DNA of 61,562 bases from Muribaculaceae bacterium (GTDB lineage Bacteria > Bacteroidota > Bacteroidia > Bacteroidales > Muribaculaceae), in the NCBI GenBank assembly GCA_017451225.1, contig JAFSPZ010000029.1:1-61562 (forward strand), written 5' to 3'. Below the pieces are notes generated by a model. It did not search any database. It worked only from the letters and a program-made list of their open reading frames with translations, and was not told the DNA's origin. The translations under genes and the position numbers were made by a program. Below are positions 1 through 61,562 of this stretch, one piece after another (within the stretch, counting starts at the first letter, position 1; every line of letters starts with the position of its first letter).

Positions 1-1036
1 CTCGCTTAAGCCCGCCGACCGCAACTACGGCGACGGCTTTGCTATCATGGAGATTGGTGGCGAGGAGCCCGTATTCCAGGTAGAGGACACAGGCAAAGAC
101 CTGAACAATGGCGGTATCTGCACCCAGTGGCTCGATATTGACGGCAACTACTTGTTCCAATATGCTGGCAACCAGTACATCGCATGCTATCAATTCGCTG
201 GTGGAGAGGAAGAGCACACCTATTCAGTTTGCGGTGCTCCTGCAGCTCTGTTTGGCATGGAGAACGATTGGGATCCAGCATCTGCTCCCGAGATGGCTCT
301 CAACGAGGAAAGCGGCCTCTACTGGTGGACAAGCGAGCCAACTTATCTAAGTGGCAATGTTGAGTTCAAGGTTGTTCAAGACCACGCTTGGGACGTATGC
401 TATCCCGAGAACAATTATGTGGTTAATGTTGAGGCTCCAGGTGAGTACATTCTCTATGTAACTTACAACCCAGAGAACAACGAGGTTGACGCATATCTCA
501 CCGGGGAAATACAGCAACCTAAGGTTTACATCATTGGTGAGGTTAATGGCAACTCTTGGGCTACTAACGTAGGCGTTGAGATGGATACTGAGGATGACAA
601 CATTTTCACTTCTATTGTAACTCTTGATCGTCCTGACAGGGATGATGTTCAGTACTGCTACTTCAGCTTCGCTACTAAGCTGATGGAAGCTGCCGACGAC
701 TGGAACGGTCTTGCACCTTACCGCTTCGGTGCTGTTTCAGAGGCAACTGCCGACAATCCTAACGGCGACTTCCAATTCTTCCCCGAAATGGATGGACAGC
801 CTCTGCAACTCACATTCAACAACGGCCATGCATTTATGGTTCCTGAAGGCGAGTATAAACTCACTGTTAACTTGGAGGAAATGACCCTAATTATTGAAAA
901 TCAAGCTACAGGAATTGAGACCATAAGCATTAGTAACACCGCTAATACTCACCGTTTCAACCTCCTTGGTCAGCCAGTAGATGAGAACTACAAGGGTATA
1001 GTTATTGAGAATGGCGTGAAGAAAATTCAGAAATAA
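1..1036 (+). CDS. SusE/SusF-like secreted surface protein, C-terminal part
   Basis: The gene enters from before the window: the frame is open from base 2 and the ATG at 47 is internal, so the N-terminus and signal are missing. The visible part has repeated beta-sandwich segments. One around residues 160-235, starting PKVYIIGEVNG, resembles the SusE/SusF starch-binding fold. The tail carries a short Por-like sorting motif (FNLLGQPVDENYKGIVIENG, ending KKIQK), which suggests T9SS export and surface anchoring. The likely role is binding glycans at the outer membrane. A strong terminator follows, so it is the last gene of its unit. The ligand is unknown. Confidence 0.7.
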   Translation, partial: SLKPADRNYGDGFAIMEIGGEEPVFQVEDTGKDLNNGGICTQWLDIDGNYLFQYAGNQYIACYQFAGGEEEHTYSVCGAPAALFGMENDWDPASAPEMALNEESGLYWWTSEPTYLSGNVEFKVVQDHAWDVCYPENNYVVNVEAPGEYILYVTYNPENNEVDAYLTGEIQQPKVYIIGEVNGNSWATNVGVEMDTEDDNIFTSIVTLDRPDRDDVQYCYFSFATKLMEAADDWNGLAPYRFGAVSEATADNPNGDFQFFPEMDGQPLQLTFNNGHAFMVPEGEYKLTVNLEEMTLIIENQATGIETISISNTANTHRFNLLGQPVDENYKGIVIENGVKKIQK

Positions 1037-1080
1037 TTGATTCCGTTCATTCCCAATTGACTCTTAGTCAAAGAATTTTT

Positions 1081-1120
1081 AAGGGTATTTGCCTGAAAAT
1101 GGCAAATGCCCTTATTTTTT
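1081..1120 (+). terminator. Rho-independent terminator of the SusE/F-like gene
   Basis: A 13-bp stem (1081-1093 with 1101-1113, one G-T pair) with a 7-nt loop is followed by ATTTTTTG. It separates the first gene from the TonB-dependent receptor. Confidence 0.85.
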
Positions 1121-1184
1121 GAACTTGATAGTTTTATCTTAATGGTGTTGTGTTTTTTTGTGGGCTTTGGAACGGCAAAAATAC

Positions 1185-1192
1185 TAATCTTG
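1185..1192 (+). promoter_or_regulatory. Possible -7 box for the TonB-dependent receptor
   Basis: TAATCTTG matches the Bacteroidetes TAnnTTTG box except at one base. The nearest TTTG (1166-1169) is only 15 nt upstream, so the -33 partner is weak. Transcription would start near 1199, about 20 nt before the ATG. Confidence 0.4.
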
Positions 1193-1217
1193 CTAAAATC
1201 TCGTTATTATTAATACA

Positions 1218-3626
1218 ATGAGAAAAATAATCAGCAATATTGCCCTTTTTTTGGTGCTATCCACCACAGCACTGGCAATGCATGGACAAGTAAAAATCAC
1301 TGGAATGGTTGTCGATGAATCGAACAACCCCATTGAGTTTGCTGCCGTGCGCATTGAAGGCACGATGCTGGGCGTGAATACCGACCTGGCTGGAAAATAT
1401 GAAATTTCGGTTCCTGAGAAAGACACTATAGTAGTGGTTTTTTCCATGATAGGTTACAGCGAGGTGAAGCGCCGTCTCATCAAACCTACAGGCACTGTGA
1501 CTTTGAATCCCAAGCTCTATAGTAAGACGATTGAACTTGAGGAAGTTCAAGTCACCGAGTACAAGAAACAGACCAACACCATGCAAGACATTGACATCGA
1601 GGTCGCTAAGATGACCCCGAGCGCTAGTGGTAACACTGTTGAGAATGTTATTACGACCCAGGCTGGTGTGAGCAGTAAGAACGAGATGAGTGCTCAATAC
1701 ATGGTTCGTGGTGGAACCTATGACGAGAACAGTGTCTACATCAATGGTATTGAGGTTTATCGTCCTCAGCTTGTGACCAATGGCCAGCAGGAGGGCTTGA
1801 GTATCATCAATGGTGATATGGTACAGAAAGTCAACTTCTCTACTGGTGGGTTCAATGCTGAGTACAGCGACAAGATGTCGAGTGTACTTGATATCACATA
1901 CAAGGAACCACAGTCATTTGAGGGTAGCTTGAGTGCAAGTCTTCAAGGTGGAACATTAACCTTGGGTCACAGCAGTAGCAAGTTCTCACAGATGCATGGT
2001 GTGCGTTACAAACGCAATTCCTCGATGCTTGGCTCCCTTGAGTCGAAAGGTGAATATGATCCTCAGTTCTTCGATTACCAGACTCACATCGTGTTTAAGC
2101 CAAGCAAAAAGTTCAAAGTGTCTCTGTTGGGAAACGTGTCGCTCAATGACTACCGCTTCACGCCAGCCAATCGTGAGACAAGCTTTGGTACGTCGACTAA
2201 CGCTAAGTCGTTCCTTGTTTACTTTGATGGACAGGAAAAAGACAAATTCCATACCTATTTTGGGGCACTTCAATTCAACTATAAGTTCAACGACAAGGGA
2301 ACCGACATCACTCTTACAGGTAGTGCCTACCGCACCGACGAGCTTGTGGCCTATGACATTCATGGTGAGTACTGGCTCGACCAGGCAGGTACAAGCGGCG
2401 AAGAGAGCGTGGGTGGAGAGCTTGGCGTGGGCAAATATCATGAACATGCCCGTAACCGCCTTAAGATAAATGTTTACAGTGCTTCACTCAAGGGTAACAT
2501 AGGCTTGAACAATAACAACATTAGCTATGGTTTCCAGTTTCGTCATGATGTGTTCTTCGAGCGCTCACGCGAGTGGCAGTGGCGTGACTCGGCTGGTTAT
2601 TCTCTTCCTCACATCCCCGACGAGGTGAATGTGATTTACAACATGAGTTCTAACAATGACCTGAGCGCCAACCGCTTCTCGGCCTTTGTCCAGGACACCT
2701 ACCGCCTTTATAGTGGCGCAGGATCCTTTACGTTCAACGTGGGCGTGCGCTACAGCTATTGGAACTTCAACAAGGAATCTCTTATCTCGCCCCGTTTCAG
2801 CATTGGCTATGTGCCTGAGCGCAACAATCGTTTTGCTTTGCGCTTGGCCGGAGGTCTTTACTACCAAGCGCCGTTCTATAAAGAGTACCGCATTCAGTCG
2901 ATAGACGAGTACGGCAATTCGGTCATAACCCTTAACCGCGACATAAAGTCTCAACGTAGCATCCACGTGATACTGGGTGGAGACTATTCTTTCAGAGCCC
3001 TCAACCGTCCGTTCAAGCTCACATCGGAGATTTATTATAAGAACTTGAGTAACATGATTCCCTATGAGGTTGACAATCTCAAGATGAACTATAGCGGTGT
3101 GAACTCGTCAAAGGGCTATATTGCTGGTATTGACTTCAAAATTTTCGGACAGTTTGTAGAGGGAACCGACTCGTGGATTAGTTTCTCACTGATGAAAACT
3201 CAAGAGGAACTGAATGGCGTGAAAGTTCCACTGCCTACCGACCAACGTTACAGCGTGGCGATTTTCTTCACCGATTATTTCCCCAAGTTCCCTCGCATCA
3301 AGTTCAGCTTGAAGGGCATTATAAGTGACGGTCTGCCCACTACTGCACCGCTTCGTACCCGAGACCAAGGCTACTTCCGTCAGCCTGCTTATAAGCGTGT
3401 GGACGTTGGCCTGTCCTATATGTTGCTGGGCGAGGACCACAAGCCATCTAGTGGTTTCTTCAGTCACTTCAAGAGCATTTGGCTGGGATTGGATGTGTTC
3501 AATCTGCTTGACATCAGCAACGTGAGCAGTTATTACTGGGTGACCGATGTGAACCGCATTCAGTATGCAGTTCCTAATTATCTAACTCGTCGTCAGTTTA
3601 ATGTTCGTCTTCAGGTGAATTTTTAA
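1218..3626 (+). CDS. TonB-dependent outer-membrane receptor with carboxypeptidase-like N-domain
   Basis: 802 aa. A signal peptide (MRKIISNIALFLVLSTTALA) is followed by a carboxypeptidase-regulatory-like domain (about 25-105: ITGMVVDESNNPIEFAAVRI). A plug domain follows (about 130-230, with YMVRGGTYDENSVYINGIEV), then a beta-barrel ending in a terminal aromatic strand (FNVRLQVNF). It should import a ligand across the outer membrane using TonB energy. It is shorter than SusC proteins (about 1000 aa), lacks the usual SusC plug signature, and no SusD gene follows, so a non-glycan or siderophore-like ligand is possible. It appears monocistronic. The cargo cannot be told from sequence. Confidence 0.85.
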   Translation: MRKIISNIALFLVLSTTALAMHGQVKITGMVVDESNNPIEFAAVRIEGTMLGVNTDLAGKYEISVPEKDTIVVVFSMIGYSEVKRRLIKPTGTVTLNPKLYSKTIELEEVQVTEYKKQTNTMQDIDIEVAKMTPSASGNTVENVITTQAGVSSKNEMSAQYMVRGGTYDENSVYINGIEVYRPQLVTNGQQEGLSIINGDMVQKVNFSTGGFNAEYSDKMSSVLDITYKEPQSFEGSLSASLQGGTLTLGHSSSKFSQMHGVRYKRNSSMLGSLESKGEYDPQFFDYQTHIVFKPSKKFKVSLLGNVSLNDYRFTPANRETSFGTSTNAKSFLVYFDGQEKDKFHTYFGALQFNYKFNDKGTDITLTGSAYRTDELVAYDIHGEYWLDQAGTSGEESVGGELGVGKYHEHARNRLKINVYSASLKGNIGLNNNNISYGFQFRHDVFFERSREWQWRDSAGYSLPHIPDEVNVIYNMSSNNDLSANRFSAFVQDTYRLYSGAGSFTFNVGVRYSYWNFNKESLISPRFSIGYVPERNNRFALRLAGGLYYQAPFYKEYRIQSIDEYGNSVITLNRDIKSQRSIHVILGGDYSFRALNRPFKLTSEIYYKNLSNMIPYEVDNLKMNYSGVNSSKGYIAGIDFKIFGQFVEGTDSWISFSLMKTQEELNGVKVPLPTDQRYSVAIFFTDYFPKFPRIKFSLKGIISDGLPTTAPLRTRDQGYFRQPAYKRVDVGLSYMLLGEDHKPSSGFFSHFKSIWLGLDVFNLLDISNVSSYYWVTDVNRIQYAVPNYLTRRQFNVRLQVNF

Positions 3627-3667
3627 AAAAAATGTCGGGTGATGATGTTCTTTCCACACAAAACCCC

Positions 3668-3675
3668 TATCTTTG
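3668..3675 (+). promoter_or_regulatory. -7 promoter box of the ROK kinase gene
   Basis: TATCTTTG is a perfect TAnnTTTG box. The region 20 nt upstream holds only a weak TTC-type -33 element. The predicted leader is about 50 nt. Confidence 0.6.
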
Positions 3676-3733
3676 TAGAGAATAAAAAACAAAATATAAA
3701 AAGAAACATTAACTCATTAAATCGAAAAACATT

Positions 3734-4696
3734 ATGAAACCCTATGTAATTGGTATAGACATGGGCGGCACCAACACCGCTTTTGGCATTGTGGATGCCC
3801 GTGGCACCGTGATTGCAAGCAGTTCAATCAAAACCGGCAAGCACTCCAAGATTGAAGATTACATTGACGAACTCCACACCGAAATCAGCCGTATAATCGT
3901 GGCTAATGATGCCGAAGGCAAAATCAACGGCATTGGTATTGGCGCACCAAACGCTAACTACTTTACAGGTGTGATAGAAGACGGCGTGAACCTTCCTTGG
4001 CCCACTCCAATACCTCTGGCTGACCTTATCAGCAAGAAATTTGGCATTCCTTGCCTTATCACCAACGACGCCAATGCTGCTGCTATAGGCGAGATGACCT
4101 ATGGCGCTGCTCGTGGCTTGAAGGATTTCATCATGATAACTCTGGGCACTGGCGTGGGCAGCGGTATCGTTGTCAACGGCCAGATGGTTTATGGTCACGA
4201 TGGTTTTGCTGGTGAGCTCGGCCATGTGATTATGAAGCGCAACAACGGTCGCGTGTGCGGTTGCGGTCGCACAGGCTGCCTTGAAGCTTACTGCTCGGCT
4301 ACTGGAGTTGCCCGCACAGCTCGTGAGTTCCTCGAGATTCGCGATGAGGATTCATTGCTTCGTGAGTATGACATCGAGAACATCACCTCAAAGGACGTTT
4401 ATGACTGTGCTGTTAAGGGCGACAAACTCGCACTCGACATCTTCAACTACACTGGCACCATTCTGGGTGAGGCACTTGCCGACTTTGTTACCTTCTCAAG
4501 TCCCGAGGCGTTCGTGATCTTTGGCGGCTTGACCAAGAGCGGTGACTATATCATGAATCCCATCCGTGAAGCCTTTGACAAGAATATCATGAAGGTGTTT
4601 AAGGGCAAGGTGAAGATTCTCATCAGTGAGCTCAAGGAGAGCGATGCTGCAGTACTTGGAGCATCGGCCCTCGGCTGGGAAATCAAAGAAGATTGA
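3734..4696 (+). CDS. ROK-family sugar kinase (glucokinase-like)
   Basis: 320 aa, a typical ROK length. The ATP-binding motif IGIDMGGTNT starts at residue 6. The catalytic Asp is D112 in NDANAAA. The ROK zinc site is complete: GELGH (H164), then CGCGRTGCLEA (C175, C177, C182). The family phosphorylates glucose or other hexoses and N-acetylated amino sugars at the 6-position in the cytoplasm. It lacks an N-terminal helix-turn-helix, so it is an enzyme rather than an NagC-type repressor. It has its own promoter and terminator. Glucokinase is the best guess for activity, but substrate choice within ROK cannot be read reliably. Confidence 0.9.
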   Translation: MKPYVIGIDMGGTNTAFGIVDARGTVIASSSIKTGKHSKIEDYIDELHTEISRIIVANDAEGKINGIGIGAPNANYFTGVIEDGVNLPWPTPIPLADLISKKFGIPCLITNDANAAAIGEMTYGAARGLKDFIMITLGTGVGSGIVVNGQMVYGHDGFAGELGHVIMKRNNGRVCGCGRTGCLEAYCSATGVARTAREFLEIRDEDSLLREYDIENITSKDVYDCAVKGDKLALDIFNYTGTILGEALADFVTFSSPEAFVIFGGLTKSGDYIMNPIREAFDKNIMKVFKGKVKILISELKESDAAVLGASALGWEIKED

Positions 4697-4745
4697 ATTC
4701 TTAAGAGTTTATTTAATTGCTAAGCGCAATCGCTTAGGACTCAAT

Positions 4746-4782
4746 AATTGGGGTCGCAATGTGTTTGTGACCCCAATTTTAT
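4746..4782 (+). terminator. Terminator of the ROK kinase gene
   Basis: A perfect 10-bp stem (4746-4755 with 4769-4778) with a 13-nt loop is followed by a T-rich tail (TTTTATTG). Confidence 0.8.
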
Positions 4783-4880
4783 TGTTTATATGGAGTATCA
4801 CGCTCATTTGTGGAAAAAATAACATGCATTCCGATGCTCTCTGTCAACAAGGGCATTTACCACATTCTCTCAACAAATAA

Positions 4881-4911
4881 TTGCTCTATTAAAGAAAAAG
4901 CATTACTTTTG
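4881..4911 (+). promoter_or_regulatory. Consensus promoter of the first acyltransferase gene
   Basis: TTG (4881-4883), a 20-nt spacer and TACTTTTG (4904-4911) fit the Bacteroidetes -33/-7 consensus. The start would be near 4917, giving a leader of about 33 nt. Confidence 0.75.
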
Positions 4912-4949
4912 CATTTCGTAAATAACGAAAGAAATTAATTCACTCTTCA

Positions 4950-6035
4950 ATGACTATGTCAAAAGTCTCCATAGCACCAAGCAACAATACATTATTGAGT
5001 CGCACTGAGTGTAATATCATGCGTGGCTTAGCCATAGTTTTAATCGTTATTGATAACATTACCCACTTGTTCAAAGGGGTGTTTACTGACAATGAACACA
5101 TTTACCGATGGAGCTCAGTAGAAGGTTTTTTGAATAACCTCAGTCATCCCGATGCATTGCTGCCTTTTAATTTGCTGTCTTTTTATTGTCCTTATGGTGT
5201 GATGCTATTCATTTTCTTGAGCGGATATTGCCTCACATTGAAATATGAGCAAGGAAATGGCCGCAACACTACATGCAAAGTATTTGTGGTCAATCACTAC
5301 AAGAAGTTATTTGTTATGCAGCTCAAGGGATTGGCAATATTCCTTACTGCTTTTTTCTTGCTTTACCCCAACGAGGTGTTAAACAAATCTTTCGTGCTTA
5401 ATTTCCTGCTTATAGGAAATCTGAAACCATCATGGAACTTTATTCCAGGTCCTTACTGGTTCTTTGGAATGATAATGGAAATGTATGTAATTTACCGTTT
5501 ACTCATATACAACAGGAAAGATTGGGTGGCAATTGTGTTGACGTTTTTTTCTTTAGTAGTCATGGCATTGCTTCCACCCGAAAGCCTCACCCTGAACTAC
5601 TTGAGAATGAACTGCTTCTTGGCAATCCTTCCTTTCTGCATGGGAGTGCTGACAGCACGACATTTAAACGCTAAATCTTTCTCTGTTAACAACACCGGTG
5701 CTTGTGTAGGCTGGTTTGTACTAGGTTTTGTTTTATTGACAGCCTCAAAGTTTAATTTCTATAGCTGGCTCATAATGCCAATATTTATCATTATCACTGC
5801 AGTGATGCTGGTTAAACTAATTACTAGGTCTAACATTCTTGGCACTGTATTAGGCTGGTGCGGTACTATGTCGGGGATACTGTTTGTTGTTCATCCCACT
5901 GTAAGGGAGATAATGATTGATCGCATTAATGCAACTGGTAACTACTATGGGATGCTTTTGATTTATCTCTTTGTGACTTTTGGACTTAGTTTAATTCTCA
6001 AGCCTGTTTTCAGTAATAATAAAGAAAAAACCTAA
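4950..6035 (+). CDS. Membrane acyltransferase (acyltransferase family 3)
   Basis: 361 aa with about ten hydrophobic segments across its length. The N-terminal block (ECNIMRGLAIVLIVIDNITHL) has the position and shape of the family-3 acyltransferase motif that places a conserved His at the membrane face. FIPGPYWFFGMIMEMYVIY is the usual mid-protein signature. Such enzymes O-acetylate or acylate sugars of surface polysaccharides, lipids or peptidoglycan from the inner membrane. The gene is visibly richer in A+T than its flanks, like the next gene, which hints at separate acquisition. A second in-frame ATG (4956) follows, so the exact start is open. The substrate is unknown. Confidence 0.75.
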   Translation: MTMSKVSIAPSNNTLLSRTECNIMRGLAIVLIVIDNITHLFKGVFTDNEHIYRWSSVEGFLNNLSHPDALLPFNLLSFYCPYGVMLFIFLSGYCLTLKYEQGNGRNTTCKVFVVNHYKKLFVMQLKGLAIFLTAFFLLYPNEVLNKSFVLNFLLIGNLKPSWNFIPGPYWFFGMIMEMYVIYRLLIYNRKDWVAIVLTFFSLVVMALLPPESLTLNYLRMNCFLAILPFCMGVLTARHLNAKSFSVNNTGACVGWFVLGFVLLTASKFNFYSWLIMPIFIIITAVMLVKLITRSNILGTVLGWCGTMSGILFVVHPTVREIMIDRINATGNYYGMLLIYLFVTFGLSLILKPVFSNNKEKT

Positions 6036-6193
6036 TGAAGATAACCAACATTATGTGATGGGCATAAATTAATTTATGGCTTTTTATGAACAATTTTTAT
6101 GCAAATTGAAAAATGATAGGCTGTGTTGCAAAGCATTAACACAATGGCTGTAAACAAGTACTAGCAGTCGAGGACTTAATTAACAATCACTCT

Positions 6194-7195
6194 ATGAAAC
6201 GCTATTATAAATATTTCGACATATTCAAGTTCACTTGTTGCATGTTGGTCCCAATCTCCCACTTGCTTTCAAACGAGACAGTTGAATTCAGTGCTTGGTT
6301 GATAAATTTAAGATCAATGAATCTTCCCATGTTTGTCACCATATCGTCATTGCTCTTCTGGAGCCGTTTTAAATGGAACGATAAGAAAAAATCAAAAGAG
6401 CAGCTAAGGCATTATATGGGACGACTAGTGATGCGAATAATAGCATGGTCGATAGTCTTGTTGCCGTTTTGGTTGCATAGGTTCATTGAGCACTATCCAA
6501 ACAACTGGTTCGTTTATATCGTACCCAAGTTAATGCTAATTGGTGGCTGTCGAGGAGGATATTTTATTATGTCGCTCATTTACGGTAACACTATTATCTA
6601 TCTGCTTCACCGCTACTTAGGCAAGATAATTCCTTTTATACTCATATTCATTCTCCACACCTATTATAACCTTGCTTCTCAAGGCATTATTGATGATTAT
6701 CTGGGTCTTTGCATCAAGATCGGTTTCTTGAGTTCCGACTACTTGTGTATCAGGTTTCTATTCTACATGGAGGCATGCGTTTGGCTTATCCCATGGCTCG
6801 CCGGCAAGCTGCAAAAAGCCAACGCCGAGTGGGGGCTGTGGATGTCTCTTGCAGCGTTTATAGCTATATGTGCCGTGCCTAGCGACTTGGTAAGCTATAT
6901 TGCTACATCATGCTTTGTTGTTCTACTTTGTGCATTCATGTTTAACTTGCAAGTGAAGCAGTTGCCATCGTGGTCTGTAACGATGCGCAACATGAGCAAA
7001 TGCATTTTCTTCATCCATTTCGTTGTTATCGATTATGGTGAGCGTGCACTTAAATATTTTGCCGACATCAAACTTGTTGACTATGGGCCTTTCATAGAGT
7101 ATGTCGTCGTAATGTCAATTACAGTTCCACTGGCCTATCTCATCGCCAGTCCTTTGTCACGACGCATCAAATTAATCAAGGAATGGCTATTGTAA
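6194..7195 (+). CDS. Membrane acyltransferase-like protein (acyltransferase family 3)
   Basis: 333 aa and strongly hydrophobic, about nine or ten predicted helices. The start KYFDIFKFTCCMLVPISHLL fits the family-3 N-terminal helix with its conserved His, and GGCRGGYFIMSLIYGNTIIY matches the mid-protein block. It follows the first acyltransferase after 158 nt on the same strand. The two are not close paralogues by eye, so they probably modify different acceptors or act in sequence on one. The A+T-rich composition is shared with the preceding gene. No promoter was recognised before it. The start is the ATG at 6194; no plausible upstream alternative was seen. Confidence 0.65.
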   Translation: MKRYYKYFDIFKFTCCMLVPISHLLSNETVEFSAWLINLRSMNLPMFVTISSLLFWSRFKWNDKKKSKEQLRHYMGRLVMRIIAWSIVLLPFWLHRFIEHYPNNWFVYIVPKLMLIGGCRGGYFIMSLIYGNTIIYLLHRYLGKIIPFILIFILHTYYNLASQGIIDDYLGLCIKIGFLSSDYLCIRFLFYMEACVWLIPWLAGKLQKANAEWGLWMSLAAFIAICAVPSDLVSYIATSCFVVLLCAFMFNLQVKQLPSWSVTMRNMSKCIFFIHFVVIDYGERALKYFADIKLVDYGPFIEYVVVMSITVPLAYLIASPLSRRIKLIKEWLL

Positions 7196-7204
7196 CAGTT
7201 GTTA

Positions 7205-7224
7205 GGTTTCTGAAACCACATTTT
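7205..7224 (+). terminator. Weak terminator after the acyltransferase pair
   Basis: A 5-bp stem (7205-7209 with 7213-7217) is followed by ACATTTTTT. It is short but correctly placed. Confidence 0.35.
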
Positions 7225-7344
7225 TTATAAATAAAAAGACTTTACTATCGCTATTGCATTAAAAAGCCATGTGGTTGTTATACAATCTCTCTGCCCACGT
7301 TAGATAACGCAGGTTTTGCATCTATTGATGTGCCGACTAACGCT

Positions 7345-8085
7345 CTAGCGCAAGCACTCTCGGGGAATCTCAGGGAAGTAGGGGTCTCTTTCGGCTCTTT
7401 CGATATAATCCCAGAAAAACTGATTAATCATGTAGAACTCATTTTGGTCCTGCATCATCTCGTAGCGCCGTTTCATGTCGGGATATCGTTCAAGCAGAAA
7501 TAGCAAGTAATTGCGGTCGACAAGGTTAATTGACTTGCTGGCGAAGTCAATCATGAAGTGGGGTACTGCGACATATCCATAGTCGCCCACATTGTAGAGG
7601 CCATACCGTCCCACTCCCGCAATAACACCCTCGAAGTCTTCTATCTCAATTGGTAGATAGCTGATTTCGGTCGGTATGAATTGGGTGAAAGCCATTTTTT
7701 CGTTGAAGAAAAGTGGCACAAAGTTCTCAAAAATTCTGTGGTATTCTCCTTGCAGGGAGTCCTTGATGTATTGACTGTTGAGCAACCACACCGAGTCGCC
7801 AATTGATGTTACAACACTCTGCTTCTCAATCATCTTGCGCAGTGGTTTGCTGTCTTTTTCGGTTGGCTTGAACTTGAAGTTGAAGGGGGAGGCAATCTCG
7901 ATGTTGGGGTTGATAGCCACAGTGTCTGGGCCATTGAAGAATAGCGATTTCCAGCTGTTGTAGACCTTGAGCGTGTCGTTGCCGCTGTCGTGTTTGCGAC
8001 TGGTGTAGAACTGTGCATTGACGGTAGTTGCGCCCATGGTAGCCAATATAGCCACAACAATTATATTAAAAAGATTTATTCTCAT
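7345..8085 (-). CDS. Secreted Bacteroidales protein of unknown function
   Basis: 246 aa from the ATG at 8085. The frame stays open to 8181, but that extension would overlap tRNA-Arg and its terminator. The ATG at 8085 begins a clean signal peptide (MRINLFNIIVVAILATMGA...VNAQ), so it is chosen. No enzyme motif is seen. The C-terminal part is rich in acidic and aromatic residues (LLERYPDMKRRYEMMQDQNE, FFWDYIERAERDPYFPE) and recalls a family of secreted Bacteroidales proteins (DUF6563-like; uncertain). It lies alone downstream of the tRNA. It is probably periplasmic or outer-membrane associated. Confidence 0.7.
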   Translation of the reverse strand: MRINLFNIIVVAILATMGATTVNAQFYTSRKHDSGNDTLKVYNSWKSLFFNGPDTVAINPNIEIASPFNFKFKPTEKDSKPLRKMIEKQSVVTSIGDSVWLLNSQYIKDSLQGEYHRIFENFVPLFFNEKMAFTQFIPTEISYLPIEIEDFEGVIAGVGRYGLYNVGDYGYVAVPHFMIDFASKSINLVDRNYLLFLLERYPDMKRRYEMMQDQNEFYMINQFFWDYIERAERDPYFPEIPRECLR

Positions 8086-8111
8086 GATTACTGTGATTAC
8101 AAGTGTTGAGA

Positions 8112-8154
8112 TAAAAAACGAGAACCAACGGCAGCTGTGGCCTTTGGTTCTCGT
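8112..8154 (-). terminator. Terminator of tRNA-Arg (minus strand)
   Basis: An 11-bp stem (8118-8128 with 8144-8154) lies just beyond the tRNA 3' end. Read on the minus strand it is followed by TTTTTTAT. Confidence 0.8.
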
Positions 8155-8162
8155 GTTGATTG

Positions 8163-8236
8163 TGACTCCTGCAGGATTCAAACCTGCAACCTTCTGATCC
8201 GTAGTCAGATGCTCTATTCAATTGAGCTAAGGAGCC
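8163..8236 (-). tRNA. tRNA-Arg (anticodon ACG)
   Basis: Read on the minus strand, the cloverleaf is complete. The acceptor stem is GGCTCCT/AGGAGTC (one G-T pair). The D-stem is GCTC/GAGC and the anticodon stem TCTGA/TCAGA. The anticodon loop is CTACGGA, which gives ACG, and the T-stem is GCAGG/CCTGC with loop TTTGAAT. The discriminator base is A and CCA is not encoded. ACG would be deaminated to ICG and read CGU, CGC and CGA. Confidence 0.95.
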
Positions 8237-8258
8237 ATCATTTCTTGAATTGCGGTTG

Positions 8259-8289
8259 CAAAGTTACGCACATTTTTTGAAATAGCAAT
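8259..8289 (-). promoter_or_regulatory. Promoter of tRNA-Arg
   Basis: On the minus strand TAACTTTG (8266-8259) is preceded after 19 nt by ATTG (8289-8286). The start would fall about 15-20 nt before the mature tRNA. Confidence 0.7.
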
Positions 8290-8353
8290 GCTTTTTTGGC
8301 ATTTTTTTCAAAAAAATCAATCTTTTTTCCGCATTAATCTATTTAACAGCGAG

Positions 8354-8557
8354 TTAAATGAGCCACGTTGCGAGTGCCCAAATCACAAAGATGGCGAGTG
8401 CAATGAGTGAAGGCACAGCAAGGGTCTTATAGTTCACGATATAATAGGTGGGTTTAGGGGCATCGATTTTCTCGGGCTTGTTTTCGGCCACAGCGAGTTT
8501 GTGCTCATCTAGAGCCTCGACGGTCTCTTCCACTTCGTTAAACAAATTAGCTTTCAT
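8354..8557 (-). CDS. Small single-pass membrane protein
   Basis: 67 aa from the ATG at 8557; a TTG two codons earlier (8563) is less likely. The first 40 residues are polar and acidic (NEVEETVEALDEHKL). A single C-terminal helix (VPSLIALAIFVIWALATWLI) ends the protein, giving a tail-anchored layout with the N-terminus in the cytoplasm. A minus-strand TAAATTTG box (8629-8622) lies about 65 nt upstream and supports it being a real gene. No function can be assigned; mini-proteins of this shape often regulate a membrane complex. Confidence 0.6.
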   Translation of the reverse strand: MKANLFNEVEETVEALDEHKLAVAENKPEKIDAPKPTYYIVNYKTLAVPSLIALAIFVIWALATWLI

Positions 8558-8621
8558 AGTCAAAAATCTAAAAATGTTATTTATTGGGAGTCTTTTGTTG
8601 GACCCTTTATTTATTGTGGCG

Positions 8622-8629
8622 CAAATTTA
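8622..8629 (-). promoter_or_regulatory. -7 box for the small membrane protein
   Basis: TAAATTTG on the minus strand matches TAnnTTTG. No clear -33 element is seen. Confidence 0.5.
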
Positions 8630-8737
8630 AGCAGAATTTTTCAATTTATGCACTAAGTGGGCTATAATTTTTTTAATTTCTGTCATCATCAATGCTCAAA
8701 ATGGGTTGATTTGGTTAATGGTTAGATAAAAAACATG

Positions 8738-8745
8738 TAACTTTG
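8738..8745 (+). promoter_or_regulatory. -7 box touching the SGNH hydrolase start codon
   Basis: TAACTTTG ends only 4 nt before the GTG at 8750. A start of transcription 5-7 nt beyond the box would place the 5' end at or just inside the GTG. TTTG at 8710-8713 lies 24 nt upstream, slightly long for a -33 element. Confidence 0.6.
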
Positions 8746-8749
8746 CATC

Positions 8750-9940
8750 GTGATAAAAAAGATAATAATATTGAGTATACTTGCCATGTTTCACTGCTCA
8801 GGGGCGTTTTCACAACCCGATTGCATCAATGAGAGAGCCAACGAGATAATGCTCAATGGTGACGATTGGAGTGGGTTGATAGCCAACCTCAGAAGCCGTC
8901 ATCGCGTCAATCACAAGTTCACGATAGTTCACATAGGCGACTCGCACATACAGCCTGGTGTCGTGAGCGACGAGGTTAGAAGGGCACTTCAAGAGCGCTA
9001 TGGCAATGGCGGGAGAGGTTTGCTTAGCCCCCTTGCCTTGGCAAGCACAAATCAGCCCGGCGATTATACACTGCATTCCTCTTCTTCGATATCATCCTCA
9101 AGTCGATTGTTGTCGCAGGGCAGTGTGCCGCTTGGTTCGATGACCGGTGTTCAAGTCAAGTTCGCCGGTGGAGCGACGACGCTTAGCATAAACACCAAAG
9201 TTGCTGGCGATGAATTCTACCGCATCATGATGTTTCACAGCCGTGGCGACCGTTTTGCGGTGAGCCAGCAAGGCCGTCTGCTTAAGTCGGTGCCACTTTC
9301 GGACTTTGCGACTAGCTATGTGCTTAGCAACCTTACCGACACGGCTCGGCTGCATCTTGAAGGCAATGGCTTTCTATATGGTATCAGACTTCTAAACAGC
9401 AAACGAGGTGTTGTTGTTGACTGCATTGGTAACAATGGTGCCACCTATTCAAGTTATTGCAATATAGGCGGTTTTGCGGCTCAAATTAGAGATTTAGAGC
9501 CTCAGTTGGTAATAATTTCCTTGGGCACCAACGAGGCTCACGGCCGTTTTTCGTCATTAACCTCTTATATTGACCGACTCCTGTCGTCCATAAGACGTGA
9601 GTGCCCTGACGTGAAGTTCTTGTTGACGACTCCACTCGAGACCCAGCAGCAACGCAGTCGTGGTTACAGCATTCAGAGCAATGTCGCCGAGGTTAGGGAT
9701 TTGATTATAAACTATGGCAAGAGCCACAAGGTTGCGGTGTGGGACTTCTATCGTGTGGGTGGAGGTGCCGGAGCTTCCGGTAAGTGGCTTTCGGCAAAGC
9801 ACATGAGCAGCGACCGCATTCATCTCACCGATGCTGGCTATCACCTTCAAGGCAAATTGCTGGCAAAAGCATTGCTTGGCCTTTTTGATCCCATACCAGC
9901 TCCTCCTGCCGAGGAAACTGAGGATGACTTAACAGAGTAA
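8750..9940 (+). CDS. SGNH/GDSL-family secreted esterase
   Basis: 396 aa. A signal-like N-terminus (MIKKIIILSILAMFHCSGAFS) begins at a GTG; the lysines before the hydrophobic run favour this start. Block I is IGDSHIQPG (nucleophile S65), block III is SLGTNEAHG, and the C-terminal catalytic pair is in SSDRIHLTDAGY. An inserted beta-rich region (about 100-215) separates blocks I and III. That layout is seen in bacterial O-acetylesterases acting on peptidoglycan or polysaccharides; this is family-level inference. The acidic tail (PAEETEDDLTE) is unusual. It ends only 5 nt from the convergent regulator gene, with no hairpin between them. Confidence 0.8.
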   Translation: MIKKIIILSILAMFHCSGAFSQPDCINERANEIMLNGDDWSGLIANLRSRHRVNHKFTIVHIGDSHIQPGVVSDEVRRALQERYGNGGRGLLSPLALASTNQPGDYTLHSSSSISSSSRLLSQGSVPLGSMTGVQVKFAGGATTLSINTKVAGDEFYRIMMFHSRGDRFAVSQQGRLLKSVPLSDFATSYVLSNLTDTARLHLEGNGFLYGIRLLNSKRGVVVDCIGNNGATYSSYCNIGGFAAQIRDLEPQLVIISLGTNEAHGRFSSLTSYIDRLLSSIRRECPDVKFLLTTPLETQQQRSRGYSIQSNVAEVRDLIINYGKSHKVAVWDFYRVGGGAGASGKWLSAKHMSSDRIHLTDAGYHLQGKLLAKALLGLFDPIPAPPAEETEDDLTE

Positions 9941-9945
9941 TGCTG

Positions 9946-10518
9946 TTAAATTACCACGTCTTCGTCTATGAGGTTATTGAGTAGAGCATAGACAGTGAGG
10001 CCGGCCACACTCTTAATACCTGTTTTGCGCACAATATTCTTGCGGTGAGTGGTTACAGTGAAAACACTAACGTTGAGTCGCGCTGCAATTTCCTTGTTAG
10101 ACAATCCTTTGGCCACTTCAATGAGTACTGCCGTTTCTCGCTTGGTAAGTTCGTGGTTGCTCATCGCGGTGTCGCCAGTTGCCGCTTTGGCACTTTGGTC
10201 GAGAACAGTTTGCAGTATTGCTTGCTTGCTGTCGCGAATGTCGATCACAGCGTCGAAGTGCCTCAGTCTCGATTGTTTTACATATTGGTATAGAAGAGCT
10301 ACAATGGCCATCTTGCGCCCATTGCGCATCTCATTGACGTTGTCGTTGAGCGTGGGGTTTATGATAAGGATGTCGGGCTTGAGCACATCGAGCCTGTTGT
10401 CGAGGTCATTGGCCGATGTCTCAGGATTCAGAACTTTGAGCTCAGGGTGCTGCAACGTTTCGGAGAGTCCGGCAACGATCACTTCGGATGGCTCTATTAT
10501 AAGAACTTTCCTTTTCAT
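9946..10518 (-). CDS. LuxR-type regulator with pseudo-receiver domain
   Basis: 190 aa. The N-terminal part (1-110) has a response-regulator fold (KRKVLIIEPSEVIVAGLSE), but the phospho-acceptor position reads LIINPTL, with N54 where Asp is expected, and the acidic pair near residue 9 is reduced to one Glu. A LuxR-type helix-turn-helix fills 124-170 (LTKRETAVLIEVAKGLSNKE). It therefore probably binds DNA without phosphorylation, perhaps responding to protein level or a partner. Its start overlaps the stop of the hemerythrin gene by 4 nt (ATGA), so the two are translationally coupled. The target genes are unknown. Confidence 0.8.
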   Translation of the reverse strand: MKRKVLIIEPSEVIVAGLSETLQHPELKVLNPETSANDLDNRLDVLKPDILIINPTLNDNVNEMRNGRKMAIVALLYQYVKQSRLRHFDAVIDIRDSKQAILQTVLDQSAKAATGDTAMSNHELTKRETAVLIEVAKGLSNKEIAARLNVSVFTVTTHRKNIVRKTGIKSVAGLTVYALLNNLIDEDVVI

Positions 10519-11204
10519 GATTTGGTTGTTTTTTCGAGTTGCTTGACGTATGGTCCCAGAATTTTGTCCTCGATGAGCGAGTGTTTTCTCAGGTCATGAG
10601 AAAGCTGCAGGATGTCAAAAATCATGTCGATAGCGTCATCGTCGCCTGCTGGCAGATATTTGAAGATTATCTGTACTAGGTCGCTGAGCTTGTCTTCGAG
10701 ATTGTCGTGTGTGTCAAGATATGATTTTATCGTGAAAGAGTCGGAGTTGTCGCGATTGAGAAGGTGGCTGATGTGAGGATATACAGTTATTTCCTCTCGC
10801 TCAAAGTGTTCTCTCACCTCGTCGACATAGGCATTGAAGAAGCGCTTGATGGCCTTTCCTGCTCTTTCGGGCAACAGCGAAGCGATTTTCTCGAGATGCT
10901 GCCCAATGTGAGGTAACCTGCGGTTAAGGTAATAGTCGTGAGAACGTAGCAGGTAGGGTACAAGTCCGTCCATGGGCGTGCTCATTATGGTGCTCTGTGA
11001 TGGCAGGTAGGCATCGTTGCTGTACACTTGGCAAATGAGCAGGAAGAACTGAGCATCGACATTGTGATCTATGCAAACCTGCTTTATTGTCTTGTCGCCA
11101 AATCCCATAGGTATTCCAAAGTGCGACAGCGTGAGCAGCAGCTCGGGCTGTGCTGTCACCATTGCACTCAAGTTAGTCTTCTCGTTGTAGGAAAAATTGT
11201 CCAT
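10515..11204 (-). CDS. Hemerythrin-domain protein, RIC/ScdA-like
   Basis: 229 aa. The N-terminal part (about 1-70) resembles the short domain found before hemerythrin in RIC proteins (YtfE/ScdA). The rest is a four-helix hemerythrin fold with His/Glu ligand patterns in LLRSHDYY, REHFEREEITVYPHI, DTHDNLEDKL and LRKHSLIEDKIL. RIC proteins use a di-iron centre to help repair iron-sulfur clusters after nitric oxide or oxidative damage in the cytoplasm. The usual DUF542 Cys pair is not evident; only one Cys is near it (C44, with C58 further on), so an oxygen or NO sensor is an alternative. It lies between the sirtuin and LuxR genes and overlaps the latter. Confidence 0.75.
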   Translation of the reverse strand: MDNFSYNEKTNLSAMVTAQPELLLTLSHFGIPMGFGDKTIKQVCIDHNVDAQFFLLICQVYSNDAYLPSQSTIMSTPMDGLVPYLLRSHDYYLNRRLPHIGQHLEKIASLLPERAGKAIKRFFNAYVDEVREHFEREEITVYPHISHLLNRDNSDSFTIKSYLDTHDNLEDKLSDLVQIIFKYLPAGDDDAIDMIFDILQLSHDLRKHSLIEDKILGPYVKQLEKTTKS

Positions 11205-11219
11205 AGTAGGGGAGGAGGA

Positions 11220-11924
11220 TTACTGATTGCTGGTAAGGATGTCGATTAGCTCTTTCACACCTTCGGTTGCAGTTTTTGGGATCACGTGTACGTAATCGGG
11301 CACACTGCTTGGCTTGGGGTCGATGTAGTAAATTTCGGCACTTCGTGGGGCGTAGTGCAACAGCGAAGCAGCAGGATAAACTACTAAAGAGGTTCCAATA
11401 ACGACAAAGATATCGGCATTTTGAGCCAGCATGCATGCTCGGTCGAAGTTTGGCACAGCTTCTTCAAAGAAGACGATGTGTGGCCTCACGGGGTCGCCAT
11501 AAGGGTCGCGAGTGTCAACACTGGTGACAAGTCCCTTGTCAGAGAGTTTGTCGCAAGGTAGGGTATAGACACGTTCCTCGTGAGTGAGAGAGCGCACCTT
11601 CATGAGTTCGCCATGCAGGTGTAGCACGCTTTTTGAGCCTGCTCTCTCGTGCAGGTCATCGACGTTTTGTGTGATGACATTCACATTGAAATACTTTTCC
11701 AGCTCCACCAGCCCAGTGTGAGCAGCATTGGGTTTGACCTCTACCAGTTGAGCTCTTCGTTCGTTGTAGAACTTGTGAATGAGGGCAGGGTTGCGCAGGA
11801 ATCCAGTGTGGCTTGCCACATCCATTACAGGATAGTTCTCCCACAAACCTCCAGCGTCACGAAACGTTGTTATTCCACTCTCGGCACTGATGCCGGCACC
11901 TGAAGAAACTACTAAAGTTTTCAT
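11220..11924 (-). CDS. cobB: NAD-dependent protein deacylase (Sir2/CobB type)
   Basis: 234 aa. GAGISAESGI (9-18) and TQNVDDLHERAG are the NAD-binding motifs, and the catalytic His is H104 in LHLHGEL. FYNERR (Y53, R56) matches the Tyr/Arg pair of CobB/SIRT5 enzymes that remove succinyl and malonyl as well as acetyl groups from lysines. The four zinc-binding Cys of most sirtuins are absent: the segment between HGEL and RPHIVFFEE has a single Cys. It is 15 nt upstream of the hemerythrin gene in the same direction, which suggests co-expression with redox-stress functions. Confidence 0.9.
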   Translation of the reverse strand: MKTLVVSSGAGISAESGITTFRDAGGLWENYPVMDVASHTGFLRNPALIHKFYNERRAQLVEVKPNAAHTGLVELEKYFNVNVITQNVDDLHERAGSKSVLHLHGELMKVRSLTHEERVYTLPCDKLSDKGLVTSVDTRDPYGDPVRPHIVFFEEAVPNFDRACMLAQNADIFVVIGTSLVVYPAASLLHYAPRSAEIYYIDPKPSSVPDYVHVIPKTATEGVKELIDILTSNQ

Positions 11925-11993
11925 ATTGTTGCTTTATTATTTGTTATTATTTCAGAATAAATTGTTAGTAGGATTGTCGCTGGGTGATAGGAT

Positions 11994-12521
11994 TTAGTCT
12001 TTAGGTATTCGTGCACACTTATAGTACATGTATCCAAGCATGTTGCCATCAAGGTCATAGACCTCCATCCAGTCGGGGTTGTCGTCCATACGCTTGCCGT
12101 AGAATCGCTCGCCGTTAAGTATTTTCTTGACTTTATTAGTCTCGGAATGCTTGTCGGTTCCGCTTCTTACCCATGCATATCCCCATTCTCTAGAATCTAT
12201 AGTGTACTCGCGGCAGCCGCTGGGAATTGCTTTGGGCGTGCTGCTTGGTTGAGCTGTTGAAGTGCTGGAGACCTGCGTGTTGAGAGGCTTATTGTAATTG
12301 TGACTGTTGCTGCTTGAATAGACTAGGTAGAATCCCAGTCCCAGCAGTAGCACTACTGCAGCAGCGAGAGCTGCCAGCAGTGGTTTTGATAAGTTGTTGC
12401 TCTGTTGCTGGGTTGTGTTTGGCTGATAACGCTGCGTGTTGAACGGCTGTCCACAATGGGGACAGGAAAGCGCTTTGTCTGATACCGAATTACCGCAAAT
12501 GGGACATCTTGTTAGTGGCAT
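11994..12521 (-). CDS. Zinc-ribbon membrane protein with SH3-like tail
   Basis: 175 aa. An N-terminal double-Cys zinc ribbon (CPICGN at 6-11, CPHCGQ at 20-25) is followed by a Gln/Asn-rich linker. A single membrane helix comes next (about 46-68, LLAALAAAVVLLLGLGFYLV), then a low-complexity Ser/Thr stretch and a compact C-terminal domain (about 110-175, WGYAWVRSGTDKHS to YMYYKCARI) that looks like a bacterial SH3 fold. The zinc ribbon would be cytoplasmic and the SH3-like domain periplasmic. A minus-strand TAACTTTG box lies at 12596-12589. It precedes the sirtuin by 69 nt and may be separate. No function is known. Confidence 0.7.
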   Translation of the reverse strand: MPLTRCPICGNSVSDKALSCPHCGQPFNTQRYQPNTTQQQSNNLSKPLLAALAAAVVLLLGLGFYLVYSSSNSHNYNKPLNTQVSSTSTAQPSSTPKAIPSGCREYTIDSREWGYAWVRSGTDKHSETNKVKKILNGERFYGKRMDDNPDWMEVYDLDGNMLGYMYYKCARIPKD

Positions 12522-12904
12522 ATTAGATGCATTTATGATTAGTGAATAATGATTTTGATTTAATGAAAGCGATGGATTAAAAGACTGCCAAAGTTACGAA
12601 ATAAAAATGAGAAAACATTAGGTTTTTTTGAAAAAGTTGCTGGGCTGGGTTTGTGTTGGCAACGCAACATGCAGGATAAGTGATGATGGGACAATTTTTT
12701 GAATTTTTTTTTCTTCATGGTTGTGATGGAGTAATAATTGATAATGTTCATGCGCGCAAAAATAGTGACTGTGTATATTAAATGCTATATTGAAAAATAA
12801 AAAAAGCGGCATTAATTATTTTTAAGATTTGTGAACATATTTTCCCGAATAGATGTATTATCTTTGTCGAGTTAAAGCGAAATAATTACTTAAAGATAAG
12901 AAAA
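12522..12904. other. Divergent intergenic region with two promoters
   Basis: 383 nt, very A+T-rich, between the zinc-ribbon gene (-) and the GHL10 gene (+). It holds a minus-strand -7 box TAACTTTG (12596-12589) and a plus-strand box TATCTTTG (12859-12866), about 33 nt of leader before the GHL10 ATG. TTTG at 12828-12831 is 27 nt from the plus box, too far for a good -33 element. Short frames here are low-complexity and rejected as genes. Confidence 0.6.
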
Positions 12905-15900
12905 ATGGTAAAAAAACTATCAATTTTGATAATTGCGTCGTTGTTGATGTGTCTGGGTGTGCAAGCACAGGAACAGCAGAAACGCGAGATGCGCGCTGCG
13001 TGGCTTGCCACAGTTTCAAACATCGACTGGCCCAGCGAGCGTGGCACTAGCGCCAGTGTTATAGCCCGTCAGAAACAGACCCTTATTGACTATCTTGACG
13101 GCTTTGCCAATACCAACATGAATGCGGTGTGCATTCAGGTGCGCTCGATGTGCGATGCAATGTATCAGTCAAGCTACGAACCTTGGTCTAGTTATCTTAC
13201 CGGTACTCGTGGCGCCAACCCAGGTTGGGACCCATTGGCATTTGCAGTTGAAGAATGCCACAAGCGCGGTATAGAGTGCCATGCATGGGTTAATCCTTAC
13301 CGCTACGCCAACGGTGGTCCCGGAACTTGGAACACAGCTCAAGACCAGGCATTGGTGAACTCGGGTATTCTGCTCACCTATACCAATAGTAGTGGTACAA
13401 CCACAACGGTGTTGAATCCAGGTTTGCCTGCATCGCGCGAACGCATCGTCAACGTGTGCCGTGAGATGATAGAGAACTATGACATTGACGGTATCATTTT
13501 TGATGACTATTTCTATCCCAGCGGCATTCCAACTAACAGCAGTGCGGCCGATTATCAGCTGTGGCGCAACAGCGGCACAACTCTCAGTTTCGCCAACTGG
13601 CGCCGAGCTCAGGTGAATCAAATGGTAGCCGACGTTTATAATATGGTACAGATGATTAAGCCACAGGTGCGCTTTGCTATAGGTCCTGCCGGAGTTGCTG
13701 GCACTGCTTCGACAAGTGCTTCGCAGCATGGTGTCAATCCATGTCCAACGGGCAGCGACTGGCAGTACTCGTCTCTCTTCAGCGATCCTCTTGCATGGCT
13801 TGAAGAGGGTACTATCGACTATATCTCTCCTCAGCTTTACTGGAAACGTAACCATTCGACCAATCCTTTTGGCCCCTTGACCCAGTGGTGGAGTTATATC
13901 GCCAAGCACTTTGGCCGTCACCACTATGCCAGCCAGAACATCTATTTCATGGATAACGATGGCAACACCACTGCCAGCTGGCAGGAGATTGTGGCCCAGG
14001 TGGAACTTAGTCGCCAGTATACCGAGAATAATGCTCCTGGCGTGAATTTCTACTCGTCGCGCTACATCAACGGTCCACGCATGACGGGGCTTGGCAATTA
14101 CTTGGTACAAACGATTTTTCCCCGCAAGGCTTTGCCACCTGCACTAGAGTGGAAACCGAAAGACAATCTCGACACTCCTGAAAATCTCGCAATCAATGGC
14201 ACTACCTTGTCGTGGAGTCCCGTGGATGGAGAGTTGGTGAAATATGCCATCTATGCCATACCCACTAGCGTTGACGTGAGCACCATCGGTAGTGAGAAGT
14301 TTGAGGGTATCAAGAGCGATTATCTCGTGGCAGTGACCTACAACAACAGCGTGACACTTGCCAATGAATATACTACAGGTTATTGGTTTGCCGTCTCGAG
14401 TGTCGATGGTTACAACTTTGAGTACGCTCCTGCCTACTTAAACGCCCCCTCGGGCGAGGCTCAGCAGGTGACACTTATATCGCCCATTAATGACGTTACG
14501 GCACAGTGGCTTCAGGAGTTCTCTTGGAGCGCAGTGCCAGGTGCGACATTCAAGATAGAAATTGCCAGCGATGAGGCTTTTAATCATGTGGTTAAGAGCC
14601 AAAACGGCATAGCCGAAAATCATGTGACTCTCGACTTGAACTCTTTTACGTCGGCAACGCGTTACTACTGGCGTATAACCACTATAGAGCCAGGAAAATT
14701 TGATAAAGTGAGCGATGTGGCATCATTCATAACCATCCAGCGCGAACTTGCTCCACAAGCTACCTTGATTTATCCAGCCGACGGTGCCGAGATTGACGAC
14801 AACTTCAAGTTCCTCGTAGCCGATGTGGGAGCCGATTCCTATAAGCTCGAAGTGGCAAGAGATGCAGCTTTTACTAATGTTGTGCAGACTGGCAACTACC
14901 TTCAGCCACAGGATGGAAACCTGTCGTTGCAATGTGTGATATCGCTGCTTGGAAAAGGCACTTACTACTGGCGTGTGAGCACTACCGCTCAAGGCTGTGA
15001 CCCCAACATGAGTGAGACCCGCACGTTTACAATCACCGACATCACCACCGGCAGCACCGAGCCTGGATATGTACAGAAAATTGATGTTGATAATGACACT
15101 TATGAGCCTATCAATGGTGTACACATCACCAACGACTGGATACGCTCGGTTCAGAGCAATTATAACAACTTTGAGCAGGAGAACTATGGTAGCTTTAACC
15201 GCTCGTTTACCGTTCTGGGCAATTTCTTGTACCTTTCGGGCCGAGCTAGCAACGCTTCCAATGCCGATTGCTACTTGCGTGTTTATAACACCAGTAACGG
15301 CGAGTGGGTTCGTGATTTAGCGCTTCCCGATGAGGTTAAAGGCGACTATTTCCCTTGTAACAATGTGCTCGTGGATGATGGCGGCAACTTGCTTATCAGC
15401 AACATGTTGCTAAAAATTAACAACACTCCACTTGTGATTTATCAAATCGATCCAACCACTGGTGCTGCTACATGGCGTGCTAGCCTCTCAACCAGTGAGT
15501 CGTCGGGTCGTATCGATCATATCGATGTGTTGGGCGATGTGACTACTGGCAACTTCCAGGTGTTTGCTGCTCTATCACGCAGTACCGAGATAATTCGCTG
15601 GACTATCCAGAATGGTAATGTTGTTTCGACCAAGGTTACTAATGTCACTGCTCTCTATCCATCAGGTGCATCCAACTTTGGAACCTCACCACGCATCAAG
15701 GCGTTGAGCTCTAGCGAGGTGATAATTCATGGCGCTGCTATTTATCCCACTAAGTACAATGTTGAGACAGGAGCTATTGTTGACAGTTTCGATGGTAACC
15801 CTGCTCTTGCTAAGCAGGGTGGGGCGAGCGACGGCATTGATGTTTTTGAACTTTGTGGAAAGAATTTCTTGTTCTATTCAAGTGGTGACTATGCTACAAG

Positions 15901-16291
15901 CGAGGGTCATAACTATCGCTTGGCAATGAATGCTACTGGAGCCGATTTTGCTGGTATGAACATGTTGTGGACGTTGCCCAAGAACGGCATGGGTGTGGTG
16001 AACAGCACTACGATGAGCACTCCGTGCCAGGCGGTTCCCACCAGCCGTCGCAACGTTATGGAACTTTACATGTATGTTCCAGGCAATGGCATTGCTAAAT
16101 ACACTATGACGGTTAAAGTCTTGGGCGATGTCGATTGTGACGGAATAGTCTCGGCCGCCGATGTTACTGCGCTTTACAATTACATGATTAATGGCGACAC
16201 TACTTTTGCTGCTACCAGCGACGTGGATGGTGATGGTAGCATCACCGCTGGCGATATCACTGTGATTTACAACATACTTTTAGGTAATTAA
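12905..16291 (+). CDS. GHL10 (DUF187) glycoside-hydrolase-like protein with dockerin-like tail
   Basis: 1128 aa, far longer than the single-domain GHL10 enzymes (about 400-450 aa). After a signal peptide (MVKKLSILIIASLLMCLGVQAQ), the catalytic domain (about 27-410) starts EMRAAWLATVSNIDWPSERG and includes AVCIQVRSMCDAMY, HAWVNPYRYA and GIIFDDYF. Family members such as E. coli DigH act on denuded peptidoglycan glycan strands. FN3/Ig-like modules follow (about 420-700), then a propeller-like region (about 720-1070). The tail is a calcium-binding dockerin-like pair (GDVDCDGIVSAADVTALYNY and DVDGDGSITAGDITVIYNIL). It is probably surface-exposed. It is followed by a terminator and stands apart from the Sus operon. 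Confidence 0.85.
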   Translation: MVKKLSILIIASLLMCLGVQAQEQQKREMRAAWLATVSNIDWPSERGTSASVIARQKQTLIDYLDGFANTNMNAVCIQVRSMCDAMYQSSYEPWSSYLTGTRGANPGWDPLAFAVEECHKRGIECHAWVNPYRYANGGPGTWNTAQDQALVNSGILLTYTNSSGTTTTVLNPGLPASRERIVNVCREMIENYDIDGIIFDDYFYPSGIPTNSSAADYQLWRNSGTTLSFANWRRAQVNQMVADVYNMVQMIKPQVRFAIGPAGVAGTASTSASQHGVNPCPTGSDWQYSSLFSDPLAWLEEGTIDYISPQLYWKRNHSTNPFGPLTQWWSYIAKHFGRHHYASQNIYFMDNDGNTTASWQEIVAQVELSRQYTENNAPGVNFYSSRYINGPRMTGLGNYLVQTIFPRKALPPALEWKPKDNLDTPENLAINGTTLSWSPVDGELVKYAIYAIPTSVDVSTIGSEKFEGIKSDYLVAVTYNNSVTLANEYTTGYWFAVSSVDGYNFEYAPAYLNAPSGEAQQVTLISPINDVTAQWLQEFSWSAVPGATFKIEIASDEAFNHVVKSQNGIAENHVTLDLNSFTSATRYYWRITTIEPGKFDKVSDVASFITIQRELAPQATLIYPADGAEIDDNFKFLVADVGADSYKLEVARDAAFTNVVQTGNYLQPQDGNLSLQCVISLLGKGTYYWRVSTTAQGCDPNMSETRTFTITDITTGSTEPGYVQKIDVDNDTYEPINGVHITNDWIRSVQSNYNNFEQENYGSFNRSFTVLGNFLYLSGRASNASNADCYLRVYNTSNGEWVRDLALPDEVKGDYFPCNNVLVDDGGNLLISNMLLKINNTPLVIYQIDPTTGAATWRASLSTSESSGRIDHIDVLGDVTTGNFQVFAALSRSTEIIRWTIQNGNVVSTKVTNVTALYPSGASNFGTSPRIKALSSSEVIIHGAAIYPTKYNVETGAIVDSFDGNPALAKQGGASDGIDVFELCGKNFLFYSSGDYATSEGHNYRLAMNATGADFAGMNMLWTLPKNGMGVVNSTTMSTPCQAVPTSRRNVMELYMYVPGNGIAKYTMTVKVLGDVDCDGIVSAADVTALYNYMINGDTTFAATSDVDGDGSITAGDITVIYNILLGN

Positions 16292-16390
16292 TGTTTAATT
16301 CATAATGCATGATGCACAATCGGGGCTGCGCCTTTTGTTGTGTATAATGCATAAACGCAAAGTCTAATACATAATCCATGAAACACATTG

Positions 16391-16428
16391 AAAGTGCTCG
16401 GGCTATACGGTTCGAGCGCTTTTTTTTG
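16391..16428 (+). terminator. Terminator of the GHL10 gene
   Basis: A 10-bp stem (16391-16400 with 16413-16422, one G-T pair) with a 12-nt loop ends in a run of T (to 16427). Confidence 0.8.
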
Positions 16429-16570
16429 TGTAGAACATGAAGGTGGTGAGTGAGAGCTCCAAGTGGTTGTCTCAAGTGTTAATAAGCTCAAAAAATAGTA
16501 GACGATGCTAAAAAATCAAAAAAATCATAATTTTCTTATTATTTATTAATGTGTTTTCAAAATTTATGAT

Positions 16571-16626
16571 TATGTTTGTAAAATGAAACAATCTCGTTTC
16601 AAAAAGTGATAAAGTCATATCACTTT
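16571..16626 (+). promoter_or_regulatory. SusC promoter and structured leader
   Basis: The -7 box TATGTTTG (16571-16578) predicts a start near 16584. The leader then carries TGAAAC/GTTTCA (16584-16589 with 16596-16601) and a perfect 8-bp repeat AAAGTGAT-N8-ATCACTTT (16603-16610 with 16619-16626). Either could be a regulator site or an RNA hairpin controlling the Sus operon. Confidence 0.55.
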
Positions 16627-16701
16627 GTTAGACTGATAATCATTAAAATGACCTTGATAAGACATATAAATCAATCAAATATAAACAAACATTAAGTAAT
16701 C

Positions 16702-19700
16702 ATGAGAAAACAGCTACTACTACTGCTATTTTCGGTCATTGCAGTGACGGGCTATGCCCGCATCGTGACGGGAATAGTGACCCAAAAGTCCGACGGCGAG
16801 ACTGTTATAGGTGCGTCGGTTCAGGTGAAGGGCACTAATCGCGGCACGGCGACTGACCTTGACGGAAAATACTCAATTGATGTCAAAGACGGAGATGTCC
16901 TTGAGATCTCTTATGTGGGGGCTAATCCTGTGATCATTAAGATTACAAGTGGTCAGAGCGTTTACAACGTTGTGCTGGAGGATGATGCCCAAGTGCTACA
17001 AGAAGTTGTGGTGACTGCCTATGGCCAGACTCAGGAGAAAAAGAAACTGAACTTCGCAGTTCAGTCACTGAGTGCCGACCAGGTGACCGCAGGTGGTTCT
17101 TCCAACTTTGCTAACTCCCTTCAAGGAAAAGTCGCCGGCTTGCAAGTGTCTACTGGTGGCGGTTCGCCCAACTCATCTACTCAAGTTATTATCCGCGCCA
17201 TCAGCTCGGTAAACAACTCGCAGAGCAACGAGCCACTGATGGTTGTTGACGGTGTTGCTATCAGAGGCAAAGGTTCGACCCTTGCCGACATCAACCCCGA
17301 TGACATTGAGAACATGAGTGTGCTGAAGGGTGCCGCTGCGAGTGCATTGTATGGCCAGGAAGGTGCCAATGGTGTTATTTTGATTACCACCAAGAGTGGT
17401 AGCCGCGACGGTTCAATCAAGGTTGACGCAAGTGCCACAGTAGAGATAAGCAATTGTATGCGCGTTCCCAAACTCCAGAGTATGTTTACACCTGGTTCAA
17501 AAGGTTTCTACCGTGAAAACAGCGGTGGTGGCGGCTGGGGTCCATATTTGCAGCCAACTGAAACCCTATATGACAACCTTGGGGACTTCCTGGGCACTGG
17601 TTTGCTGCAGAAGTACAGCGTGAGCGTGAGTGGTGGTACCGATAAGTTCAACTCCTATGCTTCGGTGGCCTATACACGCAACGAAGGTGTTGTTCCTAAG
17701 GATTACAAGAATCAGATTACGGCATTCTTGAAAGGAATGTATAAGCCATCTGAACAGGTTACAATCCAGCTGTCGTTGAACTTTGTGAACAACAAGTCAC
17801 GCGGTTTTGGCAACTCGATGTCAACCATCTATAACTGGGGCCGTAATTTCAATATGGCCGACTATGTGACCCCCGACGGCACTGTGAACTGGGCAAGCCG
17901 TTATGATCGTTGGGACCTGCTGCTCGACACCGAGCGCATAGGTGCTACCGTGTCGCCCTATTATGGCCGCTACATGGACAAGAGCGTCACCGAGAGCAAC
18001 CGCTTCATGCTTAACGGCCAGATTGCCTATGAGCCCATCAAGAACCTTGTGTTCACGGGCAAGATTGGTTATGATAAGGGTTATACGATGTATGACGCTT
18101 ACACAGTGCCACGTTTCTATGAGTCGGACTTTGTAGACATTCACAACGAGGAGGTTCAGACAGCCCTAAATGAGAATAAATCCCGCTTTGGAGAGTATTC
18201 GTTCCAGCCATCTCGTGGCGAGCAGCTCACTGCGCAATTTTTTGCCAACTATACTCACACTTTTGCCGAGGACTTCAACTTCAACATATTCTATGGAATG
18301 GAGTATCGCAAGTATGAGGGCGTTGAGGGTAGTTTTGGCGGCTATGAGTTCTTGTTGACCGACTCTCACGGCGACGGTTTCTATAGCTGGCAAAATATCA
18401 ATCCCGAGACCTATATAACCCGAGGAATGAGCCTTTATCACTCAACCTATGACAAGTATGGCTACTTTGGTGAGGTTCGTTTCGACTATAAGGGAATAGC
18501 TCAGTTGTCGGGAACCTGGCGTCATGACGGTTCGTCTCGCTTCAAACAGAATAAGACAACGAGCTACTTCTATCCCTCGGTTACCGGTGGTGTGATATTC
18601 AGCGAGTTGTTCCACTTGACCAACAGCTGGTTCAGTTATGGTAAGATTCGTGGTAACTGGGCAAAGGTAGGTAAAGACTGCCCATCTTACCTTTTCACCA
18701 ATACTTTCAAGCGCTGGACCACATTCCCCGATCCTGGCTATGGTATCGACCCGACCACTTCTCGCGCTATCGTGCTTGAGCCAGAGATGACTAGTTCGTG
18801 GGAGATTGGCGCTGATTTGCGCTTCTTCAATAGCCGCACACGTCTTGATGTGGCTTACTACTCGACCACAGTCGACAACCAGATTGTGAGTGTGCGTGTG
18901 TCGCCTGCTTCAGGAACTATTCTTCAAACCCGCAACGAGGGAACCATCGAGAACCATGGTGTTGAACTTTCGCTTGCTCAGGACATTATCCGCACCCGCG
19001 ATTTTGATTGGACTGCATTGCTCAACTACTCGTTCAACCGTGGTAGAGTTAAGAAATTGCCCGACGATGTGATTGAAATTCAAGGCACACAGTATGGCGA
19101 CATTTTCCCTGTTGCCCGCTTGAATGGCTCGTCGACAGGTCTGTCGGGCAAGGATTACATGCGTGACCCCGACGGCAATGTGATTTGCAACGCCGAGGGT
19201 TATCCTGTCATCGACCCACAGAAGGGTGTCTATATTGGCAACCGTGAGCCCGACTTCCTGTTGGGTCTTGGTTCGAATTTCCGCTGGAAAAACTTGACAG
19301 CTTCATTCCTGTTTGACTGCCGCAAGGGTGGCGACGTAGCCAACGTGACAGGCCGCAGCCTCATCACCAACGGTATGAACCACCTCTATGACAAATATCG
19401 CAACCGCGAGATTATCTTCAAGGGTGTTGTGGACAATGGCGACGGCACCTATTCGCCCAACCGCACTCCCATTATCCTTGACCAGAATTTCGTTGCTACC
19501 TATTATAGCACGGTGTCTTCAAACTTCATTGAAGACGGTTCCTACATCCGCTTGAGCTATGTGACTCTAGGTTATGATTTCACTAGCCTGCTCAAGAGGG
19601 GATGTCCCATCAAGCATTTGAGCCTCAATTGCACTGGCCGCAACCTGTTCTTGTTGACTAAATATAGCGGCAATGATCCCGCTATTTTGGCCGCTGTCAG

Positions 19701-19785
19701 TGGTGGTACTGGTGGCATGGGCATCGACAACTACAACGTGCCTGCCACTCGTAGCTTTAACTTCACATTGAAAGCATCGTTCTAA
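16702..19785 (+). CDS. SusC-family TonB-dependent glycan transporter
   Basis: 1027 aa, the usual SusC length. A signal peptide (MRKQLLLLLFSVIAVTGYA) is followed by a carboxypeptidase-like domain (about 20-105, VTGIVTQKSDGETVIGASVQ). The TonB-associated stretch (LQEVVVTAYG) comes next, then the plug (about 115-230, FANSLQGKVAGLQV and ENMSVLKGAAASALYGQEGA) and a 22-strand barrel. SusC forms the outer-membrane pore through which a SusD partner hands oligosaccharides or peptides. SusD starts 18 nt after its stop, so they are one operon with two further lipoprotein genes. No glycoside hydrolase is in the operon, so the substrate is open; capture of a protein- or peptide-linked ligand is possible. 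Confidence 0.95.
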   Translation: MRKQLLLLLFSVIAVTGYARIVTGIVTQKSDGETVIGASVQVKGTNRGTATDLDGKYSIDVKDGDVLEISYVGANPVIIKITSGQSVYNVVLEDDAQVLQEVVVTAYGQTQEKKKLNFAVQSLSADQVTAGGSSNFANSLQGKVAGLQVSTGGGSPNSSTQVIIRAISSVNNSQSNEPLMVVDGVAIRGKGSTLADINPDDIENMSVLKGAAASALYGQEGANGVILITTKSGSRDGSIKVDASATVEISNCMRVPKLQSMFTPGSKGFYRENSGGGGWGPYLQPTETLYDNLGDFLGTGLLQKYSVSVSGGTDKFNSYASVAYTRNEGVVPKDYKNQITAFLKGMYKPSEQVTIQLSLNFVNNKSRGFGNSMSTIYNWGRNFNMADYVTPDGTVNWASRYDRWDLLLDTERIGATVSPYYGRYMDKSVTESNRFMLNGQIAYEPIKNLVFTGKIGYDKGYTMYDAYTVPRFYESDFVDIHNEEVQTALNENKSRFGEYSFQPSRGEQLTAQFFANYTHTFAEDFNFNIFYGMEYRKYEGVEGSFGGYEFLLTDSHGDGFYSWQNINPETYITRGMSLYHSTYDKYGYFGEVRFDYKGIAQLSGTWRHDGSSRFKQNKTTSYFYPSVTGGVIFSELFHLTNSWFSYGKIRGNWAKVGKDCPSYLFTNTFKRWTTFPDPGYGIDPTTSRAIVLEPEMTSSWEIGADLRFFNSRTRLDVAYYSTTVDNQIVSVRVSPASGTILQTRNEGTIENHGVELSLAQDIIRTRDFDWTALLNYSFNRGRVKKLPDDVIEIQGTQYGDIFPVARLNGSSTGLSGKDYMRDPDGNVICNAEGYPVIDPQKGVYIGNREPDFLLGLGSNFRWKNLTASFLFDCRKGGDVANVTGRSLITNGMNHLYDKYRNREIIFKGVVDNGDGTYSPNRTPIILDQNFVATYYSTVSSNFIEDGSYIRLSYVTLGYDFTSLLKRGCPIKHLSLNCTGRNLFLLTKYSGNDPAILAAVSGGTGGMGIDNYNVPATRSFNFTLKASF

Positions 19786-19803
19786 TCAACACAAGTAAAG
19801 ATT

Positions 19804-21720
19804 ATGGAAATCATGAATAAACTTAAGATAACAGCTTTGTTGCTTCTCGTTTGCCTGATGGGCGTGAGTTGCGAAGATATGCTCGATGATAATGTGAACC
19901 CCGATAAGGCACATTCTATAAATGTTCAAGTTGCAATGCCGGTGGTGGTGTTCTATGCACAGCAAATCAACTATGACCATGCTGAGTATTACAACTATTT
20001 CTCTCAGTTCCTCACTACCGGAGGAAAGAGTTCGGTTGGAGCCTATTCCTACAAGTGCGAGTGGGAAATGCTCACGATGAACCGTCATCCGCAATGGCGC
20101 CGTCACTTCTATGATATTGGCGTGAATGCCAACAACCTGATTCAATATTCTCAAGATATCAACTCGCCAAACTATGAGCTTATTGCTCGTACCATTAAGT
20201 TGATGTCGACTCAGTTGACTACCGACGCCTTTGGCGACATGCCACGTTCTCAGGCCTACCTGACCAATGCTCCTACCTATGACACTCAGGCGAGCATATA
20301 TGAGTGGATGTTCCAGGAGGCCGATGATTTGATTGCTATGTATGAGAATCCCGAGTATGCTCAAAATGAGCACAACTTGGTGATTGACAAGTCTCAAGAC
20401 CGTGTTTATGCTGGTGACCTTGAGAAGTGGAAAGGACTTGTCTATGCTATCAAGGCTCGCTTGCTGCTGCGCAACATTCCAAATATTGACCGCAGTCCTG
20501 CAATGTGCCAGAAGATTATTGCTGCTGCCGATGCGGCAATCAATCAGTGGCGCAAGGGCGACCTGTTGTATGGCAGCTGGTTTGGAAATGAGCCTCGTTA
20601 CAATTTCGACGGCGGCACAGGAACACAGAACTGTGTTTGGAGTCTCTCTAAACCTGTGATTAACAGCTGGGAGTCTCGTGCCAACCTTCTTGACGCAGCT
20701 ATTCCAAGCAAGTACTTCATGGTCGATGTGTTGGGACTTCATGCACCGGCCGACGAGAAGCAAGTGGGAATGTATAACGGCAATAGCGGCTACGCCAACG
20801 ATCCACGTTGCGTGCTGCTGATGATTCCTCGTTCAGGACCATCTTCGGCCAGCAATGCCAACACTCAAATCAAGATGCGCTTCTTGGAAAACAACATAGG
20901 CATGAGCACCAGTTTCAAGATTGCCAATTATCCCAACCTGTATATGGGAGCCTATTGTGGCGACCCCACAGGCTATAACCCCATCTTCACCATGGAGGAG
21001 CTTTATTTCATCAAGGCCGAGGCACTCTACTGGCTTGGAAACAAGGCCGAAGCGTGCGCTCTTGCCAAGGAGGCCACCGCTCACAACATTGAACGTCACC
21101 TTGAGTTCTTCCTGAAAAAATATCCTAACACAATAAACTACAATGAGGGCCGCGACAATAAATATCCAGGCAAGGCCAACACGAGCGGTGTGCCAGGATA
21201 TGTCCAGGCCGATTACTGGGAAGGACAGGTAAACGCCTTCCTCAACAACGAGGACTACTTCACCTACAGTGCTTCGGGAAATCCACAATTGAAGGTTTCT
21301 AAGGTTACCGACCGTGGAAACCATCACTGGTATTTCAACCCCTCGGAGTATACCCTCAGCGACCTGATGCTCCAGAAGTATGTCGCTATGGTTTATCAGC
21401 CCGAGATGTGGACCGACATGCGCCGCTACCACTACAGTAACAAGCGCAACAATTACGGAATTGGCGATGCCAACGAGATTATCTATCCCGACCTGCGTCG
21501 CCCCTATAACCTGTATTCGGCCTACTGGATTGATGGCTTGACCGAAGCCCAGAAGGAGAACACTTGGATTCAGCGCCTCAACTATGACCCCGAGACCGAG
21601 GAGAAATACAACCGCTCGGAGTTGCAGCGCTTGGGTGCTTATAAGAATTACAAGTGGTTGCAGGAACCCATGATTTGGTCACATAATTATGGCGAAGTGA
21701 CATCTCTCACTGGTAAATAA
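19804..21720 (+). CDS. SusD-family substrate-binding lipoprotein
   Basis: 638 aa. The lipobox ends at the Cys in LLLLVCLMGVSC, followed by EDMLDDNVNPDKAH, an acidic stretch typical of surface-exported Bacteroidetes lipoproteins. An alternative start at the ATG 19813 (MNKLKITAL) gives a more usual signal peptide. The helical TPR-like N-terminal half and the C-terminal region (TMEELYFIKAEALYWLGNKAEA) match the SusD/RagB family, of the SusD-like type around 550-640 aa. It forms the lid on the SusC barrel and binds the ligand at the cell surface. It lies between SusC and a third operon gene 40 nt downstream. Confidence 0.93.
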   Translation: MEIMNKLKITALLLLVCLMGVSCEDMLDDNVNPDKAHSINVQVAMPVVVFYAQQINYDHAEYYNYFSQFLTTGGKSSVGAYSYKCEWEMLTMNRHPQWRRHFYDIGVNANNLIQYSQDINSPNYELIARTIKLMSTQLTTDAFGDMPRSQAYLTNAPTYDTQASIYEWMFQEADDLIAMYENPEYAQNEHNLVIDKSQDRVYAGDLEKWKGLVYAIKARLLLRNIPNIDRSPAMCQKIIAAADAAINQWRKGDLLYGSWFGNEPRYNFDGGTGTQNCVWSLSKPVINSWESRANLLDAAIPSKYFMVDVLGLHAPADEKQVGMYNGNSGYANDPRCVLLMIPRSGPSSASNANTQIKMRFLENNIGMSTSFKIANYPNLYMGAYCGDPTGYNPIFTMEELYFIKAEALYWLGNKAEACALAKEATAHNIERHLEFFLKKYPNTINYNEGRDNKYPGKANTSGVPGYVQADYWEGQVNAFLNNEDYFTYSASGNPQLKVSKVTDRGNHHWYFNPSEYTLSDLMLQKYVAMVYQPEMWTDMRRYHYSNKRNNYGIGDANEIIYPDLRRPYNLYSAYWIDGLTEAQKENTWIQRLNYDPETEEKYNRSELQRLGAYKNYKWLQEPMIWSHNYGEVTSLTGK

Positions 21721-21760
21721 AGATGAATGAGCAGTAATAATTATAAAGATAATAAGAATT

Positions 21761-22807
21761 ATGAAGATATTTAATATTTTAGGCTCGGTAGCAATTGTGG
21801 CGGCTGTGATGGCATCGTGTGCCATCCACGACCCGTTTGCCGACAACATGGAGATAGGCCAGGTGGTGCCTACCGTTTCATGGGAGTTGAGCGACGTGGC
21901 CAAGGCTGGTGGTTATGTCTACTTCAAGGCTAAATACTACACTAGCGACGACCACACAATCGATCACAGCGAGGTGTGGGGCCTTGTGACCCGCACCACA
22001 TCGGCAGCCGCAACATGCCGCCTCACAAAATCGTTCTCGTATACTAAAACGGTGAACTCGACCGACACTGTGCGCACCGATGTCAAGTTGGCCACTTTCC
22101 CTCACAGCAAGGCCGAGTGGGATGGTCACGAATATGTGCTTGTCGACTCGTTCCAGGTGTCGTCCACTTTGGCTCCTGTGAGCTGGGTTGAACCCGAGAC
22201 CTTCGACGAGGAGCGTTTCGATATGTACTATCCGGCATCGTTCCAGCAGGAGTTTGTCGACCATGTGGTGAACTATCTCACCAAGGATAGCACCTACTAC
22301 AACGACATGTCGTCCATTTATATCAATTATGACTTCACAGTCGAGCAGTTTGAAGAGCTCAACGCCAAGTATGGCTTGGACATGCCCACCGAGACCGAGA
22401 CCGGCAATAAGAGCAAGCTCTGGTATGTCAATCCTGAGGTTGTAGACCACTACTATTACATCATGGTCGACGAAAACGGTGTCAAGACCGAGCACGAGAT
22501 AGATACCCCCGACCAGGCACCTGCTGGAGTCAATGTCTATGAAGTGTATCAGTCGTGCAAGTGGGTATACAGTCGCTACAGCGACGACACCGGTGGTCGC
22601 ATCACCTCCATCCGCAAGGAGTACATGCCCTACTGGAAAGACCTTATAAGCCAGATTCCCTTCTGTGACTGGATTTACAACACGAGCGACAAGAACTACT
22701 CGGTAAACTTCACCCGCAACTACATTCTGTATCCCACGTTCCGTGTCTTTGATGAGACTGGCAAAATGGGAAAAGATACTGAGACAAAGCAAATTGCTCT
22801 TAACTAA
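21761..22807 (+). CDS. Sus-operon surface lipoprotein of unknown fold
   Basis: 348 aa. The signal ends in a lipobox (VAAVMASC) after MKIFNILGSVAI. The N-terminal part (VPTVSWELSDVAKAGGYVYF) looks like a beta-sandwich. The middle is acidic with many Tyr residues, and the C-terminal part (YMPYWKDLISQIPFCDWIYN) is more helical. I recognise no catalytic motif. Its position as third gene of a SusC/D operon suggests a SusE-like accessory that binds ligand on the cell surface. It lies 16 nt before the next gene, whose signal peptide begins with almost the same residues (MKIFN). Confidence 0.75.
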   Translation: MKIFNILGSVAIVAAVMASCAIHDPFADNMEIGQVVPTVSWELSDVAKAGGYVYFKAKYYTSDDHTIDHSEVWGLVTRTTSAAATCRLTKSFSYTKTVNSTDTVRTDVKLATFPHSKAEWDGHEYVLVDSFQVSSTLAPVSWVEPETFDEERFDMYYPASFQQEFVDHVVNYLTKDSTYYNDMSSIYINYDFTVEQFEELNAKYGLDMPTETETGNKSKLWYVNPEVVDHYYYIMVDENGVKTEHEIDTPDQAPAGVNVYEVYQSCKWVYSRYSDDTGGRITSIRKEYMPYWKDLISQIPFCDWIYNTSDKNYSVNFTRNYILYPTFRVFDETGKMGKDTETKQIALN

Positions 22808-22823
22808 AACATCACTTTGAGTT

Positions 22824-24536
22824 ATGAAGATATTTAACAAAATAGCATTAACGGCATTGCTGGTGCTTTCGTTGGCATCCTGTATCGAAAAGGAGCCCGC
22901 CTACGGCAACTTTGGCGGCAAGGATGTGGACTTCACCTACAATGTCGATGGAGATGAATATACTCTCGATTTCTATGTGGTGTCGACAATAAAATTCAAC
23001 AACATCTCCGAGAAGAGCGGCAATGTGACCTGGGACTTTGGTGACGGCTCCACTTCGACCGACCAAAACCCCACCCACAAGTATGACAAAGCAGGTGTTT
23101 ATAATGTAACTCTCACCGTTGAGGGAGTCGGCAAGCGCAGCTATCCGCTGCTCATCTACGACATCGCCCCAGTGCTCAGCGTTGTTGATCAGAGTGCCGA
23201 GACTGTTGTAATCAACGATGTTACCGTGCTGCTCGATATAGCCCTTCCCAATCCCGAGAACCTCGAGTGCAAGTATGTGTGGAAGTTCCCCGATGGAACC
23301 GCGCTTGAAGATGGCACCCCTGTTACCGAGTTCACCGGTTACAGCCACAGCGACGGCAGCGTCGACAACCCAGGCCGTCTCAAGTTCAAGAACATCGGTT
23401 CTCAGAAGATTGAGCTGCAGACATGGTTCGATGTCAATGGCGAGAATCGCCGCCTCGAGGACAGCTACGTTAACGTTCAAGTGGGTTCTTCTATTCCTTG
23501 CCCCACGTTGTATTATGCAGTGATGGGCGGCAATATCAAGGCCTATAAGCTCGTTGACATGAGCCAGCTTCCTGCCGGCACCAAGAACATGCCTTTCGAC
23601 ATGGGAGTGAGCTCGGGCAACATGCCCACCACCCTCGTGTTTGCCAGCGTGGAGAATCGTGACTATGTCTACATCCTCGACTGCGGCAAGCAGTACTACT
23701 ATGTCAACGACGAGAACGGTGTGCTGGGCGATGGCAAGATTAGTGTGATGACTGCCGACGGTACCGACGTGAGCACAATGATTACCAATGTGGGCGGACC
23801 GGCATTCAACGACCCGTTCCAGGGTTTCAGCGATGGTACCAACCTGTATTATACCGACCGCAACACTGGCATTCGACGCATTCCTCTCACCACTCGTGGT
23901 GAGACCGAGAAGACCAACTTCAACAGCACGGCTGGCTACTTCTGCGTCAACAATATGCTCCAGTACTATGGCAACGGCATTGCCTACGGTGCCATCCACA
24001 CGGGGCTGTTGCAAGACCGCAGCGGCGTGTTCTGGTGGGGTAAGAACTACTCGGGCAACGGCATCTACCGCTTCCGCACTAGCGACATTGGCGAGGCTTC
24101 GGCAACCAAGCCTGGTCCCATCCCGTTCCCCATCTTGCTGCAGGCTACCCAGCCACGTGCTTTCACCATCGACGAGGACCTTGGCGCCCTCTATGTGTGG
24201 ATGTGCAAGGGCGGCACTCCCGGTCCTGGCTTCGCTCACTATCCACTGCCTGGGCCTACCGCTGGTCTCGACTATGACCAGTTTGTCAAGTTCATCACCA
24301 TGGAGGCCAACCCCGAGAACACTACGGCCGACGAGGGCGTCTACACCACCCAGTTTGCTGTCGATGCTGCCACCCACTTTGTATACTTCGGCTTCCGTGC
24401 CGCTGCTACCGAGGGCAACTACACCACAGGACTCAAGTACTACAATCCCGAGTCGCAAACGGTCGTAGACTTCAACGGCAACCGCGAGCGCATTTTGGGT
24501 CTCTGCATCAATCCACGGGAGACTCATCTGTTCTAA
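22824..24536 (+). CDS. PKD-domain surface lipoprotein with propeller-like C-terminus
   Basis: 570 aa. The lipobox is in LLVLSLASC (Cys 20). A PKD domain occupies about 48-110, with the hallmark VTWDFGDGSTSTDQNPTHKY. A second Ig-like region follows to about 210, and the C-terminal 350 residues show repeated strands (YVYILDCGKQYYY, NLYYTDRNTGIRRIPL, GALYVWMCKGG) resembling a beta-propeller. PKD lipoproteins are recurrent last genes of Bacteroidetes SusC/D operons and are thought to present binding sites away from the membrane. A strong terminator follows, closing the four-gene operon. Ligand and enzymatic activity are unknown. Confidence 0.8.
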   Translation: MKIFNKIALTALLVLSLASCIEKEPAYGNFGGKDVDFTYNVDGDEYTLDFYVVSTIKFNNISEKSGNVTWDFGDGSTSTDQNPTHKYDKAGVYNVTLTVEGVGKRSYPLLIYDIAPVLSVVDQSAETVVINDVTVLLDIALPNPENLECKYVWKFPDGTALEDGTPVTEFTGYSHSDGSVDNPGRLKFKNIGSQKIELQTWFDVNGENRRLEDSYVNVQVGSSIPCPTLYYAVMGGNIKAYKLVDMSQLPAGTKNMPFDMGVSSGNMPTTLVFASVENRDYVYILDCGKQYYYVNDENGVLGDGKISVMTADGTDVSTMITNVGGPAFNDPFQGFSDGTNLYYTDRNTGIRRIPLTTRGETEKTNFNSTAGYFCVNNMLQYYGNGIAYGAIHTGLLQDRSGVFWWGKNYSGNGIYRFRTSDIGEASATKPGPIPFPILLQATQPRAFTIDEDLGALYVWMCKGGTPGPGFAHYPLPGPTAGLDYDQFVKFITMEANPENTTADEGVYTTQFAVDAATHFVYFGFRAAATEGNYTTGLKYYNPESQTVVDFNGNRERILGLCINPRETHLF

Positions 24537-24577
24537 CGTGCGGCAACCGCGCTCTCGGCTTTGACCTGACAAAAACG

Positions 24578-24620
24578 AATCCCGTCGCTTGAGTTGTCTC
24601 TAGGCGACGGGATTTTTTAT
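24578..24620. terminator. Terminator ending the Sus operon
   Basis: An 11-bp perfect stem (24578-24588 with 24604-24614) with a 15-nt loop is followed by TTTTTTATT on the plus strand. The upstream AAAAA gives a T-run on the minus strand, so it may also stop the convergent small gene. Confidence 0.85.
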
Positions 24621-24805
24621 TCATCACTGGCGGCACGCTTGGTTTCGTGCTTGAAACGCCTGCGGGAATACTGCTTCTTGGACTTGTGCACGCGGTGAGT
24701 GGCAACCCATTGGCCGCCACCGTTGCGCTCCATCTGCTCGTTGCGTGAAATCATTTTAATGATTTTGTCCATCGAGTTGCTTTTAGTTGTTTTTGACTTT
24801 TTCAT
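24617..24805 (-). CDS. Small basic protein, conserved-looking, function unknown
   Basis: 62 aa and very basic (MKKSKTTKSNSMDKIIKMIS, then RNGGGQWVATHRVHKSKKQY, then SRRRFKHETKRA). The composition suggests RNA or ribosome association; no fold was recognised. Three observations support a real gene. A TAGCTTTG box lies at 24859-24852, overlapping the stop codon of the kinase gene. The gene ends in a bidirectional terminator. Its codon use is ordinary and it is not a shadow of another gene. An internal ATG (MDKII) 33 nt later is an alternative start. Confidence 0.55.
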   Translation of the reverse strand: MKKSKTTKSNSMDKIIKMISRNEQMERNGGGQWVATHRVHKSKKQYSRRRFKHETKRAASDE

Positions 24806-24851
24806 AATGTATAGTAGAGTCGTGGAATAGTAGTGGATGCAAAAAATGTGC

Positions 24852-24859
24852 CAAAGCTA
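24852..24859 (-). promoter_or_regulatory. -7 box for the small basic protein, inside the kinase stop
   Basis: TAGCTTTG on the minus strand begins with the TAG stop codon of the kinase gene. It predicts a leader of about 40 nt. No TTTG -33 element is clear. Confidence 0.5.
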
Positions 24860-26425
24860 TTGCTTAGGTTCGCCTGCAGATGGTAGGTTGTAGAACTCGT
24901 TGATTTTGTGAGGTTTCTTGTCGATGACGGGGCGAATTGAAAAGCCGTTGAGGACACCCTGGGGTTGGAAAGAAATCATGTCGCCAGTGATGATGAAAGC
25001 AAATAAAGATATGGCATTGTCCTCACCGTGAGGAAGGCGGGAGGCCGTCCAATAATATCCCTTGTCGCCTATCGAGAAATAACGGCGCTCGTAGCGGAAT
25101 CCCGCCAGTGGTAGGAAAATGGTGTTGCCGTTGGGTCCTGTGACAATATAACCTGGAATGGTGCCGGGATGGTCGATGAAAATCCACTGGCACTTGTCTA
25201 CGAGTTCCTTAAAATCTTCGATAAGAGGTAATCGCCACTTGCCACCCCACAGTTTGTGGGCCGCATCGAAGCGAGTGCCCTCGAAACTCTCGTCTCGGTT
25301 TGGCGAGTGGAAACCAAAGAAGTAGCCGTGAAGAACTGAGGAAGGATTCTCCATGCCGCCATTGATCATGATTCCAGGCATCATGAGGTTGGGAGATTTT
25401 GCTCCCACGTTGAACGGTGCCCAGTCGACGCTGAGCCCCATGTCGACCGCCTCGCTCTCGGGGATGTCGCAAGGGATTTTGTCGGTGCCAGGATTGGGCA
25501 TGAATACCGAAAATCTTTTTTCGGGTACATCAATGACCATGAGCGACGTGTCGCGAGTAAGAGCCAGACTGTCGCCTCGCTGCCAACCTGGGATTGAGCC
25601 ACGATGAGAAAAGGAGAGCGGCTGAGGTTTAAAGTCGAGGATTTTCAAGTTGTAGCCGATGAAGAAAGCTAAACAACTGAGCATGGCTGTTCCTATTATG
25701 GCGAGAGCCATCGTTTTCTTGTTCCAGCTTTTATTAGTGGCTTGATCGATCGCTTCCTGCAATTGCGACAGGGTACTGTATCTCAGAGTGCGATTGGCGG
25801 CAGTGGCTTTGGCAATTACGTCATCGTATTTCTTGGGCAAGTCCATGTCCTTCAGAATCATGCCTAGCGAGAAGATATCGGCTCTGGCATCAATGTCGTC
25901 ATTGGCGTCAAGAACCTCGGGGGCGGCATAATTGACGGTGCCCGCTGCTGCCTTGAGCGAGCTGTAGCTGTCGGTGTCGCTGAGTCCAAAATCGATGAGC
26001 TTCAGACAGTTGTCCTCGTGTGTGACCATGATATTGGATGGCTTGAGGTCGCGATGCACCACTTGGTTGTTGTGGCAATGAGCTATGGCTGCAATCAGTT
26101 GGAGCACAATGTTGAGCTTCTCGTCGAGAGAATGGGTGCTTTCGAGCCATTGTTGGAGAGTGGTTCCGTCGATCCACTCCTCGACGATGCATGTGCCGAG
26201 TTTTTCAATATTCTCGATGCTGACAACACCCACGATGTTTGGGTGATGCAGCTGCATGGCGATGTCAAACTCCTTGCGCAACAAGTCGTGGTAGAGCTTC
26301 TTGTCGGCCAGCTCGGGCTTGATGCCCTTGAGAAACCATAGCTTGCCAAAACGCTCGCCTTGCGCCAAGAGATTGAACTTCCCTTGTTGCTCAAGCAAAA
26401 CAATATTTTCAAATCTCTGTGGCAA
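24857..26425 (-). CDS. Transmembrane Ser/Thr protein kinase with FISUMP domain
   Basis: 522 aa. Kinase residues are complete: K33 (LWFLKG), E52, HRDLKPSN (D126, K128, N131), DFG (145-147) and APE (168-170). The glycine loop is divergent and the C-lobe is short. A membrane helix (about 238-258) leads to an apparently extracytoplasmic domain (about 335-510) of the FISUMP type: VDMGLSVDWAPFNVG, WGGKWRLPLIEDFKEL, IVTGPNGNTIFLPLAG, GYYWTAS. The cytoplasmic kinase would signal according to what the outer domain meets. The only plausible start is TTG at 26425, because a stop lies five codons before it and the next ATG is inside the kinase fold. It is 39 nt downstream of the pseudokinase gene. Confidence 0.85.
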   Translation of the reverse strand: MPQRFENIVLLEQQGKFNLLAQGERFGKLWFLKGIKPELADKKLYHDLLRKEFDIAMQLHHPNIVGVVSIENIEKLGTCIVEEWIDGTTLQQWLESTHSLDEKLNIVLQLIAAIAHCHNNQVVHRDLKPSNIMVTHEDNCLKLIDFGLSDTDSYSSLKAAAGTVNYAAPEVLDANDDIDARADIFSLGMILKDMDLPKKYDDVIAKATAANRTLRYSTLSQLQEAIDQATNKSWNKKTMALAIIGTAMLSCLAFFIGYNLKILDFKPQPLSFSHRGSIPGWQRGDSLALTRDTSLMVIDVPEKRFSVFMPNPGTDKIPCDIPESEAVDMGLSVDWAPFNVGAKSPNLMMPGIMINGGMENPSSVLHGYFFGFHSPNRDESFEGTRFDAAHKLWGGKWRLPLIEDFKELVDKCQWIFIDHPGTIPGYIVTGPNGNTIFLPLAGFRYERRYFSIGDKGYYWTASRLPHGEDNAISLFAFIITGDMISFQPQGVLNGFSIRPVIDKKPHKINEFYNLPSAGEPKQ

Positions 26426-26464
26426 GGAGTAGATGGGTTAAATGAGAAATAGATTATGCATTGA

Positions 26465-27901
26465 CTATTGAACAGGCCTTATTGCCATGAGTCGGTCGAA
26501 AGTGTCGGTTTGGTCGGCGATGATTTTGCCCTCGTCGAGAAGCACGTAATGTGCCATGCGTCTGCCATCGGCAGTTGGGGTTGATGTCCAATAGTAGCCG
26601 TATCGGCCTATGTTTTGCATATTGATGCCGTCGTCGCTCCATCCTGCCAGTGGCATGAAGATGCAATTGCCATTAGGTCCAGTGACCACATATCCCGCTG
26701 CTCCGTCGCCTGCATTGCGGAATTGCCACTTGCAGCGGTTAATGAGTTCTCGAAACTCCTCGATTGTGGGCATTCTCCACTTGCCGCCCCATCGCTTGCT
26801 TGCGAAGTCGATGTCGGTGCCGCTAATCGCCTTGGTGGGAACTGGCTTGTCTTGTGGCCAGTATTTGTCGAGCCCTCCCCACTTGGTGATGTCGGTGGTA
26901 TCGCCCCAGGCATAGTAACTACCCACGAAGTTGACCGACGGGTGATTGGCTCCCATGTTCATACGACTCCACTTCACGCTGAGCCCCAGGTCGACAGCGA
27001 TGGAGTCGGGGATGTTGCCTGGAGTGACCGAGTCGGGCAGGAGGTAATAAATATCGGAAAGAGAGATTGTGGAAAATACGAAATTGGCTGGTAGCTTGCC
27101 TGTGTCGACCACATATCCTTGAGGCAATTTTTTGCTGTCGGCTTGCTTTTGTCTGTTTCCCCACAAGAAAGTTGCTGCGATAGCGGCAAGAGCCACTAGC
27201 GCCATTGCTGCTGGCATGAGCCATCGCAAGTGATTTTTCTTGTGTGCGGCGGTGAATTCTTGGTGCAATGTGTGCGCTGAGTGGTATTTCCCCTGTTGGC
27301 AACGCTTAATCACCTTGTTGAACTTGCGTGGTAGCTGTAGCGCACTCAGCAGGAGGGCAAGAGCTGAGAAATCGGTTTGAGCTTCGGTGGCATCGGGCTC
27401 GAAATCGATGATTTTCACGCGCGAGCCGTTGTGGGTGATGAGTACGTTGCTAGGCTTGAGGTTGCCGTGCGTCACACCCTTGCTCATGTAGTAGCGCACA
27501 GCCTCTACAAGCTGGGTGGCGATATCCTGACGAACTTCGACAGTGGGGTCGGATGCTATAAATTTGTCAAGACTTGTGCCGTCGACCCATTCTTCGATGA
27601 TGCATCGCCCCTCCATGGTGGGAACTTCTTGCTGGGCTATCATGCGCACGATGCTTGGGTGCCACAGCGTCATGCCGCGCTCAAACTCGCGGTCGAGCAG
27701 CTGCTGCGCCTTGTTGCGAGGCTCAAACTGCGGGTTGACGCCTTTCACGACCCACCATTGTCCAAAGCGTTTCACCCGCTTTAGGCACAGCCATGGACGT
27801 TGACAAGGCAGGTCACTGAAGTCGGTGAATTGTGCTCCTATGTCGCCCTCCATGGGCTCAAAAAAGCTTGATGAGTTGTAAATGTTGCTACCGTCTTGCA
27901 T
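26465..27901 (-). CDS. Transmembrane pseudokinase with FISUMP domain
   Basis: 478 aa from an ATG. It has the same plan as the following kinase: kinase-like fold (about 30-215), helix (about 227-247, LRWLMPAAMALVALAAIAAT), FISUMP domain (about 300-475: VDLGLSVKWSRMNMG, RWGGKWRMPTIEEFRELI, VVTGPNGNCIFMPLAG, GYYWTST). The catalytic motif is HGN (145-147) instead of HRD, the magnesium motif is DFE (166-168) instead of DFG, and the activation segment with APE is gone. K53 and the KPSN residues remain. It should be catalytically dead and may bind ATP and control the adjacent active kinase. It has its own -7 box (27928-27921) and an inverted repeat upstream. Confidence 0.85.
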   Translation of the reverse strand: MQDGSNIYNSSSFFEPMEGDIGAQFTDFSDLPCQRPWLCLKRVKRFGQWWVVKGVNPQFEPRNKAQQLLDREFERGMTLWHPSIVRMIAQQEVPTMEGRCIIEEWVDGTSLDKFIASDPTVEVRQDIATQLVEAVRYYMSKGVTHGNLKPSNVLITHNGSRVKIIDFEPDATEAQTDFSALALLLSALQLPRKFNKVIKRCQQGKYHSAHTLHQEFTAAHKKNHLRWLMPAAMALVALAAIAATFLWGNRQKQADSKKLPQGYVVDTGKLPANFVFSTISLSDIYYLLPDSVTPGNIPDSIAVDLGLSVKWSRMNMGANHPSVNFVGSYYAWGDTTDITKWGGLDKYWPQDKPVPTKAISGTDIDFASKRWGGKWRMPTIEEFRELINRCKWQFRNAGDGAAGYVVTGPNGNCIFMPLAGWSDDGINMQNIGRYGYYWTSTPTADGRRMAHYVLLDEGKIIADQTDTFDRLMAIRPVQ

Positions 27902-27920
27902 ATAAGATTGTATTTGTGCT

Positions 27921-27928
27921 CAAAGTTA
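27921..27928 (-). promoter_or_regulatory. -7 box of the pseudokinase-kinase operon
   Basis: TAACTTTG on the minus strand predicts a start about 13 nt before the pseudokinase ATG. The -33 position lacks TTTG and instead falls in the first arm of a 15-bp inverted repeat, as expected for a regulated promoter. Confidence 0.6.
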
Positions 27929-27942
27929 CTCATATTTTTGAT

Positions 27943-27987
27943 TATAGCGCGCTGAGAACTATTTTTTTCAACTCTCAGCGCGCTATA
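27943..27987 (-). repeat. 15-bp perfect inverted repeat upstream of the pseudokinase
   Basis: TATAGCGCGCTGAGA (27943-27957) is repeated inverted at 27973-27987 around a 15-nt T-rich loop. On the minus strand no T-run follows, so it is a poor terminator for the preceding lipoprotein operon. It overlaps the -33 region of the kinase promoter, so an operator is possible. Confidence 0.7.
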
Positions 27988-28014
27988 AAAGGGATTTTTA
28001 TACCAAGTGTCTTA

Positions 28015-28497
28015 TTAAGGCAACTTGTTGACAGCGTTTCTTACATCTTCTTCGGTTGGTGCAAGATCGTTTGCAATCTTTTTGAAAGTCGAAGTGACTG
28101 TGCCTTCTTTCACCTTAATCTCGTTTTTGCTCTTATAGGTTACAGTGAGTTTGAAACCGTCATTGCTCTCGAGTTCCAAAACGTTCTTGGATTTAGCATG
28201 CCCTTGCATATAAATAACATTGTCGTTATATACATCATAGTAATAGGCCTCACAATGTGGCATACAGTATTGATCGTAGCCTTGTATACCAAGAATATAG
28301 TCATGGATTTGTCGCCCACCAGTTAGCTCTAATCTATAATAGAAAATGCCGCTATTGCCAGCATCGTTCTCTGAATATAGATTGACACCCGAAGATGCTT
28401 GTTGTACACTGTGTTTGCGTTTCTTGGCGCTCATTTCGGTTGTAGCACAGGTACCTAGCACCAGCACTGCCAAAAGGATTGTAAATAGCTTTTTCAT
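28015..28497 (-). CDS. Small secreted protein B of the duplicated cassette
   Basis: 160 aa from the ATG at 28497. The frame is open to 28557, but that would overlap the upstream gene, and the ATG starts an obvious signal peptide (MKKLFTILLAVLVLGTCATT). The first 30 residues are almost the same as those of the small secreted protein at 29321-29725 (MKKLFTIFLAVVVLGTCATA, both followed by xMSAKKR), while the mature parts differ clearly. The mature region is polar with beta-type segments (KLTVTYKSKNEIKVKEGTVT). No known motif is seen. It is last in a five-gene run and lies 29 nt after a BACON/DnaJ lipoprotein gene. Confidence 0.7.
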   Translation of the reverse strand: MKKLFTILLAVLVLGTCATTEMSAKKRKHSVQQASSGVNLYSENDAGNSGIFYYRLELTGGRQIHDYILGIQGYDQYCMPHCEAYYYDVYNDNVIYMQGHAKSKNVLELESNDGFKLTVTYKSKNEIKVKEGTVTSTFKKIANDLAPTEEDVRNAVNKLP

Positions 28498-28526
28498 GAT
28501 TGTTTGTTGTGATAATAATTTTAAAA

Positions 28527-29312
28527 TTACTGTCCAGTTCCGCCGCAGTCGGGGCACTTGATGCGTCCAGAGCCTTTTCTCCAGACACTTCCAGCATCAG
28601 TTGTCCCATCCCAATTGCCACCGCATTTTTCACAAGGTTGTTCGGAACCTACGATATCTCTCATTTCCGGTGCTACATAGACGTGTACTAAGCCTTTTCC
28701 ATTGCATTTGGGGCAGGTTATTTTGCCGCTGCCGCCGCATCGCTGGCACACGTTGCCCTTTTGAGTCGCATAGATTGTAGCGCTTTGGTCTTCGCAGGTG
28801 AGTTTTATCTCACCTCGCTTGGAGCCGGCTTCGTTGGCTGGAGCGGTAACTGAAAGTGTGCCGTTGTCGTAGGTGGCAGTGAAGCCCTCAGGAGCCTCGA
28901 CTTGCGGACTTCCGTCAGTGTCAATTGCAATTGTCTGTGTGCCACCTTCTTTATCAAACTCGACCTTGTCGCTTGCGGGAGTGATGTGAGTGCACTTGGT
29001 AGCTTGCTTCACATGGATGGTTGCTGTCACATCATCTTTTCCAGCGAGAACAATGTCGCCTTCGCGTGGGGCGCCGGTTTCGTTGCGCGCGGTCCTAATC
29101 AGGATCATGCCTTCTTGCGTTTCGGTAGTCACCCAATCGGGACAGTCTTTCACGCTCCAACTGCCGTCGGCAGTGACGCTCACGTTTTCTTCTCCACCCC
29201 CAATGGGGAACGAGATACTATTTTTGTCAACACAGATGTTGTTGGCTCCATTGCATGCGCTGAGAAAGAACATGAATAAAAAAGCCCAAAGTAAAAATAA
29301 TTGCTTCTTCAT
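28527..29312 (-). CDS. BACON-BACON-DnaJ-zinc-finger lipoprotein B
   Basis: 261 aa. The lipobox is FLSAC (Cys 20). Two BACON-type Ig-like domains follow (about 25-100, VDKNSISFPIGGGEENVSVT with SWSVKDCPDWV; about 101-184). The C-terminal 70 residues hold four CxxC motifs of DnaJ zinc-finger type: CQRCGGSG, CPKCNGKG, CEKCGGNW and CPDCGGTG. In DnaJ this domain binds two zinc ions and unfolded protein in the cytoplasm. Here it sits on an exported lipoprotein, which is unusual. BACON domains bind glycans or mucin-like ligands, by family knowledge. It is a close paralogue of the gene at 29762-30523 and is paired with a small secreted protein. Confidence 0.8.
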   Translation of the reverse strand: MKKQLFLLWAFLFMFFLSACNGANNICVDKNSISFPIGGGEENVSVTADGSWSVKDCPDWVTTETQEGMILIRTARNETGAPREGDIVLAGKDDVTATIHVKQATKCTHITPASDKVEFDKEGGTQTIAIDTDGSPQVEAPEGFTATYDNGTLSVTAPANEAGSKRGEIKLTCEDQSATIYATQKGNVCQRCGGSGKITCPKCNGKGLVHVYVAPEMRDIVGSEQPCEKCGGNWDGTTDAGSVWRKGSGRIKCPDCGGTGQ

Positions 29313-29320
29313 TTTTGTGG

Positions 29321-29725
29321 TTAATTAATATTTTGATTTAATTGAACATCCTTCTTATCCCATACTTTCCCTCTGAAATATCCATAAGGCACAGTTTTAG
29401 TTGAATAGAAATATCCATCAACTATTGTGTAACGATCGGGATCTTCTTTTTCCCACATGACAACCCGGCCGTCGCTCTTCATCTCGCCCACAAGGTTCAT
29501 CTCATCTTGTGGACTTTCAAGCTCCGCTTCAAGCCGATTTCCATTGCTGGACTCAATAAATAATTTAAAATAATTGTTAGAGAAAAACTGACCCATGTCG
29601 TTGGGGTTTTTAATGACTGTTCCGCTTGACGAGCGGCTTTTTGTGCGCTTTTTGGCACTCATGTCGGCGGTGGCGCAGGTGCCCAGCACCACCACTGCTA
29701 GAAAGATTGTAAATAATTTTTTCAT
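29321..29725 (-). CDS. Small secreted protein A of the duplicated cassette
   Basis: 134 aa. The signal peptide (MKKLFTIFLAVVVLGTCATA) is nearly identical to that of the small protein at 28015-28497, followed by a basic Ser-rich linker (MSAKKRTKSRSSSGTV). The mature domain (about 45-134) is beta-rich and charged (NRLEAELESPQDEMNLVGEM, then KSDGRVVMWEKEDPDRYTIV). No known family is recognised. It starts 36 nt after the stop of lipoprotein A and ends 8 nt before lipoprotein B, so the order lipoprotein-small-lipoprotein-small reflects duplication of a two-gene unit. The mature parts of the two small proteins have diverged much more than the lipoproteins. Confidence 0.7.
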   Translation of the reverse strand: MKKLFTIFLAVVVLGTCATADMSAKKRTKSRSSSGTVIKNPNDMGQFFSNNYFKLFIESSNGNRLEAELESPQDEMNLVGEMKSDGRVVMWEKEDPDRYTIVDGYFYSTKTVPYGYFRGKVWDKKDVQLNQNIN

Positions 29726-29761
29726 GATTGTTATTGTTTTTTAAAGATGAAATAATTCTTT

Positions 29762-30523
29762 TTAGTGACCAGTGCCACCGCAGTCGGGACACTTAACGCG
29801 ACCAGAGCCCAATTTAAGGCTGCCATCATCTTTGCCCGAGCCACCACAGTCACTACAACCATAGTCATCCTCCCAGTCATCAGAGTAAGCATGAGTGACA
29901 TATCCTTTACCGCCGCATGATTTACATTTCACCTTTCCGGTGCCTCGACAGGTGGGACAGATGCTGCCTTTTTGAGATGCATAGATTGTAGCACTCTGAT
30001 TGTCGCAGGTGAGTTTTATCTCTCCACGTTTGGCTCCTTCCTCGTTAGTAGGAGCAGTCACTGAAAGCACACCGTCGGCAAAAGTGGCAGAGAATCCATC
30101 AGGCGCCTCGACGTTGATGTTGCTACCGTCGGTGTCGATGTTAATGGTCTCGGTTCCACCTTCTTTTTCAAACTCCACCTCGTCGCTTGCAGGGGTGATG
30201 TGAGTGCATTTCGAGAATTGCTTGACGGTGATAGTTGCCTCCACGTTGCTCTTCCCTTGCAGGACAATATTTCCTTCGCGCGCAGCGCCTGTCTCGTTGC
30301 GCTCGGCTTTGATAATGATTACGCCTTCCTGTGTCTCGGTCTTCACCCAGTCGGGACAGTCCTTTACGTTCCAGCTGCCGTCGGCTGTGACGCTTACATT
30401 CTCTTCGCCACCATCTATGGCAAACGAGACACTGTTTTTATCAACACTGATGCTGCTGGCTCCTCCACATGCGGTTAGAATCAGCAATAGTAAAGTTGAA
30501 AGTGAAAATAATAAATATTTCAT
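29762..30523 (-). CDS. BACON-BACON-DnaJ-zinc-finger lipoprotein A
   Basis: 253 aa. The lipobox is LILTAC (Cys 19). Two BACON-type domains (VDKNSVSFAIDGGEENVSVT with SWNVKDCPDWV; then HITPASDEVEFEKEGGTETI) are followed by a DnaJ-type zinc finger with four motifs (CPTCRGTG, CKSCGGKG, CSDCGGSG, CPDCGGTG). The sequence is highly similar to the lipoprotein at 28527-29312 across BACON domains and fingers; the spacer between the second and third Cys pairs differs most (here YVTHAYSDDWEDDYG). Outer-surface or periplasmic location is inferred from the signal. A redox or zinc-dependent role in folding exported proteins is one possibility; glycan adhesion is another. Confidence 0.8.
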   Translation of the reverse strand: MKYLLFSLSTLLLLILTACGGASSISVDKNSVSFAIDGGEENVSVTADGSWNVKDCPDWVKTETQEGVIIIKAERNETGAAREGNIVLQGKSNVEATITVKQFSKCTHITPASDEVEFEKEGGTETINIDTDGSNINVEAPDGFSATFADGVLSVTAPTNEEGAKRGEIKLTCDNQSATIYASQKGSICPTCRGTGKVKCKSCGGKGYVTHAYSDDWEDDYGCSDCGGSGKDDGSLKLGSGRVKCPDCGGTGH

Positions 30524-30539
30524 AAATATAAATATATGA

Positions 30540-31214
30540 TTATCTTATTATCACTGCATTATCACATCTGTTAAATACGCCAGGTGCAATATAAGCATTT
30601 TTATTTTGCACATAGACATGACGAAGATTTCTACAACCTTCAAAAGCATTGTCTATAATATTAATACATGATGAGGGAATAACAACTTCTCTTAGTGAAG
30701 TGCATTCATAAAACATACCTTGAACAATACATTCTAGAGTGTTAGAAATAGTGACTTCCTTTAAATTTGTGCAAAGCATGAATACATTTATGCCAAGAAT
30801 GTTTACAGAGTTGGGTATAACAATTGAAGGCAACTTTGTACATTCAATGAATGCACTGGTGCCTATTGCTGTTACTGAGTTAGGTATTGAAACATAAACT
30901 AAGTTTCTGCAATTGTCAAAACCATGACTGCCAATAGACTCGACGGTGTTAGGTATAATTACTGAAGTGACCTCCATACACCTTTGAAATGCCGACCTGC
31001 CTATAGCGGTTACAAGATAGTTTTTCCCATTATATTCTACTGTTTGGGGAATAACAATATCACCACGATATTTTACTCGGTCGGAATGTGTAACAGAAAC
31101 AGTTGCGCCACAACTGTTTATATCATAGGCAATACCATTTTTTATAAAATCTTCGGCATTACTGCTGAGATTAAATAATAGTGTAAAAGTTAGGATAGAA
31201 AGAATTTTCTTCAT
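30540..31214 (-). CDS. BspA-like leucine-rich repeat protein, secreted
   Basis: 224 aa. A signal peptide (MKKILSILTFTLLFNLSSNA) is followed by a short lead domain and about six BspA-type repeats of about 23 residues (TSVIIPNTVESIGSHGFDNC, LVYVSIPNSVTAIGTSAFIE). Unlike the large LRR genes elsewhere in the window it has no dockerin, cohesin-like or Por sorting tail, so it is probably periplasmic or released. It is A+T-rich and is the first protein gene behind the promoter at 31540-31571, with BACON lipoprotein A following after 16 nt. BspA repeats mediate protein binding. Confidence 0.8.
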   Translation of the reverse strand: MKKILSILTFTLLFNLSSNAEDFIKNGIAYDINSCGATVSVTHSDRVKYRGDIVIPQTVEYNGKNYLVTAIGRSAFQRCMEVTSVIIPNTVESIGSHGFDNCRNLVYVSIPNSVTAIGTSAFIECTKLPSIVIPNSVNILGINVFMLCTNLKEVTISNTLECIVQGMFYECTSLREVVIPSSCINIIDNAFEGCRNLRHVYVQNKNAYIAPGVFNRCDNAVIIR

Positions 31215-31224
31215 GATTGTTTTA

Positions 31225-31534
31225 AGTTAAATCGTTCAAAATATTTATAAATAGAAGCGAGGTGCGAGCCTTGTTTTTTGCGTCGTGGGCTTGTGGGCTC
31301 TGGACTGCCTGGTGACCACGAGAAAAACAGCTCACACCTCTATGCTGGTGCGCCACAGGGTATTGCCTATGTAACGAATCCTTGCTTGTAGAGGGCGGCG
31401 TCAGTTTCTCATTCCGTGTCACCTAAGTGAATTGTCCAGATTCACAAGCCGTGGAATGGGAGCTAAACGCTTCCTTGAAAAAATGTATATGCGATGGTGC
31501 TTTCAGCCGCTCTTGGCACTACGTTTTGCCACCG
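31225..31534 (-). ncRNA. Structured non-coding RNA or long 5' leader, class unknown
   Basis: Starting from the minus-strand promoter at 31571-31540, about 300 nt are untranslated and strongly folded. Hairpin 1 nests two stems: 31410-31415 with 31453-31458, enclosing 31427-31432 with 31440-31445. Hairpin 2 is an 82-nt imperfect rod: 31259-31264 with 31335-31340, 31266-31269 with 31330-31333, 31273-31278 with 31323-31328, and 31284-31288 with 31316-31320. Composition is more G+C-rich than the flanks. I see no tmRNA T-arm, SRP GGAA loop or RNase P core. A 6S-like RNA, or a leader controlling the LRR/BACON operon that begins 10 nt further on, remain possible. The 3' end is uncertain. Confidence 0.5.
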
Positions 31535-31539
31535 CATTG

Positions 31540-31571
31540 CAAAGTTAGGGAAAAAACTCCAAACGGGCAAA
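31540..31571 (-). promoter_or_regulatory. Consensus promoter of the structured RNA / BACON operon
   Basis: On the minus strand TTTG (31571-31568), a 20-nt spacer and TAACTTTG (31547-31540) match the Bacteroidetes consensus perfectly. Confidence 0.8.
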
Positions 31572-31702
31572 CATTTTTCTATAGTGTGAGCTGCTTCATC
31601 ATCATTATAATGGTTGTCTGCAGCATCCTCGTGGTAGCAGTGGCAAAATTATAATTATGATGTAATAAAACCTTATCCTTTAGAGTCCTTATTTGGGAAA
31701 GT

Positions 31703-31733
31703 ATTGATAAGTTGAAAAAAAGTTGTAATTTTG
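31703..31733 (+). promoter_or_regulatory. Promoter of the HTH regulator gene
   Basis: ATTG (31703-31706), a 19-nt spacer and TAATTTTG (31726-31733). The start would be near 31740, with a leader of about 70 nt. Confidence 0.7.
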
Positions 31734-31808
31734 CAGTCAGACGATGTCGGACGCAGAATAGGATGAAAAATTCATTTTATCCATTGTCTCGTCAACTAAT
31801 AAAACATA

Positions 31809-32390
31809 ATGGTCAAAGAATCTATAATAATATCCGAAATTAAGATTCAACTTCTTGCGCTTCGCAGTCAGGTTGAAGAGAAGGTGGGTAGGGCGCTACG
31901 TCTTCCGAGTGACTTTGAACTACTTGCTCGCAATGTTGCCGAAGTTACTGGTGAGCACATCTCTACTAATACCTTAAAGCGCTTGTGGGGATACCTTGAG
32001 GGTTACCGCACAAGCCGCCGCTTCACGCTCAATGTGCTTTCACGATATGTGGGATTTAGGGATTGGGAAGACTATTGCATGAATTTATACCAGAATGCTT
32101 CGTCTCAGATTTTTGACACACAGCACATTGACAGTGAGAGTCTGACAGTCGGTACTAAACTCACTCTTCGTTGGCATCCCGACCGTGTTGTGAAATTAGA
32201 ATATAGGGGTGACAACGAATATGTAGTGCTTGAGTCGCATCGCGCTAAGCTCACCGCTGGCGACACATTCAAATGCCAGGGTTTTGTTCCTGGACAGCCA
32301 TTGGTTATCAATGGGTTATTACACAAAGGTATAGACCATCCCATTAATTATATATGCGGCAAGCAGGGTGGGATTGAAGTTGTTGTTTAA
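31809..32390 (+). CDS. Bacteroidales-type DNA-binding regulator (putative)
   Basis: 193 aa. The N-terminal half (about 20-95) is helical with a likely helix-turn-helix: LPSDFELLARNVAEVTGEHI followed by STNTLKRLWGYLEGYRTSRR and LNVLSRYVGFRDWEDYC. This block is familiar from uncharacterised Bacteroidales proteins. The C-terminal half (about 105-193) is a beta-barrel-like domain (GTKLTLRWHPDRVVKLEYRG) that could bind a ligand or protein. It is transcribed divergently from the structured RNA and BACON operon, so it is a candidate regulator of that locus. The role as transcription factor is inference. Confidence 0.6.
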   Translation: MVKESIIISEIKIQLLALRSQVEEKVGRALRLPSDFELLARNVAEVTGEHISTNTLKRLWGYLEGYRTSRRFTLNVLSRYVGFRDWEDYCMNLYQNASSQIFDTQHIDSESLTVGTKLTLRWHPDRVVKLEYRGDNEYVVLESHRAKLTAGDTFKCQGFVPGQPLVINGLLHKGIDHPINYICGKQGGIEVVV

Positions 32391-32602
32391 TGCTAATGCA
32401 CGATTCACAATGTAGAGCTAATTGAGATGCACAGGTTTGCGTGCTGTATTCTTTTTTCGTTTCTTTTATCTTCTCTTGTTTCCCTTAATTAAAAACCCCC
32501 GTTGGATTATAATAAAATGGTGGTAATTTTCGTTATTTAATTTAAGGCGGAGAGAGCCTTTTTTAAAAAAGAACCATTTAATTGAAGAGACACATACTAT
32601 AC

Positions 32603-34594
32603 ATGAAAAAAATTTTGCTGACCTTGGCCCTGCTGGCAAGTGCCACGATGGCATGGGCCGTGCAGGTGGAATGCTCGCCTGGCAACCTGAAAAACCTTGT
32701 TGATGACACTAGCGTGACAACTCTTGTTGTTACCGGCCAGATGGATGCCCGTGATTTCAAGTTCATTAGCGACGAGCTCGACGCTCTCACCAGCGTTGAC
32801 CTGAGCGGCGTGACGATAGTGGGTTACAGCACTGTGGAGCCATTGATAAACAACGAGGCAAGCTTTGGCGCCGACTGCATTCCGCCACTGTCGTTTGCTG
32901 GAAAGAACAGCCTCGCTCAGGTGACACTGCCCAGCAACACTCGAGGCATAGGGATGGCGGCGTTTGCCGGCTGCAGCCGTCTTGCCAGTTTCACATTTCC
33001 CGAATCGCTTGATTCGATAGCCGATTATGCTTTCGCGGCAACGAAGCTCAACCAGGTGACTTTGCCCCAAGGAGTGCAGCACCTGGGCGAGGGTGCATTC
33101 AGCAATAACACAAACCTCACCAGTGTGACAATAGTTCCCGAGGGCAAACTCGAGCTGCCTGCAAGAGCCTTTGAAGGCTGCACAAGGCTGGTCACGGTGA
33201 TGCTGGGCACCAATGTGACAGCGATGGGCGACCGCGCCTTTATGGGCACCACAAGCCTGACGAGCGTGAGTATCGAAGGCAGCAACAACATCAAACAACT
33301 GGGCGATCGGGCTTTTCTTGGCTCGGGAATCACCAGTTTCGACTTTGAGAATGCATTGCGCCTGCGCTCAGTTGGCGATTGGGCTTTTGCACAGTCAAAG
33401 CTGGCTAGTGTGGCTACTGCGTTAGGAACCAATCACCTGGGCAAGGGAGCTTTTTACTATGCCCCGAGCTTGACCAGCTATGTTCCCAACAGGCAATGCG
33501 ACAGCATCGCCCCCATGTTCCTTGCAGGAACACAGGTGGAGAACAATGTTACCTACAACACAGCCATTCGCTACATAGGTGACTATGCATTCTATAATAC
33601 TCCAGTACAAACGTTGATACTGCCCAACTCGTTGCAATACATAGGCACCCGTGCCATGGCTGGGATGACACACCTGGGCAGTCTCACCTGTTATGCTCTC
33701 GATGTTCCCCAGCTTGGCGATGAGGTGTGGGCTGGCATTGACCAGAGCACCATACCACTGATGGTGGTTGAAGGCTGCGTCGAGAAGTACAGTGGCGCTG
33801 CTCAGTGGATGGGATTCATGATTCAGGATTTCTTGTTTGGTGATGTGAATCGTGATGGCTATGTCAATGCCACCGACATTACAATCATTTATAACATTCT
33901 GCTGGGTGCTGCCTATGAATTTATGGAAACCGCCAACGTCAATGGCGATGCAGTGATTAGTTCGACCGATATCACCATCATCTACAACATCTTGCTTGGC
34001 ATTGCCTATGCGCCAGGACGCGGCAAGAGCGTGAGCGACAGCAGCGACCAGATGAGCGCCGAAGACTTCGTGATAGAGGCTGGCGAGACCCATGTGATGG
34101 AAGTGGAACTGGTGAACGATGCCGGCTTCTCGGCAATGCAGCTTGACATTGAGATGCCTCAAGGACTGAGCATCAGCGATGTGACTACTACCGACCGCGC
34201 CAAAGACATGATAATGGGATTCAACGAGATTGAACCTGGCAAGTGGCGAATTGTCATGCACAGCGCCGAGGCTATGGAAGGCAACGAAGGAACGCTGCTC
34301 AACATCACTGTCAAGGCCGACGAGACATTTGGCGGCAACGAGACAATCACCGTGAGCAACATCCAGGGTGTTGAACCCAGTGAGCTCACCCACTATATTG
34401 ACGACTTCACGGTTGAGGTGGGAACCACCACTGGTGTGAAAGATATCAACATCGACTCTCAATCTACAGGACCGGTCGACGTTTATAACATGAACGGCCA
34501 GCTGCTGCGCCAGGGTGTGGAGCGCAGCCAAGCCACCCAAGGTCTTCCTCAAGGCCTGTACATCGTTGGTGGCAAGAAAGTAATTGTTAGATAA
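32603..34594 (+). CDS. Surface LRR protein with dockerin-like, cohesin-like and Por tail domains
   Basis: 663 aa from the ATG at 32603 (MKKILLTLALLASATMAWA); the TTG frame start at 32582 precedes the signal peptide and is not used. Order: lead domain (VDDTSVTTLVVTGQMDARDF), BspA-like repeats (about 90-400), two calcium-type dockerin-like repeats (about 412-472, GDVNRDGYVNATDITIIYNI and NVNGDAVISSTDITIIYNIL), a cohesin-like beta-sandwich (about 485-615, IEAGETHVMEVELVNDAGFS), and a Por-type tail (VDVYNMNGQLLRQGVERSQA to GGKKVIVR). T9SS export to the cell surface is inferred. Dockerin plus cohesin-like modules in one chain would allow self-association. It is one of three paralogues in the window. 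Confidence 0.85.
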   Translation: MKKILLTLALLASATMAWAVQVECSPGNLKNLVDDTSVTTLVVTGQMDARDFKFISDELDALTSVDLSGVTIVGYSTVEPLINNEASFGADCIPPLSFAGKNSLAQVTLPSNTRGIGMAAFAGCSRLASFTFPESLDSIADYAFAATKLNQVTLPQGVQHLGEGAFSNNTNLTSVTIVPEGKLELPARAFEGCTRLVTVMLGTNVTAMGDRAFMGTTSLTSVSIEGSNNIKQLGDRAFLGSGITSFDFENALRLRSVGDWAFAQSKLASVATALGTNHLGKGAFYYAPSLTSYVPNRQCDSIAPMFLAGTQVENNVTYNTAIRYIGDYAFYNTPVQTLILPNSLQYIGTRAMAGMTHLGSLTCYALDVPQLGDEVWAGIDQSTIPLMVVEGCVEKYSGAAQWMGFMIQDFLFGDVNRDGYVNATDITIIYNILLGAAYEFMETANVNGDAVISSTDITIIYNILLGIAYAPGRGKSVSDSSDQMSAEDFVIEAGETHVMEVELVNDAGFSAMQLDIEMPQGLSISDVTTTDRAKDMIMGFNEIEPGKWRIVMHSAEAMEGNEGTLLNITVKADETFGGNETITVSNIQGVEPSELTHYIDDFTVEVGTTTGVKDINIDSQSTGPVDVYNMNGQLLRQGVERSQATQGLPQGLYIVGGKKVIVR

Positions 34595-34676
34595 AAGAAC
34601 TTGTTCAATGCCTAATGCACGATTGGGACTGTACCCTGTCGGTTTTTTACAAAAATAAAGAACATAAAAACACTGA

Positions 34677-36698
34677 ATGATGGTTAAGAAGTTACATCTG
34701 CTTGTTTTACTTCTCACAGTCATGTTGCCGCATCAAGCGGCAGCTGTGACTGTTACGTCTACAGCAGGCAAACTGGCAGATGTGGTGACCAATCATGATG
34801 TTACCGAGCTTGTGATTAATGGAACTCTTGATGCGCGCGATTTCAAGTTCATTAGCGATGAGCTCACTAAGATTAAATCGCTCAATTTGAGCAACGCTAC
34901 AATAAAGGCCTATAAGAGTGATGTTGACGACGGCCTCTACTTGGGAGGGTACAGTTATGCCGACAACACTTTGCCTTATTGTGCCCTTACAGGCATCATC
35001 ACGTTGCAGACGCTATATCTGCCTAACAATCTGGTGGCAATTGACTATGGTGCTCTTGCCGGCTGCTCGGCGCTGCAATCAATCAGTTTCCCGTCATCGC
35101 TCGAGACGATAGGCGACGATGCCTTTAACTCATGCAACGCTTTGAGCAGTGTCCAGATAACCCATTTTATAAACCGTCTTGGAAGCAAAGCCTTTGCTCA
35201 TTGTGCAAAACTTGCTTCGGTGCTAATCAATCCCAGTGTGCCACTGGAGATAGGCAATGAAGCGTTTGCCGACTGTCCTCTGCTTTCAAGTGTGAGGATA
35301 GGCCCCAAGGTTACATCCATTGGCGATGGTGCATTCACTGCTTGCTTTGCGCTCAAGGATATTGTAGTATGGAATGGCTCTCAGCTTGCAAGCATTGGCG
35401 ATGAAGCATTCTATAACTCGGGGCTTAAAAGGATTAACTTCGATGCTATGCCGCTGGTCAAGCATTTGGGTGCTTGGGCTCTTGCACGCACCAAGCTGCA
35501 GAATGTGAGCGTGCCTTCTCACATCAAGAGTCTTGACCAGGGAACGTTTTTCTATAGTAAGTCGCTCTCACGCATTGAGCTGCCCAGGACTCTCTCTTAC
35601 CTTCCCGATTACATGCTCGCAGGATGCGATAACATCAATGGCACGTCATTCATGACTCAGAACCTGGGTAGCATTGGTGACTATGCTATCTACAACCAGT
35701 CGCAGCACACCAGCATTGGCATTCCGTTTAGAGTGTACTACATTGGCACACAGGCTATGGCCGGCATGACTGGGCTTCAAGAAATTACAAGCGAGCCTCT
35801 CGCTGTTCCCGAGCTGGGCGATGATGTGTGGGCGGGAATAAACAAGCAGGAAGTGAATCTTTATGTCAACGAGCAAAGCTTGAACAATTATAAAGCCGCC
35901 GAGCAATGGATGGACTTCATTATTGGAAAGGCTCACCTTCGCGGCGACATCAACAGCGACGGATTTGTCAACACCGCCGACGCTGTTGCCGAGTGCCAAT
36001 ATCTTGTTGACGGATACACCCAAGGCATAGATGTGAGCGTCACCGACGTGAGCGGCGATGGAGAAGAGAATGTTGCCGACGTGGTTTCAATCTATAACAT
36101 TATCAACGGCACAGTTCCTATTGACGCTCCTGTGCGTTACTACTTTGATGATCTTATCGATGGTAACGGGGTAACTGCAGGCCTTAATGCTGTTAAACTT
36201 GGCATTCTTCTTGAAAACACTAGGAATTATACTGCTTTCCAGCTTAATATTGTTACGCCCCAGGGTGTGAGCATTAACGGTGTTGCACTGGCCGACCGAG
36301 ACATAGGTCATGAAATTTATCTGAAAGAAGAAAGTTCTAATAATTACATGGTCATGGGCTTCTCTCCTGCAGGTGACGACATCGCAGGCTATGAAGGAGC
36401 GATTTTTACACTCAACATTAGCAGTAGCAGGCCCATTGGATTGAATGAGAAGATTCAACTCAACGAAATCAATTTTGTCGACAGCCAAGAGAATGTTTAC
36501 CGCCGCCATGCGAGATATCTCAATATCATTGGCATGACTGCAGTTGAAGACATAGATGCCGATGTGGATGCTGGGCTTGTTGACGTTTATAACACCCAGG
36601 GACAGCTGCTGCGCAAGGGTGTAGAGCGAGACCAGGCTACTCAGGGACTTGCTCCCGGCATTTATATAGTGGGTGGAAAGAAAGAGATAGTGAGATAG
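34677..36698 (+). CDS. Surface LRR protein, second paralogue
   Basis: 673 aa, 82 nt after the previous paralogue. Two ATG codons are adjacent (34677, 34680). A signal peptide (MMVKKLHLLVLLLTVMLPHQ) is followed by the same lead motif (NGTLDARDFKFISDELTK), BspA-like repeats (about 90-400), a dockerin-like pair (GDINSDGFVNTADAVAECQY, DVSGDGEENVADVVSIYNII), and a cohesin-like domain (about 490-620) that is more diverged. The Por tail is nearly identical (VDVYNTQGQLLRKGVERDQA to GGKKEIVR). The dockerin repeats are less regular than in the first copy. A perfect bidirectional terminator follows. Confidence 0.85.
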   Translation: MMVKKLHLLVLLLTVMLPHQAAAVTVTSTAGKLADVVTNHDVTELVINGTLDARDFKFISDELTKIKSLNLSNATIKAYKSDVDDGLYLGGYSYADNTLPYCALTGIITLQTLYLPNNLVAIDYGALAGCSALQSISFPSSLETIGDDAFNSCNALSSVQITHFINRLGSKAFAHCAKLASVLINPSVPLEIGNEAFADCPLLSSVRIGPKVTSIGDGAFTACFALKDIVVWNGSQLASIGDEAFYNSGLKRINFDAMPLVKHLGAWALARTKLQNVSVPSHIKSLDQGTFFYSKSLSRIELPRTLSYLPDYMLAGCDNINGTSFMTQNLGSIGDYAIYNQSQHTSIGIPFRVYYIGTQAMAGMTGLQEITSEPLAVPELGDDVWAGINKQEVNLYVNEQSLNNYKAAEQWMDFIIGKAHLRGDINSDGFVNTADAVAECQYLVDGYTQGIDVSVTDVSGDGEENVADVVSIYNIINGTVPIDAPVRYYFDDLIDGNGVTAGLNAVKLGILLENTRNYTAFQLNIVTPQGVSINGVALADRDIGHEIYLKEESSNNYMVMGFSPAGDDIAGYEGAIFTLNISSSRPIGLNEKIQLNEINFVDSQENVYRRHARYLNIIGMTAVEDIDADVDAGLVDVYNTQGQLLRKGVERDQATQGLAPGIYIVGGKKEIVR

Positions 36699-36740
36699 AT
36701 TCTCACAGTCACAGGTTTTCCACTTCGATAGGTTAGAAAA

Positions 36741-36778
36741 AAAATGAGACAATGGGCACAATCCCATTGTCTCATTTT
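36741..36778. terminator. Bidirectional terminator between convergent genes
   Basis: A perfect 16-bp stem (36741-36756 with 36763-36778) with a 6-nt loop, flanked by A-run and T-run, sits between the second LRR gene (+) and the M48 gene (-). Confidence 0.9.
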
Positions 36779-36799
36779 ATTGTTATAGTAAAATTTGGT

Positions 36800-37612
36800 T
36801 TAATACTTTACTTTGAGGTAAGATTTGTATTTCTCCTTCACTTGTGGGAGTTGTTTCTGGAGGTTTGCTATGCGTGTTGCATCGCTTGGGTGAGTGCTCA
36901 TGAACTCGGCTTTAGTGTTAGAGCCATAAACGCTCATTTTTTGCCAGAAAGAGAGCGCGCAGTCGGGATTATATCCTGCCATAGTCATGAGTACAAGTCC
37001 AATGTTGTCGGCCTCGGTCTCGTGCTTGCGCGAGAAAGGCAGCATCACGCCATAGTTGGCACCAAGTCCAAATACTGTGTTGGCAAGGCTTTGAGTAGAT
37101 TGGCTGGCGTTCTGTGTGATTGCGCCCAGGATGGCACCTCCATATTGGAGAGCCTTCTGATTGCTGAGGCGCTCGTTGCTATGCTTGGCAACGGCGTGTG
37201 CCACTTCGTGTCCAAGCACGACTGCAAGTTCGTCATCACTGGAGATGATGTTCATGATACCCTCGTAAACAACGATTTTGCCGCCAGGCATGCAGAATGC
37301 GTTGAGCTGGCTGTCTTTAACCAGATTGAACTCCCAAGCAAAGTTCTTGGTTTGGTCGCTCATTCCGTTAGCGTTGAGATAGGCCTCGGTAGCGGCAGCA
37401 ATCTTGCGGCCTACGCGGGTAACCTGTTCACTCTTTACTGTTTGAGTGGACTTTGTAGCTTTTGACATGTATTCCTTGTAGGAAGCAAGGCTTGATTGGA
37501 GCACTTCGCTGTCAGAGACGAGGTTCAACTGGTTGCGTCCCGAGATGGGCACCTTGTTGCAGGCGGTCAAAACCACTGCAATCATTGCTGAAATTAAAAT
37601 AATCTTTTTCAT
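36800..37612 (-). CDS. M48-family metallopeptidase lipoprotein (BepA/LoiP-like)
   Basis: 270 aa. The lipobox is VVLTAC (Cys 18). The zinc motif is HEVAH (H135, E136, H139), with the third ligand in HETEAD (E200). Length and the single catalytic domain match periplasmic M48 quality-control proteases such as LoiP and BepA (which carries extra TPRs, absent here). It should degrade misfolded envelope proteins from the inner face of the outer membrane. It starts 24 nt after the Mrp stop, so trmB, mrp and this gene appear to form one operon. Confidence 0.88.
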   Translation of the reverse strand: MKKIILISAMIAVVLTACNKVPISGRNQLNLVSDSEVLQSSLASYKEYMSKATKSTQTVKSEQVTRVGRKIAAATEAYLNANGMSDQTKNFAWEFNLVKDSQLNAFCMPGGKIVVYEGIMNIISSDDELAVVLGHEVAHAVAKHSNERLSNQKALQYGGAILGAITQNASQSTQSLANTVFGLGANYGVMLPFSRKHETEADNIGLVLMTMAGYNPDCALSFWQKMSVYGSNTKAEFMSTHPSDATRIANLQKQLPQVKEKYKSYLKVKY

Positions 37613-37636
37613 GAAAGTGATGTTTTTTTATGGTTG

Positions 37637-38743
37637 TTAATGAGTTATTACACGCTTGGTGGGCGGTAGGGTAGCGTTGCGCTCGTCGATGGCGTCAGCC
37701 ACTGCCGATGCTAGCTTGTTGAATGCCACACCCGACACTGTGTTTTCGAGAATCACAGGCACGCCATCGTCGCCACCCTTGCAAATTGTCGCCACGAGAG
37801 GAATTTGTCCGAGCAGTTTCACGTTGAGAGCTTGAGCGAGGTTCTTGCCTCCGTCTTGTCCAAAGATGTAGTATTTCTCGTCGGGATGAGCTGCCGGTGT
37901 AAACCACGACATGTTCTCGACGATGCCCAGTACAGGCACGTTAACGTGCTCTCCCATGAACATCGACACACCCTTGCGAGCGTCGGCAAGAGCCACTTCT
38001 TGAGGTGTTGTAACCACAATGGCGCCAGTGATAGCAAGAGTTTGTACTAGAGTCAGGTGTATGTCGCTTGTTCCTGGTGGCATGTCAATTATGAAATAGT
38101 CAAGTTCGCCCCAGTTGGCCTCGGTGATGAGCTGCTTGAGAGCGTTGCTGGCCATGGCTCCACGCCACAATACAGCTTGGTCTTTGCTTACTACAAATCC
38201 TATAGATAGAATTTTAACTCCAAATTTCTCGGCTGGTACGATGAGTTTTTGGTCGTCAACTTCTTCCATGTATAGCTGCTCGTCTTCGATACCGAACATT
38301 TTGGGAATTGATGGTCCAAAAATATCGGCGTCAAGCAATCCCACGCGGTAACCTTGCTGAGCCAGTGCAACTGCGAGGTTGCAGGCTACAGTCGACTTAC
38401 CCACGCCTCCCTTGCCGCTCGAAACACCGATGATGTTTTTCACTCCTGGCAGTGGCTCATTGGCCTTGGGTTTTGCCTCAGGTTCGGGAGTCTTTATGTT
38501 GATATTGCCTTTTATCTCTACTTCAGGACCTATGTAAGTGTTGATGGCCACCTCGCTGGCTTTGACTATAGACTTGAGGAAAGGGTCGGTTTTTTTGGGG
38601 AAAATGAGAGAGAACGACACGCGGTTTCCATCGATGCGTATGTCGTCTTCTACCATTCCCATTGTAACTATGTCCTTCCCAGTGCCAGGATAACGCACTG
38701 TGCGAAGGGCGTCGAGTATAAGTGATGGATAAAGCTCTGTCAT
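37637..38743 (-). CDS. mrp: Mrp/NBP35-family P-loop ATPase (iron-sulfur carrier type)
   Basis: 368 aa. An N-terminal MIP18/DUF59-like domain (1-80) is followed by the ParA/Mrp ATPase with deviant Walker A GKGGVGKST (110-118), then DADIFGPSIPKMFG and the DMPPGTSD switch motif. The family carries iron-sulfur clusters to apoproteins in the cytoplasm. The CxxC motif that binds the bridging cluster in ApbC is absent: the equivalent stretch reads MSWFTPAAHPDEKYYIFG. Cluster binding, if any, must differ. It is 19 nt downstream of trmB. Confidence 0.9.
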   Translation of the reverse strand: MTELYPSLILDALRTVRYPGTGKDIVTMGMVEDDIRIDGNRVSFSLIFPKKTDPFLKSIVKASEVAINTYIGPEVEIKGNINIKTPEPEAKPKANEPLPGVKNIIGVSSGKGGVGKSTVACNLAVALAQQGYRVGLLDADIFGPSIPKMFGIEDEQLYMEEVDDQKLIVPAEKFGVKILSIGFVVSKDQAVLWRGAMASNALKQLITEANWGELDYFIIDMPPGTSDIHLTLVQTLAITGAIVVTTPQEVALADARKGVSMFMGEHVNVPVLGIVENMSWFTPAAHPDEKYYIFGQDGGKNLAQALNVKLLGQIPLVATICKGGDDGVPVILENTVSGVAFNKLASAVADAIDERNATLPPTKRVITH

Positions 38744-38762
38744 GATTCTGTTTTAGGTTTTG

Positions 38763-39539
38763 TTATTCTTGCGTATTATTGTTGTCAAAAATTTGTGGCA
38801 TCTGAATCTCGCCTCGACCATAGCTTCGGTAGGTGTCGTGCTCGATGTCGATGTCAGGCTCTTTGAGCTCGCCCTCTTGTGGAAGGTGGAAGCTGATGTA
38901 CTTGATGGTGAGCCCTCGTTGGAGCCACTGCATCTCGTAGTGCGTCTTTATTTCAAGAATGTCGTTGGCCAATCCACTGTCGTAAAGATCGCTGGTGTCA
39001 ACCTCGGTGTCAAGATTGTTAAGCCTTGCAAGCTCATGGGTGTAGGTGTAGAGGAATGGGCTGTCGGTCTTGAGGTGGATAAGCCCTTTAGGAACCAACA
39101 CTTTGCGATAGTTGTTCAGGAAACGTGTACCGGTAAGGCGTTTGTTGGCGTTCTTCATTTGCGGATCGGGGAACGTAATCCATATTTCGTCCACTTCTCC
39201 TGGCTCAAAGAAATGCTCTATAAGCTCAATGCTGGTGCGCAGGAAAGCCACATTCTTGATCTCTTCCTGTTCTACAATCTTAGCTCCTGTCCACATGCGA
39301 GCTCCCTTGATATCGATGCCAATGTAGTTCTTTGCAGGGAATTTCTTGCCAAGCCCCACAGCATACTCACCCTTGCCGCATCCTAGTTCAAGCACGATAG
39401 GGTTGTTGTTGTGAAAATATTGTTCCTTCCACTTGCCTTTCATTGGGAATGGTCCCTCTTGCAGCTTACCAAAGGGGTACTGGAAGACGCATGAGAACGT
39501 TTCCATGTCGGCAAATTTCTTGAGCTTGTTCTTTCCCAT
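38763..39539 (-). CDS. trmB: tRNA (guanine-N7-)-methyltransferase
   Basis: 258 aa, slightly longer than the usual 210-240. The SAM-binding motif is [12 protein letters not shown], followed by [12 protein letters not shown]. The tRNA-binding catalytic region is [17 protein letters not shown], close to the family FPDPW-K-x(3)-KRR pattern with Gln for Trp. It methylates G46 of tRNA variable loops. It is first in an apparent operon with mrp and the M48 gene. A TAAGTTTG box (39613-39606) lies upstream. Confidence 0.93.
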
Positions 39540-39566
39540 TTTTTTGTTAAAGTTCTTTTTTTAATA

Positions 39567-39613
39567 TTTGCTCCCCCTTCTCATTTGTCTGATTTAGCGG
39601 GGGAGCAAACTTA
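39567..39613 (-). promoter_or_regulatory. trmB promoter overlapped by an inverted repeat
   Basis: On the minus strand TAAGTTTG (39613-39606) has a TTTC -33 element 19 nt upstream. An 11-bp perfect inverted repeat (39567-39577 with 39599-39609) overlaps the box. The repeat may serve as a terminator for the upstream LRR gene, though no T-run follows, or as an operator. Confidence 0.55.
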
Positions 39614-39639
39614 TAACTTTTATATGGTAGCGGAAAGTG

Positions 39640-41640
39640 TTAACGTACGATGACTTTCTTGCCTCCCACAATGTAGATGCCACTAGGCAATCCTTGAGTC
39701 GCCTCGTTGCGCTCTACGTTGTGTCGCAGCAGTTGGCCGTTCATGTTATAAACGTCAACAGGTCCGTTGACTGCCGAATCGAGATTTATGTCTTTCACAC
39801 CAGTGGTGTTGCCCACTGCGACAGTTAAGTCATTGATGAAGTGTACGAGTTCGTTAGGCTCAACAGCTATGATGTTGTCGATTGATATTTCGTTATTTCC
39901 TCCGAAGCTCTCGTCGGCCTCAACAATGATGTTGAACAACGTGCCATTATTGCCCTGCATGGCGGTTGCGTTGGTAAGCAGAATTCTCCACTTGCCGGGT
40001 TCTTTCTCGTTGTAGCCTAATAGCATGCCATTAGCGCGTTGGGTAACTGTCACGCTTGTGATGCTGAGTCCTTGTGGCATTGTTATGTCGAGCTGAATGG
40101 CCGAGATGCCAGCAGTGTTGATGAGTGCAACGTCCATAGTGTGAGATTCACCTGCCTCTATAGTAAAGTCTTGTGCCAAGAGCTTGTCGTTGTCGTTGTG
40201 TACCGACTTGTTGCGCCCAGAAATGTTCTTGCTGCTCAGCAAGATATTGTATATAATTGTGATGTCGGCAGCAGTGACATTACCATCGTCGTTCACGTCA
40301 CTTGTTTCATAGAATGTCATGTCGTCATTGAGCAGATAGTTGTAGAGTGCAGTGATGTCGGCCGAAGTCACTACTCCATCTTGATTAACATCGCCAAAGA
40401 CTCCAGGAGGTGTTATTAAGAACTCTTTCCATTGCTCGGCGGCTATATAGGCGTCATATCCTCCGCGAGGAACAGAGAGGGGCACGCTGGATTGGTTTAC
40501 GCCCAACCACACGTCTTCGCCAAGCTCGGGAACTTCAACAGCCTTGCTAGTGAGTTTTTGCAAACTTGTCATGCCTGCCATGGCTTGCTTGCCTATGTAC
40601 ACAATGCTTGCTGGCAGAGTGAGCTCTGTTGCCGACGTGTTGTAGAAGGCATAGTCACCAATGGAAGTGATACCGTTTTTGAGTGATTGGCTCATGCCTG
40701 AAACATTGCTGCCAGCAAACAAGTAATTGTTCAGGCTAGTGATGCCTGAAGGAATGTTAAGCTGTGCCAAATCAAGATTGTAGTAGAAAGCTCCATCGCC
40801 TAATGAAACAAGCGTGGCTGGAAGTGTTACATTGCTCAATGGAGTGTTGGCAAAAGCCCACATTCCTATTGAGGTCAGGTTGTTGCTGTTTGCGAGATTG
40901 ATTTCCTCTATGCCCGAGGCAGCGAAAGCAGCTTCGGCAATATTTGTAATACTATGGCTATCACTGAAGTTGGGTGCTTTTAACGAGGTGCATCCGGCAA
41001 AAGCGCCGGGTCCAATTTCTGTCACGTTCTCTCCTAGATTGATGCTTGCGAGCTCACTGCAGTCCATGAAAGCATCTTTTCCCACAATTAAGCTGCTGTT
41101 GGGGTTAATAGTCACCGTCTTGAGTCCGTTGCATCGAGAAAAAGCACCTTCGCCCAGCTCTTTTATAGTAGTTGGAAAATTAATTGACTTGAGCTTGTCG
41201 CATGCCGAGAAAGCATAAGGCTCAATCACTTCCACTTCAGCTGGCAGCGTGAAATATTCAAGCTGGCTACATCCGGCGAAAGCTGCTTTGCCAATTTTCT
41301 TGGTGCTGGTGGGCAGTGTCACACTGCGCAGTTTCTTGCCCATAAACGCTGTGATTGGAATAGCATTCTCTTCATAGTTGGTTGTCGACATGAACACTGG
41401 TGACTTTGCATTGCTGTAAGCCACAATATGTGCATTACTCAGATTGAGCAGAGTCAAATTGTTAAGGTTGTCGGCTATGAACTTGAAGTCTCGAGCATCG
41501 ATGGTGCCAGTGACCGTGAGTTGCGTGATGGAAGTGTCATCAATAAGGTTAGCCAAATTGCCTGCAGTGTTTTCAACTTGCACAGCCCAAATTGTGATAG
41601 CTGCACAGCAAGCAATTAATAGTGTGAGAAATCTTTTCAT
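39640..41640 (-). CDS. Surface LRR protein, third paralogue
   Basis: 666 aa. A signal peptide (MKRFLTLLIACCAAITIWA) is followed by the shared lead motif (DDTSITQLTVTGTIDARDFK), BspA-like repeats (about 90-395), a well-formed dockerin-like pair (GDVNQDGVVTSADITALYNY, DVNDDGNVTAADITIIYNIL), a cohesin-like domain (about 490-615, GISAIQLDITMPQGLSITSV) and a Por tail (VDVYNMNGQLLRHNVERNEA to GGKKVIVR). It is closest to the copy at 32603, which lies in opposite orientation across the M48/mrp/trmB genes. A TACTTTTG box (41689-41682) gives a leader of about 35 nt. Confidence 0.85.
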   Translation of the reverse strand: MKRFLTLLIACCAAITIWAVQVENTAGNLANLIDDTSITQLTVTGTIDARDFKFIADNLNNLTLLNLSNAHIVAYSNAKSPVFMSTTNYEENAIPITAFMGKKLRSVTLPTSTKKIGKAAFAGCSQLEYFTLPAEVEVIEPYAFSACDKLKSINFPTTIKELGEGAFSRCNGLKTVTINPNSSLIVGKDAFMDCSELASINLGENVTEIGPGAFAGCTSLKAPNFSDSHSITNIAEAAFAASGIEEINLANSNNLTSIGMWAFANTPLSNVTLPATLVSLGDGAFYYNLDLAQLNIPSGITSLNNYLFAGSNVSGMSQSLKNGITSIGDYAFYNTSATELTLPASIVYIGKQAMAGMTSLQKLTSKAVEVPELGEDVWLGVNQSSVPLSVPRGGYDAYIAAEQWKEFLITPPGVFGDVNQDGVVTSADITALYNYLLNDDMTFYETSDVNDDGNVTAADITIIYNILLSSKNISGRNKSVHNDNDKLLAQDFTIEAGESHTMDVALINTAGISAIQLDITMPQGLSITSVTVTQRANGMLLGYNEKEPGKWRILLTNATAMQGNNGTLFNIIVEADESFGGNNEISIDNIIAVEPNELVHFINDLTVAVGNTTGVKDINLDSAVNGPVDVYNMNGQLLRHNVERNEATQGLPSGIYIVGGKKVIVR

Positions 41641-41681
41641 TATGTAGTATAATTATTAACTTAATATATAGTATCAACTTG

Positions 41682-41689
41682 CAAAAGTA
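41682..41689 (-). promoter_or_regulatory. -7 box of the third LRR gene
   Basis: TACTTTTG on the minus strand matches TAnnTTTG. The -33 region is only T-rich. Confidence 0.55.
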
Positions 41690-41764
41690 ATAATAAAACT
41701 TTAGAATAAAAAAAATATATTGATTTAAATCACTTATAGGTAAAAATCAAAGCTGTGGTCACAA

Positions 41765-41807
41765 AAAACACTCCATGATTTAGCGTTTTGCACAAAACCA
41801 TGGAGTG
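41765..41807 (-). terminator. Terminator of the PorU-like gene at 41833
   Basis: A 9-bp outer stem (41769-41777 with 41799-41807) with an inner GTTTT/AAAAC stem, followed on the minus strand by TTTTTTGTG. Confidence 0.8.
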
Positions 41808-41832
41808 GTAAATTTGTTTGAAAGATAGTCTC

Positions 41833-44800
41833 TTATTCTTGAGTTTGGTAATCTTCGCCTACGATTATTGTGCCAATGTTGGTGCCGCCATGAGCAGTTC
41901 CGTCGTTATACTGGCCATAGTAAGTATAGACTCCTGGTTGCAGACGTTTGCCTGCGTTGTTTTTCAAATCCCAATCATAGGGGAAAGAACTTACGTTATC
42001 GCTCCATACAATATTTCCTAGATAATCGAACACCCTGATTTTTACAGTAGGATCAGTTTGAAGCATTGTCGACATGTTGAAGGTGGCAAAATTGATAGCC
42101 GGTTCCTGCTCAACAGAGAGCGACACTTGCTGATTGCCGCCCACTGCAAAGTTGATGGCCTTGGTGGTCATGTTCCCGGCTGCATCATATACAGTGTATT
42201 GCAGAGTGTGTTCCCCCTCCGAGAGGTCCATGGGTAATTGCAACAGCAAAGACTTGCCATTGTTGGTAATAGTGGTGTAGGACTTAATGTTGGGATAGCT
42301 TGTCTTGCCGCCGTCAAGTTTGAGTTCCATACTGTTTCCAACAGCCAGATTCTGGTTGCTGAATGCTTTGTCGTCGGTGGCGCGAATGAATAGTAAGGAA
42401 GAAGTTGGCACCAGTTCGCCGTGTTCAAAGTCAAACTCGTCATTGAAGTAGAAGGCGTCGATGGTTGGTGGCACGTTGTCGTGAATGGTTTGTGAGTTAT
42501 CTTCGTTATATGCGCTTATCACAAGTTTTTCGAACGATCCGTTCACCATTTCATCGCTGTTGTCGCGGTGTGCATAAACCGAAACCAAACCTGACACTCC
42601 TGGATATAGAGTATAACGTGGTATCACTGTCTGAGCAGTAAAGATTCCGTTTGTCACTCGTCCGCTAACCTCAGTGAGCAGCTTGCGTGGATAATAGATG
42701 TCTCGGTTGTTTTCGGTAGTCTCTTTTTTGAGATAGTCGTAGATTGACAAGGTGGCATCACCATTGAAAGAGGCATCAACCGCAGTTCCGTCGGGGGTAT
42801 AGACTTTAGCTTCCACAGTCACTTGCTGCAGAGGGCCTGTATATATGTTGGATGTAGAGGCGTTTTTGCCGTTTATTTTGGTGATTTTGAAAAATGGCTT
42901 TGGATAGTTCACCTTAATGGCTGGGTCACCAAGCAGCGTGAACATCATCTTGTTGTAGGAAGCGGTTGTGCCAAACGACTGCTTGCAAAGCATGTATGCA
43001 TCTCCCACAGTAGGCATTTGTCCAGTGGTGCTGTAGCTGAATAAACCTCTCACAAAAGCTTGATTGAGTGCATCATTACCGCTGGCATAGGCCGAACGTG
43101 TGGCAGTTAACATGGCAATAGCTCCACCGTCGGGCTTGTGAAACATAATTTCCATGACTCCACGTTGGCTTCCATCATATCTTGCTACGTCGCAGCATGC
43201 AGTTGAGACTATAGGCAGGTGAGGATAGGCTGTGTTCTTTGATTCGTTGGTGGTCCACAATTTCACTTCCTTTGTGAGAGCAGTGCCATCACCATGTCCC
43301 ACGTAGGTCATGAAGTATTGTCCGCTCTCAAGCAGCATTTTCATGCTTCGGCGTCCTTCAAGCAAGAATCCGGTGGCAGGGTCGGTATTGAACTGAGTGA
43401 CATAGACTTTATTTTTCATAAAGCCAACGTTCAGTTCATCGTTGATGATGTTTCCTATTCCCTCGGCTTGGTAAGAATGAAGGTTTCCTTCATTGCTGTC
43501 GCTAACGTAGTCGGCAATAAAAAGCGCATTGTTTCGCCATGGCCCATAGTCGGGATTGTTGACATAGTTGAGTAGTTTGTCCACATCGCCTGCTGCTTCG
43601 TCTATTGTGGCGCATGGTATTCGTCCCACTCTAAGCCTCAATATATCTCCAGCGGGGTTGGTGCCCGAGTTATCGTCAAGCATACCGAAAAAGTCATCGC
43701 TCACATAACTGTTGTTTTCGTCATTGCTTGAATTGGACTCATAGGTAAGGATGGTGCAATCGTTGTTGCTCAAGATTTGTCGGTTGTCCTGTTTTCCTGC
43801 TCCAAACATGATAAGATATTTAAACTTGTCTTTGTCGCGGTCATAGAACATCTTGTTCATCAAGCGAATGCCCATGGCATCGGGGGTGCCGCTTGAGAAC
43901 TCGTTGAAAATCTTCTGCTGGTCGAGCACGTGCACCATCATGTTGTCGTTGTCGCGATGCATTTGAGCGATGCGCTCGGCTTGAGGCAAGAGTTCTTCGC
44001 ATGTGACGATTACCATGTCGGGGGTGGGCAGAGCATGAATGTTCTGATTCTCTATTTCCTCATAGCCTGTTATGCTCTTGAGCTCAACTCTTGGGTCGAA
44101 AGCGATGAATTGACTCCAGTTGGCGTTATTATATGGAGTGAAACCCAGGTATTCTCCATAGGTTGAGAGGGTGTAATTTACTGGTGTGTTGGGAGAGGTT
44201 ATGTCCCACATTTCTATTCCGTTGTCACCTTTTACCGCAATTATGTCGTTAGACGTAACGTTGTTGAATGCCATTCGCATTTGTCCTTGCTGGGCATTGC
44301 TGAGTGTGTTGTTGTGGTAGTAAGTTAGGATGCAGAAGTCCAGCCGGGCCCATTTCAAGGCCGAGTTTTCAATGTTGAACCCAATGCTTATGTCATTGTT
44401 GTCGATTGTTGTTCCGCTGCTGGCCGCATTATATATTGCCGCAGTATTGGCTGTGTTGTAGAACACATACTGGGAAGATGCGGCATAGATGCGTGGCAAG
44501 CCAATTGTAAATGACAATTCTTCGTTGTTGAAAGTGCCTGAAATAGTCGAAATAGATTGACTTTTGGCAGCAATACATGGATTAACAATTATTGAAGAGT
44601 CAGAACATAATTCAGGTAGTGAAAATCTCAAAGAGAGGTTGTTGTTCTCAAAGGTCTCGCCAAGCATGTCCTTTCCTGATTGTGATACTGAAATTAATTC
44701 TTGCTCATGTGTTGCATAATCCAGGCTTGATGCCCTAAGATTCTGTCCGGTGATGCTATAGCTGCGAGTTTCAGGTTCTTTTACAGGTATGCGGTCGTTA

Positions 44801-45225
44801 CTGGTGATAAAGTAGTATCCAGCTCTTGAGTAGCTGTTGAACGATCGCAAGAATCGGGGAGTGGTTGTGGGGGTGACCAGGTAGTGGTCGGTGGGGCCGC
44901 ATCCATAGAAATATAGCTTGCTGCCTGTGTCTTTGCATGGGATTTGTGCCAGGTCGTCGATTGCGCTACCATCAAGAATCTCACTTATTGGGTGTCCTCC
45001 TGTGCCAAAAATCCTCACGCTCTTTGGGTTGTCAAAGCCCATGCTTCGAAGCTCACTGTAGGTAATTTGGTAAATTCCGTCTTCGGGTATTTCTATTTTA
45101 ACCCATTTGCCTGTCGCCAAGCATGATGATGAAGCGTAATTAGATGTTGAGAACGCACTTGCCAGGAAAGAGCAAGTGGTAAATGCTATTAAACAAAAGG
45201 CTGAGAATAAGAGTCTTTTATTCAT
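41833..45225 (-). CDS. PorU-like C25 (gingipain-family) protein, paralogue 1
   Basis: 1130 aa, the size of PorU. A signal peptide precedes the PorU N-terminal block (ATGKWVKIEIPEDGIYQITY). A C25 caspase-like domain spans about 400-770, with the catalytic His in YVGHGD (H644) and Cys in ACCDVARYD (C678). Ig-like modules follow. The FlgD/Por-type tail (VFDYLGNIVWSDNVSSFPYD, GVYTYYGQYND) suggests retention at the T9SS surface complex. PorU cleaves the sorting tail of T9SS cargo and attaches it to lipopolysaccharide. This copy differs from the canonical PorU at 50359 around the active site, so it may be a specialised sortase or peptidase. Confidence 0.8.
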   Translation of the reverse strand: MNKRLLFSAFCLIAFTTCSFLASAFSTSNYASSSCLATGKWVKIEIPEDGIYQITYSELRSMGFDNPKSVRIFGTGGHPISEILDGSAIDDLAQIPCKDTGSKLYFYGCGPTDHYLVTPTTTPRFLRSFNSYSRAGYYFITSNDRIPVKEPETRSYSITGQNLRASSLDYATHEQELISVSQSGKDMLGETFENNNLSLRFSLPELCSDSSIIVNPCIAAKSQSISTISGTFNNEELSFTIGLPRIYAASSQYVFYNTANTAAIYNAASSGTTIDNNDISIGFNIENSALKWARLDFCILTYYHNNTLSNAQQGQMRMAFNNVTSNDIIAVKGDNGIEMWDITSPNTPVNYTLSTYGEYLGFTPYNNANWSQFIAFDPRVELKSITGYEEIENQNIHALPTPDMVIVTCEELLPQAERIAQMHRDNDNMMVHVLDQQKIFNEFSSGTPDAMGIRLMNKMFYDRDKDKFKYLIMFGAGKQDNRQILSNNDCTILTYESNSSNDENNSYVSDDFFGMLDDNSGTNPAGDILRLRVGRIPCATIDEAAGDVDKLLNYVNNPDYGPWRNNALFIADYVSDSNEGNLHSYQAEGIGNIINDELNVGFMKNKVYVTQFNTDPATGFLLEGRRSMKMLLESGQYFMTYVGHGDGTALTKEVKLWTTNESKNTAYPHLPIVSTACCDVARYDGSQRGVMEIMFHKPDGGAIAMLTATRSAYASGNDALNQAFVRGLFSYSTTGQMPTVGDAYMLCKQSFGTTASYNKMMFTLLGDPAIKVNYPKPFFKITKINGKNASTSNIYTGPLQQVTVEAKVYTPDGTAVDASFNGDATLSIYDYLKKETTENNRDIYYPRKLLTEVSGRVTNGIFTAQTVIPRYTLYPGVSGLVSVYAHRDNSDEMVNGSFEKLVISAYNEDNSQTIHDNVPPTIDAFYFNDEFDFEHGELVPTSSLLFIRATDDKAFSNQNLAVGNSMELKLDGGKTSYPNIKSYTTITNNGKSLLLQLPMDLSEGEHTLQYTVYDAAGNMTTKAINFAVGGNQQVSLSVEQEPAINFATFNMSTMLQTDPTVKIRVFDYLGNIVWSDNVSSFPYDWDLKNNAGKRLQPGVYTYYGQYNDGTAHGGTNIGTIIVGEDYQTQE

Positions 45226-45426
45226 GACGTAATTATGTTTTTGAAGATGCTTTTCGGTTATTGTTGTGTGTTTCTATATTATATTATTAACGTATAAAAA
45301 TGTTATTTATTGCAGATGTGGTGAGTTATCATTTCATATTCTCAACCGGCCAGTCGTTTGAGAGCTGCTCATCGCTGTTTTCTTACTTTTTCAAGTCTAA
45401 TGCTACCTGCAATTAATTTCAAATGA

Positions 45427-45466
45427 AAAAAGCATTTCGTTCTCAAGATGTGTAGAACGAAATGCT
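45427..45466 (-). terminator. Terminator of the PorU-like gene at 45506
   Basis: A perfect 13-bp stem (45431-45443 with 45454-45466) with a 10-nt loop is followed on the minus strand by TTTTTTCAT. The rest of the 280-nt gap to 45226 holds no recognised promoter. Confidence 0.85.
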
Positions 45467-45505
45467 CTTGTTTCTAGGGTTTCAAGTGCCTTATGGCGCT
45501 TGGTT

Positions 45506-48500
45506 TTAGTTGTTGCTCTTGTGGGGCTCGATAACGATTATGTGTCCTATCGGTGTGCCGCCATAGCTGGTACTGTTTTTATAAGTTCCAAAGAATTTAT
45601 AGATACCGGCAGGAACTCTGTTGCCATTGTTGTCCTTGAGGTTCCAGCTATAGGGGAAAGAGTCGGTCGTAGTGTTCCACACAAGATTTCCCACGTTGTC
45701 AAGCACCTTGATAGTAACTTGCGGGCTTGTGAGTGTGGTCTTGATGTCGAATGTTGCCTCGTTAACAGCAGGTTCCTCTTCAATTGTGAGCTCAATTTGT
45801 GACTCGGTTCCAACAAGGAACGACACTGTTTCGGTTGCTTTGTTTCCTGCGGCATCATAGACATTGAACTGCAGAGTGTGTCGTCCTTCGCTAAGATCCA
45901 TGGGGAACTCGATTGCCAGCTCTTTGCCATCGTTGCTTGTGGTGGAATAGCTCTTAATATAGGGGTAGGTAGTTTTTCCGCCATCAAGCAGGAGGCTCAT
46001 GCTGTTGCCCACTGCCACAGCTTGGTTGTTGAAAGCGTAATCGTCGGTTGCACGTATGTAAAGAGTGCTGTTGGCTGGTATAAGAGCGCCGTTGGAGAAT
46101 GATTGCTCATCGTTGAAGTAGATTGCTTCAATCACTGGCGACATTGTGTCGTGTACTGTTAGGCTGGAATTTTCGTTGTAAGAGTTTAGCTTGAGTAGAT
46201 CAAAAGTGCCATTTACCATCTCCTGGCTGTCATCCTGATGGGCATAGACTTTTACCGAGCCATAATTGCCCGACGCGAGAATGAATCGAGGTATTACTGC
46301 ATGTGCAGTGAAAACACCATTTTCAACTCTTCCGCTAACGCGTGTGAGCAAATTCTGAGGATAGAAGATTTCTCTTGTCACATCAACTCGGTTGATGCGT
46401 TGAGTGATTTCGGTCTCCTTTTTCTTGTAGTCGTAGATAGAGAGTGTAGCGTCTCCGTTGAAGTCGGTGTTGACAGTAGTGCCATTGGTGTTATAAACCT
46501 TAGCCTCAACAGTGACTTCTTGCATTGCTCCCGATGAAATAGCCGAGTTTCCAACATTAATACCATTAATTTTTGTAATCTTGAATAATGGCTTTGGATA
46601 GTTGATTCTCATTGCAGGATCGCCCAGGAGCATGAACGACATCTTGTTATAGTTGGTTTTTGTTCCAAATGAGTTTTTGCAAAGCTTGTAGGCCTCGCCG
46701 ATGGTGGGCATGTATCCTCTGGTGCTGTAACAGAACATTGCTTTCACAAAGGCTTGGTTGAGAGCGTCGTTGTCGTTAGCGTAAACCGAACGTGCCGACG
46801 TTACCATAGCAATTGCTCCTCCACCTGGCTTGTGGAACATGATTTCGACGAGTCCGCGTTCGTTGCTGTCATACCTTGCCACGTCGCAGCAAGCTGTTGT
46901 GAGGATGGGCAAGTGAGGATATTCTACATTGTTAGATTGGTTCACTGTCCACAGCTGTTCTTCCTTGGTAAGGAAGTTTTTGTCGCCGTGTCCCACATAG
47001 GTCATGAAATATTGCCCGTCGGTTAGTTTGCCAATGAGTTCCTTGCGTGCATCAAAAGCAAAGTTGCTGATGGGGTCGGTGGGGAATTGGCTCATGTAGA
47101 CTTTGTTATTCATCATTCCAGTAGAAAGCTCGTCGACAATGATGTTGTTAATACCTTCAGTCTGGAATGAGTGCAGTCCGTTGTCATAGTCGTCGGCAAC
47201 AAGTACAAAGTCATTGCGCCATGCTCCATAGTCGGGGTTGTTGACATATTCCAGGAGCTTGTCGACATCGCTCTCAGCTTCTTGCAGCGATGCACAGGGA
47301 ATGCGGCTCACGCCCATGCGCAGGTATTCGCCAGCGAGGTTTGCGCCAGAGCTGTCGTCAAGTATGCCGAAGAAGTCATCGCACACATAACTGTATTCCT
47401 CGTCGTTGCTGACCTCGGCTTCGTAAGCTAAAATTGTGCAGTCGCGCTTGGCAAGGATTTGTCTGTTGTCGTAGTTGCCGGCTCCAAACATGAGGATGTT
47501 TTTAAACTTGCTGCTGTTGCGGTCATAGAACATCTTGTTCATCAGGCGAATGCCCATGGCATCGGGAGTGCCGCTCGAGAACTCGTTGAAAATCTTCTGC
47601 TGGTCGAGCACGTGCACAATCATGTTGTCGTTGTCGCGGTGCATTTGTGCAATGCGCTCGGCTTGTGGCATTAGTTCTTCGCAAGTAATAATGACCATGT
47701 CGGGGGTAGGCAGGCCATGGATGTTCTGGTTTTCTATTTCCTCATAGCCATCAATACTCTTCAAGTCCTTAGTGGGGTCGAAGGCAATGTATTGCTGCCA
47801 GTTGGCATCTTTTCCTGGGGCAAATCCCATGACATTGTCAACCGAAGTTAATGCGCATATCGTGGGGGCATTAGGCTCGTTGATGTTCCACAACTGCAGG
47901 TCTTGTGTTGCGTTGCTGAACGTGATACGATCCTTCTTTGTGACTTTGTTGAGGCCCATGCGCAACTGGTTGTCGGGACTGTTGGTAAGGTCATTGTTAT
48001 GGCAATAGGTGATGATTATGAAATCGAGCCATGCGCTGCTCACAGTGCCATTGGCCGAGGTGATATTCACGTCGATAATTCCGCTTTGAGGCACACCGCC
48101 ATCGGGTAATATCTTGGCGTAGGGCGAAGCCGAGTTGTAATACACGAAGCTATTGGCTGGTGCATAGATTTTCGACGAACTCAAGGTGTAGTTCATGTCG
48201 ATGCCATTCAATTTCACCTCTACATAAGACGAAGCTGTAACTTTGGCACTGGCACAGCAGTTGACAACTGCCGCCGAGTCAGTCACAAGATCGGATATGT
48301 TGTAAGGAATTGTGACTTGACCTCCTGTCATGGCTTCTCCAAGCAGATATTTTCCCGACTCACCCGGAGAGATGAGCTCTTGCTCGTGATGCCAATAGTC
48401 AAGACTTGTGGTCCTGTTGACTATCGTAGTAGGGGTGGAACTTTGTGTGATTTCGGGTTCAAGAGCATCGGTTGCGTCGTTTTGAGTAACGAAATAATAT

Positions 48501-48910
48501 CCCTTGGTGGAATAACTGTTAGATTCTCGTGTGTAATGGGGAGTTCCTGTAGGTGTGGAAAGGGTGTAATTAACTACTCCACATCCGTAAAAGCAGATTT
48601 TGTTGTCAAAAATTTTGACTGGAATCTGCTTAAGGTCGTCGATTTGCGAGCCGTCAAGAACTTCTCTTATGGCATATCCTCCAGCGCCATAGATTCTTAC
48701 TGCTTCTGGGTTGCTGAATCCCATTTGCGCTAATTCTTCAAACGTGAGTTGGTAGATACCGTTCTCGGGAATAGCGATTTTTACCCATTTGCCGCTTGCC
48801 AGCTTGGAGGTGTTGGTATAATTGGCAGCCGAGAAAGCCTGTGCGCTGAACGTTGTTGCAAAGGCGATGGCAATCAGCCCTAAAATGTTGAATAAAAACT
48901 TCTTATGCAT
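45506..48910 (-). CDS. PorU-like C25 protein, paralogue 2
   Basis: 1134 aa, with the same plan as the gene at 41833: signal, PorU N-block (ASGKWVKIAIPENGIYQLTF), C25 domain with YVGHGD (H641) and ACCDVARYD (C675), Ig-like modules, and a FlgD/Por-type tail (VLDNVGNLVWNTTTDSFPYS, GIYKFFGTYKN). The middle of the two proteins (YEEIENQNIH to NKMFYDR) is nearly identical while N- and C-terminal parts are clearly diverged. It lies 47 nt after the FAH-like gene, so it may be read with rex and FAH. It is a second likely specialised T9SS sortase or surface peptidase; activity is not proven. Confidence 0.8.
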   Translation of the reverse strand: MHKKFLFNILGLIAIAFATTFSAQAFSAANYTNTSKLASGKWVKIAIPENGIYQLTFEELAQMGFSNPEAVRIYGAGGYAIREVLDGSQIDDLKQIPVKIFDNKICFYGCGVVNYTLSTPTGTPHYTRESNSYSTKGYYFVTQNDATDALEPEITQSSTPTTIVNRTTSLDYWHHEQELISPGESGKYLLGEAMTGGQVTIPYNISDLVTDSAAVVNCCASAKVTASSYVEVKLNGIDMNYTLSSSKIYAPANSFVYYNSASPYAKILPDGGVPQSGIIDVNITSANGTVSSAWLDFIIITYCHNNDLTNSPDNQLRMGLNKVTKKDRITFSNATQDLQLWNINEPNAPTICALTSVDNVMGFAPGKDANWQQYIAFDPTKDLKSIDGYEEIENQNIHGLPTPDMVIITCEELMPQAERIAQMHRDNDNMIVHVLDQQKIFNEFSSGTPDAMGIRLMNKMFYDRNSSKFKNILMFGAGNYDNRQILAKRDCTILAYEAEVSNDEEYSYVCDDFFGILDDSSGANLAGEYLRMGVSRIPCASLQEAESDVDKLLEYVNNPDYGAWRNDFVLVADDYDNGLHSFQTEGINNIIVDELSTGMMNNKVYMSQFPTDPISNFAFDARKELIGKLTDGQYFMTYVGHGDKNFLTKEEQLWTVNQSNNVEYPHLPILTTACCDVARYDSNERGLVEIMFHKPGGGAIAMVTSARSVYANDNDALNQAFVKAMFCYSTRGYMPTIGEAYKLCKNSFGTKTNYNKMSFMLLGDPAMRINYPKPLFKITKINGINVGNSAISSGAMQEVTVEAKVYNTNGTTVNTDFNGDATLSIYDYKKKETEITQRINRVDVTREIFYPQNLLTRVSGRVENGVFTAHAVIPRFILASGNYGSVKVYAHQDDSQEMVNGTFDLLKLNSYNENSSLTVHDTMSPVIEAIYFNDEQSFSNGALIPANSTLYIRATDDYAFNNQAVAVGNSMSLLLDGGKTTYPYIKSYSTTSNDGKELAIEFPMDLSEGRHTLQFNVYDAAGNKATETVSFLVGTESQIELTIEEEPAVNEATFDIKTTLTSPQVTIKVLDNVGNLVWNTTTDSFPYSWNLKDNNGNRVPAGIYKFFGTYKNSTSYGGTPIGHIIVIEPHKSNN

Positions 48911-48957
48911 AGTGGTTTAAAAATATGTTATCAAGTTTTGTGTTCAGTTATATCCTG

Positions 48958-49539
48958 TTATTTTACCCTGATAGTAAGACTCTTGAGTACCCCGCATGAG
49001 GCGTTGACGGTGTCGCCAGGGTTGAGCTCAAAATCGCATGTATCCATTTCTACTACGATTAAATCGCCCATCTTGAGAGTGAAGAAGGTGCTCAGCTTTG
49101 CTATGATGTCGCGATAGTCAATCTTCATTGTTTCCAATGACCCCGTGCCAGCATTCTCGTTGTTGAGAGTAGCAGTCACTATCGTTCCGTTAATGCCTGC
49201 TGACTCGTCGACGGAGGCGAAATCACCCAGTAGTAAAGCTCCGTCAAAGGCATTGGCAAGTGCTGAGTGGCTCTCGCTATGCTGCGGCGTGTCGATATTG
49301 TGAGCTGTGACCTTGATTGCCGGAGCTACCGCCAAGCAATAGCGGTGAGCAAATCTTGGTGCTATGTGCTTCCCCAGCCGGTCGATGTGCAATACTATTG
49401 CCAGTCGTCCTGTAAAAGCTTGGGCAAAATGCGGCACAAAAAAGGGTTTGTTGCTTTTAATCACTGCCGAGTCGGCAATGATGTAAACCTGTTGAGGCAG
49501 CTCTCTGCCATTACCGTTTTTTATGCCTATTATCTTCAC
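48958..49539 (-). CDS. Degenerate fumarylacetoacetate-hydrolase-fold protein
   Basis: 193 aa from a GTG at 49539 that overlaps the rex stop by 4 nt (GTGA). FAH-family features remain (NKPFFVPHFAQAFTGRLAIV, LGKHIAPRFAHRYCLAVAPA, NAFDGALLLGDFASVDES, MKIDYRDIIAKLSTFFTLKM, MGDLIV, LNPGDTV). In active FAH enzymes the first block carries a Glu-x-Glu metal pair where this protein has Gly-Arg-Leu, and the Asp of the GxDxTxRDxQ block is missing (IKVTAHNID). It is therefore probably catalytically inactive or uses another chemistry. Translational coupling to rex and position before a PorU-like gene suggest a structural or sensing role. FAH proteins of this size usually act on 2-oxo acids. Confidence 0.7.
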   Translation of the reverse strand: MKIIGIKNGNGRELPQQVYIIADSAVIKSNKPFFVPHFAQAFTGRLAIVLHIDRLGKHIAPRFAHRYCLAVAPAIKVTAHNIDTPQHSESHSALANAFDGALLLGDFASVDESAGINGTIVTATLNNENAGTGSLETMKIDYRDIIAKLSTFFTLKMGDLIVVEMDTCDFELNPGDTVNASCGVLKSLTIRVK

Positions 49540-50210
49540 TTAGCTGTAGTCTTATTGTTGCTTCCGCTCGATTCCATGCGGTTGTACATGATAGCCAAGT
49601 CGGAGTATATTGAAGTGTTTTGCAACACTATGTTGCGTGGCACCTTGATGCGATAGGGGGTGAAGTTCCAAATGGCCTTGATGTTGCTTTCAACCAAGTA
49701 GTCGGCAACTTCTTGTGCGTTTTCAAAAGGCACTGCAATAATGGCAATCGACACACCCGTGGTGCGTTGCTTTGCAGCAAGTTCTTTGATGTCGTAGATG
49801 GGGATGTCCCCCACGTTTTTGCCCACTATTTCGGGGTTGATGTCAAAACCGGCCACAATGTTCAATCCATATTGCATCAGTCCCAAGTCGCGCATGAGAG
49901 CGCTGCCAAGCGAGCCTGTGCCCACCAGAAACGCATTGTGGCGGTGCTTGAATCCCAGGAACTCGGTTAGTTCTTTTTTGAGCGGGTGCACCTCATATCC
50001 AATGCGGGTCTTTCCCTTAATGTTGAGGAAAGACAAGTCCTTGGCAATTTGTGATGCGTCAACGTTCAGTCGCTTTGCGATTTGGGTTGACGACACATAG
50101 TCTTCATGCTTGCTGTCAAGCATCTTCACGTAGGCCAGATACCAAGGCAGCCGCCTGAGGGTTGGCTCTGGAAGCATGTTGCGTGTAGTATGTCGTTGGT
50201 TGTCGCTCAT
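49536..50210 (-). CDS. rex: Redox-sensing transcriptional repressor Rex
   Basis: 224 aa. A winged-helix domain (about 12-85: LPEPTLRRLPWYLAYVKMLD, VSSTQIAKRLNVDASQIAKD, IGYEVHPLKKEL) is followed by a Rossmann domain with AFLVGTGSLGSALM (usual GxGxLG) and VAGFDINPEIVG, and a C-terminal swap helix (YSDLAIMYNRM). Rex binds DNA when NAD is high and leaves when NADH rises, controlling fermentation and respiration genes. A consensus promoter lies upstream. The FAH-like gene is translationally coupled. The basic tail (SGSNNKTTAK) is a slight extension. Confidence 0.93.
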   Translation of the reverse strand: MSDNQRHTTRNMLPEPTLRRLPWYLAYVKMLDSKHEDYVSSTQIAKRLNVDASQIAKDLSFLNIKGKTRIGYEVHPLKKELTEFLGFKHRHNAFLVGTGSLGSALMRDLGLMQYGLNIVAGFDINPEIVGKNVGDIPIYDIKELAAKQRTTGVSIAIIAVPFENAQEVADYLVESNIKAIWNFTPYRIKVPRNIVLQNTSIYSDLAIMYNRMESSGSNNKTTAK

Positions 50211-50257
50211 TAGCTTGACATTAGCCTAAAAGGCTGTGCTTGTCGCAATACAAACTG

Positions 50258-50290
50258 CAAATATAGTAAAAAATAATATTTTATATCAAA
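50258..50290 (-). promoter_or_regulatory. Consensus promoter of rex
   Basis: On the minus strand TTTG (50290-50287), a 21-nt spacer and TATATTTG (50265-50258). The leader is about 40 nt. Confidence 0.75.
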
Positions 50291-50358
50291 ATAATTTTCG
50301 AAAATCGTGTAAAATAGTGCTTTGACCTCAGCTCATGCCATGTTTTGCTTTTTCACAA

Positions 50359-53300
50359 TCAAAGGGCAGTGATGGCAAGTTTCTTGGTCTTGGTGCTCTC
50401 TTGGTGGCCGTCGGTTGAGATTGTTGCCTTGTATAGGTAGATGCCTCGTGGCAGTCGACTGCCGCTATAGTCGCTCAGGTCCCAAGTGATGGGGAATGAC
50501 GAGAACATCGAGCTGCGTCCGCTTTGCGTAGTGCTCCACATTCGTTGCCCCATGAGGTTGAACACTTCTATTGTTACTGTTACAGTCGCCTCGGGGCGGT
50601 TGTGGGTAATGATGAAAGTTGTTGTGGTCGAAGCGGGATTTGGGAAGGCTTTTATCTCATCGATTTCGGGCTTGAGGCCACTCATCACGTTGAAGGTGAT
50701 GGTTTTCTCGCTCGAATTGTTGAACACGTCCCAAACCTTGAGTTTGAGGGTGTGGTGGCCATTGCTCAGGTTGCTCAATCCGTAGTTGATGTTTCCTGCC
50801 GACCCTTGTTCGGCTTCTATAGCAGTGTAGTAGCTGCTCACGTCGCTGTAGTTGATGTTTCCGTCGAGTGTGAGAGTCATGTTGTGACCAATACCTGCGT
50901 TGGAGAAGTTGATGCCGCTCTCATCGCTCACTGTAGCAAGCAGCAGTGGCGACTCGTTCACATTGTCTCCGTCATTGAAATTAGTGCTGTTGAGTCCCAT
51001 GTAGCTGATGTCAGGACCTATGGTGTCGGCTACTACGCTTTCGTCATATCCGTAGATGTAGAAATCGTCGCAAGAGCCAGTTGCCTCAACCTTCTTGTCG
51101 GGGTCGTAGGCATAAAGGCTCACCAGTGATGGTCTGTAGTTGTCGTAGCTCACGGTCACCTCGCTAGGAATGGTGATATTGAAAGTGAACTCACCGTTGT
51201 TCACGCGCGATACGTTAAGCGAGAGCTTGTTTTGCCGTTCTTCATAGGTGAGAGTGCTGTCGCGTTCTTCCGTCTCTCCTGTGGTTGGGTTTCGCCAGTT
51301 GTAGCTATAGGAGAAAGAAACCGATTTCTCGCAGTCGTAGAGAGTGCTCTCAATGAGACCGTTAAAGTCGGTCTGCTTCACGCCCGCCAGATTCTCGATG
51401 TGTCCGCTGATGCTCATCGTTTGTCGTGCCTCAAACACTGGCATGTCGTCGGGGTTCACCTCCTTGTTGTTGATTTGGTCAATTACGGCGTTGAGCTGTG
51501 GCATGGCAGGTCTCATGGCAGGGTCGCCATAGAGGTGGTAACGTTTTGAATTATCACGTCCGTTGGACGTGTTGTTCTTGGCATAAACGAGAATGTCGCC
51601 CAATCGCATGATTTGTCCGTTCTCGTCGCGATAATACATTTTTTTTGCGGCAGTTATGTTCAGATAGCGGTTGTCGGCCATATACACCAGTCGAGGTGGG
51701 CATATCATAGCAACGCATCCGCCGTTGGGGTTGAAAAACACGTTTTCGCCACCCGAGGGGTTGCTGCCGTCGTGACGCGAGAACTCGCACGTGGCGGCAA
51801 AGAGGATGGGCTGATGGCTGTAGAACAAGTTGTTTTCTATATCGCTTGTGACAAGCAGTCCATCGCCTGTCCATCCCGAAGGTCCGCCGTGTCCGCTATA
51901 GTTCCACCACAGCACACCTTCGGTAAGAGTTTTGTACATTTTCTTGCGTGCATCGGGGAATTTTGAGCCCGAGCCATCGCTTTTCTCTTCAAAGTCGTCA
52001 AGGAAAACGCGGTTAAAGTTGGTGTTCTCACCTCCATTGGCAGCAACGTTTTGAATCACACTTTCGCCATGTCGCCAGTGGTTGCCATAGTCCTCGTTGT
52101 CGGCAACGTTGAGCATGCTGTTTTTCCAGTTTCCGTAGTCGGGCTGAGTGGAGTATTTGACGATTTTGCTCACTGCGATGCTGGCATCAGTGGTGCTGCG
52201 GGCGGGAATGCGTCCCACGGCAATTTGCATCGAGGTGCTGTTGCTCATCGACGACTTGTCGAGTAGGAACCCGAAGATGTCGTCACTGGTAAATGATTTC
52301 ATCTCGTCTTCGCTTTCAATGCTTTCCCACACCAGCAGTTTGGGATAGCTCTGCGCACGGCCGGCGTTGGTGATGAGGCGGTTGTCGCAATATCCGTTGC
52401 CCATGAGAAGCAGGTAGCCCAGGCGATGACCTTGCTCGTCGGACCCTCGGTCATAGAAGTATTTGCACAGCATGCGATAGGCGGTGGCGTCGGGGGTGCC
52501 GCTTGAGAACTCATTAAACACCTTGGTGTGGTCGATTACCATCACGCGCATGCTGTCGATGCTCTCGTGCAGGCTTGCAAGCTGGCGAGCTTGAGGTAGA
52601 AATTCGCTGGGAGCGAGAATTATCATGTCGGGGATGGGGCTCCCGTGAATGCTCTGGTTGTCGACGTTTGCAGTCATCGTGGGAGAGGGGAATGAAGCGT
52701 TATCGTTAAAAGCTATAAGCTCGCGATATTTGTTGTCGGGGAGGCTGAATCGACCTTTGTTGCCATCGGTGCTGAGTTTCATCTCCACAGGTCCACTCTT
52801 GCTTGTTACGTCCCACACATGAGTGTTGCTGCTCACTCCACTTAGCTCATATTGCGAGGCTTCAAGGCTAGCAAGACCAAAGGCGAGGCTATTCTTGCCG
52901 CTAAGGTCAAGAGGTCGCTTGTAGTTGACTGTGATATAGTCAAGTCGTGCCAAGTTCAGGGTTCCGCCTGGAGTGTAGTTTACGGTGTAGGTGAGTTCTT
53001 TGGTTCCCGAGAGTGCAAATTGCTTGATTGGCGCCACCACGTTGTAGTGGTAGTGGTTGGCTTCATTAGTGATGCCTGTTATCTCGTGAGTTCCGGCAAG
53101 GTTGGTGCCGTTGTACTTGAACGAAACACTGCTGCCCTGGTTCAGAGTCTTGGCGCCAAACCTGGTGAGAACGCTCACTGTGGAGCCGTCTTCCAAGCCG
53201 TCGAGGGTGAACTTGAATGCCTGTGAATTATTACTCAGGAAATCTTCTCCCAGCAGGTTGCGGCCTGTCTCTCCAGGATTGACTAGTTCTTCTTCATGGT

Positions 53301-53826
53301 ACAATCGCTCGGTGAAGCTTGTGACGACACTGCCCGATAGTTCTGGCTGCGATATGGTAGGCGTCATGTCGCTATAGGACGAGTCATCGGTAACGAAGTA
53401 ATAGCCCTTGGTGGCATAAGGATGCTGACTTTGAACCCACATTTTGCTTGTCGTCGACCAGGTCCAGGTCAAAGGTCCTGCGGCATAGAATAGAATGCGG
53501 TCGCCAGTGCGAAACACGGGCACTTGAGGCAGGTCGTCGATAAAACTCTCCTCGTTCAGAATCTCACTCAGTTGTGCGCCTCCGTAGCCAAACACTCTCA
53601 CCCGGCTCAGGTCACCCAGGCCCCACTTGCTGGCATCGCTCGATGTAATTTGATAAATGCCGCTCTGGCTAACTTCTATTTTCACCCACTTGCCAGTTGC
53701 AAGACGTGATGTGTCGCAGTAGTACGATTTATCAAAAGCGTTAGCACTCATTGCAGCACAAATCATCACTGCAACAACAAGAGCGCGAGAGAAAAAAGCG
53801 TGAAACTTGTGATAGTTTATCGTCAT
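50359..53826 (-). CDS. porU: Type IX secretion system sortase PorU
   Basis: 1155 aa, matching Porphyromonas PorU (about 1158). A signal (ALVVAVMICAAMSANA) is followed by the N-block (ATGKWVKIEVSQSGIYQITS) and the C25 domain with the catalytic His in NYSGHGG (H646) and Cys in AATCEFSRHDG (C680). The tail is Ig-like and then FlgD/Por-type (VEVFNLMGQRMWSTTQSGRS). PorU removes the C-terminal sorting domain of T9SS cargo at the cell surface and links the cargo to anionic lipopolysaccharide. Of the three C25 genes here, this one has the PorU-type active-site context. It is divergent from the gldE-like gene. porV is not in the window. Confidence 0.9.
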   Translation of the reverse strand: MTINYHKFHAFFSRALVVAVMICAAMSANAFDKSYYCDTSRLATGKWVKIEVSQSGIYQITSSDASKWGLGDLSRVRVFGYGGAQLSEILNEESFIDDLPQVPVFRTGDRILFYAAGPLTWTWSTTSKMWVQSQHPYATKGYYFVTDDSSYSDMTPTISQPELSGSVVTSFTERLYHEEELVNPGETGRNLLGEDFLSNNSQAFKFTLDGLEDGSTVSVLTRFGAKTLNQGSSVSFKYNGTNLAGTHEITGITNEANHYHYNVVAPIKQFALSGTKELTYTVNYTPGGTLNLARLDYITVNYKRPLDLSGKNSLAFGLASLEASQYELSGVSSNTHVWDVTSKSGPVEMKLSTDGNKGRFSLPDNKYRELIAFNDNASFPSPTMTANVDNQSIHGSPIPDMIILAPSEFLPQARQLASLHESIDSMRVMVIDHTKVFNEFSSGTPDATAYRMLCKYFYDRGSDEQGHRLGYLLLMGNGYCDNRLITNAGRAQSYPKLLVWESIESEDEMKSFTSDDIFGFLLDKSSMSNSTSMQIAVGRIPARSTTDASIAVSKIVKYSTQPDYGNWKNSMLNVADNEDYGNHWRHGESVIQNVAANGGENTNFNRVFLDDFEEKSDGSGSKFPDARKKMYKTLTEGVLWWNYSGHGGPSGWTGDGLLVTSDIENNLFYSHQPILFAATCEFSRHDGSNPSGGENVFFNPNGGCVAMICPPRLVYMADNRYLNITAAKKMYYRDENGQIMRLGDILVYAKNNTSNGRDNSKRYHLYGDPAMRPAMPQLNAVIDQINNKEVNPDDMPVFEARQTMSISGHIENLAGVKQTDFNGLIESTLYDCEKSVSFSYSYNWRNPTTGETEERDSTLTYEERQNKLSLNVSRVNNGEFTFNITIPSEVTVSYDNYRPSLVSLYAYDPDKKVEATGSCDDFYIYGYDESVVADTIGPDISYMGLNSTNFNDGDNVNESPLLLATVSDESGINFSNAGIGHNMTLTLDGNINYSDVSSYYTAIEAEQGSAGNINYGLSNLSNGHHTLKLKVWDVFNNSSEKTITFNVMSGLKPEIDEIKAFPNPASTTTTFIITHNRPEATVTVTIEVFNLMGQRMWSTTQSGRSSMFSSFPITWDLSDYSGSRLPRGIYLYKATISTDGHQESTKTKKLAITAL

Positions 53827-54150
53827 AGTGTAATAGTCGTTATTTGTTCACAAGAGGACATAGTAATCCCCTTATTAAAAAATAACGTATAGCCCTCTTA
53901 ATTATTGTGTCGATGATTACTCCTCGCTCAACGCTTGCAACAAAATACATCTAAATGCACACTCCCTTATGAGATAAATTAGGCCAATGTCGGGGTAAAA
54001 ATTGATATTTTTTTTGCGGTACTGAAAAATATCATTACCTTTGCAATAGAATCGCTCATGTTGTGGCGTTTCTCAGTCTTGCCATCGCTGTTATGCCGTT
54101 GATTGTTAGGGAGAAATGTGCTGGCAAGCAAGAATGTTTAACTAAAACTT
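53827..54150. other. Divergent region between porU and the gldE-like gene
   Basis: 324 nt. It holds the gldE promoter (54013-54043) and a 14-codon frame beginning ATG at 54058 and ending TGA at 54102, in the leader of gldE. No TAnnTTTG box was found on the minus strand for porU. No other feature was seen. Confidence 0.55.
54013..54043 (+). promoter_or_regulatory. Consensus promoter of the gldE-like gene
   Basis: TTTG (54013-54016), a 19-nt spacer and TACCTTTG (54036-54043). The predicted leader is about 100 nt, long for this window. Confidence 0.8.
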
Positions 54151-55512
54151 TTGATTTTGGATCCTGACCCTTTATCTTGTATTTTAACTAATGTAGCAAC
54201 ATTGTTGCAGTCACTAATCTCACAATCGGCTATATCATTCAACGCTCCCAATCTGGGCAGCTGGGTGGCTATCGCAACGGCACTTTTCGGACTATTATTC
54301 TCGGCGTTCAACTCGGGCTCCGAGATAGCTTATTTCTCGCTCACGAGCAAGGATATAGAAGGTATAGAAGACGACCGCAAGCGCAAGCGGGTGGAGCATT
54401 TGCTCAGTCAGCCCGAGAAATTGCTTGCAACAATCTTGATAGGCAACAACTTGGTTAATATCATGATTGTGATAGTGCTCAACTATGCAATGAACCAAAT
54501 GTTCACCTTCAATAGCACTATTGCCAACTTTTTGGTACAGAGTGTTATACTCACGTTCTTGATTCTTCTCTTTGGCGAGGTGATTCCCAAGCTTTATGCT
54601 ACCAACAACAACGTTAAGTTCGCGACCTTTGTAGCGCCGGCATTACAAGTGATGTCGATGCTGTTCGCTCCGTTGTCAAAACTCATGGTCAAGAGCATGG
54701 GATTTGTGCGTAAAGCAGTGGGCAAACGTGCCGACGAAATTTCGACCGAGGACCTTACCAACGCTTTGCAAATGAGCGATGTGAAGAATGCCGACGAGAA
54801 AGACTGGTTGGAGGGTATCCTGAAGTTTGGCGACAAGACGGTGAGCGAGATTATGACCCCTCGCATCGACATTGTCGACATCGACATCGAGGAGAGTTTT
54901 GACGAAGTGATAAAATGCATCGTGGAGAATGGCTATTCCAGAATGCCGGTCTATGAAGACAACCCCGATAATATCAAGGGGGTCCTCTATGCTAAGGACA
55001 TCCTGCCCTATATCGACAAGAAAAGTGATGGTTTCAAGTGGCAGAAACTGCTTCGCCCGGTGTATTTCGTGCCCGAGTCGCGCATGATTGACGATTTGCT
55101 CGAGGACTTCCGAAAGAAAAAGATTCATCTGGCAGTGGTTGTCGACGAGTTTGGATGCACCCAGGGCCTTGCCACCATGGAAGACGTGCTCGAGGAGATA
55201 GTGGGCGACATCGACGACGAATATGATACCGAGGAGAAATTCTACACCAAGGAGAACGACGACACCTTCATTTTTGATGCCAAGACATCGATTGCCGACT
55301 TCCTTGAAGTGACCGAGGTTGACGAGCGTCATTTTGCAAAGTATACCGATGAGGCCGAGAGCATCGCGGGCCTGCTCCTGAACATCAAGGGCGATTTCCT
55401 TCAGGAGAAGGAAAAGCTCACTTGCGGCCCTTGCGAGTTCACTGTGCTCAAGGTGAAAAAATACCGCATCGCCAAGGTGAAAGTTCACGTTAATCAAAGT
55501 GACAAGGAGTAA
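54151..55512 (+). CDS. gldE: GldE-like CorC/HlyC-family membrane protein
   Basis: 453 aa. An N-terminal CNNM/DUF21 membrane domain (about 35-190; GLLFSAFNSGSEIAYFSLTS, ATILIGNNLVNIMIVIVLNY, LLFGEVIPKLYATNN) is followed by two CBS domains (about 215-335; VSEIMTPRIDIVDIDIE, HLAVVVDEFGCTQGL, TMEDVLEEIVGDI) and a CorC domain (about 350-445). The opening LDPDP resembles Bacteroidetes GldE, linked to gliding and T9SS; ion (magnesium or cobalt) efflux is the broader family role. The start is not ATG: TTG at 54151 or TTG at 54157 (giving MDPDP) are the options, since a stop lies upstream in frame. It is divergent from porU. Confidence 0.75.
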   Translation: MILDPDPLSCILTNVATLLQSLISQSAISFNAPNLGSWVAIATALFGLLFSAFNSGSEIAYFSLTSKDIEGIEDDRKRKRVEHLLSQPEKLLATILIGNNLVNIMIVIVLNYAMNQMFTFNSTIANFLVQSVILTFLILLFGEVIPKLYATNNNVKFATFVAPALQVMSMLFAPLSKLMVKSMGFVRKAVGKRADEISTEDLTNALQMSDVKNADEKDWLEGILKFGDKTVSEIMTPRIDIVDIDIEESFDEVIKCIVENGYSRMPVYEDNPDNIKGVLYAKDILPYIDKKSDGFKWQKLLRPVYFVPESRMIDDLLEDFRKKKIHLAVVVDEFGCTQGLATMEDVLEEIVGDIDDEYDTEEKFYTKENDDTFIFDAKTSIADFLEVTEVDERHFAKYTDEAESIAGLLLNIKGDFLQEKEKLTCGPCEFTVLKVKKYRIAKVKVHVNQSDKE

Positions 55513-55600
55513 GTTTTAAGTGCGTTTCTTGGATGCATTTCACTGCTCGTTTCATTAACAAATTTGATATCATTAATAATAATTATAAAAACGACTATTC

Positions 55601-57277
55601 ATGAAAAAATTATCTTCTAAATTACGTGCTGTAGGGCTTATTGTTGCTGCAGCTCTCGTGATGGGGTGGGGCGCTGAGTCTCATGCCTGTACCAACCTGA
55701 TTGCCGGCAAGAAGGCAACGGTCGACGGCTCGACTATGATTACCTATGCCGCCGACTCTCACACCCTTTTTGGCTTTCTCGAATTTTATCCCGCTGCCGA
55801 CCACAAGGCAGGTGACATGCGCACAATACGTGACTGGGACACCGGCAAATATCTGGGAGAGATTCCCGAGATAGCTCATACCTATAAGGTGGTGGGCAAC
55901 ATCAATGAGCATCAAGTGACAGTAGCCGAGTCTACCTGGGGCGGACGCCATGAGTGTGAAGATACTACAGGACGAATCGACTACGGAAGCCTCATCTATA
56001 TCGCACTGCAGCGCTCAAAGACCGCTCGCGAGGCCTTGAAGGTCATGACCGACCTGGTAGCACAGTATGGTTACTGCAGCGAGGGCGAGTCGTTCTCAGT
56101 AGGTGACCCCAACGAGGTTTGGGTGCTTGAGATGATTGGTAAGGGCGGCAAGGAGAAAGGCGCAGTGTGGGTAGCAATCCGCATCCCCGACGACTGCATC
56201 TCGGCTCATGCCAACCAGGCTCGCATCCACAAGATTCCATTCAAAGACAAGGAAAACTGCATGTACAGCAAGGACGTTGTGTCGTTTGCCCGCAAGATGG
56301 GCTGGTTCAACGGCAAGGACGAGGACTTCGACTTCTCGGTAACTTACTGTCCCCCCGATTATGGCACCCTGCGTGGCTGTGATGCTCGCGCTTGGTCGTT
56401 CTTCAACAAGTATAAAGCCGGCATGGACCGCTATCTGCCTTATCTCGAAGGCAAGAAGGGCGCCGAGGTGATGCCTCTATATGTCAAGCCCGACCGCTTG
56501 CTCAGCGTGCGCAACATGCAGGACATGATGCGCGACCACTTCGAGGGAACTCCTTACGACATGACTCAGGATCCCGGAGCAAAGAACTACTTCGGCGTGC
56601 CTTACCGCTATCGTCCCATGGAATTCAAGGTAGACAGCGTGACCTATTGCCACGAGCGTGCTATCGCTACGCAGCAAACCGGTTTCGTGTTCTGCACTCA
56701 GATGCGTTCATGGCTTCCCGACCCAGTGGGTGGCATCATTTGGTTTGGCGTTGACGATGCCAACACCGCCGTCTTTGTGCCCATGTACTGCTGCATCAAC
56801 GAGGCTCCCGATTGCTTCCGCGAGGGCAAGGGCGACCTTTACAACTTCGACTTCGACGCTGCATTCTGGGTTAACAACCTCATTGCCAACCAGTGCTACC
56901 ACCGCTACTCGCAGATGATTCCCGACGTCCGCAAGGTTCAGAAGGGCATTGAAGATGCATTCGAGGCTCAGCAGCCTCAGGTGGAGTCTAAGGCTTTGGC
57001 AATATACAAGAACAATCCTGCCGAGGCAGTGGAATTCCTCACCAACTACAGCGTGAACAGTTCGCAGGATTACCTTCGCAAGTATCAGCAGCTCGCCCAG
57101 TATCTTTTTGTTAAGTTCCTCGATGGAAACATCAAGAAAGAGAAAGACGGCAAGTTTGAGCGCAACCCCTATGGCAATCCTGTTTCGCCCAACTATGGAG
57201 GCTACACACAAGACTACTTCGAGACCATCGTCAAGGGTAGTGGCGACTATCTGCGCGTGAAGGAAGTGGAGAAATAA
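55601..57277 (+). CDS. C69-family dipeptidase (PepD-like, N-terminal Cys)
   Basis: 558 aa. A signal peptide (LIVAAALVMGWGAESHA) ends directly before the predicted nucleophile C30 (ACTNLIAGKKATVDGSTMIT), as expected for an Ntn-hydrolase activated by removal of the leader. Further family blocks are AESTWGGRHE, EGESFSVGDPNEVWVLEMIG and CDARAWSFFNKY. C69 enzymes cleave dipeptides with broad specificity; this one is likely periplasmic or surface-bound. It is 88 nt after gldE with no recognised promoter of its own and 20 nt before the DUF3667 gene. Confidence 0.9.
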   Translation: MKKLSSKLRAVGLIVAAALVMGWGAESHACTNLIAGKKATVDGSTMITYAADSHTLFGFLEFYPAADHKAGDMRTIRDWDTGKYLGEIPEIAHTYKVVGNINEHQVTVAESTWGGRHECEDTTGRIDYGSLIYIALQRSKTAREALKVMTDLVAQYGYCSEGESFSVGDPNEVWVLEMIGKGGKEKGAVWVAIRIPDDCISAHANQARIHKIPFKDKENCMYSKDVVSFARKMGWFNGKDEDFDFSVTYCPPDYGTLRGCDARAWSFFNKYKAGMDRYLPYLEGKKGAEVMPLYVKPDRLLSVRNMQDMMRDHFEGTPYDMTQDPGAKNYFGVPYRYRPMEFKVDSVTYCHERAIATQQTGFVFCTQMRSWLPDPVGGIIWFGVDDANTAVFVPMYCCINEAPDCFREGKGDLYNFDFDAAFWVNNLIANQCYHRYSQMIPDVRKVQKGIEDAFEAQQPQVESKALAIYKNNPAEAVEFLTNYSVNSSQDYLRKYQQLAQYLFVKFLDGNIKKEKDGKFERNPYGNPVSPNYGGYTQDYFETIVKGSGDYLRVKEVEK

Positions 57278-57297
57278 TTATCAATTAATCAATCACA

Positions 57298-58422
57298 ATG
57301 GGTGGCAATGCATGCAAGGCTTGCAATGTCACCCATCTTTCAATCATGAAGTCACACCGATTAAAAGAATATCGCAACAGTTACCGCGAGTGGAGAAAGC
57401 ATCCAGTGGAGTATAAGTACACTGGAGAGAAGCATCGTTGTGACTGTTGTGGCGAGGAACATGAGGGCAATTTTTGCCCCCTGTGTGGACAGAAGGCGAC
57501 TCAGGGTCCTGTCACATGGAAGAGTGTGTGGGCTGGAGTGATGGAAATTTGGGGCATGCACTCGCGCTCACTCCCTTATACTGCTTGGCAACTGCTGTTC
57601 CGTCCGGGCCATTTAATGCGTGACTATGTCACAGGTAAGCGTCAGGTGAGCTTCCCACCGGTGAAGATGCTTGTGCTGATGGGGGTTATTGTCTATTTTA
57701 TAGGTCACTGGGTTGCTCCTAAAGAGTATACACATGATATAGACAAGATATCATCCACTGGCGCAATGTATTATCTGGAATATGCTTGGCAATGGCTTTT
57801 GCATCACTCTGAATGGTTATCTCTAGCTATTGGCTCTGTGCTAATCTTGCCCACATGGTTTGTTTTTCGTCATGCACCACTGCTCAAGCGCCACACCTTG
57901 CCACAAGGTTTTTTTATTCAGGTGTTTCTTGCTAATCAAGGGTTGGTCATTGAGTTGTTTTTCCTCTTGATTGGGTTGTTGCTGTTTTTTGTGCCACAAG
58001 ACGATATTGTTTTGGAGATACAATTTTGCGTATTGCTTATGTATTTGGTCATTGACTATAAACAGCTTTTTGGATACAACTGGTGGGGTACTATATGGCG
58101 ATTGATGATGATGTTCATTGTGACGATATTTGTAGTTGGACTCATTGGGGATATAGTAGATACATTGATGTCAGTAACAGGTTCAAGTGCGCTTAATACA
58201 GCTGATAGTAACCTAATTATGAGGGCAATATTTAGGTTGTCAGTAATGTTGGTTTCTTGTTCGTACTTACTTTATATTTTATTGTATTCAATCAATACAA
58301 TCAATCGCAAGACATGGCTTGAGCGTGGCAAGTGGAAGGCGTGGAGAGTTCCCGTTATACTCACTGGTATTATTGTTGTAGTGCCTATTTTGATTGCGAT
58401 AATATCTTTTCTAATAAAGTAA
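57298..58422 (+). CDS. DUF3667-type zinc-ribbon membrane protein
   Basis: 374 aa from the first ATG; an ATG at 57346 (MKSHRLKEY) is a plausible alternative. A zinc ribbon at about 48-65 (CDCCGEEH, NFCPLCGQK) is followed by ITWKSV-like sequence (PVTWKSVWAGVMEI) and RPGHLMRDYVTGKRQVSFPP, the signature of DUF3667. Five or six membrane helices fill the rest. The function is unknown. In Bacteroidetes such proteins are common single genes. The two early Cys (CKACN, residues 6-10) before the usual start are either extra ligands or untranslated. It lies 20 nt downstream of the dipeptidase. Confidence 0.75.
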   Translation: MGGNACKACNVTHLSIMKSHRLKEYRNSYREWRKHPVEYKYTGEKHRCDCCGEEHEGNFCPLCGQKATQGPVTWKSVWAGVMEIWGMHSRSLPYTAWQLLFRPGHLMRDYVTGKRQVSFPPVKMLVLMGVIVYFIGHWVAPKEYTHDIDKISSTGAMYYLEYAWQWLLHHSEWLSLAIGSVLILPTWFVFRHAPLLKRHTLPQGFFIQVFLANQGLVIELFFLLIGLLLFFVPQDDIVLEIQFCVLLMYLVIDYKQLFGYNWWGTIWRLMMMFIVTIFVVGLIGDIVDTLMSVTGSSALNTADSNLIMRAIFRLSVMLVSCSYLLYILLYSINTINRKTWLERGKWKAWRVPVILTGIIVVVPILIAIISFLIK

Positions 58423-58428
58423 TATTAG

Positions 58429-58464
58429 CAATGAGGGAGTGCCTAGGCACTCCCTCATTGTTTT
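58429..58464. terminator. Bidirectional terminator, 32-nt perfect palindrome
   Basis: 58429-58460 is a perfect palindrome (arms CAATGAGGGAGTGC outward of central CTAG-containing loop), followed by TTTTAT. It lies between convergent genes. Confidence 0.85.
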
Positions 58465-58477
58465 ATGAACGATGGCA

Positions 58478-59104
58478 TTATTCAGGCAGTTTCACTGCCG
58501 GCCAGCCGTAGTCTTGATACATAGTGACCTTGATGTTGTGTTCCTTTACATAGGTCGCAATGCCTTGAGCGCGATGTTTCTCGCGTCCTTTCTCGTTGGA
58601 GTTCATTTTCTGAAAAGCGTCAAACTTGTCGCCAAAGATTTTCTTTGCGCTTGGCAAGTTGTCGGAACCGTCGGCAACACGCTCAAACGAAGTGATTTCA
58701 TATCCATTACCACTCTTTTTCAAGTGTATGAGTCCTGGATGACTGCCTCCTGAGGCAGTTTTGAGGGTGTCGCCCGCGATTTTGTAGTTGAAAACCCAGA
58801 AGTCGCCCCACACTTTGATGTCCTGGTCGTCCTTGTCATCGGCGGCCACAATCATCGCTTGTGGAATGCATACATCGCTCTTGTCATAATTTTTCCCAAT
58901 TTCTTCAACAATATACTTGTCGATAGCTTTCAAGTAGCTGTCGGGCTGCTGTTTGCTATTGGCATTAGCAGTTGTTGTGTCTTTACTGCTGGCAGCACTT
59001 GTGCTGGCGCTTGTTGTGCTGTTCTTGCCCTGGCAAGCAGTAAGTGCCATGATGCCACATGCAATCAGCGCAGTGGCAATCACTCCGATTTTTGTCATTT
59101 TCAT
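58478..59104 (-). CDS. Lipoprotein of unknown function
   Basis: 208 aa. The lipobox is MALTAC (Cys 24), followed by a Ser/Thr/Ala-rich linker (about 28-55). The folded part (about 58-208) includes YLKAIDKYIVEEIGKNYDKS, IKVWGDFWVFNYKIAGDTLK, GGSHPGLIHLKKSGNGYEIT and a C-terminal YQDYGWPAVKLPE. A similar fold of one helix and a curved sheet is seen in NTF2- or cystatin-like secreted proteins; this is a guess. It begins 29 nt after the DUF3108 gene and is co-directional. No enzyme motif was recognised. Confidence 0.7.
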   Translation of the reverse strand: MKMTKIGVIATALIACGIMALTACQGKNSTTSASTSAASSKDTTTANANSKQQPDSYLKAIDKYIVEEIGKNYDKSDVCIPQAMIVAADDKDDQDIKVWGDFWVFNYKIAGDTLKTASGGSHPGLIHLKKSGNGYEITSFERVADGSDNLPSAKKIFGDKFDAFQKMNSNEKGREKHRAQGIATYVKEHNIKVTMYQDYGWPAVKLPE

Positions 59105-59133
59105 GTTAGGATAAAATATAGAAACTTATTGAA

Positions 59134-59883
59134 TTATTTGGCGTAATAGCATTTAATTTCACCTATTTTGAGCTTGCCCACAACCAGTAGCGGTATGCGC
59201 TTGGCATCGGTTGAAATATATGCATCGATGTCATCGCTCGATTTCTTGCCGCCGTCGGTGGTGAAAGTGAGCTTCAGGTGGTAGGCTTGGTGGTGCGACT
59301 TGTCGCGCAACTCGAGCGCTGGCTCAATGCCCACAAATTTGATGGTGAGAGTTTCTTTCTCTTTGCCCGAGAACACACACGAGGTATAGGTCTTACCACT
59401 CTTCATCTTAGTGAAGTCGAGGTTGCGCATCATGTAGAACACGCTCAGCATGTCGTAGGCTGGGCCGTCATGGCTCAGGTCTAGGTTGGCAGTGGGCTTG
59501 TTCTTGCGGTATCGAGTGCATTGAGCAGTAGTGCCCTTACCGGTACTGTTGAAATCGACCACGTCGTGGGCGAAGTAGTCCTTCTCGTGAGTGAATTTCT
59601 CATATTTGTCGGGGCGGAAATCGGTTCCCATTGTGCACTTGAGCGTGTCGCGCACGGGGTAGATTTTGTCGGCCCATGAACGTGTTTTTCCTGTGAGCTC
59701 AGCGGTGTATCCATCCCCGCTCTTAGTGGCCGAGAGGGTGGCGTCACCAGCATGTTTCCACAAGATTCCCCAGTGATAGACAATCTCATAGTTAAGGCTC
59801 TCATTGGTGATTGTCAATGCTTTGGCGACAGGTGCCAGCACCAGTGCCGCTAATGCTAATATTGAAAAAATGTACTTTCTCAT
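59134..59883 (-). CDS. DUF3108-family periplasmic protein
   Basis: 249 aa. A signal peptide (MRKYIFSILALAALVLAPVAKA) is followed by a beta-rich domain beginning LNYEIVYHWGILWKHAGDAT. Further blocks are DTLKCTMGTDFRPDKYEKFT, AYDMLSVFYMMRNLDF, GKTYTSCVFSGKEKETLTIK and a C-terminal DAYISTDAKRIPLLVVGKLK, the layout of DUF3108. The family has a LolA-like or lipid-binding type of beta sheet in some predictions, but its role is not established. It is first in a two-gene set with the lipoprotein. Confidence 0.8.
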   Translation of the reverse strand: MRKYIFSILALAALVLAPVAKALTITNESLNYEIVYHWGILWKHAGDATLSATKSGDGYTAELTGKTRSWADKIYPVRDTLKCTMGTDFRPDKYEKFTHEKDYFAHDVVDFNSTGKGTTAQCTRYRKNKPTANLDLSHDGPAYDMLSVFYMMRNLDFTKMKSGKTYTSCVFSGKEKETLTIKFVGIEPALELRDKSHHQAYHLKLTFTTDGGKKSSDDIDAYISTDAKRIPLLVVGKLKIGEIKCYYAK

Positions 59884-59982
59884 TGGTTACTTTTGTTAAA
59901 TGTTCATTGATAAGACATTCCAAGCGGCCAAAGGTTTAAACTTGAGAAAAACTCCAAAATAAGGGTGAAGACCATACTCACT

Positions 59983-60021
59983 GAAATATTAAACGAGGAC
60001 CATGGAAGTCCTCGTTTAATA
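59983..60021 (-). terminator. Terminator of the C-terminal LRR gene
   Basis: A perfect 14-bp stem (59987-60000 with 60008-60021) with a 7-nt loop, followed by TTTC on the minus strand. Confidence 0.75.
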
Positions 60022-60049
60022 ACAGCGCAAAAATATTTGTTGCGGAAAA

Positions 60050-61562
60050 TTACTTCAGGAGCACTTTCACACCGTTCACTACATATATGCCTGGTGTGAG
60101 GTCGTTGATGGTCACACTGCCGTCGACGATGGTTTCACTGGCCACCTGGCGGCCATTGAGGTCGTAAACGCCCACCACTGTGCCGTCTTTGCCATTGATG
60201 GTGAGGTTACCATAGGTGTTGGTAATGCTCACTCCATCCTCGGCTTTTATCTCGCTGATAGCAGTGGGTGTGCCGTTGCTCTCCCAGTTAAGATAGAACA
60301 AGCTGCCATTGCCATTTCCAGTGTCATAGGTATAAGTTGCTTGGCCATTGGCTGCATCACCATTCTCCTCAGTTGGTTTCAGCACTACTATATTGCCAGG
60401 CACTTCATTAGGGTCAAGAACACTCATGTTGTCAGGAGTGATAGTCTCGCTCTTAAGTACGCCTGAATTTCCGGTAGTCCAAGCAATATTGCTGTCTTTA
60501 ATGACTAATCCGTCCTCGCCCAATAGTCGGGTCTGATTCTTGCTGTCAACGCTCTGCTTTAGTGTTAGAACAGTGCCGTTGCCTTCTACTGTGGCGTCGA
60601 GCTGGAAGAAGTATACCTTATATTGAATCACCTGGTGGTTCTGAGTGACTGCAAAGAAAGCACAGTCGGCAACGATGTCGCGGCCATTGTCCTCGCTGTT
60701 GACGGCAGCGTTAGGAGCGGAGCTCAGGTCAATGCCATTGATGTGGTTGTGGGCAAACTCAATGTTGGTCAAGTTTGCAAAACTGCCATTCTCGCCTGGA
60801 TTGATACAGTGCAGGTCGTTGTAGTTTGCACGAACATCGGCAATAGCTGTGCCAGGGAACTCAAGGTCGCTCAAGCTGTTGCCGCCATTGCTGGCTTTAG
60901 CATTACCGCTTACAGGCTTCACGTTGTCGGCATCGCCACCATTGTGGTTGTTGGCGTCAAGAGATTGGTCGTCAAGTGTCTCCTCGCTATTAGAGCAGTT
61001 GAAGTATTGCAAAGCGATGTTAGCGCTCAAGTCCATGCTTGGTACCTGGTTGCGAGCAATTTCGAGCCAAGTGAGGGCAGAATTGTTTGCCACATCGAGC
61101 TCGGTGAGCGAGTTGTCATAAACGCGCAGTTTCTCAAGAGCGGTGTTGTTGCTCACGTCAATGCTGCTTGCTCCAATGTTAGATACCCACAGGTTCTTCA
61201 ATGCAGTGTTGTTTGAGAAATTGATGTCGTTACCCCACTGGGTGTTGTTGTATCCAAACAGTGTCTCAAGGCCTGTCAAGGTATTCAAACCCTGGAAGTT
61301 AGTCTTCAGAGTCGGGTCATTTTGGACGTATAGAGTCTTGAGGTTGGGGTCATTACTTAGGTACAGAGTGTCAAGATCAGTGCGGTTGTGAGCGCGCACA
61401 ATGGGCAGGTCGGAGCAGTTGTCGGCCTTTACAGTGCGGATATTCGGACTGTATGTTACGTCAAGGGAGTTATAATATGAGTAATCTTCATTGTTGACAA
61501 CAAAAGTCTGTCCGTTTTCGTCTTTTTCTTCATGAATGACTTGGAAGTTAAGTGGGTTTCCA
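60050..61562 (-). CDS. Leucine-rich repeat T9SS cargo protein, N-terminus outside the window
   Basis: The frame is open to the window edge; the GTG at 61399 is internal. The first visible part (VIHEEKDENGQTFVVNNEDY) leads into short plant/InlJ-like repeats (LKTLYVQNDPTLKT, LKNLWVSNIGASSIDVSNNT, LTWLEIARNQVPSMDLSANI), different from the BspA repeats of the other LRR genes. A beta-rich region and a Por-type tail follow (VVGVYDLNGRQVASETIVDG, then PGIYVVNGVKVLLK). Cell-surface protein binding is the likely role. Confidence 0.8.
   Translation of the reverse strand, partial: GNPLNFQVIHEEKDENGQTFVVNNEDYSYYNSLDVTYSPNIRTVKADNCSDLPIVRAHNRTDLDTLYLSNDPNLKTLYVQNDPTLKTNFQGLNTLTGLETLFGYNNTQWGNDINFSNNTALKNLWVSNIGASSIDVSNNTALEKLRVYDNSLTELDVANNSALTWLEIARNQVPSMDLSANIALQYFNCSNSEETLDDQSLDANNHNGGDADNVKPVSGNAKASNGGNSLSDLEFPGTAIADVRANYNDLHCINPGENGSFANLTNIEFAHNHINGIDLSSAPNAAVNSEDNGRDIVADCAFFAVTQNHQVIQYKVYFFQLDATVEGNGTVLTLKQSVDSKNQTRLLGEDGLVIKDSNIAWTTGNSGVLKSETITPDNMSVLDPNEVPGNIVVLKPTEENGDAANGQATYTYDTGNGNGSLFYLNWESNGTPTAISEIKAEDGVSITNTYGNLTINGKDGTVVGVYDLNGRQVASETIVDGSVTINDLTPGIYVVNGVKVLLK

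Follow-up and report, generated by a model that had tools for sequence, protein, structure and literature searches.

The question raised by this locus is whether seven neighbouring minus-strand genes in a 61,562-nt stretch of Muribaculaceae DNA (in its entirety, the window) make up one envelope signalling system, as a preliminary description had proposed, and, if they do not, which genes belong together. All seven, from a leucine-rich repeat (LRR) protein to a kinase, were present as open reading frames (ORFs). The first gene 3' of a leader RNA encodes a secreted BspA-type LRR protein (30540-31214; LRR_5 PF13306, 1.3e-50), and it is followed by lipoprotein A (29762-30523), small secreted protein A (29321-29725; 87% identical in the relative L072), lipoprotein B (28527-29312; 68% identical to lipoprotein A) and small secreted protein B, whose gene runs from an ATG at 28497 to 28015 (97% identity in L072 and 68% in L080; the query used in comparisons began at 28503, two codons before the ATG). 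The gaps among these five genes were 16, 36, 8 and 29 nt, in agreement with the 8-36 nt reported earlier. In contrast, the pseudokinase gene (26465-27901) lies 113 nt beyond that of small protein B and is followed by the kinase gene (24857-26425, TTG start). This longer gap contains a 20-bp hairpin (27942-27988; -27.8 kcal/mol and z -6.9 in the fold calculation) with no clean U-tract and then an TAACTTTG element (27921-27928), both of them conserved in L072. In the pattern scan of the window, the element did not match the full two-part promoter pattern. Because of this hairpin and -7-type element, a single seven-gene operon was set aside, being disfavoured without being disproved, and the unbroken run described before was kept for the first five genes only: the seven genes probably form two units, a five-gene LRR/lipoprotein operon and a pseudokinase/kinase pair. 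A 62-aa ORF at 24617-24805 had no match in the Pfam search and showed 87% identity in L072. On the plus strand, beyond the leader RNA, lies o193 (31809-32390), which encodes a 193-aa protein and had not been counted in the preliminary description.

The lipoproteins had been proposed to lie at the surface and to be sensed, they or the small proteins, by the receptors. Both carry a lipobox (LTAC/LSAC) and BACON domains (2.6e-11 and 4.5e-10; PF13004 scores of 43.8 and 39.8 bits, cut-off 25); the BACON assignment held, as did that of the LRR. The DnaJ finger needs qualification: PF00684 scored 25.0 and 19.4 bits, below the curated cut-off of 32.7, although four CxxC motifs were present. The surface-lipoprotein export signal of Bacteroidota, described for different families within the phylum, is acidic and lies at +2 to +6 (PMC5080379). 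None of the eight readable lipoproteins had two acidic residues at these positions (GGASS, NGANN and the like) and, therefore, they more likely face the periplasm than the surface. Co-occurrence of pseudokinase, kinase and lipoprotein was not the rule either. The pair was found in 7 of 81 genomes and the cassette lay beside it in two; in one of the other five, G040, the contig holds no more than the end of the first gene, so the neighbourhood of the pair is incomplete. All six named relatives (L072-L077) had the kinase pair and one of them the lipoprotein, where L073 and L076 are the same places as G042:C11 and G001:C133 of the first set. Since the pair commonly occurs without the cassette, the refuting condition set in the preliminary description speaks against a fixed three-part system, and the cassette is a variable element of the kinase locus. 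However, accidental adjacency was not borne out: five of eight lipoprotein clusters, representing three distinct kinds of locus, had an o193 or kinase gene no farther than 4.6 kb away, against about 0.2 by chance (matches weaker than 1e-40 were excluded from this count, for example a 51-aa piece with 59% identity at the start of G000:C29). The link between cassette and kinases is therefore loose, not accidental. This proximity, together with L072 and L080, which keep cassette and pair at the corresponding locus, would fit an explanation in which paired FISUMP receptors sense the lipoproteins or small proteins as ligands and all seven genes form one system. We regard it as unlikely, given the five of seven genomes and five of six named relatives having the pair without the cassette, the hairpin separating the two units, and L072 itself, where the cassette has no LRR gene at the corresponding place and lacks one lipoprotein.

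The neighbour which really is conserved with the kinases, as judged by comparison of gene families, is o193 across the divergent promoter. Homologues of o193 were found in 29 of 81 genomes. A kinase lay within 4.6 kb at 52 of 61 o193 places, where 0.6 would be expected by chance, and within 1.5 kb, measured from match start to match start, at 43; nine places had no nearby kinase, and at L203 a kinase-less o193 adjoins a PP2C phosphatase gene. Among the 53 o193 genes of the fetched loci with a picked kinase ORF, 42 shared its strand; o193 came first in 32 of these, 26 of them not more than 100 nt from the kinase. The order-wide survey gave a kinase within 1.5 kb at 23 of 29 examined o193 loci. 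A nearby o193 was missing for 20 of the best 75 kinase matches, two of which, the kinases of the window and of G001, were just past the limit. In the window, o193 is 3.9 kb from the kinase pair and on the opposite strand, unlike the tight pairs elsewhere; L072-L077 show the same divergent arrangement, at a distance of 2-5 kb. Furthermore, the distance matrices of o193 and kinase agreed (Mantel r 0.83; 48 pairs from 25 genomes), and this value was reached by none of 2000 free and none of 5000 within-genome shuffles. As the within-genome shuffles never reached it, paralogues have kept their own partners, though congruent trees can also stem from joint duplication without function. Apparently, o193 is a dedicated partner of these membrane kinases. 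A signalling locus, as put forward in the preliminary description, is thus supported, with o193 in place of the proposed three-part form.

Both kinase-like proteins matched Pkinase (5.2e-36 for the kinase and 3.3e-14 for the pseudokinase). The kinase reached 124.8 bits with PF00069 (cut-off 31.7), carries one hydrophobic span after the kinase domain and has complete catalytic motifs (HRDLKPSN, LIDFG, APE and the catalytic Lys), as in a transmembrane Hanks-type Ser/Thr kinase that is predicted to be active. Its twin has HGNLKPSN in place of HRDLKPSN and DFE in place of DFG, and the earlier distinction between an active kinase and a pseudokinase was confirmed in these motifs. HGN and DFE were both kept in all eight close loci (the window, L072-L077 and L080); the pattern did not find them in L086 and L087, which are more distant. 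K33, E52, H124, N131 and D145 were invariant across 43 aligned kinases, the pseudokinase included. The FISUMP domains assigned earlier stood only in part. A profile made from the C-terminal part of the pseudokinase matched the kinase, indicating an ectodomain common to both, whereas PF09603 gave the pseudokinase 18.9 bits against a curated cut-off of 33.9 and did not match the kinase up to an E-value of 1. The ectodomain may be a divergent FISUMP member. Ectodomains differ among o193-linked kinases, being FISUMP-like in some and of the BspA-LRR kind in others, and LRR_5 was carried by 8 of the 43 kinases scanned.

The o193 protein had no significant Pfam match and no evident signal peptide, and it is presumably cytoplasmic. 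Its N-terminal domain, followed by a C-terminal part, looks like a helix-turn-helix; the matches of this type in the family were weak (HTH_26, 0.0049 in 1 of 47 members; HTH_33, 0.046 and Put_DNA-bind_N, 0.028 in two of 47 each), and stronger single matches fell on non-HTH or unknown families (SpoVIF, 5.6e-4 in one of 47; DUF1580, 0.0042 in two of 47). Comparison of the o193 profile with the PDB gave nothing significant (best 0.015, to Parp14 in the C-terminal half; best for the N-terminal domain 0.047), and six PHROG families matched, each in a single one of the 47 members and with 0.03 or weaker. In 22 genomes of the order-wide survey, the N-terminal domain also formed part of proteins 776-895 aa long; one of the two scanned gave a weak NACHT/STAND match (2.2e-4, below cut-off), the second nothing at 0.01. 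Because it occurs in these large, partly weakly STAND-like proteins, it may be a protein-contact domain. Together with the missing significant DNA-binding match, this would suit o193 as an adaptor or inhibitor of the kinase, with a post-translational output, instead of a transcription regulator. We consider this possible but doubtful; the divergent placement of o193 before envelope operons in several loci is typical of regulators. The same large proteins, and the matches of the kinase to the PADLOC models PD-T4-6 and mad6 (1.8e-41 and 1.8e-37), could point to phage defence or another conflict system using the kinase, which is very improbable: the PADLOC matches are limited to the kinase domain, the kinase scored 92 bits against the NCBIfam MAD6 cut-off of 460, and the other six proteins tested had no PADLOC match at 0.01. 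With matches in the kinase domain only, a known defence system (PD-T4-6 or MADS) was rejected.

The transcript of the five-gene operon starts with a structured RNA of about 280 nt, downstream of TTTG-N20-TAACTTTG at 31540-31571 (minus strand), which we take to be the Bacteroidota-type promoter consensus. This pattern had four matches in the window against 1.5 expected, and at least four were seen in 9 of 100 shuffles, so the scan alone is non-significant; the weight of the promoter rests on its location before the RNA. The earlier report of a promoter before a structured RNA was correct in that the RNA is real. Its 3' domain (31240-31341, minus strand; fold z -4.65) forms a long hairpin with a terminator-like end, whose apical loop AGUCCAGA (31299-31306) can pair with the loop UCUGGAC (31434-31440) of a 5' hairpin (31427-31445), and this kissing pair shows repeated compensatory changes. 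At least 25 members were found in the Bacteroidales genomes searched with models R1 and R2, a lower bound given that each genome yielded several hundred candidates, of which 50 were scored. The kissing pair was picked by rule in 22 of 25 alignment rows, among them a misfit in L220 and a pair with 6 of 7 positions paired in L075. L215, L218 and L219 gave none by rule; TCTCGAC/GTCGAGA is readable by eye in these three and in L220. L075 and L226 were retained, each yielding a pick by the final rule, and L223, whose 7-nt partner was obtained with a loop from another part of the domain, was excluded. Short R1 matches with no kissing partner (L227, L230, L233, L234, L235 and L238) were dropped as plain terminators. 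By the analysis rule, the next ORF was on the strand of the RNA in all 24 assessable members, and 16 of these 24 genes look secreted or membrane-bound. With its terminator-like hairpin and the kissing pair, the RNA is likely an attenuator or another form of leader control.

The leader RNA of the window had no match among the Rfam covariance models, and the loci of 17 members gave one good match, DUF805b in L229, beside the RNA and not on it. DUF805b (RF02914), of the Rfam cis-regulatory type, precedes genes at two of the o193 loci and is a 35-nt motif distinct from the leader RNA. A DUF805-like motif was seen by pattern search at 10 of 60 o193 loci; in nine cases it lay upstream of o193, on the other strand and at a distance of 198 to about 2400 nt. 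Pseudokinase/kinase loci with o193 carried the leader RNA in 5 of 10 cases (the window, L072, L074, L075 and L080); it was not found in L073, L076, L077, L086 and L087. Moreover, 32 of the best 40 RNA matches were farther than 5 kb from o193 and kinase genes, and the genes after the RNA vary between places. It could thus be that the kinase/o193 module and the RNA-led envelope operon are independent neighbours sharing a permissive site by descent and exchange. This seems improbable to us, as lipoprotein clusters and RNA both lie closer to o193 and kinase genes than chance would place them: the clusters as given above, and the RNA within 5 kb in the remaining 8 of 40 against 0.4 expected. Seven of these eight were seeds of model R1, and several of the places in the two counts are orthologous.

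The reading that we prefer, at a probability of roughly 0.5, is a Bacteroidales module of a transmembrane Hanks-type kinase and its dedicated o193, in which the kinase would act on o193 and o193 would switch nearby envelope operons. The kinase, its twin, o193 and the RNA-led operon look like a cell-envelope signalling switch. An envelope signal would be received by the ectodomain of the kinase, which is FISUMP-like here and a BspA-type LRR in some other loci; the kinase-dead twin, retained with the kinase, probably tunes it; and the kinase would signal to o193, putatively by phosphorylation. Through its helix-turn-helix-like domain, o193 would then bind DNA and control envelope operons in its vicinity. 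Here its target would be the divergently placed LRR/lipoprotein operon, where the leader with its kissing-paired terminator-like hairpin may add a further step. More speculative, and in our opinion unlikely, is a second sensor system of the Bacteroidales that dispenses with histidine kinases: receptor-like Ser/Thr kinases with interchangeable FISUMP or LRR ectodomains would each be matched by an o193 regulator evolving along with it, in some cases beside a pseudokinase twin, and their output on envelope operons would pass through a new class of leader RNA in which kissing-loop pairing opens or shuts a terminator.

If the pairing holds, uncharacterised Bacteroidales Ser/Thr kinases gain a definite partner and hence a testable substrate, receptor-like kinases with LRR ectodomains exist in bacteria, and a structured RNA family is added that many of the searched Bacteroidales genomes carry, mostly ahead of envelope genes. 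A limited open-access search found no literature naming the kinase/o193 pair or the leader RNA. In two-component systems, a sensor kinase has a cognate, adjacent partner, and paralogous pairs occur. The kinases and o193 resemble them in both respects; however, the kinase is of the Hanks type, and no histidine kinase or receiver domain was found by Pfam in the kinase, the pseudokinase or o193 at an E-value of 1. With the PASTA-type kinases PknB and StkP, the kinase shares the fold and the single membrane span, whereas its Pfam matches included no PASTA domain and its ectodomain is FISUMP-like, with LRR in some relatives. A further likeness is to PknH-EmbR and similar pairs, in which a transmembrane Ser/Thr kinase works with a transcription factor, EmbR having an OmpR-type DNA-binding domain and an FHA domain (PMC4601284); the window would likewise combine a Ser/Thr membrane kinase with a putative DNA-binding partner. 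However, o193 differs from EmbR in having no significant Pfam match, and the Bacteroidales kinases differ from PknH-EmbR in forming up to several co-varying pairs per genome, in which the ectodomains vary and the kinase is in some cases accompanied by a pseudokinase twin.

A 193-aa protein (o193) is encoded at 31809-32390 on the plus strand, just outside the minus-strand feature treated in the preliminary description (24617-31571), and it recurs by kinases in annotated relatives. In the window and its six named relatives (L072-L077), o193 is divergent from, and 2-5 kb away from, a kinase pair that consists of a transmembrane pseudokinase (26465-27901, minus strand in the window) and a transmembrane Ser/Thr kinase (24857-26425, minus strand). 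Of 81 genomes searched, 29 have o193 homologues, at 61 places in all; a kinase match was located within 4.6 kb at 52 of these places and within 1.5 kb at 43 (chance expectation 0.6). Where a kinase ORF was picked in the fetched loci, 42 of 53 o193 genes were on the kinase's strand, and o193 came first in 32 of these 42 same-strand pairs, in 26 of them within 100 nt. The nine places without a nearby kinase are G040:C50, G000:C17, G025:C18, G017:C115 and G042:C35, a contig end (G040:C214), a place adjoining a PP2C phosphatase (G001:C1) and two matches within larger proteins (820 and 826 aa; G058:C128 and G072:C7). The long protein of G072:C7 has a weak NACHT match; that of G058:C128 gave none at 0.01. 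Viewed from the kinase side, o193 lies within 4.6 kb for 55 of the best 75 kinase matches and not for the other 20, so the link is confined to one group of kinases and does not extend to all. Order-wide, o193 was matched at 1e-10 in 74 of 393 genomes, and 23 of the 29 loci examined (L265-L293, three of which repeat places of the 81-genome survey) had a kinase within 1.5 kb; one of the remaining six, L288, has a FISUMP-profile protein. In 22 of the 74 genomes, one each, the o193 N-terminal domain heads a 776-895-aa frame (e.g., L202 3598-6060 and L204 1574-4054), and one of two such proteins scanned is weakly NACHT/STAND-like. In other order-wide genomes the matching stretch heads a frame of about 410-475 aa.

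Co-variation was analyzed in 51 loci of known genome, both genes being picked in 48 loci from 25 genomes, with the best-scoring kinase domain of each locus taken as the kinase. The o193 and kinase-domain distances of the 48 pairs were correlated (r 0.83). None of 2000 free shuffles reached this value (largest 0.17), and neither did any of 5000 shuffles of partners within genomes (largest 0.65), indicating that paralogous o193-kinase pairs stayed together. Joint duplication accounts for part of the co-variation. In alignment A6, 42 of 46 other o193 proteins were only 23-42% identical to that of the window; that the pairing was kept despite such divergence speaks for a working o193-kinase pair. 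The protein divides at about residue 95 into an N-terminal and a C-terminal part. The patterns ST(L/I)KRL-G and TL--LARY-GY--W in the N-terminal part are read here as a putative helix-turn-helix. HTH_26 matched weakly (0.0049, 1 of 47 members) and was outscored by the non-HTH families SpoVIF (5.6e-4, 1 of 47) and DUF1580 (0.0042, 2 of 47). Against the PDB nothing was significant, the nearest being Parp14 for the C-terminal half (0.015) and a transposase for the N-terminal part (0.047).

The seven minus-strand genes reported earlier are present with short gaps, those among the first five being 16, 36, 8 and 29 nt, the last of them ahead of small protein B, whose start is at 28497. The domain readings were mostly right: BACON, LRR_5 and protein kinase exceeded the Pfam cut-offs while DnaJ-finger and FISUMP fell below them. 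The kinase's catalytic set is intact; in the pseudokinase HGN replaces HRD and DFE replaces DFG, as in all eight close loci (window, L072-L077 and L080). The ectodomains of both are FISUMP-like. All 43 kinases scanned matched Pkinase and eight matched BspA-type LRR_5, which lies beyond the kinase domain in the four carriers scanned singly (L166, L197, L201 and L177); in most kinases, a simple rule places a hydrophobic run after the kinase domain. The cassette, comprising an LRR gene and two lipoprotein/small-protein pairs (28015-31214, minus strand), is separated from the kinase pair by 113 nt containing a 20-bp hairpin (-27.8 kcal/mol, z -6.9). A TAACTTTG element precedes the kinase pair in the same gap region, and both hairpin and element are kept in L072. 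Since a clean U-tract is missing from the hairpin and the pattern scan found no full two-part promoter pattern at the element, termination at the hairpin and a second transcription start before the kinase pair are likely rather than demonstrated. The seven genes probably form two units, cassette and kinase pair. After the kinase lies a 62-aa Lys/Arg-rich ORF (24617-24805, minus strand), 87% identical in L072 and without a match in the Pfam search; an inverted repeat is seen downstream of it.

The draft genome holding the window (contig C64) is 2.28 Mb in 70 contigs and 85.5% complete. The named relatives with the closest pseudokinase (L072-L077, 72-86% identity), all MAGs, bear the labels Muribaculaceae, Prevotellaceae or Bacteroidales, and the titles of two name water-buffalo rumen or omasum; the relative sets overlap, L073 being the same place as G042:C11 and L076 the same as G001:C133. 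The preliminary description proposed co-occurrence of pseudokinase, kinase and lipoprotein as a check. Among the matches listed, the kinase pair occurs in 7 of 81 genomes (G000, G001, G015, G028, G030, G040, where the first gene is represented on the contig by its C-terminal end only, and G042), and the lipoprotein adjoins it in G000 and G030 only. All six named relatives have the pair and one, L072, has the lipoprotein; the LRR gene and one lipoprotein are missing there. As the pair stands without the lipoprotein in five of seven genomes and five of six relatives, the cassette is not a required component of the system. Eight lipoprotein clusters were counted in G000, G030 and G040 (E < 1e-40), leaving aside weaker matches and a 51-aa fragment at the beginning of G000:C29; five of them have an o193 or kinase match within 4.6 kb, versus 0.2 expected. 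Among these five, the window corresponds to G030:C1 and G000:C12 to G030:C33 (in differing orientation), leaving three distinct kinds of place. Of the remaining three clusters, one lies at the very end of contig G000:C61, and for the other two the contig end is 1.7 kb off (G030:C50) and 2.5 kb off (G030:C26). A 310-325-aa family (MTLKVLKE-IKGKRIDRVAG) is an alternative neighbour, between o193 and pseudokinase or beside o193, at all six of L073-L077 and L086, one copy scanned having no Pfam match; a 234-276-aa family is another at the kinase-pair locus in L075, L076 and L086.

A Bacteroidota-type promoter and a structured RNA do precede the cassette. Conservation of the stretch 31215-31570 extends to L072, L074, L075 and L080 and, in weaker form, to other genomes, several of these copies being close to kinase loci; searches of L073, L076, L077, L086 and L087 did not find it. 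After the promoter come an upstream hairpin, whose loop is UCUGGAC, and a 3' hairpin domain that has the apical loop AGUCCAGA and, in most members, a U-run. Single-sequence folding of six members gave z -2.7 to -5.6, and no Rfam family matched. Model R1 found further members, and 25 were kept. For 22 of the 25, a rule-based search picked an upstream hairpin loop complementary to the apical one: UCUGGAC/GUCCAGA in 10 members, UCUCGCA/UGCGAGA, UCUGGUA/UACCAGA and UCUGGAA/UUCCAGA in two each, and AUAGGAC/GUCCUAU, CUUUGGA/UCCAAAG, CUUGGAC/GUCCAAG and UCUGCAA/UUGCAGA in one each; in L220 the picked loop does not fit, in L075 six of seven bases pair, and L215, L218 and L219 have no kissing pair by the rule. 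Shuffled upstream sequence equalled the pick in 0-7 of 200 shuffles in all rows except L220 (43/200). RNAalifold of the first eleven members paired the same columns unprompted, with both-sided changes at 6 of 21 pairs, one inside the kissing stretch. A second model, R2, matched 55 of 81 genomes at E 0.01, the weak matches including plain terminators. Of its best 40 matches (not all verified), eight have an o193 or kinase match no more than 5 kb away, against an expectation of 0.4. This count is biased in that seven of the eight are R1 seeds and all eight R2 seeds; dropping G005:C39, G034:C33 and G048:C186, first noticed at loci retrieved for o193, leaves 5 of 37. By the counting rule, the first ORF of at least 90 aa after the RNA lies on the RNA's strand in all 24 members with sufficient sequence (one contig end excluded), and within 470 nt in 23 of these; in L236 it is 1034 nt off, and an opposite-strand 345-aa frame, ignored by the rule, overlaps the RNA. 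By a crude rule, 16 of 24 first ORFs have a signal-peptide- or TM-like start. Since the downstream genes vary between places, the RNA behaves like a leader.

G064, from another family, has 16 R2 matches, several strong, which may mean a multi-copy or mobile RNA in that genome. In L245 (G051:C52, another family) the RNA is followed by a 498-aa protein (1490-2986; BSD2_CRD 1.8e-9) carrying DnaJ-like CxxCxGxG repeats, with o193 and kinase alongside; CxxC or zinc-ribbon-looking proteins also follow the RNA in L248, L250 and L237. The DUF805b RNA (RF02914) adjoins the kissing RNA in L229 (G051:C52, 1455-1489, minus strand) and, in L155 (4874-4909, plus strand), stands within the operon that diverges from o193. 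A DUF805-like CCGAAA...GAGTAGG string occurs in the divergent leader upstream of o193 in L073-L077, without a match at the Rfam curated score. The Rfam motif may be linked to kinase/o193 loci.

From what is observed, namely gene linkage, co-variation, motifs and RNA pairing, we infer every arrow of the most likely scheme: an envelope signal would act on the kinase, tuned by the pseudokinase; the kinase would act on o193, and o193 on the divergent, perhaps also other, envelope operons, for which the leader RNA would be a second control point. The main texts of two reviews (PMC6213207, PMC4601284) contain no word starting 'Bacteroid'. The nearest precedent is PknH-EmbR (PMC4601284). The kinase and o193 are not a member of that system, because o193 has no significant match to the Pfam domains given for EmbR, but they may work alike.
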